DNA of 39,244 nt, taken from the NCBI GenBank assembly GCA_025363585.1, contig JANYDN010000024.1, forward strand, positions 1-39,244. Direction: 5' to 3'. The stretch is from Verrucomicrobiota bacterium. GTDB lineage: Bacteria > Verrucomicrobiota > Verrucomicrobiia > Limisphaerales > UBA9464. The number at the start of each line of letters is the position of its first letter. The stretch's first letter is position 1. The notes under the pieces are model-generated. The model searched no databases, was not told the DNA's origin, and worked only from the letters and a program-made list of their open reading frames with translations. A program made the translations under genes and the position numbers. Shown piece by piece: positions 1 to 39,244 of the stretch.

Positions 1-133
1 CGGCGGCCCTGCCGTCACTGCCAGACGGGTTGCCGACATGAAAATTGGCCTCCCCCGGTATTCCCACCCAGGTGGGCGGAGCTGAGGGCGAACAAACACT
101 GCTCGGCTATCGGCAGTGACGGCAGGGCCGCCG
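1..133. repeat. Inverted pair of a dispersed palindromic repeat
   Basis: Bases 1-22 are the exact reverse complement of bases 112-133. The unit is itself nearly palindromic (GTGACGGC, six-base loop, GCCGTCAC) and recurs at 36867-36893. Between the two copies lies a smaller hairpin, CCCACC-CA-GGTGGG, at 63-76. The left copy is cut by the window start. The element sits just downstream of the stop of the minus-strand protease gene, so it could act as a transcription stop or as a REP-like mobile hairpin; neither is shown. Confidence 0.75.
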
Positions 134-165
134 TCACCCACCCGATTTCCACTGCAAGGTCCCGG

Positions 166-1674
166 CTAAGGCTTCTTGGCGGGACCGCCGTAGAGCAGGC
201 CGAAGTTTTTGCGCATCGTGTCCTCGAGGTTCGCCGGCGAACCCAATTGCGGGGTCCAGAGCGCCCCGGCGATCCCGCTGGCGTACGCGGTCGAGGTCGA
301 GGTGCCGGTCACCAGCCAACTTTCGCCGCCGTAGGGCACGATGCCCGATCCGGGCAGGACCAGATCGATGAACGGCCCGCGGTTGGCGTACGGGGCGAAG
401 TCCCCCTGGCGATTGCCCGCGCTCACGGCCAGGACTTCCGGATACGACGCGGGAAAGGTCGGGGTCGTGACCGGTTCGTTGCCGGCGGCCGCGAAGAACA
501 GCACGCCCGCGTTGCGATAACTGGCAATCAATTCGTGCAGGACCGGGGAATCGGATTCGCTGCTCAGGCTCAGGTTGATCAGGTTGGCCTTGCCCTCGAC
601 GGCTTTTTGAATGCCCAGCGCCACGTCGAAACTCGTCGTGCTTTCCGCGCCGTTGTAGACGTCCACCGACAACACCCCGAAATTCACCGTGCTGCCGGCC
701 CTCTCCACCGCGGCGTCCGCGGAGCGCATCAGGTTGGCGAACATCGATGTCCCGTGTTCCAGTCCCGCTCCGTTCGACGGCGCCGCCTCTCCCGGCACCA
801 GCGATTCGCGTCCCAAGAGGAAGGCATCGTACCCGGGCCCGAGCGACTGGACTGCGGTATCGACCAATCCGATCACCAAGCGATCGGTCCCGACCGGGGC
901 CGGCTTGATGCTCAGGGCGGCGGCGGGGGACGCCGAGATTCCCGACGGCGTCTCCGGGACGGCGATCCGGTAATTGTCCTCAAGGTCCACACCCTCGGTG
1001 CCGGCGAGCGCGGAACGCGCCGCGTCCGCGCCCGCGGCGTCGTCGTACCGAAGTCGGGCGGCCTTCAATCCGTCGATTTTTCCCACGACTTTGCCGTGGG
1101 TATTGGTCGCGAGCTGTTCCGCTGTGAAGCGGGCGCCATCGTGGAGTCGAACGACGAGCTCCTCCTTCACGCGGTCCTCGGAATCGGCCCGCACCGCTTT
1201 CGTCGCGCCGCGGGCGGCGGTGCGGTAGACCATCAGGCGCGGATGCCCGTTGGTGGGCGGCAACACCGCGTAGTTCACGTCGGAGAACAAACGCCCGAGC
1301 GCCTCGCGCATCGGGAGATCGGAGAACGCCGTGGCAATGGTGATTTCCGTGCCCGGCTCGACGAAGATTTGCCAACCCGTTGCCTTCGCGAGCCGGGGGA
1401 GAACCGCCGAGAGCGGTTGCTTCGGGACGTCGGCGTTCATGCGTCCCGTCGCGGCATTCCAGCCGATGACGGGTCCTTTCGCCGGCTTGCGTGCCGTTTT
1501 CGATGCAGGAGCGGTGCCGGCCGGGGAGTCGGCGCCGAGGGCGCGCACGCGAGAGACGGTGTCGGTCGCGGGGTCCGCGGCGAGCGACGCGGAGAACAGT
1601 GCGGCGGCCAAGAGGCGGGCGAGAATAGGGACGGCGTTGCGCACGGCGAAAACGTTAGTGAGCGGACGCGTCAT
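166..1674 (-). CDS. Secreted subtilisin-like serine peptidase (S8) with STN-like N-terminal domain
   Basis: 502 residues. It opens with a Sec-type signal (hydrophobic stretch about residues 13-32, then Ala-Ala). Residues about 80-150 resemble an STN/secretin short domain: a pattern of 'PLSAVLPRLAKATGWQIFVE' followed by 'LPMREALGRLF'. Residues about 170-240 look like a subtilase propeptide ending near 'EDNYRI'. The S8 domain follows, with catalytic Asp272 (GLVDTAV), His307 (EHGTSM), the oxyanion Asn in AAAGNEP, and Ser459 in GTSTSTAYASG. The usual Pro after the Ser motif is replaced by Ala. It is divergent from the DUF1552 gene, with 142 bases between the two starts, and appears monocistronic. 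The S8 call is secure; the substrate is unknown. Confidence 0.88.
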   Translation of the reverse strand: MTRPLTNVFAVRNAVPILARLLAAALFSASLAADPATDTVSRVRALGADSPAGTAPASKTARKPAKGPVIGWNAATGRMNADVPKQPLSAVLPRLAKATGWQIFVEPGTEITIATAFSDLPMREALGRLFSDVNYAVLPPTNGHPRLMVYRTAARGATKAVRADSEDRVKEELVVRLHDGARFTAEQLATNTHGKVVGKIDGLKAARLRYDDAAGADAARSALAGTEGVDLEDNYRIAVPETPSGISASPAAALSIKPAPVGTDRLVIGLVDTAVQSLGPGYDAFLLGRESLVPGEAAPSNGAGLEHGTSMFANLMRSADAAVERAGSTVNFGVLSVDVYNGAESTTSFDVALGIQKAVEGKANLINLSLSSESDSPVLHELIASYRNAGVLFFAAAGNEPVTTPTFPASYPEVLAVSAGNRQGDFAPYANRGPFIDLVLPGSGIVPYGGESWLVTGTSTSTAYASGIAGALWTPQLGSPANLEDTMRKNFGLLYGGPAKKP

Positions 1675-1816
1675 TGGAAAGGCGTCGGCGACAAACGTTC
1701 GGAATTAGGAACACCGGAATTTCGGAAAAGATGCGTCCATCCCCGACTTTAGCCGAAGCAGCGGCTTGAAAGCGGCGTCAATCGGGGTAGCTTTTTGTCA
1801 ACGTAGCACCGAAGTC

Positions 1817-3160
1817 ATGAGCTCCCCGATCCATCTTCCGCGCCGGACGTTCCTGCGCGGCCTCGGCACGTTGTTGGCCTTGCCGCACCTCGAGTCGCTG
1901 GTGGCGGCAACGTCCCCGGCCGCGAAAGCGGCGGCGTCTTCCCCAGTGCGGATGGCGTTCGTCTATGTCCCGAACGGGGCGGACATGGCCAATTGGACGC
2001 CGGCGGCGACGGGTTCCGACTTCGTCCTTCCGCGCACGCTCGAGCCGTTGGCATCGGTGCGTTCGGACGTCTTGGTGTTATCGGGACTGACCCAGGACAA
2101 AGCGCGGGCGAATGGCGACGGTGCCGGCGACCACGCGCGGGCTTCCGCCACGTTCCTGACCTCGTGCCAGGCGCGCAAGACCCAGGGCGCGGACATCCGC
2201 GTCGGTGTTTCGGTGGACCAAGTCGCGGCGCAAAAAGCCGGATTGATGACGCCTTTCCCGAGCCTGGAGATGGGCACTGACAAAGGGCAGCTTTCCGGCA
2301 ACTGCGATTCGGGCTATTCCTGCGCGTACTCGTTCAACATCGCGTGGCGCGGCGAAAGCACGCCGATGCCGCCGGAAGTCGACCCGAAGCTGGCGTTCGA
2401 GCGCCTGTTCGGAAATTCGAACGCGGACGAGACGGCCGAGGCCAAGGCGCGTCGGGAGCGCACCCGCAAGTCGGTCATCGATTTCGTCCTGGACGACGCC
2501 TCTCGGATGCGGCGGAAACTCGGACACAACGACCAGCGCAAGCTGGACGAATATCTCTCCGCCGTCCGCGATCTCGAGCGGCGCATCGAGATGTCCGGCA
2601 AGATCACCGAGCTCGCCCCGGGCGCGACCCGTCCGGTCGGCGTCCCGCAGGGCTACCAGGAGCACGTGAAGCTCATGTTCGACGTCATGACGCTGGCGTT
2701 CCGCACCGACAACACGCGGATCGGGACGTTCGTCATGGCGCACGACGGTTCGAACAAGGCCTATCCGGAAATCGGAGTCGGCGAGGGGCACCACGATCTC
2801 TCGCACCACGAGAGCAAGGCGGAGAAGAAGGAGAAGATCGCGAAGATCAACCGAATGCACGTGGAGTTGTTCGCGGCGTGGTTGCACCAGTTGAAGTCGG
2901 TGAAGGAAGGCGAGGGGACGATGCTCGACAACTGCATGATCGTGTACGGCAGCGGCATCGAGGACGGCAACAGCCACGCGCACCACAACCTCCCGGTGCT
3001 ACTCGCGGGCGGCGGAGGCGGCCTCATCAAGTCGGGCCGGCACGTCCGCTACGCGAAGGACACGCCGATGGCCAATCTCTACCTCACGATGCTCGACCGA
3101 ATGGGCGTCTCGCCGGAGCGCTTCGGCGACAGCACCGGACGCCTCGGGCAGTTGGGCTAA
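1817..3160 (+). CDS. DUF1552 domain protein, Tat-exported
   Basis: 447 residues from the ATG at 1817. An in-frame ATG at 1766 would add 17 residues ahead of the twin-arginine motif and is less likely. The N-terminus carries a Tat signal (RRTFLRGLG followed by a Leu/Ala-rich segment). The rest matches the DUF1552 family of Planctomycetes and Verrucomicrobia, with features such as 'YVPNGADM', 'ARASATFLT' and a C-terminal 'YGSGIEDGN'. These proteins are usually encoded next to a large DUF1587/1592/1588/1595 cytochrome-like partner; none is here, since the neighbours are a divergent protease and a convergent peptidase. Biochemical role unknown; a periplasmic location is inferred from the signal. 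Confidence 0.85.
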   Translation: MSSPIHLPRRTFLRGLGTLLALPHLESLVAATSPAAKAAASSPVRMAFVYVPNGADMANWTPAATGSDFVLPRTLEPLASVRSDVLVLSGLTQDKARANGDGAGDHARASATFLTSCQARKTQGADIRVGVSVDQVAAQKAGLMTPFPSLEMGTDKGQLSGNCDSGYSCAYSFNIAWRGESTPMPPEVDPKLAFERLFGNSNADETAEAKARRERTRKSVIDFVLDDASRMRRKLGHNDQRKLDEYLSAVRDLERRIEMSGKITELAPGATRPVGVPQGYQEHVKLMFDVMTLAFRTDNTRIGTFVMAHDGSNKAYPEIGVGEGHHDLSHHESKAEKKEKIAKINRMHVELFAAWLHQLKSVKEGEGTMLDNCMIVYGSGIEDGNSHAHHNLPVLLAGGGGGLIKSGRHVRYAKDTPMANLYLTMLDRMGVSPERFGDSTGRLGQLG

Positions 3161-3233
3161 ACTGAAGCGTGGCCGACGCGGTGACGCGGCGGAGCAAGGG
3201 AGCGAGGGTTCAAGCCGGCAGTCCACCGACTCA

Positions 3234-3320
3234 CGTCGTCGGCCACGACCGCCGGATCAGAACCGTACCTTGCGTCGTCGGCCACCACAGCCACGACCGC
3301 CGGGTCAGATCCGCACCTTG
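3234..3320. repeat. Imperfect tandem duplication covering the 3' end of the M42 peptidase gene
   Basis: Copy 1 (3234-3272) and copy 2 (3273-3320) both start cgtcgtcggccac, continue through gaccgccgg(a/g)tcaga, and end accttg. Copy 2 has about nine extra bases and includes the real stop and last codons of the minus-strand peptidase. Copy 1 is therefore a degenerate second copy of that gene's 3' end in the convergent gap after the DUF1552 gene. Confidence 0.7.
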
Positions 3321-4375
3321 AATTCCTCGGCCGCTTCCAGCGAAAGGGAGAACGCCGCCATCAACTCCGGAATGTATTCGAGGTCCCGGAGGCTCACGAC
3401 CTCCACGGGCGAGTGCATGTAGCGGTTGGGAAGGCTGATCAAACCGCTCGGGATCCCGCCGCGGGTCCAGAAAATCACGTCGGTGTCGGTCCCGCTCGAG
3501 GCACTCATGGCCTCGTGTTGGAGCGGGATTCCCTTCGCCGCCGCGACCGACTCGAGCCGGTCAAGCACCTCGACGTGGTTGCACCCGCCGTGGGTCAACG
3601 TCGGTCCCTTGCCGACGCGGATGTCGCCGTGCTGCCGTGGATCGACCGTCGGGTAATCGGTGGCATGGGTGACGTCGACGACGATCGCGGCATCCGGCTT
3701 GAGCGAGTAGGCGATCTGCCGGGCGCCGAGCAGTCCGACTTCCTCCTGCACGTTCGCGACGGCACAGATTTCCCATTTCAACTGGGTTGCCACCGGCTTG
3801 AGCAGGCGAAGGGTCTCGGCGACGGACCACGTGCCGATCCGGTTGTCGAAGGCACGCGCCACGGCGAGGTCGCCGCGAAGGAGTTCGAACTGGTCGTTGA
3901 GGGTGATGGGATCGCCGATGCGCACCAATTGGAGGGTTTCCTCGCGCGACGCGGTCCCGATGTCGATGAACAGTTCGTGGATCTTGGGGGGCTTGGGATC
4001 GCCTTCGCCGCGGGTGAGATGGGGCGCGACGTTGCCGACGACGCCTTTCACCGGGCCGGTGCGGGCATGGATGGTGACGCGTTGGGCCTTGGTGATGGCC
4101 GGATCGATGCCGCCGGTTTTCCGAACGTGGATGTAGCCCTCGGCGGTGACATGGTTGACCGACATCGCGATCTCGTCGGCGTGGGCCGCGAGCATGAGGC
4201 GCTTGCCGCCGCCGCGGTTGAGCACCGCGACGCAATTGCCGTAGGCGTCGGAAAACGTCTCGTCGGCGAACTGGGCCGCGTAGTCCCGCCAGACGCGGAG
4301 CCCGCGCGTCTCGTGCCCGACGGGGCTGGGGGTATTCACCAAGGTCCGGAGAAACTCGAGCGATTCGGCGCGCAT
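3305..4375 (-). CDS. M42 family metallo-aminopeptidase
   Basis: 356 residues, the normal length of the glutamyl aminopeptidase/tetrahedral aminopeptidase family. Visible metal and catalytic residues: His65 and Asp67 (AAHADE), bridging Asp177 (RAFDNRIG), catalytic Glu211-Glu212 (QEEVGLLGA), Asp234 (VVDVTHATD) and His321 (RYMHSPVE). It is predicted to be a cytosolic dinuclear-metal aminopeptidase removing N-terminal residues from peptides. It has no signal peptide. It is divergent from the photolyase gene with about 60 bases between starts. The family is sometimes annotated as endoglucanase M, which would be misleading. Confidence 0.92.
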   Translation of the reverse strand: MRAESLEFLRTLVNTPSPVGHETRGLRVWRDYAAQFADETFSDAYGNCVAVLNRGGGKRLMLAAHADEIAMSVNHVTAEGYIHVRKTGGIDPAITKAQRVTIHARTGPVKGVVGNVAPHLTRGEGDPKPPKIHELFIDIGTASREETLQLVRIGDPITLNDQFELLRGDLAVARAFDNRIGTWSVAETLRLLKPVATQLKWEICAVANVQEEVGLLGARQIAYSLKPDAAIVVDVTHATDYPTVDPRQHGDIRVGKGPTLTHGGCNHVEVLDRLESVAAAKGIPLQHEAMSASSGTDTDVIFWTRGGIPSGLISLPNRYMHSPVEVVSLRDLEYIPELMAAFSLSLEAAEEFKVRI

Positions 4376-4438
4376 CGGCGGCGAAAGTCAGGGTTTCGGG
4401 GAAGCCGTGCAAGCCCACCGTGGTGCGTTTGGCGTTCG

Positions 4439-5875
4439 ATGCTAGCATGGCGCTCAGTGACGACGATCATCCATTGGTTTCGGCGCGACCTGCGCGTCAG
4501 CGACAACGTCGCATTGCACGAGGCGTATTCCCGGGGCGACCGGTTGGTGCCGTTCTTCTTTTGGGAAAACGATTTGGCCGATGGTCCCGACAGTGCCCCG
4601 GCCCGCACCGCGCTGGCGAAGTCCGCGCTCGGGTCCCTCGCGAGGAACCTCGAGGCGCTCGGCCATCGCCTGGTGGTGCGTCGCGGCGATCCCGCGGTGG
4701 AGTTGCGGAAACTCGCGACGGAAACGGGTGCATCCGCGGTTTTCGCCAACCGCGGCTATGAACCCGGGGACCGCGCGCGCGACGCGGCGGTCGAGGCGGC
4801 CTTGGCGCCGTCGTCCGTCCCGTTGCACACCTTCAAGGACGCGGTGGTGTGGGAAGGGCGCGAGATCCTCACGGCCGCCGGTGGCGTCTACACGATCTTC
4901 ACGCCGTATTCCAAAGCCTGGAAAGCGCGTCCGATCCCGCCGCCGCGTCCGAAGTTGGGAAAGGCGAAGCAGTCGGTGCCGCCGGGAATCGCATCATGGG
5001 CGTTGCCGGCGGATGTCGTCGAACCGCGCGACGCGACGGGGCCGGAAGCCGTCGCGGGCGGCGAGCGCGCGGCGCATCGCGCCCTCGAGGCGTTCGTCGA
5101 GAAGCGGGTGTACGAGTACGCCGGCACGCGCGATTTCCCGGCGTTGGATGGTGGAACTTCCCGGCTGTCGCCGCATTTGCGCCAGGGAACGATCGGGATC
5201 CGCACGATTCTGGCGCGCTTGCAGGCCGCGGGGGAATCCGCGGCGAACGACGCGGCGAGGAAGGGTTGCGAGACATGGCTGACGGAATGGGTGTGGCGGG
5301 AATTCTACCACCAGATCCTCTCGAACCATCCGCAGGTCGCGACGCGGTGTTATCGTCCCGAGTACGACGCGTTGGAATGGGCGGGCACGGACGCGCAGTT
5401 CGACGCGTGGCGCGCGGGACGGACGGGTTACCCGATCGTCGACGCCGCGATGCGTTGCCTCGACCAAACGGGTTGGATGCACAATCGCCTGCGCATGATC
5501 GCATCGATGTTCCTGACGAAGGACCTGCTGGTGCCGTGGCAACGCGGCGAACGCTGGTTCATGCGGCGGTTGGCGGACGGCGATCTTGCGGCCAACAGCG
5601 GCGGATGGCAGTGGAGCGCGGGGACCGGCACGGACGCGGCCCCGTATTTCCGCATCTTCAATCCGGCCACGCAGGGACGTCGATTCGATGCCGACGGCGA
5701 ATTCATCCGGCGTTGGATACCGGAGTTGGCATCGATGAAAGGCGACGCGGTCCACGCGCCCTGGGAGGAGCCGTTGGCCGCGGGACGGACCGGATATCCA
5801 CGGCCGATCGTGGATCACGCGGTGCAACGCGGGCTTTGTCTGGCGATGTTCAAGGCCGCGCGGGTTGGGCTTTGA
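4439..5875 (+). CDS. phrB: Deoxyribodipyrimidine photo-lyase (class I cryptochrome/photolyase family)
   Basis: 478 residues from the ATG at 4439; a GTG at 4457 (472 residues) puts the conserved 'TTIIHWFRRDLR' strand right at the N-terminus and is an equally credible start. The N-terminal alpha/beta antenna-binding domain is followed by the helical FAD domain: 'TSRLSPHLRQGTI', 'WVWREFYHQIL', 'GYPIVDAAMRCLDQTGWMHN', 'RMIASMFLTKDLL' and 'WQWSAGTGTDAAPYFRIFNP'. It repairs UV cyclobutane dimers using light. The open frame extends about 1 kb upstream only because it is antisense to the M42 peptidase gene; that part is not coding. It stands alone, 91 bases ahead of lysS. Confidence 0.92.
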   Translation: MLAWRSVTTIIHWFRRDLRVSDNVALHEAYSRGDRLVPFFFWENDLADGPDSAPARTALAKSALGSLARNLEALGHRLVVRRGDPAVELRKLATETGASAVFANRGYEPGDRARDAAVEAALAPSSVPLHTFKDAVVWEGREILTAAGGVYTIFTPYSKAWKARPIPPPRPKLGKAKQSVPPGIASWALPADVVEPRDATGPEAVAGGERAAHRALEAFVEKRVYEYAGTRDFPALDGGTSRLSPHLRQGTIGIRTILARLQAAGESAANDAARKGCETWLTEWVWREFYHQILSNHPQVATRCYRPEYDALEWAGTDAQFDAWRAGRTGYPIVDAAMRCLDQTGWMHNRLRMIASMFLTKDLLVPWQRGERWFMRRLADGDLAANSGGWQWSAGTGTDAAPYFRIFNPATQGRRFDADGEFIRRWIPELASMKGDAVHAPWEEPLAAGRTGYPRPIVDHAVQRGLCLAMFKAARVGL

Positions 5876-5966
5876 CCCCGGAGTTTGACCCACCGACAAA
5901 CCGGCCGCGCGACGATGCCCGCCTTGCCGGGGAACGTCCCGGCGTGGTTTCATCGGGGTACCGTTT

Positions 5967-7439
5967 ATGGACGACACGAATTCGCTGATCGAGCAACGCA
6001 AGGCCAAGCTGGCCGCACTCCGCACCGCCGGGATCAATCCGTTCATGAACAAGTTCCGCCCGGACACCGGGTGCGGGACCGCGCGCGAACAATTCGAATC
6101 CGGCACGCTCGTCGAGAACGCACGCGTCGCCATCGCCGGCCGCATCACGGCGCATCGCGACATGGGCAAGAGCCAGTTCATGGATCTCCGCGACGCCACG
6201 GGTCGGGTCCAAGTATACGCGCAGAAGCAGGCCATCGGCGACGCGCAGTTCGACATCCTGAAGCACCTCGACCTTTCGGATTTCGTGGGCGTGATAGGAA
6301 CGCTGTTCAAGACGCGCACGGGCGAGCCGAGCGTGAAGGTCGAGTCGTACGTGATCCTGTCGAAGGCGCTGCGTCCGCCGCCGGGCAAATGGCACGGACT
6401 CGAGGACACGGAGGTTCGCTACCGCCAGCGTTACCTCGATCTCATTGCCAACGACGATGTCCGCAAGACCTTCCTTTTGCGGTCGTCGGTGGTGCGCGAG
6501 ATCCGTTCGTTCTTCCATGGGCGCGGGTACGTAGAGGTCGAGACCCCGATGATGCAGGCGATTCCCGGTGGCGCCGCGGCGCAGCCGTTCAAGACGTGGC
6601 ACAACGCGCTGGGCTGCGAGTTTTTCATGCGCATCGCGCTCGAGTTGTACCTCAAGCGGCTGCTGGTCGGCGGCGTGGACAAGGTCTTCGAGATCGGACG
6701 CAATTTCCGCAACGAGGGACTTTCGCGGCGTCACAATCCCGAGTTCACCATGCTCGAGGCCTACGAGGCTTACGGCGACTACGAGACCATGATGGAGACG
6801 GTCGAGTCGTTGATCCGCCACGTGGCGCAGACGGTCCTCGGCACGCTGGTCATCGAGCATCGCAACCCGGAGGGCGAGGTCTACAAGACCATCGACCTCT
6901 CGAATTGGCGGCGCGCGCGGTACAAGGATCTGGTGCGGGAAAAGGCCGGCGAGGATTGGTTCCGCATCACGCCCGAGGAACGCCGGCGCCGTGCGTCGGA
7001 AGACATGAAGCTGGGCGGTGACATCGGCGCGGCGTACGAGGATTTCGAGGTGACGGGCGCGGTGTTCGAGAAGTTGGTCGAGCCGACCCTGATGCAGCCG
7101 ACGTTTGTCACGCACCTGCCGAAGGAACTCGTGCCGTTGGCCAAGCTGTCGCCCGACGACCCGACCACCGTCGAGGTGTTCGAATGCTGCATCAACGGCC
7201 AGGAAATCGCCCCCGGGTACACCGAGCAAAACGATCCGATCGAGCAACGGGAGCGACTCGAAGCGCAATCCGGCGGCGAGCAACAGAAGCTCGACGAGGA
7301 CTTCCTCGTGGCGCTCGAGCACGGCATGCCGCCCGCGGGTGGGATCGGCATCGGCATCGACCGGCTCTGCATGATGCTTCTGGGACAGGAAAGCATCCGC
7401 GACGTGATCCTGTTCCCGCAGCTCAAGCCGAAGGGTTGA
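5967..7439 (+). CDS. lysS: Lysyl-tRNA synthetase, class II
   Basis: 490 residues, normal length. An N-terminal OB-fold anticodon-binding domain (about residues 50-140; 'VAIAGRITAHRDMGKSQF', 'FVGVIGTLFKT') precedes the class II core. Motif 2 is 'FEIGRNFRNEGLSRRHNPEF' and motif 3 is 'GIGIGIDRLCMMLLG'. It charges tRNA-Lys in the cytosol. The motif region 'NGQEIAPGYTEQNDP' differs slightly from the common 'EIANGFSELNDP', within the family's range. The ATG at 5967 fits the usual N-terminus; no clear Shine-Dalgarno precedes it. Confidence 0.95.
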   Translation: MDDTNSLIEQRKAKLAALRTAGINPFMNKFRPDTGCGTAREQFESGTLVENARVAIAGRITAHRDMGKSQFMDLRDATGRVQVYAQKQAIGDAQFDILKHLDLSDFVGVIGTLFKTRTGEPSVKVESYVILSKALRPPPGKWHGLEDTEVRYRQRYLDLIANDDVRKTFLLRSSVVREIRSFFHGRGYVEVETPMMQAIPGGAAAQPFKTWHNALGCEFFMRIALELYLKRLLVGGVDKVFEIGRNFRNEGLSRRHNPEFTMLEAYEAYGDYETMMETVESLIRHVAQTVLGTLVIEHRNPEGEVYKTIDLSNWRRARYKDLVREKAGEDWFRITPEERRRRASEDMKLGGDIGAAYEDFEVTGAVFEKLVEPTLMQPTFVTHLPKELVPLAKLSPDDPTTVEVFECCINGQEIAPGYTEQNDPIEQRERLEAQSGGEQQKLDEDFLVALEHGMPPAGGIGIGIDRLCMMLLGQESIRDVILFPQLKPKG

Positions 7440-7615
7440 TTTCGGTCAACGCGGGCGTCCCGGCCGGGGAAGGCTTCCGACACAAGGCCCGCCTGCGCGA
7501 GGCGCTTTGTGATGTCTTGGAACAAAGCCACGCGGCTATTACGCCCGTGCCGCGCAACGCCGCGCCGGGCGGAAAAACCGTGCGGTGCCGGCGACGCTCC
7601 GGTTCAATCCGACGC

Positions 7616-9112
7616 ATGTTCTCCCCCCGTTGGCGTCCGTTCGTGATCGCTGGAATCCTGATGGCGTCGCGGGTCACGGCCCGCGCCGAGGACAAGCCCA
7701 GCCCCCTTCCGTCGGGGCCGCAGACGGACGGCGCTTTCCGCAAGGTCATCCTCGAGGCGGACCGCGACGTCGATGGCGACGGCAAGATCGACGACGTCAT
7801 CGTGGATCCCATGGAAATCGCGGTGGCACCGGACGGCCGGGTGATCTTCATCGAGCGCGCCGGCGTGGTGAAAATCTGGAAGCCCGCCACGAAGGAGACG
7901 GTCGTCGCGGCGACGATCCCGGTGTTCTCGCAAATGGAGGACGGGTTGCTCGGCATCGCGCTGGATCCCGCGTTTGCGCGCAACGGTTGGGTGTACCTTT
8001 TCCATTCGGATCCCGAGACAAGGAACGACCCGACGATTGGAAAGACCGGCGAGAACCGTGTGTCGCGTTTCACGCTGCGGGGCGACCGGTTGGACATGGA
8101 TTCCGAGAAAGTGCTGCTGAGGGTCGCGACGCAACGCGAGCAGTGTTGCCATTCCGCCGGTTCGCTCGCGTTCGACGGCGACGGCAATCTCTACGCCGCG
8201 ACGGGTGACAACACGCACCCCGGCGAATCCGACGGGTACACGCCGGTGGACGAACGCGAGGGTCGGGGGCCGTGGAACTCGCAGAAGTCGGCGTCGAACG
8301 CGAACGATCTCCGCGGCAAAATCCTTCGGATCCATCCGGAGCCGGACGGCACGGCCACCATTCCGAAGGGGAATCTGTTTCCGCCGGGAACGCCAAAGAC
8401 ACGCCCCGAGATCTACGTGATGGGCAACCGGAATCCCTTCCGCATCGCGGTGGATCGCGCGAATGGCTTCCTGTACTGGGGCGAGGTTGGACCGGACGCG
8501 GGTGGGCCGAACGATGGCCGTGGGCCCGCGGGCTTTGACGAAATCAACCAGGCGCGAACGGCCGGGAATTTCGGCTGGCCGTACGTGATCGGCGACAACC
8601 GGCCGTATCGCGTGCACGATTTCGCGGCGAATACCAACGGCGCGCCGTGGGATCCCGCGGCCCCGGCGAACGATTCGCGCTACAACACCGGGCCGCGCGT
8701 CCTGCCTCCCGCGCAACCGGCGTTCATCTGGTATCCATACGGCGCGTCGACGCGGTTTCCCGCCGTGAAATCGGGTGGCCGCACGGCCTGCGCGGGACCT
8801 GTGTACCGGTTCGACGAGCGGTTGGTCTCGGCGACGAAACTGCCGAGGGAATTCGACCACACGTTGTTCATCTACGAGTGGTCGCGGAACTGGATCATGG
8901 CGGTCCATCTCGATGCCGACGACCGGATTGCCAAGGCGGGGGACGGGACCCTGAGAATGGAGCCGTTTTGTCCGGGAATGACGTTCATGCGCCCGATGGA
9001 CATCGAGATGGGTCCGGACGGTTGTCTCTACGTTTTGGAGAACGGCAGTGCGTGGTCGGGGAACAGGGACACGCAATTGGTACGGATCGAGTACCATCCG
9101 GTGGTGCCGTGA
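7616..9112 (+). CDS. Secreted PQQ-dependent sugar dehydrogenase (glucose/sorbosone dehydrogenase family)
   Basis: 498 residues from the ATG at 7616. The in-frame opening further upstream overlaps lysS in another frame and is not coding. A Sec signal peptide covers about residues 1-24 (a hydrophobic core, then SRVTARAED). The body is a GSDH-type six-blade propeller: 'PMEIAVAPDGRVIFIERAG', 'GLLGIALDPAF', 'GSLAFDGDGNLYAATGDN', 'GNRNPFRIAVD' and 'FDEINQARTAGNFGWPYVIG'. Relatives oxidise aldoses in the periplasm with PQQ; a role without PQQ is also possible, since many family members are uncharacterised. No PQQ biosynthesis gene lies in the window. Confidence 0.85.
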   Translation: MFSPRWRPFVIAGILMASRVTARAEDKPSPLPSGPQTDGAFRKVILEADRDVDGDGKIDDVIVDPMEIAVAPDGRVIFIERAGVVKIWKPATKETVVAATIPVFSQMEDGLLGIALDPAFARNGWVYLFHSDPETRNDPTIGKTGENRVSRFTLRGDRLDMDSEKVLLRVATQREQCCHSAGSLAFDGDGNLYAATGDNTHPGESDGYTPVDEREGRGPWNSQKSASNANDLRGKILRIHPEPDGTATIPKGNLFPPGTPKTRPEIYVMGNRNPFRIAVDRANGFLYWGEVGPDAGGPNDGRGPAGFDEINQARTAGNFGWPYVIGDNRPYRVHDFAANTNGAPWDPAAPANDSRYNTGPRVLPPAQPAFIWYPYGASTRFPAVKSGGRTACAGPVYRFDERLVSATKLPREFDHTLFIYEWSRNWIMAVHLDADDRIAKAGDGTLRMEPFCPGMTFMRPMDIEMGPDGCLYVLENGSAWSGNRDTQLVRIEYHPVVP

Positions 9113-9251
9113 TCGGGGATCACGGCCGCGCAACTTGAGGACGGCGCCGAGGAAATGCCCAAATCTGGCTGGAGCGCCATCCGCGTGAATTATCTGCCGA
9201 TGGAAAGAAGCGCCTGAAGCGAAAGAGATCGGCTTCATGGATGACGGGCGG

Positions 9252-9674
9252 TCAGGTTTTCTTCGGACGTCGGAGGATCGAGAGGAACTCGGACGGCGAG
9301 ACGATACGAACGTCCCGGACGCGTTCCAGAATCTGGAGATGGCGCTTGTCTCCGGTCACAAGGAAGTCCGCCTCGCCTGCCACCGCGCACTCGACGAACA
9401 CCTCGTCGTCCGGATCCGGCGTGATGCCACGCAGCCGGACGACAGGGAAGATGAGTTCCGCGCTTGCGGCCAAAGCCTCGGCCCAGCGGACGGCCGCGCG
9501 GTCGGGGAACTTCGTCGCTAGCCTTTCCGTGACGTCGGCATACTCGGCGAGGATCGCGGGACTCACGAGGGCCTCGACCTCGCCACGTTGCCAGGAGCGG
9601 AGGCATTCCATCGGCGGTCCCTTCCAGAAAGAAGCGCTCGCGACGGTGTTCGTGTCGAAGACGACGCGTTTCAA
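9252..9674 (-). CDS. PIN-domain ribonuclease, putative toxin of a TA pair
   Basis: 140 residues starting at a TTG (9672-9674) that overlaps the antitoxin stop as TTGA; a GGAGGAA sequence 9 bases upstream supports this start, and no ATG is usable. The PIN acidic quartet is visible: Asp7 (FDTN), Glu44 (LAEYADV), Asp90 (PDPDDEVF) and Asp109 (VTGDKRHL). It belongs to the 'putative toxin-antitoxin system toxin component, PIN family' group (COG1569-like), predicted Mg-dependent RNases that cut tRNA or mRNA. It is translationally coupled to the AbrB-type gene upstream. The C-terminus is basic (RRPKKT). Confidence 0.85.
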   Translation of the reverse strand: MKRVVFDTNTVASASFWKGPPMECLRSWQRGEVEALVSPAILAEYADVTERLATKFPDRAAVRWAEALAASAELIFPVVRLRGITPDPDDEVFVECAVAGEADFLVTGDKRHLQILERVRDVRIVSPSEFLSILRRPKKT

Positions 9675-9943
9675 GCCGCGCCCTTCCTCCGTCGCCGGCC
9701 CGCGCGGACGGCCTCGATCTCGCCGGCGACCTCGGCCGACGCGGCGGGCGTCAGGTCCGGCAAGTCTCCGCCGCCCGTGAGCATCGCCCGCACTTGGGCG
9801 GACGAGAGGGGAAGACGTTTGCGGATGACCACGAGTCCGTCCGCAAAGCCGATGTCCACTTTGTCGCCCTGTCGAAGCCTGGCCTGTTCCCGGATGCTTT
9901 CCGGAATCACCAATTGCCCCTTGCTGGAAATGGTCGCATTCAT
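9671..9943 (-). CDS. AbrB/SpoVT-type antitoxin
   Basis: 90 residues. The N-terminal swapped-hairpin DNA-binding domain is evident: 'ISSKGQLVIPESIREQARLR' followed by 'GDKVDIGFADGLVVIRKR'. The C-terminal half, variable and basic at its end (RAGRRRRKGAA), would bind the toxin. It overlaps the PIN gene by four bases, so the two form a typical type II pair. A short palindrome just upstream of its start (9953-9968) could be its operator. The pair lies directly downstream of a broken integrase, so it may be a remnant of an integrated element. Confidence 0.85.
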   Translation of the reverse strand: MNATISSKGQLVIPESIREQARLRQGDKVDIGFADGLVVIRKRLPLSSAQVRAMLTGGGDLPDLTPAASAEVAGEIEAVRAGRRRRKGAA

Positions 9944-9952
9944 CGAATGCCG

Positions 9953-9968
9953 GTAAGATGAAGCTTAC
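9953..9968. promoter_or_regulatory. Palindrome upstream of antitoxin gene, possible operator
   Basis: GTAAG-ATGAAG-CTTAC: perfect 5-base arms around a 6-base spacer, 9 bases upstream of the antitoxin ATG. AbrB-type antitoxins usually repress their own operon by binding such sites. Only the symmetry and position support it; short palindromes also arise by chance. Confidence 0.35.
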
Positions 9969-10120
9969 TTCGGAAAGATTCAAGCGGTTGCCGGTGGCCC
10001 GGCGGCCACCGATTCCGGCTCCGGCATCCCGCCGGCGACGGTGGATCCCGGATCCGCTGGGACCAGCGGTGTCGTCGTCGACGCTTCGGCCGCCAACTTG
10101 CGCACTCGAAGCACGTGGAG

Positions 10121-10896
10121 CAGGACATGCTTCGGCCGCGGCCGCCGTCACGACTTCCCGGTAGTGACGGAAGAGCATCGCTTCGGAATGCCCCATGATC
10201 GCGGCTGTCTCGCTCGCGCTCCGATGCCTGGCGAAGTGGTAGGACGCGAACGAATGGCGGAGCGCGTTGTGTTGGTACCGCTCGGAGATTCCGGCGCGGT
10301 GCCGTGCGCGCCGCCAATCCCGATCCCAATTCACCGGTGGCAGGGGAGCGCCGGCCGCGCGGCCCGCTTCGAGCCAGGCGGACAACTGCTGCGAGATGGG
10401 CGCGATTCGACCCCGGCGCGTATCCGTTCCGCCCAAGGAACTCTTCCAGATCTCCGGACTCCACGTCGGAAACCGGAACCTCGCGCCGATTGGCAAGGAA
10501 CAGGCCGACGGACCGCCTGAGCTTGACCAGGTACTTCTCGCGGCAGCCCTTTGCCGCCTTCGCGGCGAGGAACTCTTCGGCCGCTTTGCCGAGTGTCATT
10601 CCCGCCCGGATAACCGGGCGCTTTGCCAGGAAGCGAGGAACGTCCATCGGATCGATTCCTTGTTCCTCCAGCCAGGCGGCGAGCTGGGCGAGCTTGTCGC
10701 GACGGGATGGCGACATCAGCGCCCACCGGAACCCGGTGTCTTTCGCTTCGTCCATCGCCCTCCTGCGGAAGTCTTCTGCGGCCGCCATCGAGGGGAAGAA
10801 GACCCGGCGCCGCTTTCTGGTAAGGCTGGCGTGGATCGTGACGCAAATGCGCGGACGGCCGTGGTTCTTAACCTCGGATATCGTCGGAGCTTTCAT
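10121..10896 (-). pseudogene. Tyrosine recombinase/integrase with internal deletion and frame change
   Basis: From the ATG at 10896 one frame encodes a basic N-terminus and a SAM-like core-binding domain ('MTLGKAAEEFLAAK', 'VSDVESGDLEEFLGRNGYAP', about residues 100-168). At about 10395-10435 the coding signal switches frame into the end of the catalytic domain: 'RIAPISQQLSAWLE', 'HNALRHSFASYHFA', 'IMGHSEAMLFRHYREVV', with the second catalytic Arg, the His and the nucleophilic Tyr. The middle of the catalytic domain, with the first Arg and the Lys, is missing, so this is an internal deletion and not a simple sequencing slip. The second frame has no stop until it runs through the TA genes, so the 3' end is approximate. 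The protein is presumably inactive. Confidence 0.75.
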
Positions 10897-11053
10897 GGCG
10901 GGCTGCCGCTGGCAATCCGCTGGCACGTTTTCAGCGCCAAAGACCGTCGGAGGGCGTTGAAGCCCGCCAGCCGGCGAAACCGTCCAGAGCCGTGAAACCG
11001 TGGAAAACACCCGGAAACCGTGTGTTTCCAACGGGGAATGGTGTTCCGGAGGT

Positions 11054-11138
11054 TGGTGCGCACGGCAGGACTTGAACCTGCACGCCTTACGGCACTACCA
11101 CCTCAAAGTAGCGCGTCTGCCAATTCCGCCACGTGCGC
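11054..11138 (-). tRNA. tRNA-Leu (GAG)
   Basis: Cloverleaf on the minus strand: 7-bp acceptor GCGCACG/CGTGCGC, D-arm region gtggcggaattggcagacg, anticodon stem CTACT/GGTAG with loop TTGAGGT (anticodon GAG, reading CUC/CUU), an extended variable arm as expected for Leu, and T-arm GCAGG-TTCAAGT-CCTGC. The discriminator A and CCA (11054-11056) are encoded. It is 38 bases downstream of tRNA-Pro on the same strand, probably co-transcribed. The broken integrase gene starts 157 bases beyond it. Confidence 0.95.
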
Positions 11139-11176
11139 AAACTCCGGAAACCTCCTCCGCTTTCGCGAAGGGAAGA

Positions 11177-11254
11177 TGGTCGGGGCGGTGAGATTTGAAC
11201 TCACGACCTCTTGTACCCGAAACAAGCGCGCTAGCCATGCTACGCTACGCCCCG
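11177..11254 (-). tRNA. tRNA-Pro (CGG)
   Basis: Cloverleaf on the minus strand: acceptor CGGGGCG/CGCCCCG, anticodon stem CTTGT/ACAAG with loop TTCGGGT (anticodon CGG, reading CCG), T-arm GTGAG-TTCAAAT-CTCAC, discriminator A and encoded CCA (11177-11179). First gene of a two-tRNA cluster with tRNA-Leu. No convincing -35/-10 pair was seen immediately upstream. Confidence 0.95.
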
Positions 11255-11942
11255 AACCAAATGCGGGGCGGAAGATGAGGAATAGCACGTTGCGACGCAA
11301 TGGGTTTTTTCGCCGATGTCAGTTTTCCGGCCCCGATATGTCGGCATACGCCCAAATCCGGGCATTTGCGGTCCGTCCTTCGTTCATCCCCCGGGGCCAG
11401 CACAACGTCTTTGCCCTAGATCCTTGCCGGGAAATCGCGGCGACTTCGCCTGTTGGTTTCGATCTCGAACAGCGGCGTGCGCCGTGGGCGGCGAGACATC
11501 TCAAGAGCGTTCGTGGCCCAGTCGAAGCGCGGTCGTTTCGGACCACGCCGCATTTCTCGCAATGGAATCGATCTCCCGGAGGTTGAGCACAAGGGTCCGC
11601 GCATCTTCGAAAAAGTCGCGGGCAGTCGGACGGGAAACGTTCGGTGGATGGCCCGGCGCGGCCGGGGTTACCAGCACCGGGAATTCGTCCGTGGGAATCG
11701 GGGGAAAGCATCCGCTTCGGTATCAAAGCCGAATTCGAAACCGCATTTCGGGAAGCCCCTTGGAAAAAAACGCGTGGCCGATTGTCGCGTGGACGGCAGG
11801 GGAAGGGATCCGAAGCGAAGACGGTTCCCCAATCCGGGAAACACCGAATCGCTCTGCAAACACGCGGTACAAGGCAATGCGTTGTCCACTTGTGCGGGAC
11901 CCGGCGAGGGCAGGGGATTGGAGTCGCCTTGGGTGTGTTCCC
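11255..11942. other. Long intergenic region, no gene recognised
   Basis: About 690 bases between the tRNA pair and the promoter region of the ribosomal cluster. Open frames exist on both strands (for example 11316-12026 on plus), but none gives a recognisable protein, and their residue make-up (Arg/Ser/Gly-rich) is what high-GC noncoding DNA yields. Unlike neighbouring genes it has A-rich patches. It may hold the tRNA promoter, a decayed gene or an unrecognised RNA; nothing firmer can be said. Confidence 0.5.
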
Positions 11943-11990
11943 AAAAAAACCCAAAAAAGTCATTGCACCAATCCGCGCGATTTCTATTCT
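11943..11990 (+). promoter_or_regulatory. Candidate sigma70-type promoter with A-tracts for the ribosomal cluster
   Basis: -35 TTGCAC (11963-11968), 16-base spacer, -10 TATTCT (11985-11990), directly preceded by two phased A-tracts (A7 at 11943-11949 and A6 at 11953-11958) that resemble an UP element. It is about 120 bases upstream of rplB, which leaves room for a leader. The match is good and the position sensible; the start point is not proven. Confidence 0.55.
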
Positions 11991-12111
11991 CTGCGCTCCC
12001 GTTTCGCCCAAAAGGCAAAACGATGAGGTCGGCCGATAACCAAGTCGCTCCAAGCGGCTGGGAGTGATGGCCGATCGCACGAGAGCGAGTGCTCCGTGAA
12101 GCCAACAAGAT

Positions 12112-12966
12112 TTGCCTGTGAAAACATTTAGACCGCTGACGCCATCGACGCGTTATCTCACGTACGCGGATTTTTCGGACATCACGAAAACCAGTCCGGA
12201 GAAGTCGTTGGTCTATACCCGCAAGCGGACGGGTGGACGCAACACGCACGGCCGGGTGACCGCCCGTGCGATCGGTGGCGGCCACAAGCAGAAGGTCCGC
12301 ACCGTTGATTTCCGCCGGAACAAGATCGGCGTCGCCGCGAAAGTGATCGCGGTCGAGTACGACCCGATCCGCAGCGCCCGCTTGGCGCTCCTGGAGTACG
12401 TGGACAACGAACGCCGCTACATCATCTGCCCGGATGCCCTCAAGGTGGGCGATGCGGTGATGAGTGGTCCGACCGCTCCCCCGACTCCCGGCAATGCACT
12501 TCCCCTTTCGGCGATCCCGGTCGGCCTCACCATCCACAACATCGAGCTCGTTCCGGGCCGGGGTGGCCAAATGGTCCGGTCGGCGGGTTCGGGCGCGACG
12601 TTGATGTCGCGCGACGCGGGCTATGCCCAGATCCGGTTGCCTTCGGGTGAAATCCGGCGCGTCCACGAAAACTGCTTCGCAACGATCGGACAGGTCGGCA
12701 ACACCCAGCACGAGAATGTCGTGCTCGGAAAAGCCGGCCGCTCGATCCACCGTGGTCGTCGTCCGATGTCGCGCGGCATGGTGCGCAACCCGGTCGACCA
12801 TCCGAATGGTGGCGGTCAGGGCAAGTCGAAGGGTGGTGGCGGACGCCAGCACCTGACGTCGCCGTGGGGTTTGCTCGCGAAAGGCTACCGCACGCGCTCG
12901 AAGTCGAAGATTTCCAACCGGTTCATCCTTGTTCGCCGGGATGGCCGTCCGATGAAGCTCAAGTAA
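12112..12966 (+). CDS. rplB: 50S ribosomal protein L2
   Basis: 284 residues from a TTG at 12112, giving M-P-V-K-T-F-R-P, which matches the family's usual 'MAxKxxxP' start; a GTG at 12118 is the alternative. Conserved blocks include '[20 protein letters not shown]', '[15 protein letters not shown]' and '[20 protein letters not shown]', the peptidyl-transferase loop carrying the functionally important His. L2 binds 23S rRNA and supports subunit association. It is the first gene of this cluster; the usual upstream rpsJ-rplC-rplD-rplW are absent, and tRNA genes lie upstream instead. Confidence 0.95.
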
Positions 12967-12973
12967 GCAGCCT

Positions 12974-13255
12974 ATGGGACGTTCACTCAAAAAGGGTCCG
13001 TTCGTGGATCTGCACCTCCTGGCCAAAATCCAGAAGGCGCGCACGACGAATTCCAAGACTCCGATCAAGACTTGGTCGCGTCGTTCGACGATCACCCCCG
13101 ATTTCGTGGGGCTGACGTTGAACGTGCACAATGGCCGTGTGTTCAATCCGGTTTTCGTCACCGAAAACATGGTGGGACACAAACTCGGCGAGTTCAGCTA
13201 CACGCGCACGTTCAAGAAACACGGCGCCCACACCGCCAAGGCAGAGGCCAAGTAG
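12974..13255 (+). CDS. rpsS: 30S ribosomal protein S19
   Basis: 93 residues, normal length. Typical start '[16 protein letters not shown]', then '[20 protein letters not shown]' and '[13 protein letters not shown]'. It forms a complex with S13 in the head of the small subunit near the A-site tRNA. It starts 7 bases after rplB and is followed by rplV after 11 bases. Confidence 0.96.
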
Positions 13256-13266
13256 TAGGAGACAAC

Positions 13267-13599
13267 ATGGAAGTCCAGGCCATTTACAAAAACGTGCGCA
13301 TGTCCCCGCAGAAGATGCGGGAGGTCGTGCGCCAGGTTCAGGGCATGAACGCCGTCGAGGCGCTTGCCGTCCTCAAGGTCGTGCCGCGCAAGTCGGCCCG
13401 CGCCGTCGCCAAGACCCTACAGTCCGCGATCGCCAACGCCGAAAACAACCACGGCCTCAAGCCGGAGACGCTCGTCATCAAAAACGCTTTCGCCCAGACC
13501 GCGGGCTCCTACAAGCGGTTCATCCCGAAGGCTCGTGGATCGGCAGGACCGATCATCAAGCGCAACTGCCACATCAAGATCGTCCTAACCGACAACTGA
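13267..13599 (+). CDS. rplV: 50S ribosomal protein L22
   Basis: 110 residues from the ATG at 13267, with an AGGAG Shine-Dalgarno 6 bases upstream; the longer open frame starting inside rpsS is not real. Conserved: '[18 protein letters not shown]', '[20 protein letters not shown]' and '[20 protein letters not shown]' (the beta-hairpin that lines the exit tunnel). Confidence 0.96.
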
Positions 13600-13603
13600 C
13601 ACC

Positions 13604-14281
13604 ATGGGCCAGAAGACCAATCCCATCGGCTTCCGCCTCCCGGTCAACCGGGACTGGCGATCGAAGTGGTATGCCAACAAGAAGGACTTCGCGGGCTTGC
13701 TCGTCGAGGACCAGAGCATCCGGCGCGTGCTGAAAAAGAAACTGGAATCGGCCTCGGTGCCCAAGGTCCAGATCGAGCGCGCCGCCAACCGGTGCCGCGT
13801 GACGATCTACACCGCCCGCCCGGGCGTCGTGATCGGCCGCAAAGGCAGCGAGATCGACAAGCTCAAGGAAGACCTGTCGAAGCTCACCGGCAAGGAAGTC
13901 TACGTCGACATCCAGGAAGTGAAGCAGCCCGAGACCGACGCGCAGTTGGTCGCGGAGAACGTCGCGCTCCAGCTCGAGCGCCGCATCAGTTTCCGCCGCG
14001 CCATGAAAAAGGCGCTCCAGTTGGCGAAGGATTTCGGTGTCAAGGGAATCAAGATCCGCTGCGCGGGCCGTCTGGGTGGCGCGGAAATTTCCCGCACCGA
14101 GACTTACCGCGAGGGCAGCGTGCCGCTGCACACCCTGCGCGCCAACATCGACTACGGTTTTGCCGAGGCCCACACGGTCTACGGGAAACTGGGAATCAAG
14201 TGTTGGATCTGCAAGGGCGAGAACAAACCCACCGCGCCGGTACGTCCGGAAGAGAAGCGCGCCGAACCCGCGCTCCGCTGA
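13604..14281 (+). CDS. rpsC: 30S ribosomal protein S3
   Basis: 225 residues. Start '[18 protein letters not shown]' is typical. A KH domain is visible ('[20 protein letters not shown]'), followed by the C-terminal domain ('[20 protein letters not shown]', '[15 protein letters not shown]', 'GKLGIKCWI'). It lines the mRNA entry channel. The last 15 or so residues ([11 protein letters not shown]) are a variable tail. Confidence 0.96.
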
Positions 14282-14319
14282 ACCCACGAGCAACAAGCCC
14301 CCAACGAAAAGGTTGATTT

Positions 14320-14739
14320 ATGGCGATGATGCCCGCACGGGTCAAATACCGGAAAATGCACCGCGGACACCGGACCGGTCTCGCGTCCCGCGGCAATACC
14401 GTGTCTTTCGGAGAATACGGCCTGCTCGCGCTCGAGCGCTGCTGGATGGACACGAAGCAGATCGAGGCCGCCCGCGTTGCGATCACCCGCTACATGAAGC
14501 GCCGCGGCAAGGTCTGGATCCGAGTTTTCCCGGACAAGAGTTATACCAAGAAGCCCCTCGAGGTGCGAATGGGAACCGGCAAGGGTGGCGTGGAGTCGTG
14601 GGTCGCCGTGATCCGGCCGGCCAACGTGCTCTTCGAAGTCGACGGCGTCACCGAGGCGGTTGCCCGGGAGGCGATGCGTCTGGCGGCCACGAAGTTGCCG
14701 ATTTCCACCAAATTCATTTCGCGCCACAAGCTCGGCTAA
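14320..14739 (+). CDS. rplP: 50S ribosomal protein L16
   Basis: 139 residues. Begins '[20 protein letters not shown]' and contains '[12 protein letters not shown]', '[19 protein letters not shown]' and '[20 protein letters not shown]', the tRNA-site loop. AAGG lies 9 bases upstream of the start. It organises the A-site region of 23S rRNA. Standard place between rpsC and rpmC. Confidence 0.96.
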
Positions 14740-14750
14740 CCGACACGACC

Positions 14751-14951
14751 ATGGCCAAAAATGCTTTCAAGGAAATGACCGCGCAGGAGTTGACGGCGAA
14801 AAGCCGCGACCTTCGGCTCGAACTTTTCAACCTTCGCCTGCAAAAGGCGACCGCGCGCCTCGAGAAGACGCACCGGATCCCGCAGATCCGCCAAGACATC
14901 GCGCGTTGCGAGACCCGGATCTCGCAACTGCTCGCCGCGCCCCGCGCCTGA
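14751..14951 (+). CDS. rpmC: 50S ribosomal protein L29
   Basis: 66 residues from the ATG at 14751, inside a longer open frame that begins within rpsC. Pattern '[20 protein letters not shown]', '[20 protein letters not shown]' and 'DIARCETRI' matches L29, a two-helix protein near the tunnel exit that contributes to the trigger factor/SRP docking site with L23. The gene for L23 is not in this cluster. Confidence 0.95.
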
Positions 14952-14977
14952 CAACTCCAACCCATTTCCCACGTATT

Positions 14978-15265
14978 ATGGCTGAATCGATCCAGGCCCG
15001 CGGCCACCGCAAAGAGCGAGTCGGCGAGGTCGTCTCGAGCAAGATGCAGAAGACGATCGTGGTCAGCGTCGAGAGGCGCTTTCGCCACCCCGAGTTCAAG
15101 AAGGTGGTGACCAGCTTCAGCAAGCTGTACGCCCACGACGAAAACAACGAGGCCAAGGTTGGCGATCTCGTCCGCATCCAGGAGACCCGCCCGCTGTCCC
15201 GCACCAAGTGCTGGCGGTTGATGGAGGTCCTCAATGCCGACGGCTCGTCCAAGATCGCGGCCTGA
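14978..15265 (+). CDS. rpsQ: 30S ribosomal protein S17
   Basis: 95 residues from the ATG at 14978. OB-fold signature: '[20 protein letters not shown]', '[20 protein letters not shown]', '[20 protein letters not shown]'. It binds 16S rRNA early in assembly. Slightly longer at both ends than the E. coli protein, within normal variation. Confidence 0.96.
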
Positions 15266-15288
15266 GCAACGCCTGAGGGAGACACACC

Positions 15289-15654
15289 ATGCTTCAAATC
15301 CGCTCCAGTATCGACGTGGCCGACAACACCGGCGCCAAGGTGGCTTGGACGATCGGCGTCCTCGGCCGCAACCAGCGCTATGCGCGGGTCGGCGACATCA
15401 TCAAGGTCCACATCAAGGAAGCCGCCCCGGATGGCTCCGTCAAGAAAGGCGATGTCTGCACCGCCGTCGTGGTCCGCACCCGCTCCCCGATCCGTCGATC
15501 GGACGGCTCCTACGTCCGTTTTGATCGTAATGCGATCGTGATCATCAATCCCGAGGGCGAGCCGAAGGGCACCCGGATCTTCGGCCCCGTGGCCCGCGAA
15601 CTGCGGGAAAAGCGGTTCATGAAGATCATTTCCCTGGCCCCCGAGGTCGTCTGA
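15289..15654 (+). CDS. rplN: 50S ribosomal protein L14
   Basis: 121 residues. '[20 protein letters not shown]', '[19 protein letters not shown]', '[20 protein letters not shown]' and '[20 protein letters not shown]' are the family blocks. Binds 23S rRNA and forms inter-subunit bridges. A GGGAG Shine-Dalgarno (GAGGGAGAC) stands 8 bases upstream. Confidence 0.97.
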
Positions 15655-15674
15655 ACCGGAGACACGAGACCGCT

Positions 15675-15983
15675 ATGCCAAAATTTCACGTCAAGAAGGG
15701 CGACGAAATCGTCGTCATCGCCGGATCGGCCAAGGGCCGGCGCGGCAAGATCACCAAGGTCGTTCCCACCCGCGAGTCGGTTGTCATCGAGGGCGGAGAC
15801 GAGCGATCCAAGGAGAAGGAAGACCGCCGCCGTCTGGTGAAGCCGGTCGTCCACCATCTCCGCAAGAGCCAGCAGCACCCCGAGGGTGGATTGCTCCTGC
15901 TCGAAGGATACATCCACATTTCGAACGTCATGAAGGCCGACGAGTACGACCGCCGACGCGCCGCCAAGTCCGCCAAGAGCTAA
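15675..15983 (+). CDS. rplX: 50S ribosomal protein L24
   Basis: 102 residues. The N-terminal KOW motif is clear ('VKKGDEIVVIAGSAKGRRGK'). The central part has a charged insertion-like segment (DERSKEKEDRRRLVKPVV) before the conserved 'EGYIHISNVM'. It initiates 50S assembly. Usual position between rplN and rplE, with 3 bases to rplE. Confidence 0.93.
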   Translation: MPKFHVKKGDEIVVIAGSAKGRRGKITKVVPTRESVVIEGGDERSKEKEDRRRLVKPVVHHLRKSQQHPEGGLLLLEGYIHISNVMKADEYDRRRAAKSAKS

Positions 15984-15986
15984 GCC

Positions 15987-16526
15987 ATGAAGCCCCGTCT
16001 CAAGGAGAAGTACGACCAAGAAGTGAAGTCCGCGCTCAAGACCAAGCGTGGCTACACGAACGTCCACCAGATTCCCGCGGTCGAGAAGATCGTGATCAAC
16101 ATGGGAGTCTCGACCTCGAAGGAAAAGGGTGCCCTCGAGGAAGCGGTGAAAGACCTGGCGGCAATCACCGGCCGCAAGCCCGTGATCAACTTGTCGAAGA
16201 AGAGCGTCGCCAATTTCAAGCTGCGCAAGGGACAGACGGTCGGCTGCCGCGTCACCCTGCGCCGCGAGGTGATGTACGAGTTTCTTGATCGCCTGATCTC
16301 GACGGCACTGCCCCGGATCCGTGACTTCCGCGGGGTCAGCCCGCGCCAGTTCGACGGCCGCGGGACGTACTCGCTCGGGTTGCCGGACCAGACCATTTTT
16401 CCCGAGATCGAGCTCGACAAGATCAAGTTCAACCAGGGCATGGACATCACGATCGTGACGACCGCGCCCACCAACGAAGAGGCGTACGACCTGCTCAAGC
16501 TTTTGGGCATGCCGTTCTCCAAGTAA
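15987..16526 (+). CDS. rplE: 50S ribosomal protein L5
   Basis: 179 residues. '[16 protein letters not shown]', '[17 protein letters not shown]', '[20 protein letters not shown]' and '[20 protein letters not shown]' are characteristic. It binds 5S rRNA and contacts P-site tRNA. Nearly abuts rplX, suggesting coupled translation. Confidence 0.97.
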
Positions 16527-16544
16527 CCGAATTCCCGCAATCCT

Positions 16545-16814
16545 ATGGCCAAGAAATCCTGGCTCGCCCGCGACAAGAAGAAGGCGGACACGGTGAAGAA
16601 ATACGCCGCCGTCCGTGCCGAACTAAAGGCAAAGGGCGACTATGCCGGCCTGACAAAGCTGCCGAAAAACGCCAGCCCCGTCCGGAAGGTCAACCGATGC
16701 CGCCTCACTGGCCGCCGCCACGCGTTCATCCGGAAGTTCGGCGTTTCACGCCTCACTTTCCGTGAGCTCGCGCTGAACGGCCAGATCCCCGGCGTCATCA
16801 AGGCCAGCTGGTAA
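16545..16814 (+). CDS. rpsN: 30S ribosomal protein S14 (long, zinc-free type)
   Basis: 89 residues, the length of the zinc-independent form. '[20 protein letters not shown]' and '[20 protein letters not shown]' with C-terminal 'PGVIKASW' fix the identity. Only one of the zinc-ribbon cysteines (NRCRLTG) is present, so the CxxC pairs of the short type are absent. Confidence 0.96.
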
Positions 16815-16826
16815 CCCGAACACGCC

Positions 16827-17213
16827 ATGCACGATCCCATTTCCGATCTTCTCACCCGGATCCGCAACGCCGGCCTCGCGAAGCACGCCTCGGTGGTGAT
16901 GCCTCACTCCAAGATGAAGGAGGCCGTAGCCCAGATCCTCAAGCGAGAGGGCTATGTCAGCGACGTTGCCGTCGAGGCCACCCCGCTGAAGAACCTGAAG
17001 CTGTCGCTCAAGTACGTTGGCCGCGCGCCGGTCATCGTCGGCCTGCGCCAGATCAGCACGCCCGGTTTGCGTCGGTATGTCCGCAGCACCGAGATTCCCC
17101 GCGTTCTCGGCGGCATGGGCATTTCCATCGTCTCGACCTCGCGCGGTCTGATGACCGGCACCGAGGCCCGTCAGCAAAATCTCGGCGGCGAACTTGTCTG
17201 CTACGTTTGGTAA
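16827..17213 (+). CDS. rpsH: 30S ribosomal protein S8
   Basis: 128 residues. 'MHDPISDLLTRIRNAGLAKH', 'PHSKMKEAVAQILKREGYV', 'TPGLRRYVRSTEIPRVLGGM' and 'GISIVSTSRGLMTGTEAR' match S8. It binds the central domain of 16S rRNA and in other bacteria represses its own operon by binding a mimic hairpin in the rplE region; no such site was identified here. Confidence 0.97.
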   Translation: MHDPISDLLTRIRNAGLAKHASVVMPHSKMKEAVAQILKREGYVSDVAVEATPLKNLKLSLKYVGRAPVIVGLRQISTPGLRRYVRSTEIPRVLGGMGISIVSTSRGLMTGTEARQQNLGGELVCYVW

Positions 17214-17223
17214 GGAGGAATCA

Positions 17224-17760
17224 ATGTCCCGCATTGGAAAACAACCCGTAACGATCCCCGCCAAGGTCAAGGTCGCCGTCCAAGGCAACCGAGTGGCGGT
17301 CGAAGGCCCGAAAGGGAAGCTGGAGTTCGCCTTGCCGGCGTTCACGTCCGCTTCCGTCGACGGCAATTCGGTCAAGGTGGCCCGCCAAGGCGACAGCGCC
17401 GACGCCCGGTCCCGCCATGGCCTGGCCCGCGCCATCATCAACAACATGGTGAAGGGCGTCAGCGAGGGGTACCAAAAGAAGCTTGAGATCCAAGGGGTCG
17501 GCTTCAAGGCCGCGCTCCAAGGTCAAGCCGTCAACCTGTCGCTCGGCTACAGCCATCCCATTCTCTATCCGATTCCCGCCGGGCTGAAGGTGACGATCGA
17601 GGAGAACACCAAGATCACCATCGATGGCGCGGACAAGGAACTCGTGGGCCGCGTGGCCGCCGAGATCCGCAGCTATTACCCGCCCGAGCCCTACAAGGGC
17701 AAGGGTGTCCGATATGCCGGCGAACATGTCGTTCGCAAGGAAGGCAAGACCGTCCAATAA
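17224..17760 (+). CDS. rplF: 50S ribosomal protein L6
   Basis: 178 residues from the ATG at 17224; a strong TAAGGAGG stands 7 bases upstream and rules out the longer frame opening in rpsH. '[20 protein letters not shown]', '[20 protein letters not shown]'-type central block and the C-terminal '[20 protein letters not shown]' identify it. It lies near the factor-binding site. Confidence 0.97.
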
Positions 17761-17790
17761 TCCGCGGGTTACCGCGCTCTCTTTCGCAGC

Positions 17791-18153
17791 ATGAGAACGG
17801 AGAAAAAGCAGGCTTTGGCGCAGAAGCGCCGCTGGCGCGTACGCGCAAAGGTGACCGGCACCGCCGCACGTCCGCGGATGTCCGTGAAATTCACGGGCGC
17901 CCACATCTACGTGCAGTTCATCGACGACGCCGCCGGCCTCACGCTGGCCGCCGTCGGCACCCGAGACAAAGGCACCCCCACGGAAACAAAGGGCGCCAAT
18001 GTCCCCAACGCCATCGCGGTGGGCAAACGGGCCGCCGAAGCCGCCAAATCCAAGGGGATCGAGTCGGTTGTTTTCGACCGCGGTGCCTCACGGTACCACG
18101 GCAAGGTCAAGGCGCTCGCCGATGCGGCGCGCGAAGCGGGTCTGAAATTCTGA
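17791..18153 (+). CDS. rplR: 50S ribosomal protein L18
   Basis: 120 residues. '[20 protein letters not shown]', '[20 protein letters not shown]', '[20 protein letters not shown]' and '[18 protein letters not shown]' are typical. Binds 5S rRNA together with L5. Separated from rpsE by 14 bases that carry rpsE's Shine-Dalgarno. Confidence 0.96.
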
Positions 18154-18167
18154 CGAGGAGGTTTTCC

Positions 18168-18842
18168 GTGTCTGACGAAACCAATATTGCGACTCCCCCC
18201 GCCCCGGCCGCGCCCGCGGCCCCCCAATCCAACATGCCTTCCCAAAGCTACGGCGGGCATGGCGGCCATCATGGTGGTGGCCATGGAGGTCACGGCGGCC
18301 ATGGCGGCCGCGGTGGCCCCAATCGCCGTCGCCGTCCGATGGACGACGCCGGCAAGAGCGACGAAATGCCCGAGAAGGTCATCTTCATCAACCGCTCCGC
18401 CAAGGTGGTCAAAGGCGGTCGGCGCTTCAGTTTCAGCGCCCTCGTCGTCGTCGGAGACCGTCAGGGTCGCGTGGGTTTGGGTCTTGGCAAGAGCAACGAG
18501 GTTGCCGATGCCATCAAAAAGGGCGGCCAAAGCGCCAAGGTCGCGATGCTGCAGGTCAGCCTTTCCGGCCCGACCATCCCGCATGAGGTTTACTCCCATT
18601 TCGGCGGTGCCAAGGTGCTGCTCCGTCCCGCGAGCCCGGGTACCGGCCTCATTTGCGGCAAGACGGTTCGCGCCGTCGTCGAATGCGCCGGCGTCCGTGA
18701 TGTCCTCTCGAAATCGCTGGGCTCCAAGAATGCAGCCAACGTGGCCAAGGCCACGCAGAAGGCGCTGCTCAAGCTCCGTACCCGCGACGCCATCTTCAGG
18801 GCGCGTGGAATCGATAGCCGTCTGAAGAAGACCGTCGCCTGA
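18168..18842 (+). CDS. rpsE: 30S ribosomal protein S5 with Gly/His-rich N-terminal extension
   Basis: 224 residues against about 165 in E. coli. It starts at a GTG (18168) with a strong GAGGAGG 6 bases upstream, so the extension is translated. Residues 1-27 are Ala/Pro-rich, residues 28-50 are a Gly/His tract with six His (31, 34, 35, 39, 42, 45) and no Cys, then RRRR. The conserved protein begins near residue 69: '[20 protein letters not shown]', '[19 protein letters not shown]', '[20 protein letters not shown]'. S5 lies at the mRNA entry and affects fidelity. The His tract could bind metal ions, which is a guess. Confidence 0.95.
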
Positions 18843-18846
18843 TCTT

Positions 18847-19311
18847 ATGCGCCTCCACGATCTCAAGCCCCGTCCTGGTGCCAAGCACCGTCGCAAACGC
18901 CTCGGTTCCGGCGAAAGCAGCGGCCACGGCAAAACCTCCGGCCGCGGTGGCAAGGGCCAATCCGCGCGTTCCGGTTCCTCGATCCGCATCGGATTCGAGG
19001 GCGGCCAGATGCCGCTCATCCGCCGCATGCCGAAGCGCGGGTTCAACAACGCCGAATTCAAGACCAGCTACCACGCCGTCAATCTCGACGCCCTCAATGC
19101 GTTCGACGATGGCACGGTGGTCGACGAGGCGTTGCTGCGCAAAGTGGGCCTCGCCAACGGACCCGGTCTCGGCAATGGCAAGGCCGTCCGGGTCAAGGTG
19201 CTTGCCCGCGGCGAATTGAAAAAGCGTCTCACGGTCCGTGCCGCCGCCTTCAGCAGCGCGGCCAAGGCAGCCATCGAGAAACTCGGTGGCACCGCCGAAG
19301 TCGCCGCCTGA
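18847..19311 (+). CDS. rplO: 50S ribosomal protein L15
   Basis: 154 residues. 'MRLHDLKPRPGAKHRRKRLG', 'GHGKTSGRGGKGQSARSGS' and 'GFEGGQMPLIRRMPKRGFNN' are the conserved N-terminal rRNA-binding blocks. It follows rpsE after only 4 bases, so rpmD (L30), which lies here in many bacteria, is absent. Confidence 0.96.
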   Translation: MRLHDLKPRPGAKHRRKRLGSGESSGHGKTSGRGGKGQSARSGSSIRIGFEGGQMPLIRRMPKRGFNNAEFKTSYHAVNLDALNAFDDGTVVDEALLRKVGLANGPGLGNGKAVRVKVLARGELKKRLTVRAAAFSSAAKAAIEKLGGTAEVAA

Positions 19312-19341
19312 CGTTCCGTTTTCTTTTTCCAACGTTCCACC

Positions 19342-20715
19342 ATGCTGGGCCAGATCCTAAAGACCTTCGGCAACTGCCTGAAGATTCCCGAGCTTCGCTC
19401 GCGGATCATCTTCACGGTGCTCGTGTTGCTCGTGGCCCGCATCGTCGCGTTGACGCCGATCCCCGGATTGGACGGCCACGCCCTCAACGAACACATCGAA
19501 AAGCGTTCGACCGAGGGCGGCGGGATGATGAATCTGTACAGCATGTTCACCGGCGGTGCCCTGGAGAAGTGCTCCGTCGGGTCCCTCGGCATCATGCCGT
19601 ACATCTCCGCGACGATCATCATCCAGTTGCTTTCCGCCGTTTTGCCTGGCTTGGCCAAGTTGGCCCGCGAGGAAGGCGGACGCGCCAAGATCATCGCATA
19701 CGGCCGCTATCTCACCGTCCTTTTGTGCCTCGGCCAAGGGTTGGTCATGGCCATCGGATGGGAGAATCCCAAGGCGACGTTCGACTTCGACGGTAAATTG
19801 GTGCTGATCGACAACCGTTTCATCTATCTGGCGCAGACGGTCATCATCCTGAGTACCGGGACGCTCATGCTCATGTGGCTGGGCGAACAGATCTCCGAGC
19901 GGGGCGTCGGCAACGGCGTTTCCCTCGTGATCACCATCGGAATCCTGGCGCGGTTGCCGATGGCGGCCACCGAGATTTTCAATGGGTTTGTTTCCCATGA
20001 CGGCGTGGCGGCGCGGTATCACTGGCCGCACGGCGTCCTCTTGATCGTATTGCTGGTCGTCGTGGTGGCCGGCGTGATCATGGTCACCCAGGCGCAGCGC
20101 AAGATTCCCGTCCAATACGCCCAGCGGGCCGTCGGCAAAAAGGTGTATTCCGGTGGCAATTCGTTCATGCCCCTTCGCGTGAACTACGCGGGCGTCATGC
20201 CCGTGATCTTTGCCTCGGCGATCCTGATGTTTCCCGCGATGCTGTTCGAGAAGCTCGGCCAGGCAAAGTCGCTCGGCTTCTTCCTCGAGTTGGCGCGACT
20301 CATGAGGAACGACTCGTGGTTCTATCTGGTGGCCGAGTCGCTGATGATCATCTTTTTCAGCTACTTCTGGGTGGCCACGCAGTTCAATGAATTGCAGATC
20401 GCCGACGACCTGAAGAAACATGGTGGCTATATCCCGGGCGTGCGTCCGGGCGTTGCCACCAGCGATTTCCTTCACAAGTCCATGAGTCGCCTGACGCTGG
20501 CCGGGGCGATCTTTCTGGCGATCCTGGCCGGTATCCCGTGGCTCATGCACCGGTTCATGAGCATCAATTTCAACGTCGCGACCTTCTTTGGCGGCACCTC
20601 GCTGCTGATCACGGTCGGCGTCCTGCTGGATACGATGCGACAGATGGAGTCGTTCCTGTTGCTCCGGCAATACGATGGATTTTTGAAAAAGGGCCGTGTT
20701 CGGGGACGTTCCTGA
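19342..20715 (+). CDS. secY: Preprotein translocase subunit SecY
   Basis: 457 residues, ten expected membrane helices. Typical 'LMLWLGEQISERGVGNGVSL' region (seen as LMLMWLGEQISERGVGNGVS), plug and pore region 'SLGIMPYISATIIIQLL', loop 'AQRKIPVQYAQRAVGKKVYS', 'GNSFMPLRVNYAGVMPVIFA' and 'PGVRPGVATSDFLHKSMSRL'. It is the channel for Sec-dependent export and insertion of the secreted and membrane proteins encoded in the window. Standard place after rplO. Confidence 0.97.
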   Translation: MLGQILKTFGNCLKIPELRSRIIFTVLVLLVARIVALTPIPGLDGHALNEHIEKRSTEGGGMMNLYSMFTGGALEKCSVGSLGIMPYISATIIIQLLSAVLPGLAKLAREEGGRAKIIAYGRYLTVLLCLGQGLVMAIGWENPKATFDFDGKLVLIDNRFIYLAQTVIILSTGTLMLMWLGEQISERGVGNGVSLVITIGILARLPMAATEIFNGFVSHDGVAARYHWPHGVLLIVLLVVVVAGVIMVTQAQRKIPVQYAQRAVGKKVYSGGNSFMPLRVNYAGVMPVIFASAILMFPAMLFEKLGQAKSLGFFLELARLMRNDSWFYLVAESLMIIFFSYFWVATQFNELQIADDLKKHGGYIPGVRPGVATSDFLHKSMSRLTLAGAIFLAILAGIPWLMHRFMSINFNVATFFGGTSLLITVGVLLDTMRQMESFLLLRQYDGFLKKGRVRGRS

Positions 20716-20784
20716 ACGCAGTCCGAGTTCTTTGTCAGAATCAACGGTTTACCAGTCGTCCCGCGTGGGGCGATGACCCCTAGC

Positions 20785-21555
20785 ATGGCCAAACCGATCC
20801 TAAAGACGCCGGCCGAAATCGATTCGATGAGGCGGGCGGGAAGGATCGCGATGACGGTGCTTCGGCGGGCGGTCTCGGCAGTGACGCCCGGCGTCACGAC
20901 GGGCGAACTCGACCGGTTGGTCGGAGAGGCAATCCAATCGCATGGTGCGACGAGTGCGTTCCGCGGCTACCGGGATTTCCCGGCGGAATGCTGCATCTCG
21001 GTCAACGAGGGAGTGATCCACGGGATCGGCGACTCGCGGCGGCTCCAGTTTGGCGATCTGGTGAAGATCGACATCGGGGTCCGGCACGAAGGTTTCGTCG
21101 GGGATCTTGCCATCACGGTGCCGTGTGGTGGATGCTCGCCCCTCGGCCAAAAGCTGATGGACGTCACCACCCAGGCGCTGCGCGAGGGGATCAGCCACGC
21201 GCGCGCTGGAAACACGACGAACGACATCGGCAAGGCGGTCCAGAAGATCGTCGAATCCGCGGGATTCGGCGTGGTCCGTGAGTTTTGCGGTCACGGTGTG
21301 GGACGCGGTGTCCACGAGGAACCGCAGGTGCCCAATTACTTGGATCGGCGGGGCGGGACGCGGCTCCGGGCGGGGATGACGATCGCGATCGAGCCAATGG
21401 TGACGGTGGGTAGCCCCGCGGTGAAATTATTGGATGACCAATGGACTGTGGTGACGCAGGATAGACAACCCGCCGCTCATTTCGAGCACACGGTGTTGGT
21501 GACGGACGGGGAACCTGAGATTCTGACAAGCGATGATTTGCCGCCGCTTTATTGA
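20785..21555 (+). CDS. map: Methionine aminopeptidase, type I
   Basis: 256 residues from the ATG at 20785 ('MAKPILKTPAEIDSMRRAGR'); an ATG at 20773 would add four residues and cannot be excluded. The five metal ligands are visible: Asp96, Asp107 (KIDIGVRHEGFVGDLA), His170 (FCGHGVGRGVHEEP), Glu203 (IAIEPMV) and Glu234 (HFEHTVLVTDG). It removes the initiator Met in the cytosol. The gene after it in many genomes, infA, is missing; rpmJ follows directly. Confidence 0.95.
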   Translation: MAKPILKTPAEIDSMRRAGRIAMTVLRRAVSAVTPGVTTGELDRLVGEAIQSHGATSAFRGYRDFPAECCISVNEGVIHGIGDSRRLQFGDLVKIDIGVRHEGFVGDLAITVPCGGCSPLGQKLMDVTTQALREGISHARAGNTTNDIGKAVQKIVESAGFGVVREFCGHGVGRGVHEEPQVPNYLDRRGGTRLRAGMTIAIEPMVTVGSPAVKLLDDQWTVVTQDRQPAAHFEHTVLVTDGEPEILTSDDLPPLY

Positions 21556-21587
21556 GCGGTGGAGAAAAAGTATAAGGATTTGGAAAG

Positions 21588-21701
21588 ATGAAAGTTCGAG
21601 CCTCGGTCAAGAAGCTTTGCGAGAACTGCAAAATGGTCCGGCGCAAAGGGGTGATCCGCGTGATCTGCTCCAATGCCCGCCACAAGCAGCGTCAGGGTTG
21701 A
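21588..21701 (+). CDS. rpmJ: 50S ribosomal protein L36
   Basis: 37 residues, beginning [11 protein letters not shown] and ending RHKQRQG. It holds the zinc ribbon of the Cys-type L36: Cys11 and Cys14 (LCENCKMV), Cys27 (VICSNARHK) and His32. It is a small zinc-binding protein of the large subunit. It sits 32 bases after map and 17 before rpsM; AAGG and GGAAAG lie upstream of the start. Confidence 0.95.
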
Positions 21702-21718
21702 TTTAAGGATTTTTTGCC

Positions 21719-22114
21719 ATGCCACGTATTTTGGGTGTCGACATTCCGGGCGAGAAGCGCGTTGAGATCGCGCTCCGCTACATTTATGGGTTGGGTCCGG
21801 TGAACTCGCGCGAGGTTCTCGCCCGGGCCAACATCGATCCGGCTCTCCGCGCCAAAAACCTCTCCGAGGCGCAGCTTTCCCAGATCGTCAACGCGATCAC
21901 GGAAGGCAAATACATCATCGAGGGCGACCTTCGCCGGGAGATCGGCATGAACCTGAAGCGACTTCAGGCAATCAAGTCGTACCGGGGAACGCGCCACCTG
22001 CGCGGGTTGCCCGTGAGAGGCCAACGCACCCAGACGAACTCGCGCAGCCGCAAGGGGCCGCGCAAGACCGTCGGAGTGCAGCGGAATCCGAACGCCAAGG
22101 CCGGGACGCATTGA
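21719..22114 (+). CDS. rpsM: 30S ribosomal protein S13
   Basis: 131 residues. 'MPRILGVDIPGEKRVEIALR', 'YIYGLGPVNSREVLARANID', 'EGDLRREIGMNLKRLQAIKS' and 'RGTRHLRGLPVRGQRTQTNS' are diagnostic. It contacts P-site tRNA and bridges to the large subunit. The basic C-terminal tail is normal. Confidence 0.97.
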   Translation: MPRILGVDIPGEKRVEIALRYIYGLGPVNSREVLARANIDPALRAKNLSEAQLSQIVNAITEGKYIIEGDLRREIGMNLKRLQAIKSYRGTRHLRGLPVRGQRTQTNSRSRKGPRKTVGVQRNPNAKAGTH

Positions 22115-22155
22115 TCCCGGCATCCACCGAATTTATTCCCACCTGAAGCACTGAT

Positions 22156-22779
22156 ATGGCTGACGAGACGAAGCCCAAAAAGGCCGCGACGAAGACCGAG
22201 GGCGGCGAGGCCGCCCCCGCCGCGGAAAAGCCGGCAAAGGCCAAGAAGCCCGCCGCTGCCCCGGCCGAGGGCGCTGCTGCCCCCGCCGCCGCCGCTACCC
22301 CTGCCGCCGGAGCGGCTCCGGCCGCGCCCGCTGCCCCCGCTTTGGCGGGTGCCGCCGCCGCCCCCACCGCCGCCGAACTGCTCGGCGAGGATCCGAAGGC
22401 CACGAAGATCATCCGCGCCAAGGGCGCGAAGAACATCGCGGTCGGGGTCGCCAACATCCTAGCGACGTTCAACAACACCCAGGTGACGATCACCGACATG
22501 CAGGGGAATTCGCTGGGATGGAGCACCTCCGGCCGCGTCGGGTTCAAGGGTTCCCGCAAGAGCACCGCTTTCGCCGCCCAGCAAGCCGCGCAGGACGCCG
22601 CCCGCCAGGCGATGTCCCACGGGTTGCGCGAGGTCGAGATCCGCGTCAGCGGACCCGGCTCCGGCCGCGAATCCGCGATCCGCGCCCTCCAGGCCATCGG
22701 TCTGGAGATCACCACGATCAAGGATGTCACCCCGATCCCCCACAACGGCTGCCGCCCGCGCAAGAAGCGCCGCGTCTAA
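22156..22779 (+). CDS. rpsK: 30S ribosomal protein S11 with long Ala/Pro/Lys-rich N-terminal extension
   Basis: 207 residues against about 129 in E. coli. Residues 1-35 are Lys/Ala/Glu-rich and residues 36-72 almost only Ala, Pro and Gly; the conserved protein begins near residue 84 ('[20 protein letters not shown]', '[20 protein letters not shown]', '[20 protein letters not shown]', '[18 protein letters not shown]'). No good start codon lies nearer the core, so the extension appears real. S11 forms part of the platform and the mRNA exit region. Extension function unknown; it resembles linker or histone-H1-like tails. Confidence 0.95.
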
Positions 22780-22803
22780 CCGCAACCCTTTCCATCGCAC
22801 AAA

Positions 22804-23412
22804 ATGGCTCGTTACACTGGTCCCCGCGTACGCATCAGCCGTAGGCTCGGCGTTCCCATCTTCGGCCCCTCGAAGTATCTCGAGCGCCGCAACTATCCGC
22901 CGGGCATGCACGGCCCGAAGTCGCGCCGCAAGAACAGCGACTACGCCGTCGGCCTGATCGAGAAGCAGAAGCTGCGTTTCTTCTACGGCCTCATGGAGCG
23001 GCAGTTTCGCAACGTGTACGAGCGCGCGCTCCGCATGCGTGGCGTCACGGGCGAGAAGATGCTTCAGATCCTCGAGACCCGTCTCGACAATCTCGTCTAC
23101 CATTCGGGCCTGGCGTTGACCCGTCCCGCCGCCCGCCAGTTGGTCGGCCACGGCCACGTCAAGGTCAATGGCCGCAAGGTCAGCGTCTCCAGCTTCGCCG
23201 TCAAAGTGGGCGACATCATCGAGGTCCGCGACCATCCGAAGTCCAAGGCGATCGCCCAGAAGAACCTCGAGGGCTCCACGGCCCGCGTCGTTCCCGACTG
23301 GCTCACGGTCGACCGCGAGCACCTCAAGTCCACGCTGCTCCGCATCCCGTCCCGCGACGAGATCAACCCGATTGCCAACGAGCAGGCCGTCGTCGAGTTT
23401 TACAGCCGCTGA
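22804..23412 (+). CDS. rpsD: 30S ribosomal protein S4
   Basis: 202 residues. 'MARYTGPRVRISRRLGVPIF', 'RRKNSDYAVGLIEKQKLRFF', 'ETRLDNLVYHSGLALTRPAA' and the S4 RNA-binding domain 'ARQLVGHGHVKVNGRKV' identify it. The N-terminal Cys zinc site of some S4 proteins is absent. It nucleates 30S assembly. In other bacteria it also represses the alpha operon; the hairpin that follows it is worth noting. Confidence 0.97.
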   Translation: MARYTGPRVRISRRLGVPIFGPSKYLERRNYPPGMHGPKSRRKNSDYAVGLIEKQKLRFFYGLMERQFRNVYERALRMRGVTGEKMLQILETRLDNLVYHSGLALTRPAARQLVGHGHVKVNGRKVSVSSFAVKVGDIIEVRDHPKSKAIAQKNLEGSTARVVPDWLTVDREHLKSTLLRIPSRDEINPIANEQAVVEFYSR

Positions 23413-23439
23413 TTTGTTCCCGACAACACCGTAAACCCC

Positions 23440-23456
23440 CCGGCGCGGTGCGCCGG
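23440..23456 (+). other. Perfect GC hairpin between rpsD and rpoA
   Basis: CCGGCGC-GGT-GCGCCGG: 7-bp perfect stem with a 3-base loop, followed by an AT-rich stretch without a U-run. The rpsD-rpoA gap (121 bases) is the widest inside the cluster. It could be an attenuator, an mRNA-processing site or a leader structure for rpoA; it is not a canonical terminator. Confidence 0.45.
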
Positions 23457-23533
23457 ATTTGCAATTATATGGGATGGTCCCCGGCGGGAACCCGGGCGGG
23501 ACGGTCCAGTTTAAAATTGCAGCCCTATTGATT

Positions 23534-24547
23534 ATGCCAGTTCGTCTTGGTCGTTTCGAACTCCCCAAGCGTCTCGTCAAGGACGAGGCCACCGTCACGG
23601 AGAACTACGCGAAGTTCATCGCCGAGCCCTTTGAAACGGGCTACGGCCACACCGTCGGCAACTCGATCCGCCGCGTCCTGCTCTCGTCCCTCGAGGGGGC
23701 CGCGATCACGTCCGTCAAGATCGATGGCGCGATGCACGAGTTCACCACCGTCGACGGCGTGGTGGAGGATGTCACGGACATCGTCCTGAACCTGAAGAAG
23801 ATCAAGTTCAAGATGCACTCCCGCGACCCGCAGACGCTCCTGCTTTCCGCGAACAAAGAGGGTGCCGTCACGGCCGGGGACATCCAGGTCAACCAGAACG
23901 TCGAGGTCGTCAATCCCGGCCAACACATCTGCACCCTCGACCGGAAAAAGAAGTTCGAGATGGAGATCGAGGTCAAGGTAGGCCGCGGTTTCTGCCCGTG
24001 GGACGAGAACAAGAAGGTCGACCAGGCGATCGGCGTGATCGCGATCGACTCGATGTTCTCCCCGGTTTCCCGCGTTCGTTACGGTGTCGAGGCCGCCCGT
24101 GTCGGGCAACGCACCGACTACGACAAGCTCTTGATCGAGATCTGGACCGACGGTCGGATCAGCCCCGACGACGCGCTGACGCAGGCCTCGGCGATCCTCC
24201 AGCACCATCTCGACGTGTTCGTCGGCTACGACAAGAACGCCGTCGAGTTCGAGGAGGAGACGAAGCCGGCCGACGACGACAAGTCGAAGCTGAAGAAGTT
24301 GCTGAACATGTCGGTCAATGAGATCGAGCTCAGCGTCCGCGCCGCGAACTGCCTCAACAACGCCAACATCACGTCGGTCGGGCAGCTCGCGATGAAGTCC
24401 GAGCAGGAGATGTTGAAGTACCGCAATTTCGGCAAGAAATCCCTCAACGAGATCAAGGAAAAGCTCGCCGCGCTCGGCCTCACGCTGGGCATGACGTTCG
24501 AGCCCGGACTCCTCGATCCGCAGTCGGAAGTTGCCAAGAAGCTCTAA
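23534..24547 (+). CDS. rpoA: RNA polymerase alpha subunit
   Basis: 337 residues from the ATG at 23534 ('MPVRLGRFELPKRLVKDEAT'); the ATG-like frame from 23459 reads through the intergenic hairpin region and is unlikely. The N-terminal dimerisation domain ('GYGHTVGNSIRRVLLSSLEG', 'VNPGQHICTLD', 'RVRYGVEAARVGQRTDYDKL') is joined by an acidic linker to the C-terminal domain ('ELSVRAANCLNNANITSVGQ', 'RNFGKKSLNEIKEKLAALGL'), which binds UP elements and activators. Such A-tracts occur upstream of the candidate rplB promoter. Confidence 0.97.
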   Translation: MPVRLGRFELPKRLVKDEATVTENYAKFIAEPFETGYGHTVGNSIRRVLLSSLEGAAITSVKIDGAMHEFTTVDGVVEDVTDIVLNLKKIKFKMHSRDPQTLLLSANKEGAVTAGDIQVNQNVEVVNPGQHICTLDRKKKFEMEIEVKVGRGFCPWDENKKVDQAIGVIAIDSMFSPVSRVRYGVEAARVGQRTDYDKLLIEIWTDGRISPDDALTQASAILQHHLDVFVGYDKNAVEFEEETKPADDDKSKLKKLLNMSVNEIELSVRAANCLNNANITSVGQLAMKSEQEMLKYRNFGKKSLNEIKEKLAALGLTLGMTFEPGLLDPQSEVAKKL

Positions 24548-24559
24548 TTCCCCCGCACC

Positions 24560-25054
24560 ATGCGACACCTCAAGCGCAACACGAAGTTCGGGCGCCACGG
24601 CGACCACCGCAACGCCATGCTCGCCAACATGGCGTGCAGCCTCATCAAGCACCGCCGCATCACCACCACGATCACCAAGGCCAAGGTGCTCCGTCCCGTC
24701 GTCGAGAAGCTCGTGACCCTCGGTCGCGACGCCATCGGCGCGCCCACGGACAAGGGCGTGCATCTCCGTCGCCTCGCCGCCGCCAAGCTTCGCCAGCAGC
24801 CCCGCAGCCTTTTCCGTGGCACTCCCACGGCCAAGGGCAAGGCCGCCCGCGACGCGTGGCGCGAGAACGAGGATGTCGTCCACATCCTGTTCGACATGAT
24901 CGCCCCCGTGTTCAAGGACCGGGTGGGTGGTTACCTCCGCATCGTGAAGCTCGGACAACGCAATGGTGATTCCGCCCAGGAGGCGATCATCGAGTTCGTC
25001 GATCCCACGGCCGCGGTGCCGGCGACTCCCGCCGCGACCGACGCGGCGAAGTAG
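24560..25054 (+). CDS. rplQ: 50S ribosomal protein L17
   Basis: 164 residues; the family core is about 120. 'MRHLKRNTKFGRHGDHRNAM', 'LITTTITKAK'-like block and 'RVGGYLRIVKLGQRNGDSAQ' are conserved. An insert in the middle and an Ala/Thr/Pro-rich tail (about the last 20 residues) account for the extra length. Last gene of the cluster, 12 bases after rpoA, followed by a strong terminator. Confidence 0.96.
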   Translation: MRHLKRNTKFGRHGDHRNAMLANMACSLIKHRRITTTITKAKVLRPVVEKLVTLGRDAIGAPTDKGVHLRRLAAAKLRQQPRSLFRGTPTAKGKAARDAWRENEDVVHILFDMIAPVFKDRVGGYLRIVKLGQRNGDSAQEAIIEFVDPTAAVPATPAATDAAK

Positions 25055-25083
25055 ACGCGACGGACCCACCGGTCCGCACATCC

Positions 25084-25122
25084 AAAGGCGTCCGCCCCCA
25101 CCGGCGGGCGCCTTTTGTTTTT
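25084..25122 (+). terminator. Rho-independent terminator of the ribosomal cluster
   Basis: 13-bp stem (25084-25096 with 25103-25115, one G-T pair) around the loop CCCACC, followed by a T-rich tail (25113-25122: TTTTGTTTTT). It lies 29 bases after rplQ and separates the ribosomal cluster from the MoxR operon. Confidence 0.92.
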
Positions 25123-25202
25123 GTCCCTTGCCTAGCGACGGTCCCGACCGACACGCTCGTCGAAACAATTCCCGAGCGACCCGGTCCAACACGCGCCAAC
25201 CA

Positions 25203-26201
25203 ATGACCACCGAAGAAGCCATTGCCAAATTCCGGGATGCCTATTCCGCGATCCGAAACGAAATCGGCCGGGTCATGGTGGGCCAGGACGCCACCGTCGA
25301 GGGAACCCTCAATGCCATACTCGCCGGCGGACACGTCCTTCTCGAGGGCGTTCCCGGCCTCGGCAAAACGCTCCTCGTGCGCACGCTCGCGGATGTCCTC
25401 GAACTCTCTTTCTCCCGGATCCAATTCACGCCGGACCTGATGCCGGCCGACATCCTCGGCACCAATCTCGTCGTCGAGGGACCGACCGGTCGCCGCGAAT
25501 TCCAATTCCAAAAGGGTCCGGTGTTCGCGCATCTGGTGCTCGCCGACGAAATCAACCGCGCGACGCCCAAGACGCAGTCGGCGATGCTCGAGGCGATGCA
25601 GGAACGACAGGTCACCGCGGGTGGCGCGGTCCGTCCGCTGCCCTTGCCGTTCTTCGTGCTCGCGACCCAGAACCCGATCGACCAGGAGGGAACCTACCCG
25701 CTGCCCGAGGCGCAGTTGGACCGCTTTTTCTTCAAGTTGGTCGTCGGCTATCCGACCGCGGACGAGTTGACCGAGGTGATCAACCGCACCACGGAAGGAA
25801 AACAGGATGCACCGGACCGCGTGCTGGATGGCCCGACGCTCGTCGAGCTGCAGCAGTTGGTGCGGCAGGTGCCGATCGCGTCGCACGTGAAGGACTACGC
25901 CGTGCGCCTCGTGCTCGCGACGCACCCGAAGACCGCGACCGCGCTCTCCATCACCAACCAATACCTCCGCTTCGGCAGCAGCCCGCGCGGCGCGCAGGTG
26001 CTGATCCTCGCCGCCAAGGTCCGGGCACTGACGCAGGGTCGCTTCAACGTCAGCTTCGACGACATCGCGTCGGCTGCCGTTCCCGGTCTCCGGCACCGGC
26101 TCATCGTGAATTTCGAGGCCGAGGCGGAAGGCATCACCACCGAGCACGTCATCCACCAGATCCTGCGCGAGGTGCCGCGGGACGCGGCGGTGACCGCCTG
26201 A
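25203..26201 (+). CDS. MoxR-family AAA+ ATPase
   Basis: 332 residues from the ATG at 25203, the usual MoxR length. Walker A 'EGVPGLGKT' (48-56), Walker B 'LVLADEINRA' (111-120), 'TQSAMLEAMQERQVT', sensor 1 'ATQNPIDQEGTYPLPEAQLD', and a C-terminal lid with 'GSSPRGAQVLILAAKVRAL'. MoxR proteins work with VWA proteins as chaperones that load metal cofactors or assemble complexes (MoxR for methanol dehydrogenase, CoxD for CO dehydrogenase, RavA-ViaA). First gene of an eight-gene operon that holds several VWA proteins and a molybdoenzyme. 25 bases to the DUF58 gene. Confidence 0.93.
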   Translation: MTTEEAIAKFRDAYSAIRNEIGRVMVGQDATVEGTLNAILAGGHVLLEGVPGLGKTLLVRTLADVLELSFSRIQFTPDLMPADILGTNLVVEGPTGRREFQFQKGPVFAHLVLADEINRATPKTQSAMLEAMQERQVTAGGAVRPLPLPFFVLATQNPIDQEGTYPLPEAQLDRFFFKLVVGYPTADELTEVINRTTEGKQDAPDRVLDGPTLVELQQLVRQVPIASHVKDYAVRLVLATHPKTATALSITNQYLRFGSSPRGAQVLILAAKVRALTQGRFNVSFDDIASAAVPGLRHRLIVNFEAEAEGITTEHVIHQILREVPRDAAVTA

Positions 26202-26226
26202 AGGGCCGGCCGCCAAGGAAACCCGC

Positions 26227-27153
26227 ATGGCCGGAATCCTGACGCCCCAACTGCTGCGGCGACTGGAACAGTTCCAGTTGCTCGCGGCACGGCGTGCCAA
26301 GAGTTCGTCGAAGGGCGAGCGCCGGAGTCGTGCCCGCGGCCAGAGCGTCGAGTTCGCCGACCATCGCAACTACGTGGTCGGCGATGACCTCCGTTACCTC
26401 GACTGGAATCTCTTCGGCCGCCTCGACCGGCTCTTCCTCAAGCTCTACGAGGAGGAACGCGAGCTGCCCGTCCGCATCTTCATCGACTGCAGCGAAAGCA
26501 TGATGTTCGGGACGCCCCCGAAGTTCGATTTCGCGCGGCAGGTCGCGGCTGCCGTCGGATACGTCGCGCTGTGCGGCTTCGATCGGGTCGCGGTCTGCCC
26601 TTTTCCAGAGGCGCGTCCGGTGGATTTCGACGACCCGGCCCGGTTCAATCTCCAGACCGCCGTCCGCGGCGCCTTGCGTTCGGTCCGGGGCCGCAAGTCC
26701 GCGATGCAATACTTCCAGAACCTCACCGCGCTTCGCGGCGGTGGCCCTGCGGATTTCAACGCGTCCCTGAAACGCGGCGCGATGGAAGCCCGCCAGACCG
26801 GCCTCGCGATCGTGCTCGGCGACTTTCTTGATCCGGGCGGCTACGAACCCGGCCTGAACGCGCTCATCGGCCGCGGCTTCGAGGTCAACGTCGTCCAGAT
26901 TCTCGCGCCCGAGGAGTTGAACCCCACCGCGTTCGGCGACCTGCGCCTCGTCGATTCCGAAACGGGCGCGTTGCAGGAAGTGACGTTCGGCAAATTCCGC
27001 CTCGCCGCCTACCGGCAATCCGTCGCGAACTACGTGCAGCGCCTTCGCGAATTCTGCCAGTCGCGCGGCATGGGCTTTTTCAGCGTCGGATCCGACACCC
27101 CGCTCGAGGACCTCCTCCTCAAGCAACTCCGAGCCTCGGAAATCTGGGCATGA
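26227..27153 (+). CDS. DUF58 (VWA-like) protein
   Basis: 308 residues without membrane segments, so probably cytosolic. The DUF58 signature is clear: 'FADHRNYVVGDDLRYLDWN' (about 43-61), followed by a VWA-type strand with a MIDAS-like 'FIDCSESM' (Asp87, Ser89, Ser91). DUF58 proteins are encoded next to MoxR almost everywhere and are thought to be its adaptor. The gene overlaps the sulfite oxidase gene by four bases (ATGA at 27150-27153), which couples their translation. Confidence 0.92.
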   Translation: MAGILTPQLLRRLEQFQLLAARRAKSSSKGERRSRARGQSVEFADHRNYVVGDDLRYLDWNLFGRLDRLFLKLYEEERELPVRIFIDCSESMMFGTPPKFDFARQVAAAVGYVALCGFDRVAVCPFPEARPVDFDDPARFNLQTAVRGALRSVRGRKSAMQYFQNLTALRGGGPADFNASLKRGAMEARQTGLAIVLGDFLDPGGYEPGLNALIGRGFEVNVVQILAPEELNPTAFGDLRLVDSETGALQEVTFGKFRLAAYRQSVANYVQRLREFCQSRGMGFFSVGSDTPLEDLLLKQLRASEIWA

Positions 27154-28391
27154 ATCGTTTCCGTTCCAACGCCGTTGCCCGCGTCGATCGCCGCCGTTTC
27201 ATCGGCACCGCTGCCGTTGCGGCCGCGTCGATCGCCGCCGGCCGGCTTGCCGCGACGGACACCCTCGAGTTGCCGTTCGAAAACGGGACGCGCACGCTCG
27301 CGAAGTATCCGCAAAAACGCCCGTTGATCCGCCTCAGCGCGCGGCCGCCCCAGCTCGAGACGCCGATGGCGGTGTTCGACGAAAGCCTGCTCACGCCGAA
27401 CGACGCCTTCTTCGTCCGCTATCATCTCGCCGGATCGCCGCCGCCCCGCGAGGTCCTCGTGCCGCCCGCGTTCCGGCTCGCCGTCCAGGGGCACGTCGGG
27501 ACCGCGTTGTCGCTTTCGGTCGAGGAGTTGAAAGCCCGCTTCCCGGCCGCCGAAGTGGTCGCCGTCAACCAGTGCTCGGGCAATGGCCGCGGCTTTTTCA
27601 ACCCGCGCGTCCCGGGCGGACAACTCGGCAACGGCGCGATGGGATGCGCCCGTTGGAGCGGCGTCCGGCTCGCGGATGTCCTCAAGGCCGCCGGGATCAA
27701 GCCCGGCGCAAGGCAGGTGCTCTTCAACGGGCTGGACAAACCGCAGCTCCCGTCGGTTCCGGATTTCGTCAAGGCGCTCGATGCCGAGCAGGCCCTGGAT
27801 CCCGATTTGCTCCTGGCCTTCGCCATGAACGGCGAGCCCTTGCCGTGGCTCAACGGATTTCCCCTCCGACTCGTCGTGCCCGGCCACTACGGGACGTATT
27901 GGGTCAAGCACCTCCACGAGATCACCGTCGTCGACGCCGAGTTCAAGGGATACTGGATGGATCCCGCGTACCGGATTCCCGACGATCCCTGCGCGCACAT
28001 CGAGCCCGGCACGAAGCCGCGCCACACGATCCCCATCACGCGGTTCAACACCCGGTCGTTCCTCACCCGCCTCGCGGACGGCGCGAAGGTCGCCGCCGGA
28101 ACCAGCGTCCCGTTGCGCGGGATCGCGTTCGACGGCGGGGCGGGGATCCGCGAGGTCGTCGTGTCCGACGACGGCGGGAAATCCTGGAACGCCGCGTCGC
28201 TCGGCCGCGACGAGGGAAAATTCGCCTTCCGGGAATGGACCTTCGAATGGAAGCCCGTTGGTTCCGGCGAGCGCGAACTGATGGCGCGCGCCACCAACCG
28301 TCTCGGCCAATCGCAACCGCTCGACCCGTTGTGGAATCCCGCCGGCTACATGCGCAACGTCGTCGAACGCGTCCGCGTCCAAGTCGGCTGA
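27150..28391 (+). CDS. sorA: Tat-exported molybdopterin oxidoreductase, SorA-like sulfite dehydrogenase
   Basis: 413 residues. Twin-arginine signal at 14-19 (RRRFIG) with an Ala-rich hydrophobic stretch. A sulfite oxidase Mo-cofactor domain follows ('NDAFFVRYHLAG', molybdenum ligand Cys142 in 'VNQCSGNGRG', 'GNGAMGCARWSGVRL', 'LPWLNGFPLRLVVPGHYGTY', 'WVKHLHEI'), then an Ig-like Mo-co dimerisation domain ('VPLRGIAFDGGAGIREVVVS' to 'LWNPAGYMRN'). It has no b5 heme. It should oxidise sulfite in the periplasm and pass electrons to the adjacent cytochrome. Sulfite as substrate is inferred from family and context. Confidence 0.85.
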   Translation: MNRFRSNAVARVDRRRFIGTAAVAAASIAAGRLAATDTLELPFENGTRTLAKYPQKRPLIRLSARPPQLETPMAVFDESLLTPNDAFFVRYHLAGSPPPREVLVPPAFRLAVQGHVGTALSLSVEELKARFPAAEVVAVNQCSGNGRGFFNPRVPGGQLGNGAMGCARWSGVRLADVLKAAGIKPGARQVLFNGLDKPQLPSVPDFVKALDAEQALDPDLLLAFAMNGEPLPWLNGFPLRLVVPGHYGTYWVKHLHEITVVDAEFKGYWMDPAYRIPDDPCAHIEPGTKPRHTIPITRFNTRSFLTRLADGAKVAAGTSVPLRGIAFDGGAGIREVVVSDDGGKSWNAASLGRDEGKFAFREWTFEWKPVGSGERELMARATNRLGQSQPLDPLWNPAGYMRNVVERVRVQVG

Positions 28392-28398
28392 ACCCGCC

Positions 28399-28734
28399 AT
28401 GAATCCGTCGTCCCGATTCCCTCTTCCGCTGCTGGCGGCCATGGCTTGCATGTTGGGATCGCCGACGCGCGCGGCAGAGCCCGACGAGTGGAAGCTGCCT
28501 TCGGAGACCGTGGAACTCCGCGCCGGCAAGGGACGCGAATGGGTTGCCGGCCAATGCGTCCTCTGCCATTCGGCCGACTACGTGACCACGCAACCGCCGC
28601 TCGCGCGCGCGGCGTGGACAGCCACCGTCGAGAAAATGCGCGCGAAGTACGGCGCGCCGGTGCCCACGAACGCCGTGCCTTCGTTGGTCGACTATCTCGT
28701 GACCGCCTACGGCAAGCCGGATCCGGCGAAATGA
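28399..28734 (+). CDS. sorB: Small monoheme cytochrome c, SorB-like
   Basis: 111 residues. Sec signal peptide to about residue 25 (SPTRAAEP). One heme-binding CxxCH at 53-57 (GQCVLCHSADYV) and a candidate distal ligand Met80 (VEKMRAKYG). Its size, single heme and place 7 bases after the Mo-oxidoreductase match SorB, the electron-accepting subunit of bacterial sulfite:cytochrome c oxidoreductase. Periplasmic. Confidence 0.85.
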   Translation: MNPSSRFPLPLLAAMACMLGSPTRAAEPDEWKLPSETVELRAGKGREWVAGQCVLCHSADYVTTQPPLARAAWTATVEKMRAKYGAPVPTNAVPSLVDYLVTAYGKPDPAK

Positions 28735-28750
28735 CCGGCGCGCGACCGAC

Positions 28751-30595
28751 ATGAAATTCCTCGCACCCGCCGCCCTCTGGTTCTCGCTCGCGCTCCCCGC
28801 GGTCGTGGTGTTTTACCTGCTCAAGCGCAAACGCGTCACGCGCGTGGTCGCCTCGACGCTGCTCTGGCAACGCTTCCTCGCGGAGACGCAGGCGAGCGCG
28901 CCCCTCCAGCGCCTCCGGCACAATTGGCTGCTCGTCCTCCAGTTGCTCCTGCTCTCGCTGCTCGTCCTCGCGCTCGCACGGCCCTACTTCTCCGGCACCG
29001 AGGCCACCGGCAAACTCATGGTCGTCGTCATCGATGCCAGCGCGTCGATGCAGGCCACCGACGAGACGCCGAGTCGGTTCGAGCGCGCCCGCAAGGACGC
29101 GCTGGGGCTCGTCGATGGCCTCAACTCGGGCAAGGGCGGACAGATGGTGGTGCTTGTCGCCGGCGCGAATGCCGAGGTCCGCCAGAGCGCCACGTCCGAG
29201 AAGGCCGCGCTGCGACGCGCCATCGAGGGCGCGAAGGTCACCGATTCCCCGACGCGCCTCGTCGAGGCCCTGCGCGTCGCCGAGACCCTCATCCGCGACA
29301 AACCCGAGGCGGAGATCCACCTTTTCAGCGACGGCGCCATTCCCGAGTTGAGCGAGTTCGAGACCAAGGAACTCCGGATGGTGTTCCACCGCGTCGGCAA
29401 GGGCGCTCGCAACGCCGGCATCGTCGCCTTCGACGTGAAGCCCAACCCGGAGGACCCCGCGAAGCGCGCCCTCTTCCTCAGCATCGCCAACGTCCACGAC
29501 CAGCCCTTCGAGGCCCGCGTGGAGCTCTCCTTCGAGGGCCAACTTGTCGACACCAAGGCGATGCACCTCGATGCCACCAACACGACGCCGATCGTGTTCC
29601 TCGCGTCGCAGGCGCGCGACGGCGTGTTCACCGCGAAACTCGTCGTCGACGACGATCTCGCCGCCGACAACCAGGCGAGCGTGGTCAGCCTTTTGCCGCA
29701 GCCCGTCCACGTGCAGTTGGTCACGAAGGGCAACCGCTTCCTCGAGAAAGCACTCGCCGCCGCCGGACCCAACGTCGAGACCACGGTCGTCGCCGAACCG
29801 GCGCCCGATGCGAAACCGGATCTCGTGGTGCTCGACGACATCGAGCCCGCCACGTGGCCCAAGGGCAACGTGCTGTCGTTCCGCGCCGCGCCCACCAATT
29901 GGTTCGAGGGCGCCGTCGGCACCATCGAATCGCCGCCCATCGTCAATTGGCGCAACACGCATCCGTTGCTCCGTTTCGTCGCCTTCGACAGCGTCCAGAT
30001 CGCGCAGGCCCGCGCCGTCAAGCTCCCTCCGTGGGGCCTTTCGCTGGTCGACGCTCCGCAATCGCCGCTGATCGTCGCGGGCGAGGTCGGGCGCCAGCGC
30101 ATCGTGTGGGTCGCGTTCAACCCGCTCGAGAGCACGTGGCCGCTCCGCATCAGTTTCCCGATCTTCGTCGCCAATGCCGTCGAGTGGCTCAACCCCGCGT
30201 CCGCGAAGTCCGAGCAGTTCCTCGTGAAGCCGGGCGATCCGTTCCGCTTCCCGCTCGCCGCGTCGGTCGCCACGGCCAACGTCACCGGGCCCGACGGCCA
30301 GACCCGCGCGTTGGCCCTGAACCCGCTCGCGACGGAATTCGTCTTCGCCGACACCGCGCGGCAGGGCGTCTACCGCGTGCAACTCGGCACCAACCGCCTG
30401 GCGTTCGCGGCCAATCTGCTGGACGCGATCGAGACCAACATCCGTCCGCGCGACAGCCTGGATCTCGGCCGGTTCGCGCAGGTGAAGGCCACGACGGAAA
30501 AGAAGGCGAACCTCGAGTCGTGGCGCTGGTTCGCGCTCGGCGCGCTCGGCGTGATGCTGGGTGAATGGTGGTGGTTCCACCGTCGCACCGCATGA
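28751..30595 (+). CDS. BatA-type membrane protein with VWA domain
   Basis: 614 residues. The N-terminal BatA segment has two membrane helices (about 8-24 and 58-77) flanking a basic loop (LKRKRVTRVVASTLLWQRF). The VWA domain follows with an intact MIDAS 'VVVIDASASM' (Asp95, Ser97, Ser99) and 'LFSDGAIPEL'. Beyond it are Ig-like and amidotransferase-fold-like regions ('RQRIVWVAFNPLESTWPLRI') and a final helix at about 592-607 before a basic end. Probably a periplasmic VWA protein anchored at both ends, a partner for the MoxR/DUF58 pair. It overlaps the next gene by ATGA at 30592. Confidence 0.85.
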   Translation: MKFLAPAALWFSLALPAVVVFYLLKRKRVTRVVASTLLWQRFLAETQASAPLQRLRHNWLLVLQLLLLSLLVLALARPYFSGTEATGKLMVVVIDASASMQATDETPSRFERARKDALGLVDGLNSGKGGQMVVLVAGANAEVRQSATSEKAALRRAIEGAKVTDSPTRLVEALRVAETLIRDKPEAEIHLFSDGAIPELSEFETKELRMVFHRVGKGARNAGIVAFDVKPNPEDPAKRALFLSIANVHDQPFEARVELSFEGQLVDTKAMHLDATNTTPIVFLASQARDGVFTAKLVVDDDLAADNQASVVSLLPQPVHVQLVTKGNRFLEKALAAAGPNVETTVVAEPAPDAKPDLVVLDDIEPATWPKGNVLSFRAAPTNWFEGAVGTIESPPIVNWRNTHPLLRFVAFDSVQIAQARAVKLPPWGLSLVDAPQSPLIVAGEVGRQRIVWVAFNPLESTWPLRISFPIFVANAVEWLNPASAKSEQFLVKPGDPFRFPLAASVATANVTGPDGQTRALALNPLATEFVFADTARQGVYRVQLGTNRLAFAANLLDAIETNIRPRDSLDLGRFAQVKATTEKKANLESWRWFALGALGVMLGEWWWFHRRTA

Positions 30596-31548
30596 AGTCG
30601 TTCATCCGAGCCATGGCGTTGGGATTTGCCGCGGCAGTCATCGTCGCGGTGATTCTCGCGCGGGTCCGGTCCGGTTCCAAAGACCCGGGCGTCGTCCTTT
30701 ACTGCGCGCAGGACCAGGTTTTCGCCGAGCCGTTGCTCGCCGGTTTTCATGCCGAAGCTTCGCCGGCAATCCGCCCGGTGTGGGACAGCGAGGCGGTCAA
30801 GACGGTCGGGCTCGCCAACCGGCTGCTCGGCGAGATGGCGTCGCCCCGCGCCGACGTGTGGTGGAGCAACGAGGAATTCCGCACGCGCCAACTCGCGGCC
30901 CGCGGCGTGTTCGGGACCAACCGGCTCGGGAACGCCGGGCTTCCGTTCGTCGCGTTCGGCTCGCGCCACCGTTGCCTCGTCTACGACCCGGGCCACCTGC
31001 CGGCCGGCGGACTCCCGGCGTCCCTCGTCGAGTTGACCAACGCGCGTTTCGCCGGCCGAATCTCGATGGCCTTCCCGCTTTTCGGCACGACGTCCACCCA
31101 TCTCCTGGCGCTGCGCGAGGCGTGGGGCGCCGAGGCGTGGCGCGGATGGTGCCGCGCGCTCGCCGCCAACCGGCCGTTCCTCGAGGAAGGCAATTCCCAG
31201 GTCGTCCAACGCGTCGCGCGCGGCGAGGCCTTGCTCGGCCTCACCGACTCCGATGATTTCGCGTCCGCCGTCCGCGGCGGTGCCCATCTCGCGGAAATAC
31301 CCCTCGGGCGCGATGGCCTCGCGATTCCCAACACCGTCGCGTTGGTTCGGCCCGCCGCGCCCGGATCCGTGGCCCGTCGCCTGGCCGGGTTCATCGCGTC
31401 CGACGCGACCATCGCGCGCCTGTCCGCGGACGGTGCGCTCGACCCCGCGGGCATGTCGTCGTCGGATTCGATGGTTCCCGACTGGACCCGGATGCTGGCG
31501 TCGCTGGATGCCGCGACCTCCGAGCTGGAAGGAATCTTCCGGCGATGA
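30592..31548 (+). CDS. ABC-type extracellular solute-binding protein (iron(III)-type family)
   Basis: 318 residues from the ATG at 30592, coupled to the previous gene. An N-terminal helix (about 8-25) serves as signal anchor. The fold markers are 'GVVLYCAQDQVFAEPLLAGF', 'RADVWWSNEEFRTRQLA', 'MAFPLFGTTSTHLLAL' and 'GEALLGLTDSDDFASAVRGG', matching proteins usually labelled iron(III) binding components. The adjacent Tyr pair that binds iron in FbpA-type proteins is not present, and the whole protein has only two Tyr, so the ligand may not be ferric iron. It overlaps the permease gene by ATGA at 31545. Confidence 0.8.
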   Translation: MKSFIRAMALGFAAAVIVAVILARVRSGSKDPGVVLYCAQDQVFAEPLLAGFHAEASPAIRPVWDSEAVKTVGLANRLLGEMASPRADVWWSNEEFRTRQLAARGVFGTNRLGNAGLPFVAFGSRHRCLVYDPGHLPAGGLPASLVELTNARFAGRISMAFPLFGTTSTHLLALREAWGAEAWRGWCRALAANRPFLEEGNSQVVQRVARGEALLGLTDSDDFASAVRGGAHLAEIPLGRDGLAIPNTVALVRPAAPGSVARRLAGFIASDATIARLSADGALDPAGMSSSDSMVPDWTRMLASLDAATSELEGIFRR

Positions 31549-33923
31549 AGCTTTGGTTCGACACATTCGCGGTCTCCGGCGGCGCGACGTTGATCGCGTT
31601 GGTCTGCGGGCTCGCGGTGGCGTCGTGGGCGGCGGGATGTGGTCGCGCGGGTCGTTGGTTGTTGGTCGTGGCGAGCGCTGCGTGCCTCGCGTTGCCGCCG
31701 TTCCTCGCGGCGAATTGCTGGCTGGAAGTTTCCGCGCCGTGGCGGCTCGCGTGGGGCGCCGAGAAATCCGCGACCGCGTGCCTGCCGCTCGTGGCCTGCG
31801 TGTTGGCCGGTTTGTCCTGGCCACTCGTGGCATTTCCCGTGCTCGCCGCGTGGTCGCGCATCGAGCGCGCGCACCTCGAGATGTTGCCCGGGCTCCGCGG
31901 ATGGAAATTGTTCCGCGAGGTTCTCTGGCCCGTCGCCCGTCCCGCTCTCGGCGTCGCCGCGGTGCTGGTGTTCGCCCTCGCCTCCGCCAATTTCGCCGTG
32001 CCGACCCTTTTCCAGGTCCGCGTTTTGCCCGAGGAAATGTGGATCCGGTTCAACACGCGCCTCGACGCCGCCGGCGCGTGGCGCGCGGCCATCCCGCTCG
32101 CCGCCGTGTCCGCCATGAGCCTCGCATGGATCGCGCGTCGTCCCGTCGCGTGGCCCCAATGGCATGGCGGTGCCGGGGGACGCGATTGGCGTCGTCGCCT
32201 GGGTCCGGTCTGGTGGATCTCCGCGGCCGTGGGCATCGCTGCCGTCGCGTTCTCCGGCGGGTTCCCGATTTACCGGCTGCTCGTCTCGGGACGGACGTGG
32301 ATCGAGTTGCCCGGGGCGTTCGCCGCCGGCCGCGGCGCCATCGGGAATTCGCTTTCGGTCGCCGTTGGCGCCGCGACGCTCGTGGCCGCCGCGGCGATCC
32401 TCGCCGCCCGGTTCCGCGTCCCGCGTTGGACCATGCGCGTCGCGGTCGGGCTGTTCCTGGTTCCGGGAATCCTGCTCGCGACGATCTGGGTGCCGCTGCT
32501 CGCCCGGCCCGAATTGCGCGGGTTGGCGGACTCGGTCCCGGTGCTGTGGTTCGTCGTCGCCATCCGGCTCGCGGGCATCGGGGCGGCGCTGGCATGCGCG
32601 CGGCGCGACGCCGCGGACACGTTACCGCAGGAGGCGTTGCGCGTGGCGGGCGCGCGGCCGGCGCGCGCGTGGTGGGCCGCCGTGTGGCCGCAAATCGCGC
32701 CGACCGTCGTTGCCACGTGGTACGTCGCCTTCCTGCTGGCCCTGTGGGACGTCGAATCGATCGTGTTGGTGCAACCCCCGGGAGGCGAGACGCTCGCGGT
32801 CCGCGTTTTCAATTTGTTGCACTACGGGCACGCGGGACAGGTGAACGCCCTTTGCCTCGTCCTCCTCGTGCTCGCGGTCATCCCGGCGATCCTTTGGCGG
32901 GTGTTCGCGCGCCGACGCGTGATCGCGGTCGCGGTCGCCGGCTGTCTCGCGGTCACCGGTTGCACGCCGGCCGAGGACGCCGGGACCGTGCCGCTCCAGG
33001 GCCGTTGGTTCTCGGGCGTGCAGGTCATCGGATCGCGTGGCATGGCTCCCGGCCAGTTCAACAAACCCCGCTCGCTCGTCTGCGATCGCGACGACAATCT
33101 CTACGTGTCCGACGTGTCCGGACGGATCCAGAAGTTCGACCGCGACGGCCGTTTCGTCCTCCAGTGGCAGATGCCGCAGACGGATCTGGGCAAGCCCAAG
33201 GGCATGGGACTCGATCCGTACGGCAACGTGCTCGTGGTGGAGCCGCACTACATGCGCGTGAACCATTTTTCGACCGACGGACACCTGTTGGCGCAATGGG
33301 GGTCGAAGGGAACGAACGAGGGTTTCTTCATCCTGCCCCGCTCGATCGGCGTGACATCGACCGGCGAGTATCTCCTCAGCGAATACACGCTCGTGGATCG
33401 CGTGCAGCGCTTCTCGCCGTTCGTTCCCGCCACCAACGGCGCCGCCGCGGTCCTGCCGCGCTTCATGCAGTCGTGGGGAAGCCCGGGCGTCGAACCCGGC
33501 CGATTCAACCGCGCCGAGGGGCTCGGCATGGGCGCGAAGGACACCGTGTACATCGCCGATTCGTGCAACCACCGCATCCAGGTCTTCGACGCGTCCGGGA
33601 AATTCCTGCGCGAGCATGGCCATGCGGGGACCGCGCCCGGACAATTCAGTTACCCGTACGACGTCCGTGTCGATGCCCATGGCAACCAGTTCGTGTGCGA
33701 GTTCGGCAATAGCCGGATCAGCATCCTCGACGCCCGGGACCGCCCCATCGAGGTCGTCGGCGGGCCCGGATCGGCCCCCGGCCGTTTCTCGAATCCCTGG
33801 GCCATCGCCTTCGATTCCAAGGGCAACCTTTTCGTTGCCGACTCGCAGAACCACCGCGTCCAAAAATTCCTCCGACGCGATCCGCCGGCGGTGGCATTGG
33901 CCCTGAACCAGGGCAAGCGATGA
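31545..33923 (+). CDS. Two-module ABC permease fused to lipobox and six-blade NHL propeller
   Basis: 792 residues in a single uninterrupted frame. Residues 1-455 are a duplicated binding-protein-dependent permease with about 12 membrane helices and two EAA loops (about 110-137, 'EMLPGLRGWKLFREVLWPVA'; and about 361-388, 'LPQEALRVAGARPARAWWAA'). Directly after the last helix a short hydrophobic run with a lipobox-like 'LAVTGC' (Cys473) leads into six NHL repeats (about 484-785), such as 'GQFNKPRSLVCDRDDNLYVS' and 'FSNPWAIAFDSKGNLFVADS'. A GTG at 32919 could start a separate lipoprotein from the same frame. No ATP-binding subunit gene is nearby. It overlaps the next gene by ATGA at 33920. Confidence 0.8.
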   Translation: MKLWFDTFAVSGGATLIALVCGLAVASWAAGCGRAGRWLLVVASAACLALPPFLAANCWLEVSAPWRLAWGAEKSATACLPLVACVLAGLSWPLVAFPVLAAWSRIERAHLEMLPGLRGWKLFREVLWPVARPALGVAAVLVFALASANFAVPTLFQVRVLPEEMWIRFNTRLDAAGAWRAAIPLAAVSAMSLAWIARRPVAWPQWHGGAGGRDWRRRLGPVWWISAAVGIAAVAFSGGFPIYRLLVSGRTWIELPGAFAAGRGAIGNSLSVAVGAATLVAAAAILAARFRVPRWTMRVAVGLFLVPGILLATIWVPLLARPELRGLADSVPVLWFVVAIRLAGIGAALACARRDAADTLPQEALRVAGARPARAWWAAVWPQIAPTVVATWYVAFLLALWDVESIVLVQPPGGETLAVRVFNLLHYGHAGQVNALCLVLLVLAVIPAILWRVFARRRVIAVAVAGCLAVTGCTPAEDAGTVPLQGRWFSGVQVIGSRGMAPGQFNKPRSLVCDRDDNLYVSDVSGRIQKFDRDGRFVLQWQMPQTDLGKPKGMGLDPYGNVLVVEPHYMRVNHFSTDGHLLAQWGSKGTNEGFFILPRSIGVTSTGEYLLSEYTLVDRVQRFSPFVPATNGAAAVLPRFMQSWGSPGVEPGRFNRAEGLGMGAKDTVYIADSCNHRIQVFDASGKFLREHGHAGTAPGQFSYPYDVRVDAHGNQFVCEFGNSRISILDARDRPIEVVGGPGSAPGRFSNPWAIAFDSKGNLFVADSQNHRVQKFLRRDPPAVALALNQGKR

Positions 33924-36817
33924 ACTTCCAATTCACCCATCCGCTCTGGCTCCTCGTCTTCGTGCCCGCCGCGGCGTGGACGATCTGGCTCGCCGTGCGG
34001 TCCGACGCGTCTCTCTCCCCGTGGCGCCGATGGGTGTCCACCGGACTCCGGCTGCTTCTGCTCGCGATGCTCGCGATGGGCATCGCGGGCCTCCAATGGA
34101 AGCGCCCGCAGGAAGGCATGAACGTCTTCTTCCTGCTCGATCGTTCGGATTCCGTCCCGTCGGGCCACCAGGAACGCGCCCGCGAGATCGCGAACAAATG
34201 GGCCGCCGACAAGAAGAAGGAGGACAAGGCAGGATACCTCGTCTTCGGCGCCGATGCCGCCCTTGAAACCACCGTGACCGAGATCGCCAAGGCCGACCGC
34301 ATCGAGGCCGTCGTCGGCGCGGAACGCACCGACATCGCGGGCGCCATCCGGCTCGGCACCGCCGCGTTCCCCGAGAACGGCCAGAAGCGGCTCGTCCTCA
34401 TGTCCGACGGCAACGAGAACATCGGCGACGCCACCGCCGCGCTGCTTGCCGCGAAACCCCTCGGCGTCTCGATCGACGTCCTTCCGCTCGGTGCCGAACG
34501 CGGCGGGGACGTCTCCGTCCAGCGCCTCGTCATCCCCTCGAACCTCAAGAAGGGACAGACGTTCGAGGCGAAGATTTTCGCGATGTCGGACAAGGCGCAG
34601 ATGGGCACGGTGCGCCTCTTCCGCAACGACCAGTTGCTCGGCGAGCAAAAGGTCAAGCTCGACGCCGGGCGCAATCTTTTCAGCTTCCCGCAGACGCTCA
34701 CCGAGCCCGGATTCTACGGCTACCAAGTCCAGCTCGAGGTCCCGGGCGACGCCGTGGCGCAGAACAACAAGGCGGCCAGTTTCGCGAACGTCCGCGGCGA
34801 CCCACGCGTGCTGTTGGTCAGCGCCGATCCGAAACAGGACGAGCCGCTCGCCGCCGCGCTCCGTTCGTCGAAGCTCGACGTCAAGGTGGGCGACGTCGGC
34901 ACGATGCCGTCGACGCTCGCGGAGATGCAGAGCTTCGACGCGGTGTTCCTTTCCAACATCGCCGCGGGTGACCTGGGTCCCGACCTGATGCGATTGATCG
35001 AGAGCGCCGTCCGCGATTTCGGCGTCGGCTTGGTCTGCATCGGCGGCGACAATTCGTTCGCCGCGGGCGGGTATCGCCACACGCCGCTCGAGACGGCCCT
35101 GCCGCTCGACATGGAACTCAGTTCCAAAAAGGTCCTTCCCTCCGGCGCGCTCGTGCTGGTCATGCACGGCATGGAATTCGGCAACGGCAACCAGGTCAGC
35201 CGCGACATCGCCATCGCGGCCCTCGATTCGCTCGGCCCGCAGGACGAGATGGGCGCGTTGCTATGGGACGGCACCGAACGCTGGCTCTTCGAATTGCAGA
35301 AGGTCGGCGACAAGAAAGCCATCGCGCGGTCCATCGCCGGCATGAACCAGGGCGATCTCCCGAGCTTCCAGGGCCTGATGCAGATGGGCCACGACTCCCT
35401 CGCGAAGTCGCACGCGAACCTGAAACACATGATCGTGTTCAGCGACGGCGATCCCGGCGCGCCCTCCGACCAGTTGATGAAGGATCTCGTCGCCGCCAAG
35501 GTCACGGTGAGCACGGTGATGATCGGGGGGCACGTGCAGCCCACGACGATGGAAATGATCGCGGGGAAGGGCGGGGGACGGTTCTACGACGTGAAATCGC
35601 CGGCGCAATTGCCGCAGATTTTCATCAAGGAGGCCGCGGTGATCCTGAAGTCGGCGATCTTCGAGGAGCCGTTCAAACCGCAGGTGGCCGCGCCGAGCGA
35701 ATTGATCCGCGGCATCGGCGCTTCGGAGTTCCCGACGCTGCGCGGCTACGTTTCCACCAGCGCCAAGCCGCGCGCCGAGATCCCCATCCTCAGCGAGAAG
35801 GGCGACCCCATCCTCGCCCACTGGCAGTACGGCCTCGGACGCACCGTCGCGTTCACCAGCGACGCCAAATCGAAGTGGGCGCAGGACTGGCTTGGATGGG
35901 GAAAGTACCAGCAGTTCTGGACGCAGGTCGCGAAGTGGGCGTTGCGGCGCGTCGATGCCTCGGAGTTCAACACCGAGGTCGCCGTCGACAACGGGCAGGG
36001 CCACGTGAGCGTCGAGGCCCTGGATCGCGAGGGGAACTTCCGGAATTTCCTGCGCCTCCGCACGTCCGTCGTCAGCCCGCGCGGCGTGCGCCAGGACGTC
36101 GTCCTCGAGCAGACCGGTCCCGGGCATTACGAGGCCAAGTTCGACACCAAGGAGGTCGGTGCCTACCTGATGAACCTCCAGGATCTCGACGACCAGGGCG
36201 CCGTGCGCGGATCGCAGGTGCTCGGCGCAAGCGTCAATTATTCGCCCGAGTTCAACGCCAGCGAACCCAACCTCCCGCTGCTCCGCCGGCTCGCGGAACT
36301 CGGCGGCGGGAAGGTTCTCGATCCGGACGTCGACAATCCGTTCCGGCTCGGCCGCCTGAAGACTTTCCAGCCGCGCGATCTTTGGGAGTGGATGCTGCGC
36401 ATCCTCGTCTGCCTGTTCGTCCTCGACGTCGGCGTTCGCCGCGTCGATTTCGACCGCGAGGAATGGGGACGATGGTTCGTCGCGATCAAACGCAGGCTTG
36501 GGTTCGGCGACGCACGGAAGGCCGTGGAATCGGAGGAATCCATGGCGGCGTTGCTCGCCCGCAAGAAAGAGGTCCGCTCCAACCAATCGTACGGCGCCGA
36601 CGCGGAGCCCGTGGTGGTGATCCCTCGGAAGCTTTCCGAGGATTTGTTCCGACCGAAGCAAACGCCCGCGCCGCCGCCGGCGTCCGGATCCGGAACCGCG
36701 GGCGATTCGGGAACGATTCCGTCCGCGCCGGGAACTTCGTCGGGGACACCCGCTCCGTCGGGCACCGCCGCCGAGCGCCTGCTCGAGGCGAAGAAACGCG
36801 CGCAGCGCAGGAAGTGA
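33920..36817 (+). CDS. Large membrane protein with VWA and glutamine-amidotransferase-like domains
   Basis: 965 residues. Two N-terminal helices (about 8-25, 42-58) precede a VWA domain with MIDAS 'FLLDRSDSVP' (Asp74, Ser76, Ser78) and 'LVLMSDGNENIGDA'. An adhesion-type middle part and an amidotransferase-like region ('GVGLVCIGGDNSFAAGGYRH') follow. A second VWA-like domain (about 410-570) has 'LVLVMHGMEF' where DxSxS should be, then 'MIVFSDGDPGAPSD'. A helix at about 823-842 and a Pro/Ser/Gly-rich cytosolic tail end the protein. Such proteins are common beside MoxR/BatA genes in Planctomycetes and Verrucomicrobia. Last gene of the operon; exact role unknown. Confidence 0.82.
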   Translation: MNFQFTHPLWLLVFVPAAAWTIWLAVRSDASLSPWRRWVSTGLRLLLLAMLAMGIAGLQWKRPQEGMNVFFLLDRSDSVPSGHQERAREIANKWAADKKKEDKAGYLVFGADAALETTVTEIAKADRIEAVVGAERTDIAGAIRLGTAAFPENGQKRLVLMSDGNENIGDATAALLAAKPLGVSIDVLPLGAERGGDVSVQRLVIPSNLKKGQTFEAKIFAMSDKAQMGTVRLFRNDQLLGEQKVKLDAGRNLFSFPQTLTEPGFYGYQVQLEVPGDAVAQNNKAASFANVRGDPRVLLVSADPKQDEPLAAALRSSKLDVKVGDVGTMPSTLAEMQSFDAVFLSNIAAGDLGPDLMRLIESAVRDFGVGLVCIGGDNSFAAGGYRHTPLETALPLDMELSSKKVLPSGALVLVMHGMEFGNGNQVSRDIAIAALDSLGPQDEMGALLWDGTERWLFELQKVGDKKAIARSIAGMNQGDLPSFQGLMQMGHDSLAKSHANLKHMIVFSDGDPGAPSDQLMKDLVAAKVTVSTVMIGGHVQPTTMEMIAGKGGGRFYDVKSPAQLPQIFIKEAAVILKSAIFEEPFKPQVAAPSELIRGIGASEFPTLRGYVSTSAKPRAEIPILSEKGDPILAHWQYGLGRTVAFTSDAKSKWAQDWLGWGKYQQFWTQVAKWALRRVDASEFNTEVAVDNGQGHVSVEALDREGNFRNFLRLRTSVVSPRGVRQDVVLEQTGPGHYEAKFDTKEVGAYLMNLQDLDDQGAVRGSQVLGASVNYSPEFNASEPNLPLLRRLAELGGGKVLDPDVDNPFRLGRLKTFQPRDLWEWMLRILVCLFVLDVGVRRVDFDREEWGRWFVAIKRRLGFGDARKAVESEESMAALLARKKEVRSNQSYGADAEPVVVIPRKLSEDLFRPKQTPAPPPASGSGTAGDSGTIPSAPGTSSGTPAPSGTAAERLLEAKKRAQRRK

Positions 36818-36866
36818 GCCCGGGCTTGGGTGGGTGCCGGCGCGAAGCCAGAACACCGTGGCGTGC

Positions 36867-36893
36867 GTGGGTGACGGCGGCCCTGCCGTCACC
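36867..36893. repeat. Palindromic repeat between convergent genes
   Basis: GGTGACGGC-GGCCCT-GCCGTCACC, a 9-bp perfect stem with a 6-base loop. Bases 36867-36892 are the exact reverse complement of 116-141, showing that it is a dispersed element. It lies in the 81-base gap between two converging genes and may act as a bidirectional terminator, though it lacks a T-run. Confidence 0.75.
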
Positions 36894-36898
36894 TTGTG

Positions 36899-38155
36899 TC
36901 ACGGAAACAACCCGCGCGCACGCTTCGCGTCCCACACGCGTTTCACGCCGAGCGACATCGCCGCCGTCCGCATCGGGATGTTCTGTTTGCGCGATGCCTG
37001 CAGCGTTTGCTGGAACGCGCTTTCCAGCATCCGGAACAACCGATCGGTCACTTCCGACTCGTTCCAGAAAAAGCTCTGCAGGTCCTGCACCCACTCGAAG
37101 TAACTCACCACCACGCCGCCCGCGTTGCACAGGATGTCCGGGATCACGAACACGTCCGCGCGGTTCTCCAGGATGGTGTCCGCGTCCGGAGTCACCGGGC
37201 CGTTCGCCGCCTCCGCCAGCACGCGGCAGCGTAGCCGGCCCGCGTTCGCTCCCGTGATCTGGCGTTCCATCGCCGCGGGAACGAGGACGTCGCAGGGCAG
37301 TTCCAGCAACGACGCGTTGTCGATCGGATCCGCCAGCGCGAAGCCCGCCACCGTCCGCGTGGCCGCCACGTGCGCGTCCAGCGCCCGGAGGTCGAGTCCC
37401 GACGCGTTGTGCACCCCGCCGTTCACGTCGCTCGCGGCGATGACTTTCACCCCGTGCCGCGCCAGCGAGTAGGCCGCGTGCGAACCCACGTTGCCAAACC
37501 CCTGGATCGCCGCCGTCGCTCCCGATTGCTCGATGCCCAGCGTCTCGAACACGCGGCCGATCAGGTAGCCGACGCCGCGTCCCGTCGCTTCCCTGCGTCC
37601 CAACGAGCCGCCGAGCACCAGCGGTTTCCCCGTCACCACGCCGGGCACGCAATGCCCCACGTGCGTCGAATAGGTGTCCATCATCCACGCCATCGTCTGT
37701 TCGTTGGTCCCGAGATCCGGCGCGGGAATGTCGATTTGCGGCCCGATGAAAGGGATCAGTTCCTGCGTGAACCTCCGCGTCAGGCGCTCGAGCTCGCCCG
37801 TGGACAACGCGCCGGGATCGACCGCGACGCCGCCCTTCGCGCCCCCGTACGGCAGTCCCATCAACGCGCACTTCCAGCTCATCCACATGGCCAGCGCCGC
37901 CACCTCGCCGAGGCGCACGTCGGGATGGTAGCGGATGCCGCCCTTCGTCGGGCCGAGCGACAGGTGATGCTGGACGCGATATCCTGGGAACACCGTGATC
38001 GAGCCATCGTCGCGCCGCAGCGGGACCGCGACGGTCAGCGCGCGTTTCGGGTATTTCAGGCGGTCGCGTTCGTCGACGGGGATCCCGAGGTGGTCGGCGA
38101 CCCGGTCGAATTGCCGGGCCGCCATGTCGAAGGTGGGATGGGAATAGACGTCCAT
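36899..38155 (-). CDS. gdhA: Glu/Leu/Phe/Val dehydrogenase, probably glutamate dehydrogenase
   Basis: 418 residues from the ATG at 38155, preceded by AAGGA at 9 bases. The frame stays open 63 codons further upstream only because it reads through an intergenic repeat. Conserved lysines are at 71 ('GPTKGGIRYHPDV'), 95 ('MSWKCALMG') and 107 ('PYGGAKGG'), with 'PAPDLGTNEQTMAWMMDTY' and the Rossmann motif 'IQGFGNVGSHAAYSLARHG'. It interconverts glutamate and 2-oxoglutarate plus ammonia. The 418-residue length fits the NAD-type GDH of this family. Confidence 0.93.
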   Translation of the reverse strand: MDVYSHPTFDMAARQFDRVADHLGIPVDERDRLKYPKRALTVAVPLRRDDGSITVFPGYRVQHHLSLGPTKGGIRYHPDVRLGEVAALAMWMSWKCALMGLPYGGAKGGVAVDPGALSTGELERLTRRFTQELIPFIGPQIDIPAPDLGTNEQTMAWMMDTYSTHVGHCVPGVVTGKPLVLGGSLGRREATGRGVGYLIGRVFETLGIEQSGATAAIQGFGNVGSHAAYSLARHGVKVIAASDVNGGVHNASGLDLRALDAHVAATRTVAGFALADPIDNASLLELPCDVLVPAAMERQITGANAGRLRCRVLAEAANGPVTPDADTILENRADVFVIPDILCNAGGVVVSYFEWVQDLQSFFWNESEVTDRLFRMLESAFQQTLQASRKQNIPMRTAAMSLGVKRVWDAKRARGLFP

Positions 38156-38184
38156 GTGGTGTCCTTGTCCGCAACGTGGAACGC

Positions 38185-38504
38185 GACCACGGAACGCGCC
38201 AGCGCCTTTCAACCACGGATGACCGGGGAATTTCCACCACGGAGCACACGGAGCACACGGAACGGGGGCAGGCGACGACCCACAAAGATTTTTGACCACG
38301 GAAATCACGGAAATCACGGAAATGGTCCGGAGTTTTTGGTTCAACCGCGTTTAACGCATCAAACGGTTCGTATCGTGCCTGCCTGCCTTCCCGTTCCGTG
38401 ATTTCCGTGATTTCCGTGGTAAAATTATAGGTTCCGCGGCCAGCGCGACTTCCGTGTGCTCCGTGTGCTCCGTGGTTAAATGTTCGTCGCGGGATTCCGT
38501 GGTC
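38185..38504. repeat. Nested inverted repeats of accacggag / accacggaaatcacgg type
   Basis: Two perfect 27-base inverted pairs are nested: outer 38236-38262 with 38450-38476 (repeated unit cacacggag), inner 38295-38321 with 38394-38420 (repeated unit aaatcacgg). A third, 10-base pair (38185-38194 with 38495-38504, gaccacggaa) encloses both. About 72 bases separate the inner arms. Each arm is a short tandem array of a 9-base unit. The region, 397 bases between the divergent starts of gdhA and the dGTPase gene, contains no gene. Translated, the units give runs such as ITEITE or NHGNHG, a well-known artefact in genomes of this group. Confidence 0.9.
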
Positions 38505-38552
38505 CAAACTGAGCGCTTGAGTCCGCTTGGCAGGACGACGGCATAGTCGCGC

Positions 38553-39244
38553 ATGCCGGTGACGCGACTCGAACTGGAGGAACGCGAGACCCGCCTGCTC
38601 GCGCCCCACGCGCAGACCAGCGCGACCACGCGCGGCCGCGTCCATCCCGAGGACCCGCCCACGTGGCGCACGCAGTTCCAGCGCGACCGTGACCGCGTGA
38701 TCCACAGCCGCGCGTTCCGTCGTCTCGAGTACAAGACCCAGGTCTTCCTCAACGGCAGCGGCGACCATCTCCGCACGCGCCTGACCCACACCATGGAAGT
38801 CGCGGCGATCTCGCGGAACATCGCGCGCGCCCTTTGCCTGAACGAGGACCTCGTGGAGACCATCGCGCTGGCGCACGACCTCGGTCACTCGCCCTTCGGG
38901 CACAAGGGCGAGTTCATGCTCGATCGCCTCATGCGCGAGCACGGCGGGTTCGACCACAACCGCCAAAGCCTCCGCGTCGTCGACGTGCTCGAGCGCAAAT
39001 ACCCGCGGTTCGCGGGGCTGAATCTCAGTTGGGAAGTGCGCGAGGGTCTCGCCAAACACGAGGCGGGATTCGCCGTTCCTTCCGGCCGCGCCGACTTCGT
39101 CCGACTCCAACCCTCGATGGAGGCGCAGATCGCCAACCTCGCCGACGAGATCACCTACTACAGCCACGATCTCGACGATGGTCTGGAATCCGGACTCCTC
39201 GACGAGAAGCAATTGATCGCGGACGTCGAGGTCTGGGCCGCGGC
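38553..39244 (+). CDS. dgt: dGTPase-like HD-domain triphosphohydrolase, 5' part
   Basis: At least 230 residues from the ATG at 38553, still open at the window end. Typical blocks: '[20 protein letters not shown]', '[20 protein letters not shown]' (first His of the HD site), '[16 protein letters not shown]' (HD motif), '[11 protein letters not shown]' and '[16 protein letters not shown]' (the last metal Asp region). It hydrolyses dGTP or other dNTPs to the nucleoside and triphosphate in the cytosol, so it affects the dNTP pool. Divergent from gdhA across the nested repeat. Confidence 0.9.

Follow-up and report, generated by a model that had tools for sequence, protein, structure and literature searches.

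Concentric inverted repeats between gdhA and dgt

The window analyzed here is a whole stretch of 39,244 nucleotides from a Verrucomicrobiota bacterium, in which a repeat element sits between the starts of two divergent genes, one encoding a GdhA-type glutamate dehydrogenase (gdhA) and the other a dGTP triphosphohydrolase (dgt) cut by the window end (Table 1). Both gene names given by the first-pass annotation hold as best matches, mostly under the NCBI curated cut-offs, with the dGTPase subfamily model above its cut-off. Between these genes lie three concentric inverted pairs, all perfect, maximal and strictly nested, as that annotation had claimed for two 27-base pairs (27/27 each) with a shorter third pair outside (10/10). 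The arms are built from a 9-base unit consisting of CACGGA and a spacer triplet, GCA outside and AAT inside, while the 10-base outermost pair forms terminal inverted repeats of the kind expected of a MITE; in the clusters of this genome described below, an outer motif was found no more than 70 bp away in 68 of 113 flanks. Among 20 first-order Markov controls of the window, none produced a perfect inverted pair of 20 bases or more. The multi-level hairpin proposed earlier is also predicted by folding of positions 38184-38506 (323 bases), with z scores of −10.1 as RNA and −10.9 as DNA and none of 100 shuffles equally stable.

Table 1. Genes and element parts in the gdhA-dgt region, in window positions
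Feature	Position	Strand	Remark
gdhA, GdhA-type glutamate dehydrogenase	36899..38155	-	start faces element; also given as 36902-38155
outermost left motif GACCACGGAA	38185..38194	+	perfect 10-base partner of 38495-38504
lone forward motif AACCACGGA	38211..38219	+	between third pair and outer arm
outer arm, type B, CACGGA-GCA x3	38236..38262	+	27/27 with 38450-38476
left linker	38263..38294	+	ends in T-rich head (head consensus); TTTTTGAC reaches 38296
inner arm, type A, CACGGA-AAT x3	38295..38321	+	27/27 with 38394-38420
apical loop	38322..38393	.	no significant similarity to innermost loops of other clusters
inner arm, type A, reverse	38394..38420	-	
right linker	38421..38449	-	
outer arm, type B, reverse	38450..38476	-	
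outermost right motif TTCCGTGGTC	38495..38504	-	G008 alignment upstream of dgt resumes at 38506
dgt, dGTP triphosphohydrolase, cut by window end	38553..39244	+	start faces element

The sole other perfect inverted pair in the window (arms of at least 20 bases, within 400 bases) occupies positions 1-22 and about 112-133; this repeat, CGGCGGCCCTGCCGTCACTGCC, stands at the very contig end and outside the CACGGA family. An Rfam scan gave nothing at gathering score, its two MIR1509 matches reaching 21 bits where 87 are required, and no intrinsic terminator was found in 38140-38570.

Ordering rules of the repeat family across the genome

The repeat family had been described as widespread, and a genome-wide search agrees with this. 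In the draft assembly (405 contigs, 89.9% complete), array heads matching ACCACGGANNNCACGGA exactly occur 157 times (72 forward and 85 reverse) and the three-unit form 60 times forward and 70 times reverse, with 0 matches to the control pattern in both cases, so the window repeat is far beyond chance; the exact pattern is found in 39 of 96 genomes searched, its own genome counted. For the anatomy of the family, 51 sequences totaling 356,296 bases were parsed, namely 50 stretches around listed places plus the window, which together represent part of the genome. They yielded at least 220 arms, 217 of which were typed by spacer as A (AAT) or B (NCA) and assigned to at least 64 clusters, 55 of them multi-arm; the three arrays without a type were left out of the cluster, polarity, alternation and arm-identity counts. 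An arm typically carries three units (169/220), preceded by a T-rich head with the consensus TTTTTAC ahead of the first CACGGA and closed by a tail of the form A..GGG. Both strands are present in 49 of the 55 multi-arm clusters, with gaps of 20-215 between plus and minus arms.

The order of arms within clusters follows strict rules. All plus arms precede all minus arms in 46 of the 49 mixed-strand clusters, whereas 2000 strand shuffles reached 11.3 on average and 21 at most. Type differs in 96 of 98 pairs of same-strand neighboring arms and, with copies left out, in 88 of 90 (shuffle mean 45.2, maximum 63), while the arms facing each other at the plus-minus junction are of the same type in 40 cases and of different type in 12. 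In 19 clusters each side has a single A and a single B arm; 17 of these are nested, with the order B>A>A<B< in 10 (including the window) and A>B>B<A< in 7. The same layout recurs at dozens of gene ends with these rules mostly obeyed. Across the genome, arms come paired and nested, so the unpaired arms or random order of units that the first-pass annotation had named as telling against its proposal did not occur. Individual arms are small tandem arrays, as chance or plain tandem slippage would produce, but the empty control patterns and the shuffles, which inverted pairing, order and alternation far exceed, already refute this explanation, and its probability is practically nil.

Single-kind pairs also stand free among the 64 clusters (A>A< in 4 and B>B< in 1), although decayed B arms were found on loop comparison in one of the four A>A< clusters, L108. 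That comparison showed the innermost loops to be mostly unrelated between clusters, indicating that most elements are no visible copies of one another. L083 12472-12716 and L108 nevertheless form a whole-element copy: in inverted orientation, their alignment spans the arms, the linkers and the loop (84 loop bases at 86%). Two near-identical duplicated half elements lie at contig ends, L060 31-385 at the start of C13 and L068 3169-3523 at the end of C78; they may come from one locus that the assembly broke in two or from a tandem duplication. The genome also carries other short-period families: GCAGAT-NNN with an inverted partner, CAAGTTT with period 7 and CACGAA-NNN with period 9, at L076 6586-6655, L065 3986-4224, L107 6-115 and L091 11694-11809.

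The perfection of the arms had been taken to imply recent formation, correction or selection. This stands for type A, whose arms are identical within a locus in 20 of 30 pairs against a shuffle mean of 11.8, and fails for type B (5 of 16 pairs, shuffle mean 5.07), the counts covering those 46 of the 72 nested pairs with three units on both sides. Since identity of B arms is what the genome-wide consensus predicts, the perfect outer arms of the window need no special explanation. Inner versus outer position was considered as the cause of arm identity, but the counts are too small for this (A inner 13/18, A outer 7/12, B inner 1/7 and B outer 4/9). Throughout the genome, A arms often have CACTGA in place of CACGGA as their second or third unit, usually alike in both arms of a locus.

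Clusters are situated in a preferred gene context, the genes outside the window being those of a simple codon-usage caller made for this analysis. Their contexts are 27 codirectional, 23 convergent, 7 divergent (window included) and 7 contig edges, compared with 141 codirectional, 23 convergent and 34 divergent among other gene pairs of the same stretches, so that convergent pairs make up 23 of the 57 clusters flanked by genes and 23 of 198 other gene pairs. The outermost arm has a median distance of 32 bases to the stop codon that it follows (n=71) and of 116 to a start (n=39). Such a location right behind stop codons, together with very stable folds, is what RNA hairpins at mRNA 3' ends (terminator, stabilizer or RNase site) would show. 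However, of 23 codirectional clusters, 10 have the better fold on the sense strand and 13 on the antisense strand, the T run lies 5' of the stem on both strands, which means that the arms are no intrinsic terminator (nor was one found in the window copy), and the window copy sits between two gene starts. An RNA role is not supported by these data, and we regard it as very unlikely.

Empty sites in relatives and polar motifs in the flanks

At the same places in close relatives, whole elements are absent or other short-period repeats are present instead, and empty sites, which the first-pass annotation had proposed to look for, do occur. The 319 bp at L083 2857-3175 correspond to 25 bp in G008, and the 315 bp at L076 13948-14262 to 5 bp in G007, both clean absences; the latter place holds CAGAG-type repeats in G003, and that of L091 13478 holds CAAGTTT-type repeats in G005. 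In G003, gdhA and dgt are likewise divergent, but other short-period arrays stand at this place (GACGAAT, CACGCCT and CACGTTT units), and in G008, the closest relative by dgt (91% at the amino acid level), the two genes are 1,651 bases apart, with homology to the window ending at 38202 and resuming at 38506. G008 lacks exact ACCACGGANNNCACGGA in an assembly that is 86% complete; short repeats are often missing from draft assemblies. No target duplication was recognized, because the flanks of the relatives' empty sites have diverged too far. A separate repeat of about 60-70 bases (GCGGTGGCAAGGC...GCGACACCGCTTTC) is present in high copy in G008, at dozens of places and often paired about 180 bp apart, and one copy was seen in the window's genome at L083 14112-14180.

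Beyond the arms, lone motifs extend into the flanks and into coding sequence with a uniform direction. In the first 120 bp outward from the outermost arm, 113 flanks contain 121 copies of CCAC[GT]GA with its head outward and 0 in the opposite orientation, and 32 of the 121 fall in called coding sequence, a label that is firm only where homology supports it (L083 and L076). Beyond 240 bp from the arms, the counts in these flanks are 5 head-outward and 5 opposite; because the motif is thus at background there, a reading of the DNA-uptake-sequence type was rejected. The opposite orientation is found 0 times within 240 bp of the arms, where background predicts a few, and may be avoided.

Comparison with relatives at five elements, picked by where relatives could be aligned, shows how such motifs differ. 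In the left flank of L083, GACCACGGAG replaces the GACCCCGGAG of G008, turning a Pro of G008 and G007 into His; in the left flank of L076, TTE is encoded where G008 and G007 have AAP; and in the window, CGACCACGGAACG stands against CGCCGGCGCGGCG in G008. The DNA around the left outermost motif of the window can be aligned to the region upstream of gdhA in G008, which does not have the motif. At L091 13478, the aligned coding end has no motif in the shared part. In homologous coding DNA, the lone GACCACGGA motifs were made by substitution and not by insertion. The polar flank motifs are the least explained part of the system and the strongest argument for something beyond plain insertion.

One possible source of these patterns is construction in place, in which templated copying (through fold-back synthesis, a switch of template from arm to arm, or slippage) would write arms into the intergenic DNA already present, with single motifs spilling outward. 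The strictly head-outward motifs, 32 of the 121 in called coding sequence, the flank codons shifted towards the motif, the unrelated loops and the private variants common to both arms of a locus (A arms here, and a subset of elements in other genomes described below) all favor such a process. However, lone motifs, mostly preceded by GA and followed by random sequence, share with the arms GACCACGGA only, without the T-rich head and without AAT or GCA tails, unlike a copied arm, which weakens arm copying as their origin. B arms are likewise unmatched within loci, and block-wise absence in relatives and a whole-element copy also speak against it. We consider construction in place a rather doubtful explanation.

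Alternatively, the arrays might be binding sites of a DNA-binding protein under selection, with polarity and alternation reflecting protein assembly. A short conserved motif amid random DNA, a direction that flips at the center, conserved T-rich heads and motif changes even in coding flanks would fit this view. Against it, there is no candidate protein, the family switches or the site vanishes between congeners at the same place, and B-arm variants are unmatched; we judge it unlikely.

In other genomes of the order, neighboring heads within 300 bp among the listed matches are arranged plus-minus in 32 cases, minus-plus in 4, plus-plus in 4 and minus-minus in 3. The paired three-unit pattern was further found in 21 contigs, including, by their titles, Verrucomicrobiota, Planctomycetota and beta- and gammaproteobacteria. 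These contain 22 elements, and both spacer triplets are identical between the arms in 6 of the 22 (shuffle mean 0.65), which come partly from the same lineages, a point that lessens their weight for construction in place. Further inverted pairs of other units occur in the flanks of 2 of the 22, above the 99% level of mismatched flanks: in L052 (Wenzhouxiangella), a CACGGA-type pair is nested within a ACGCAAAGACGCTAAGCAGCAAAGA pair, and in L051, a planctomycete, there are two further layers of inverted pairs of other units. Both arms of the L052 pair have one and the same irregular order of units and so probably go back to a single origin. The polar flank motif is weak in this set, with 6 head-outward versus 0 within 120 bases in 44 flanks.

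Precedents and possible origin of the elements

Among the papers listed by sequence and peptide searches of the literature, none appeared to concern the CACGGA repeat itself, and we found no account in the literature of how such short-period inverted repeats of distant bacteria arise. The nearest precedent found is the paired tandem-repeat sites of Geobacter metallireducens reported in 2009 (PMC2700814), and, as far as the excerpted description goes, the window family extends that little-studied kind by layering it through nesting. The predicted global regulator sites of classes 1-3 described there are intergenic and multicopy, hold 3-5 tandem 7-9-mers each and are mostly paired on opposite strands at variable distance; they were read by their authors, as a hypothesis, as IHF/HU regulator sites, and at the proBA place another conserved sequence stands in their stead in G. 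sulfurreducens (PMC2700814). The present family resembles them in having about three tandem 8-9-mers per site and opposite-strand pairs at variable distance. Class 2 consists of three repeats of TCTCCGTS[Y], which is the reverse complement of CACGGAGA if S is G, so that the core is shared with the window family; CACGGA reverse-complements to TCCGTG and matches the core CTCCGTS over six bases, not the full consensus. The excerpted account contains no concentric pairs, two-type alternation, polar motifs in coding flanks or post-stop position.

Three other repeat systems were compared in the parts of their descriptions that bear on the family. REP/BIME elements, and REPINs with RAYT, are small, intergenic, palindromic and dispersed, form inverted dimers and are reported in Verrucomicrobia (Opitutus terrae), with REPs being 20-40 bp stem-loops tagged GTAG or CGTC (PMC3733652). 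The window family has the same small, intergenic, palindromic and dispersed character and inverted pairs; unlike a REP, its arm is a tandem array that needs a partner, and the head and tail consensus (TTTTTAC ... A-GGG) has neither GTAG nor CGTC. Unlike REPs with RAYT, moreover, the arrays flank none of the five Y1_Tnp (Y1-transposase/RAYT-type) genes found within about 1.5 kb on each side, the transposase search having covered Y1_Tnp only, and a RAYT link was dropped. The TAACTGA heptamers of Beggiatoaceae are likewise short-period direct intergenic repeats patchy over distant taxa, but they stand mostly upstream of start codons in one orientation and, as described, are almost never inverted (PMC4679880). 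Geobacter bemidjiensis has multicopy intergenic sequences that belong to palindrome families and to families of 6-42 nt direct repeats (PMC2996986), and is alike in that several repeat kinds share one intergenic region, the excerpted account giving neither sequences nor nesting.

We favor, tentatively and at a probability of roughly 0.4, a hairpin-forming, non-coding, dispersed intergenic element, broadly REP/BIME- or MITE-like, that arrives as a block, with one kind nesting in the other. Elements would arrive as discrete blocks, mostly right behind stop codons, possibly moved by a trans-acting enzyme. One kind would then insert into the loop of the other kind and not of its own, leading to the concentric B>A>A<B< or A>B>B<A< order with older layers outside and younger ones inside. 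The alternation could arise if elements were kept from entering their own kind, or if direct repeats were lost by deletion. The suggestion of the first-pass annotation that one element lies inside another is plausible, since A-only and B-only pairs occur alone and two genomes of other phyla nest this pair inside pairs of other units. Block-wise absence, the whole-element copy and the free-standing single-kind pairs favor discrete mobile hairpin units, while unrelated loops, polar flank motifs and locus-private arm variants favor templated construction in place. Of this model, the data show that arms pair, that they are polar and alternate in type, that relatives lack whole blocks and that at least one whole element was copied. 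Counting against arrival as blocks are the unrelated loops, Y1_Tnp genes without arrays, lone motifs made by substitution, a target duplication that was not recognized and, subject to its incomplete assembly, the lack of exact ACCACGGANNNCACGGA in G008; single polar motifs in resident flanks and the differing of nearly all loops are left unexplained by it.

A bolder and quite improbable reading is that a polar process working from the center outward converts flanks, coding sequence included, towards GACCACGGA and extends such seeds to 9-base arrays. The partner arm would be copied via a hairpin, for example by fold-back synthesis, or, alternatively, telomerase-like 9-base additions to both 3' ends of a break might give exactly such geometry. 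Several unit families, each with its own sequence, would compete for the same intergenic sites and nest within one another across phyla.

Whatever the mode of origin, polarity, two-type alternation, post-stop position and polar motifs in coding flanks that are missing in relatives represent sharp, testable rules that constrain any model, be it a transposon, a protein site or templated copying. Combined with species in which the sites are empty or differently filled, these rules make the origin of the repeats directly testable by strain comparison.
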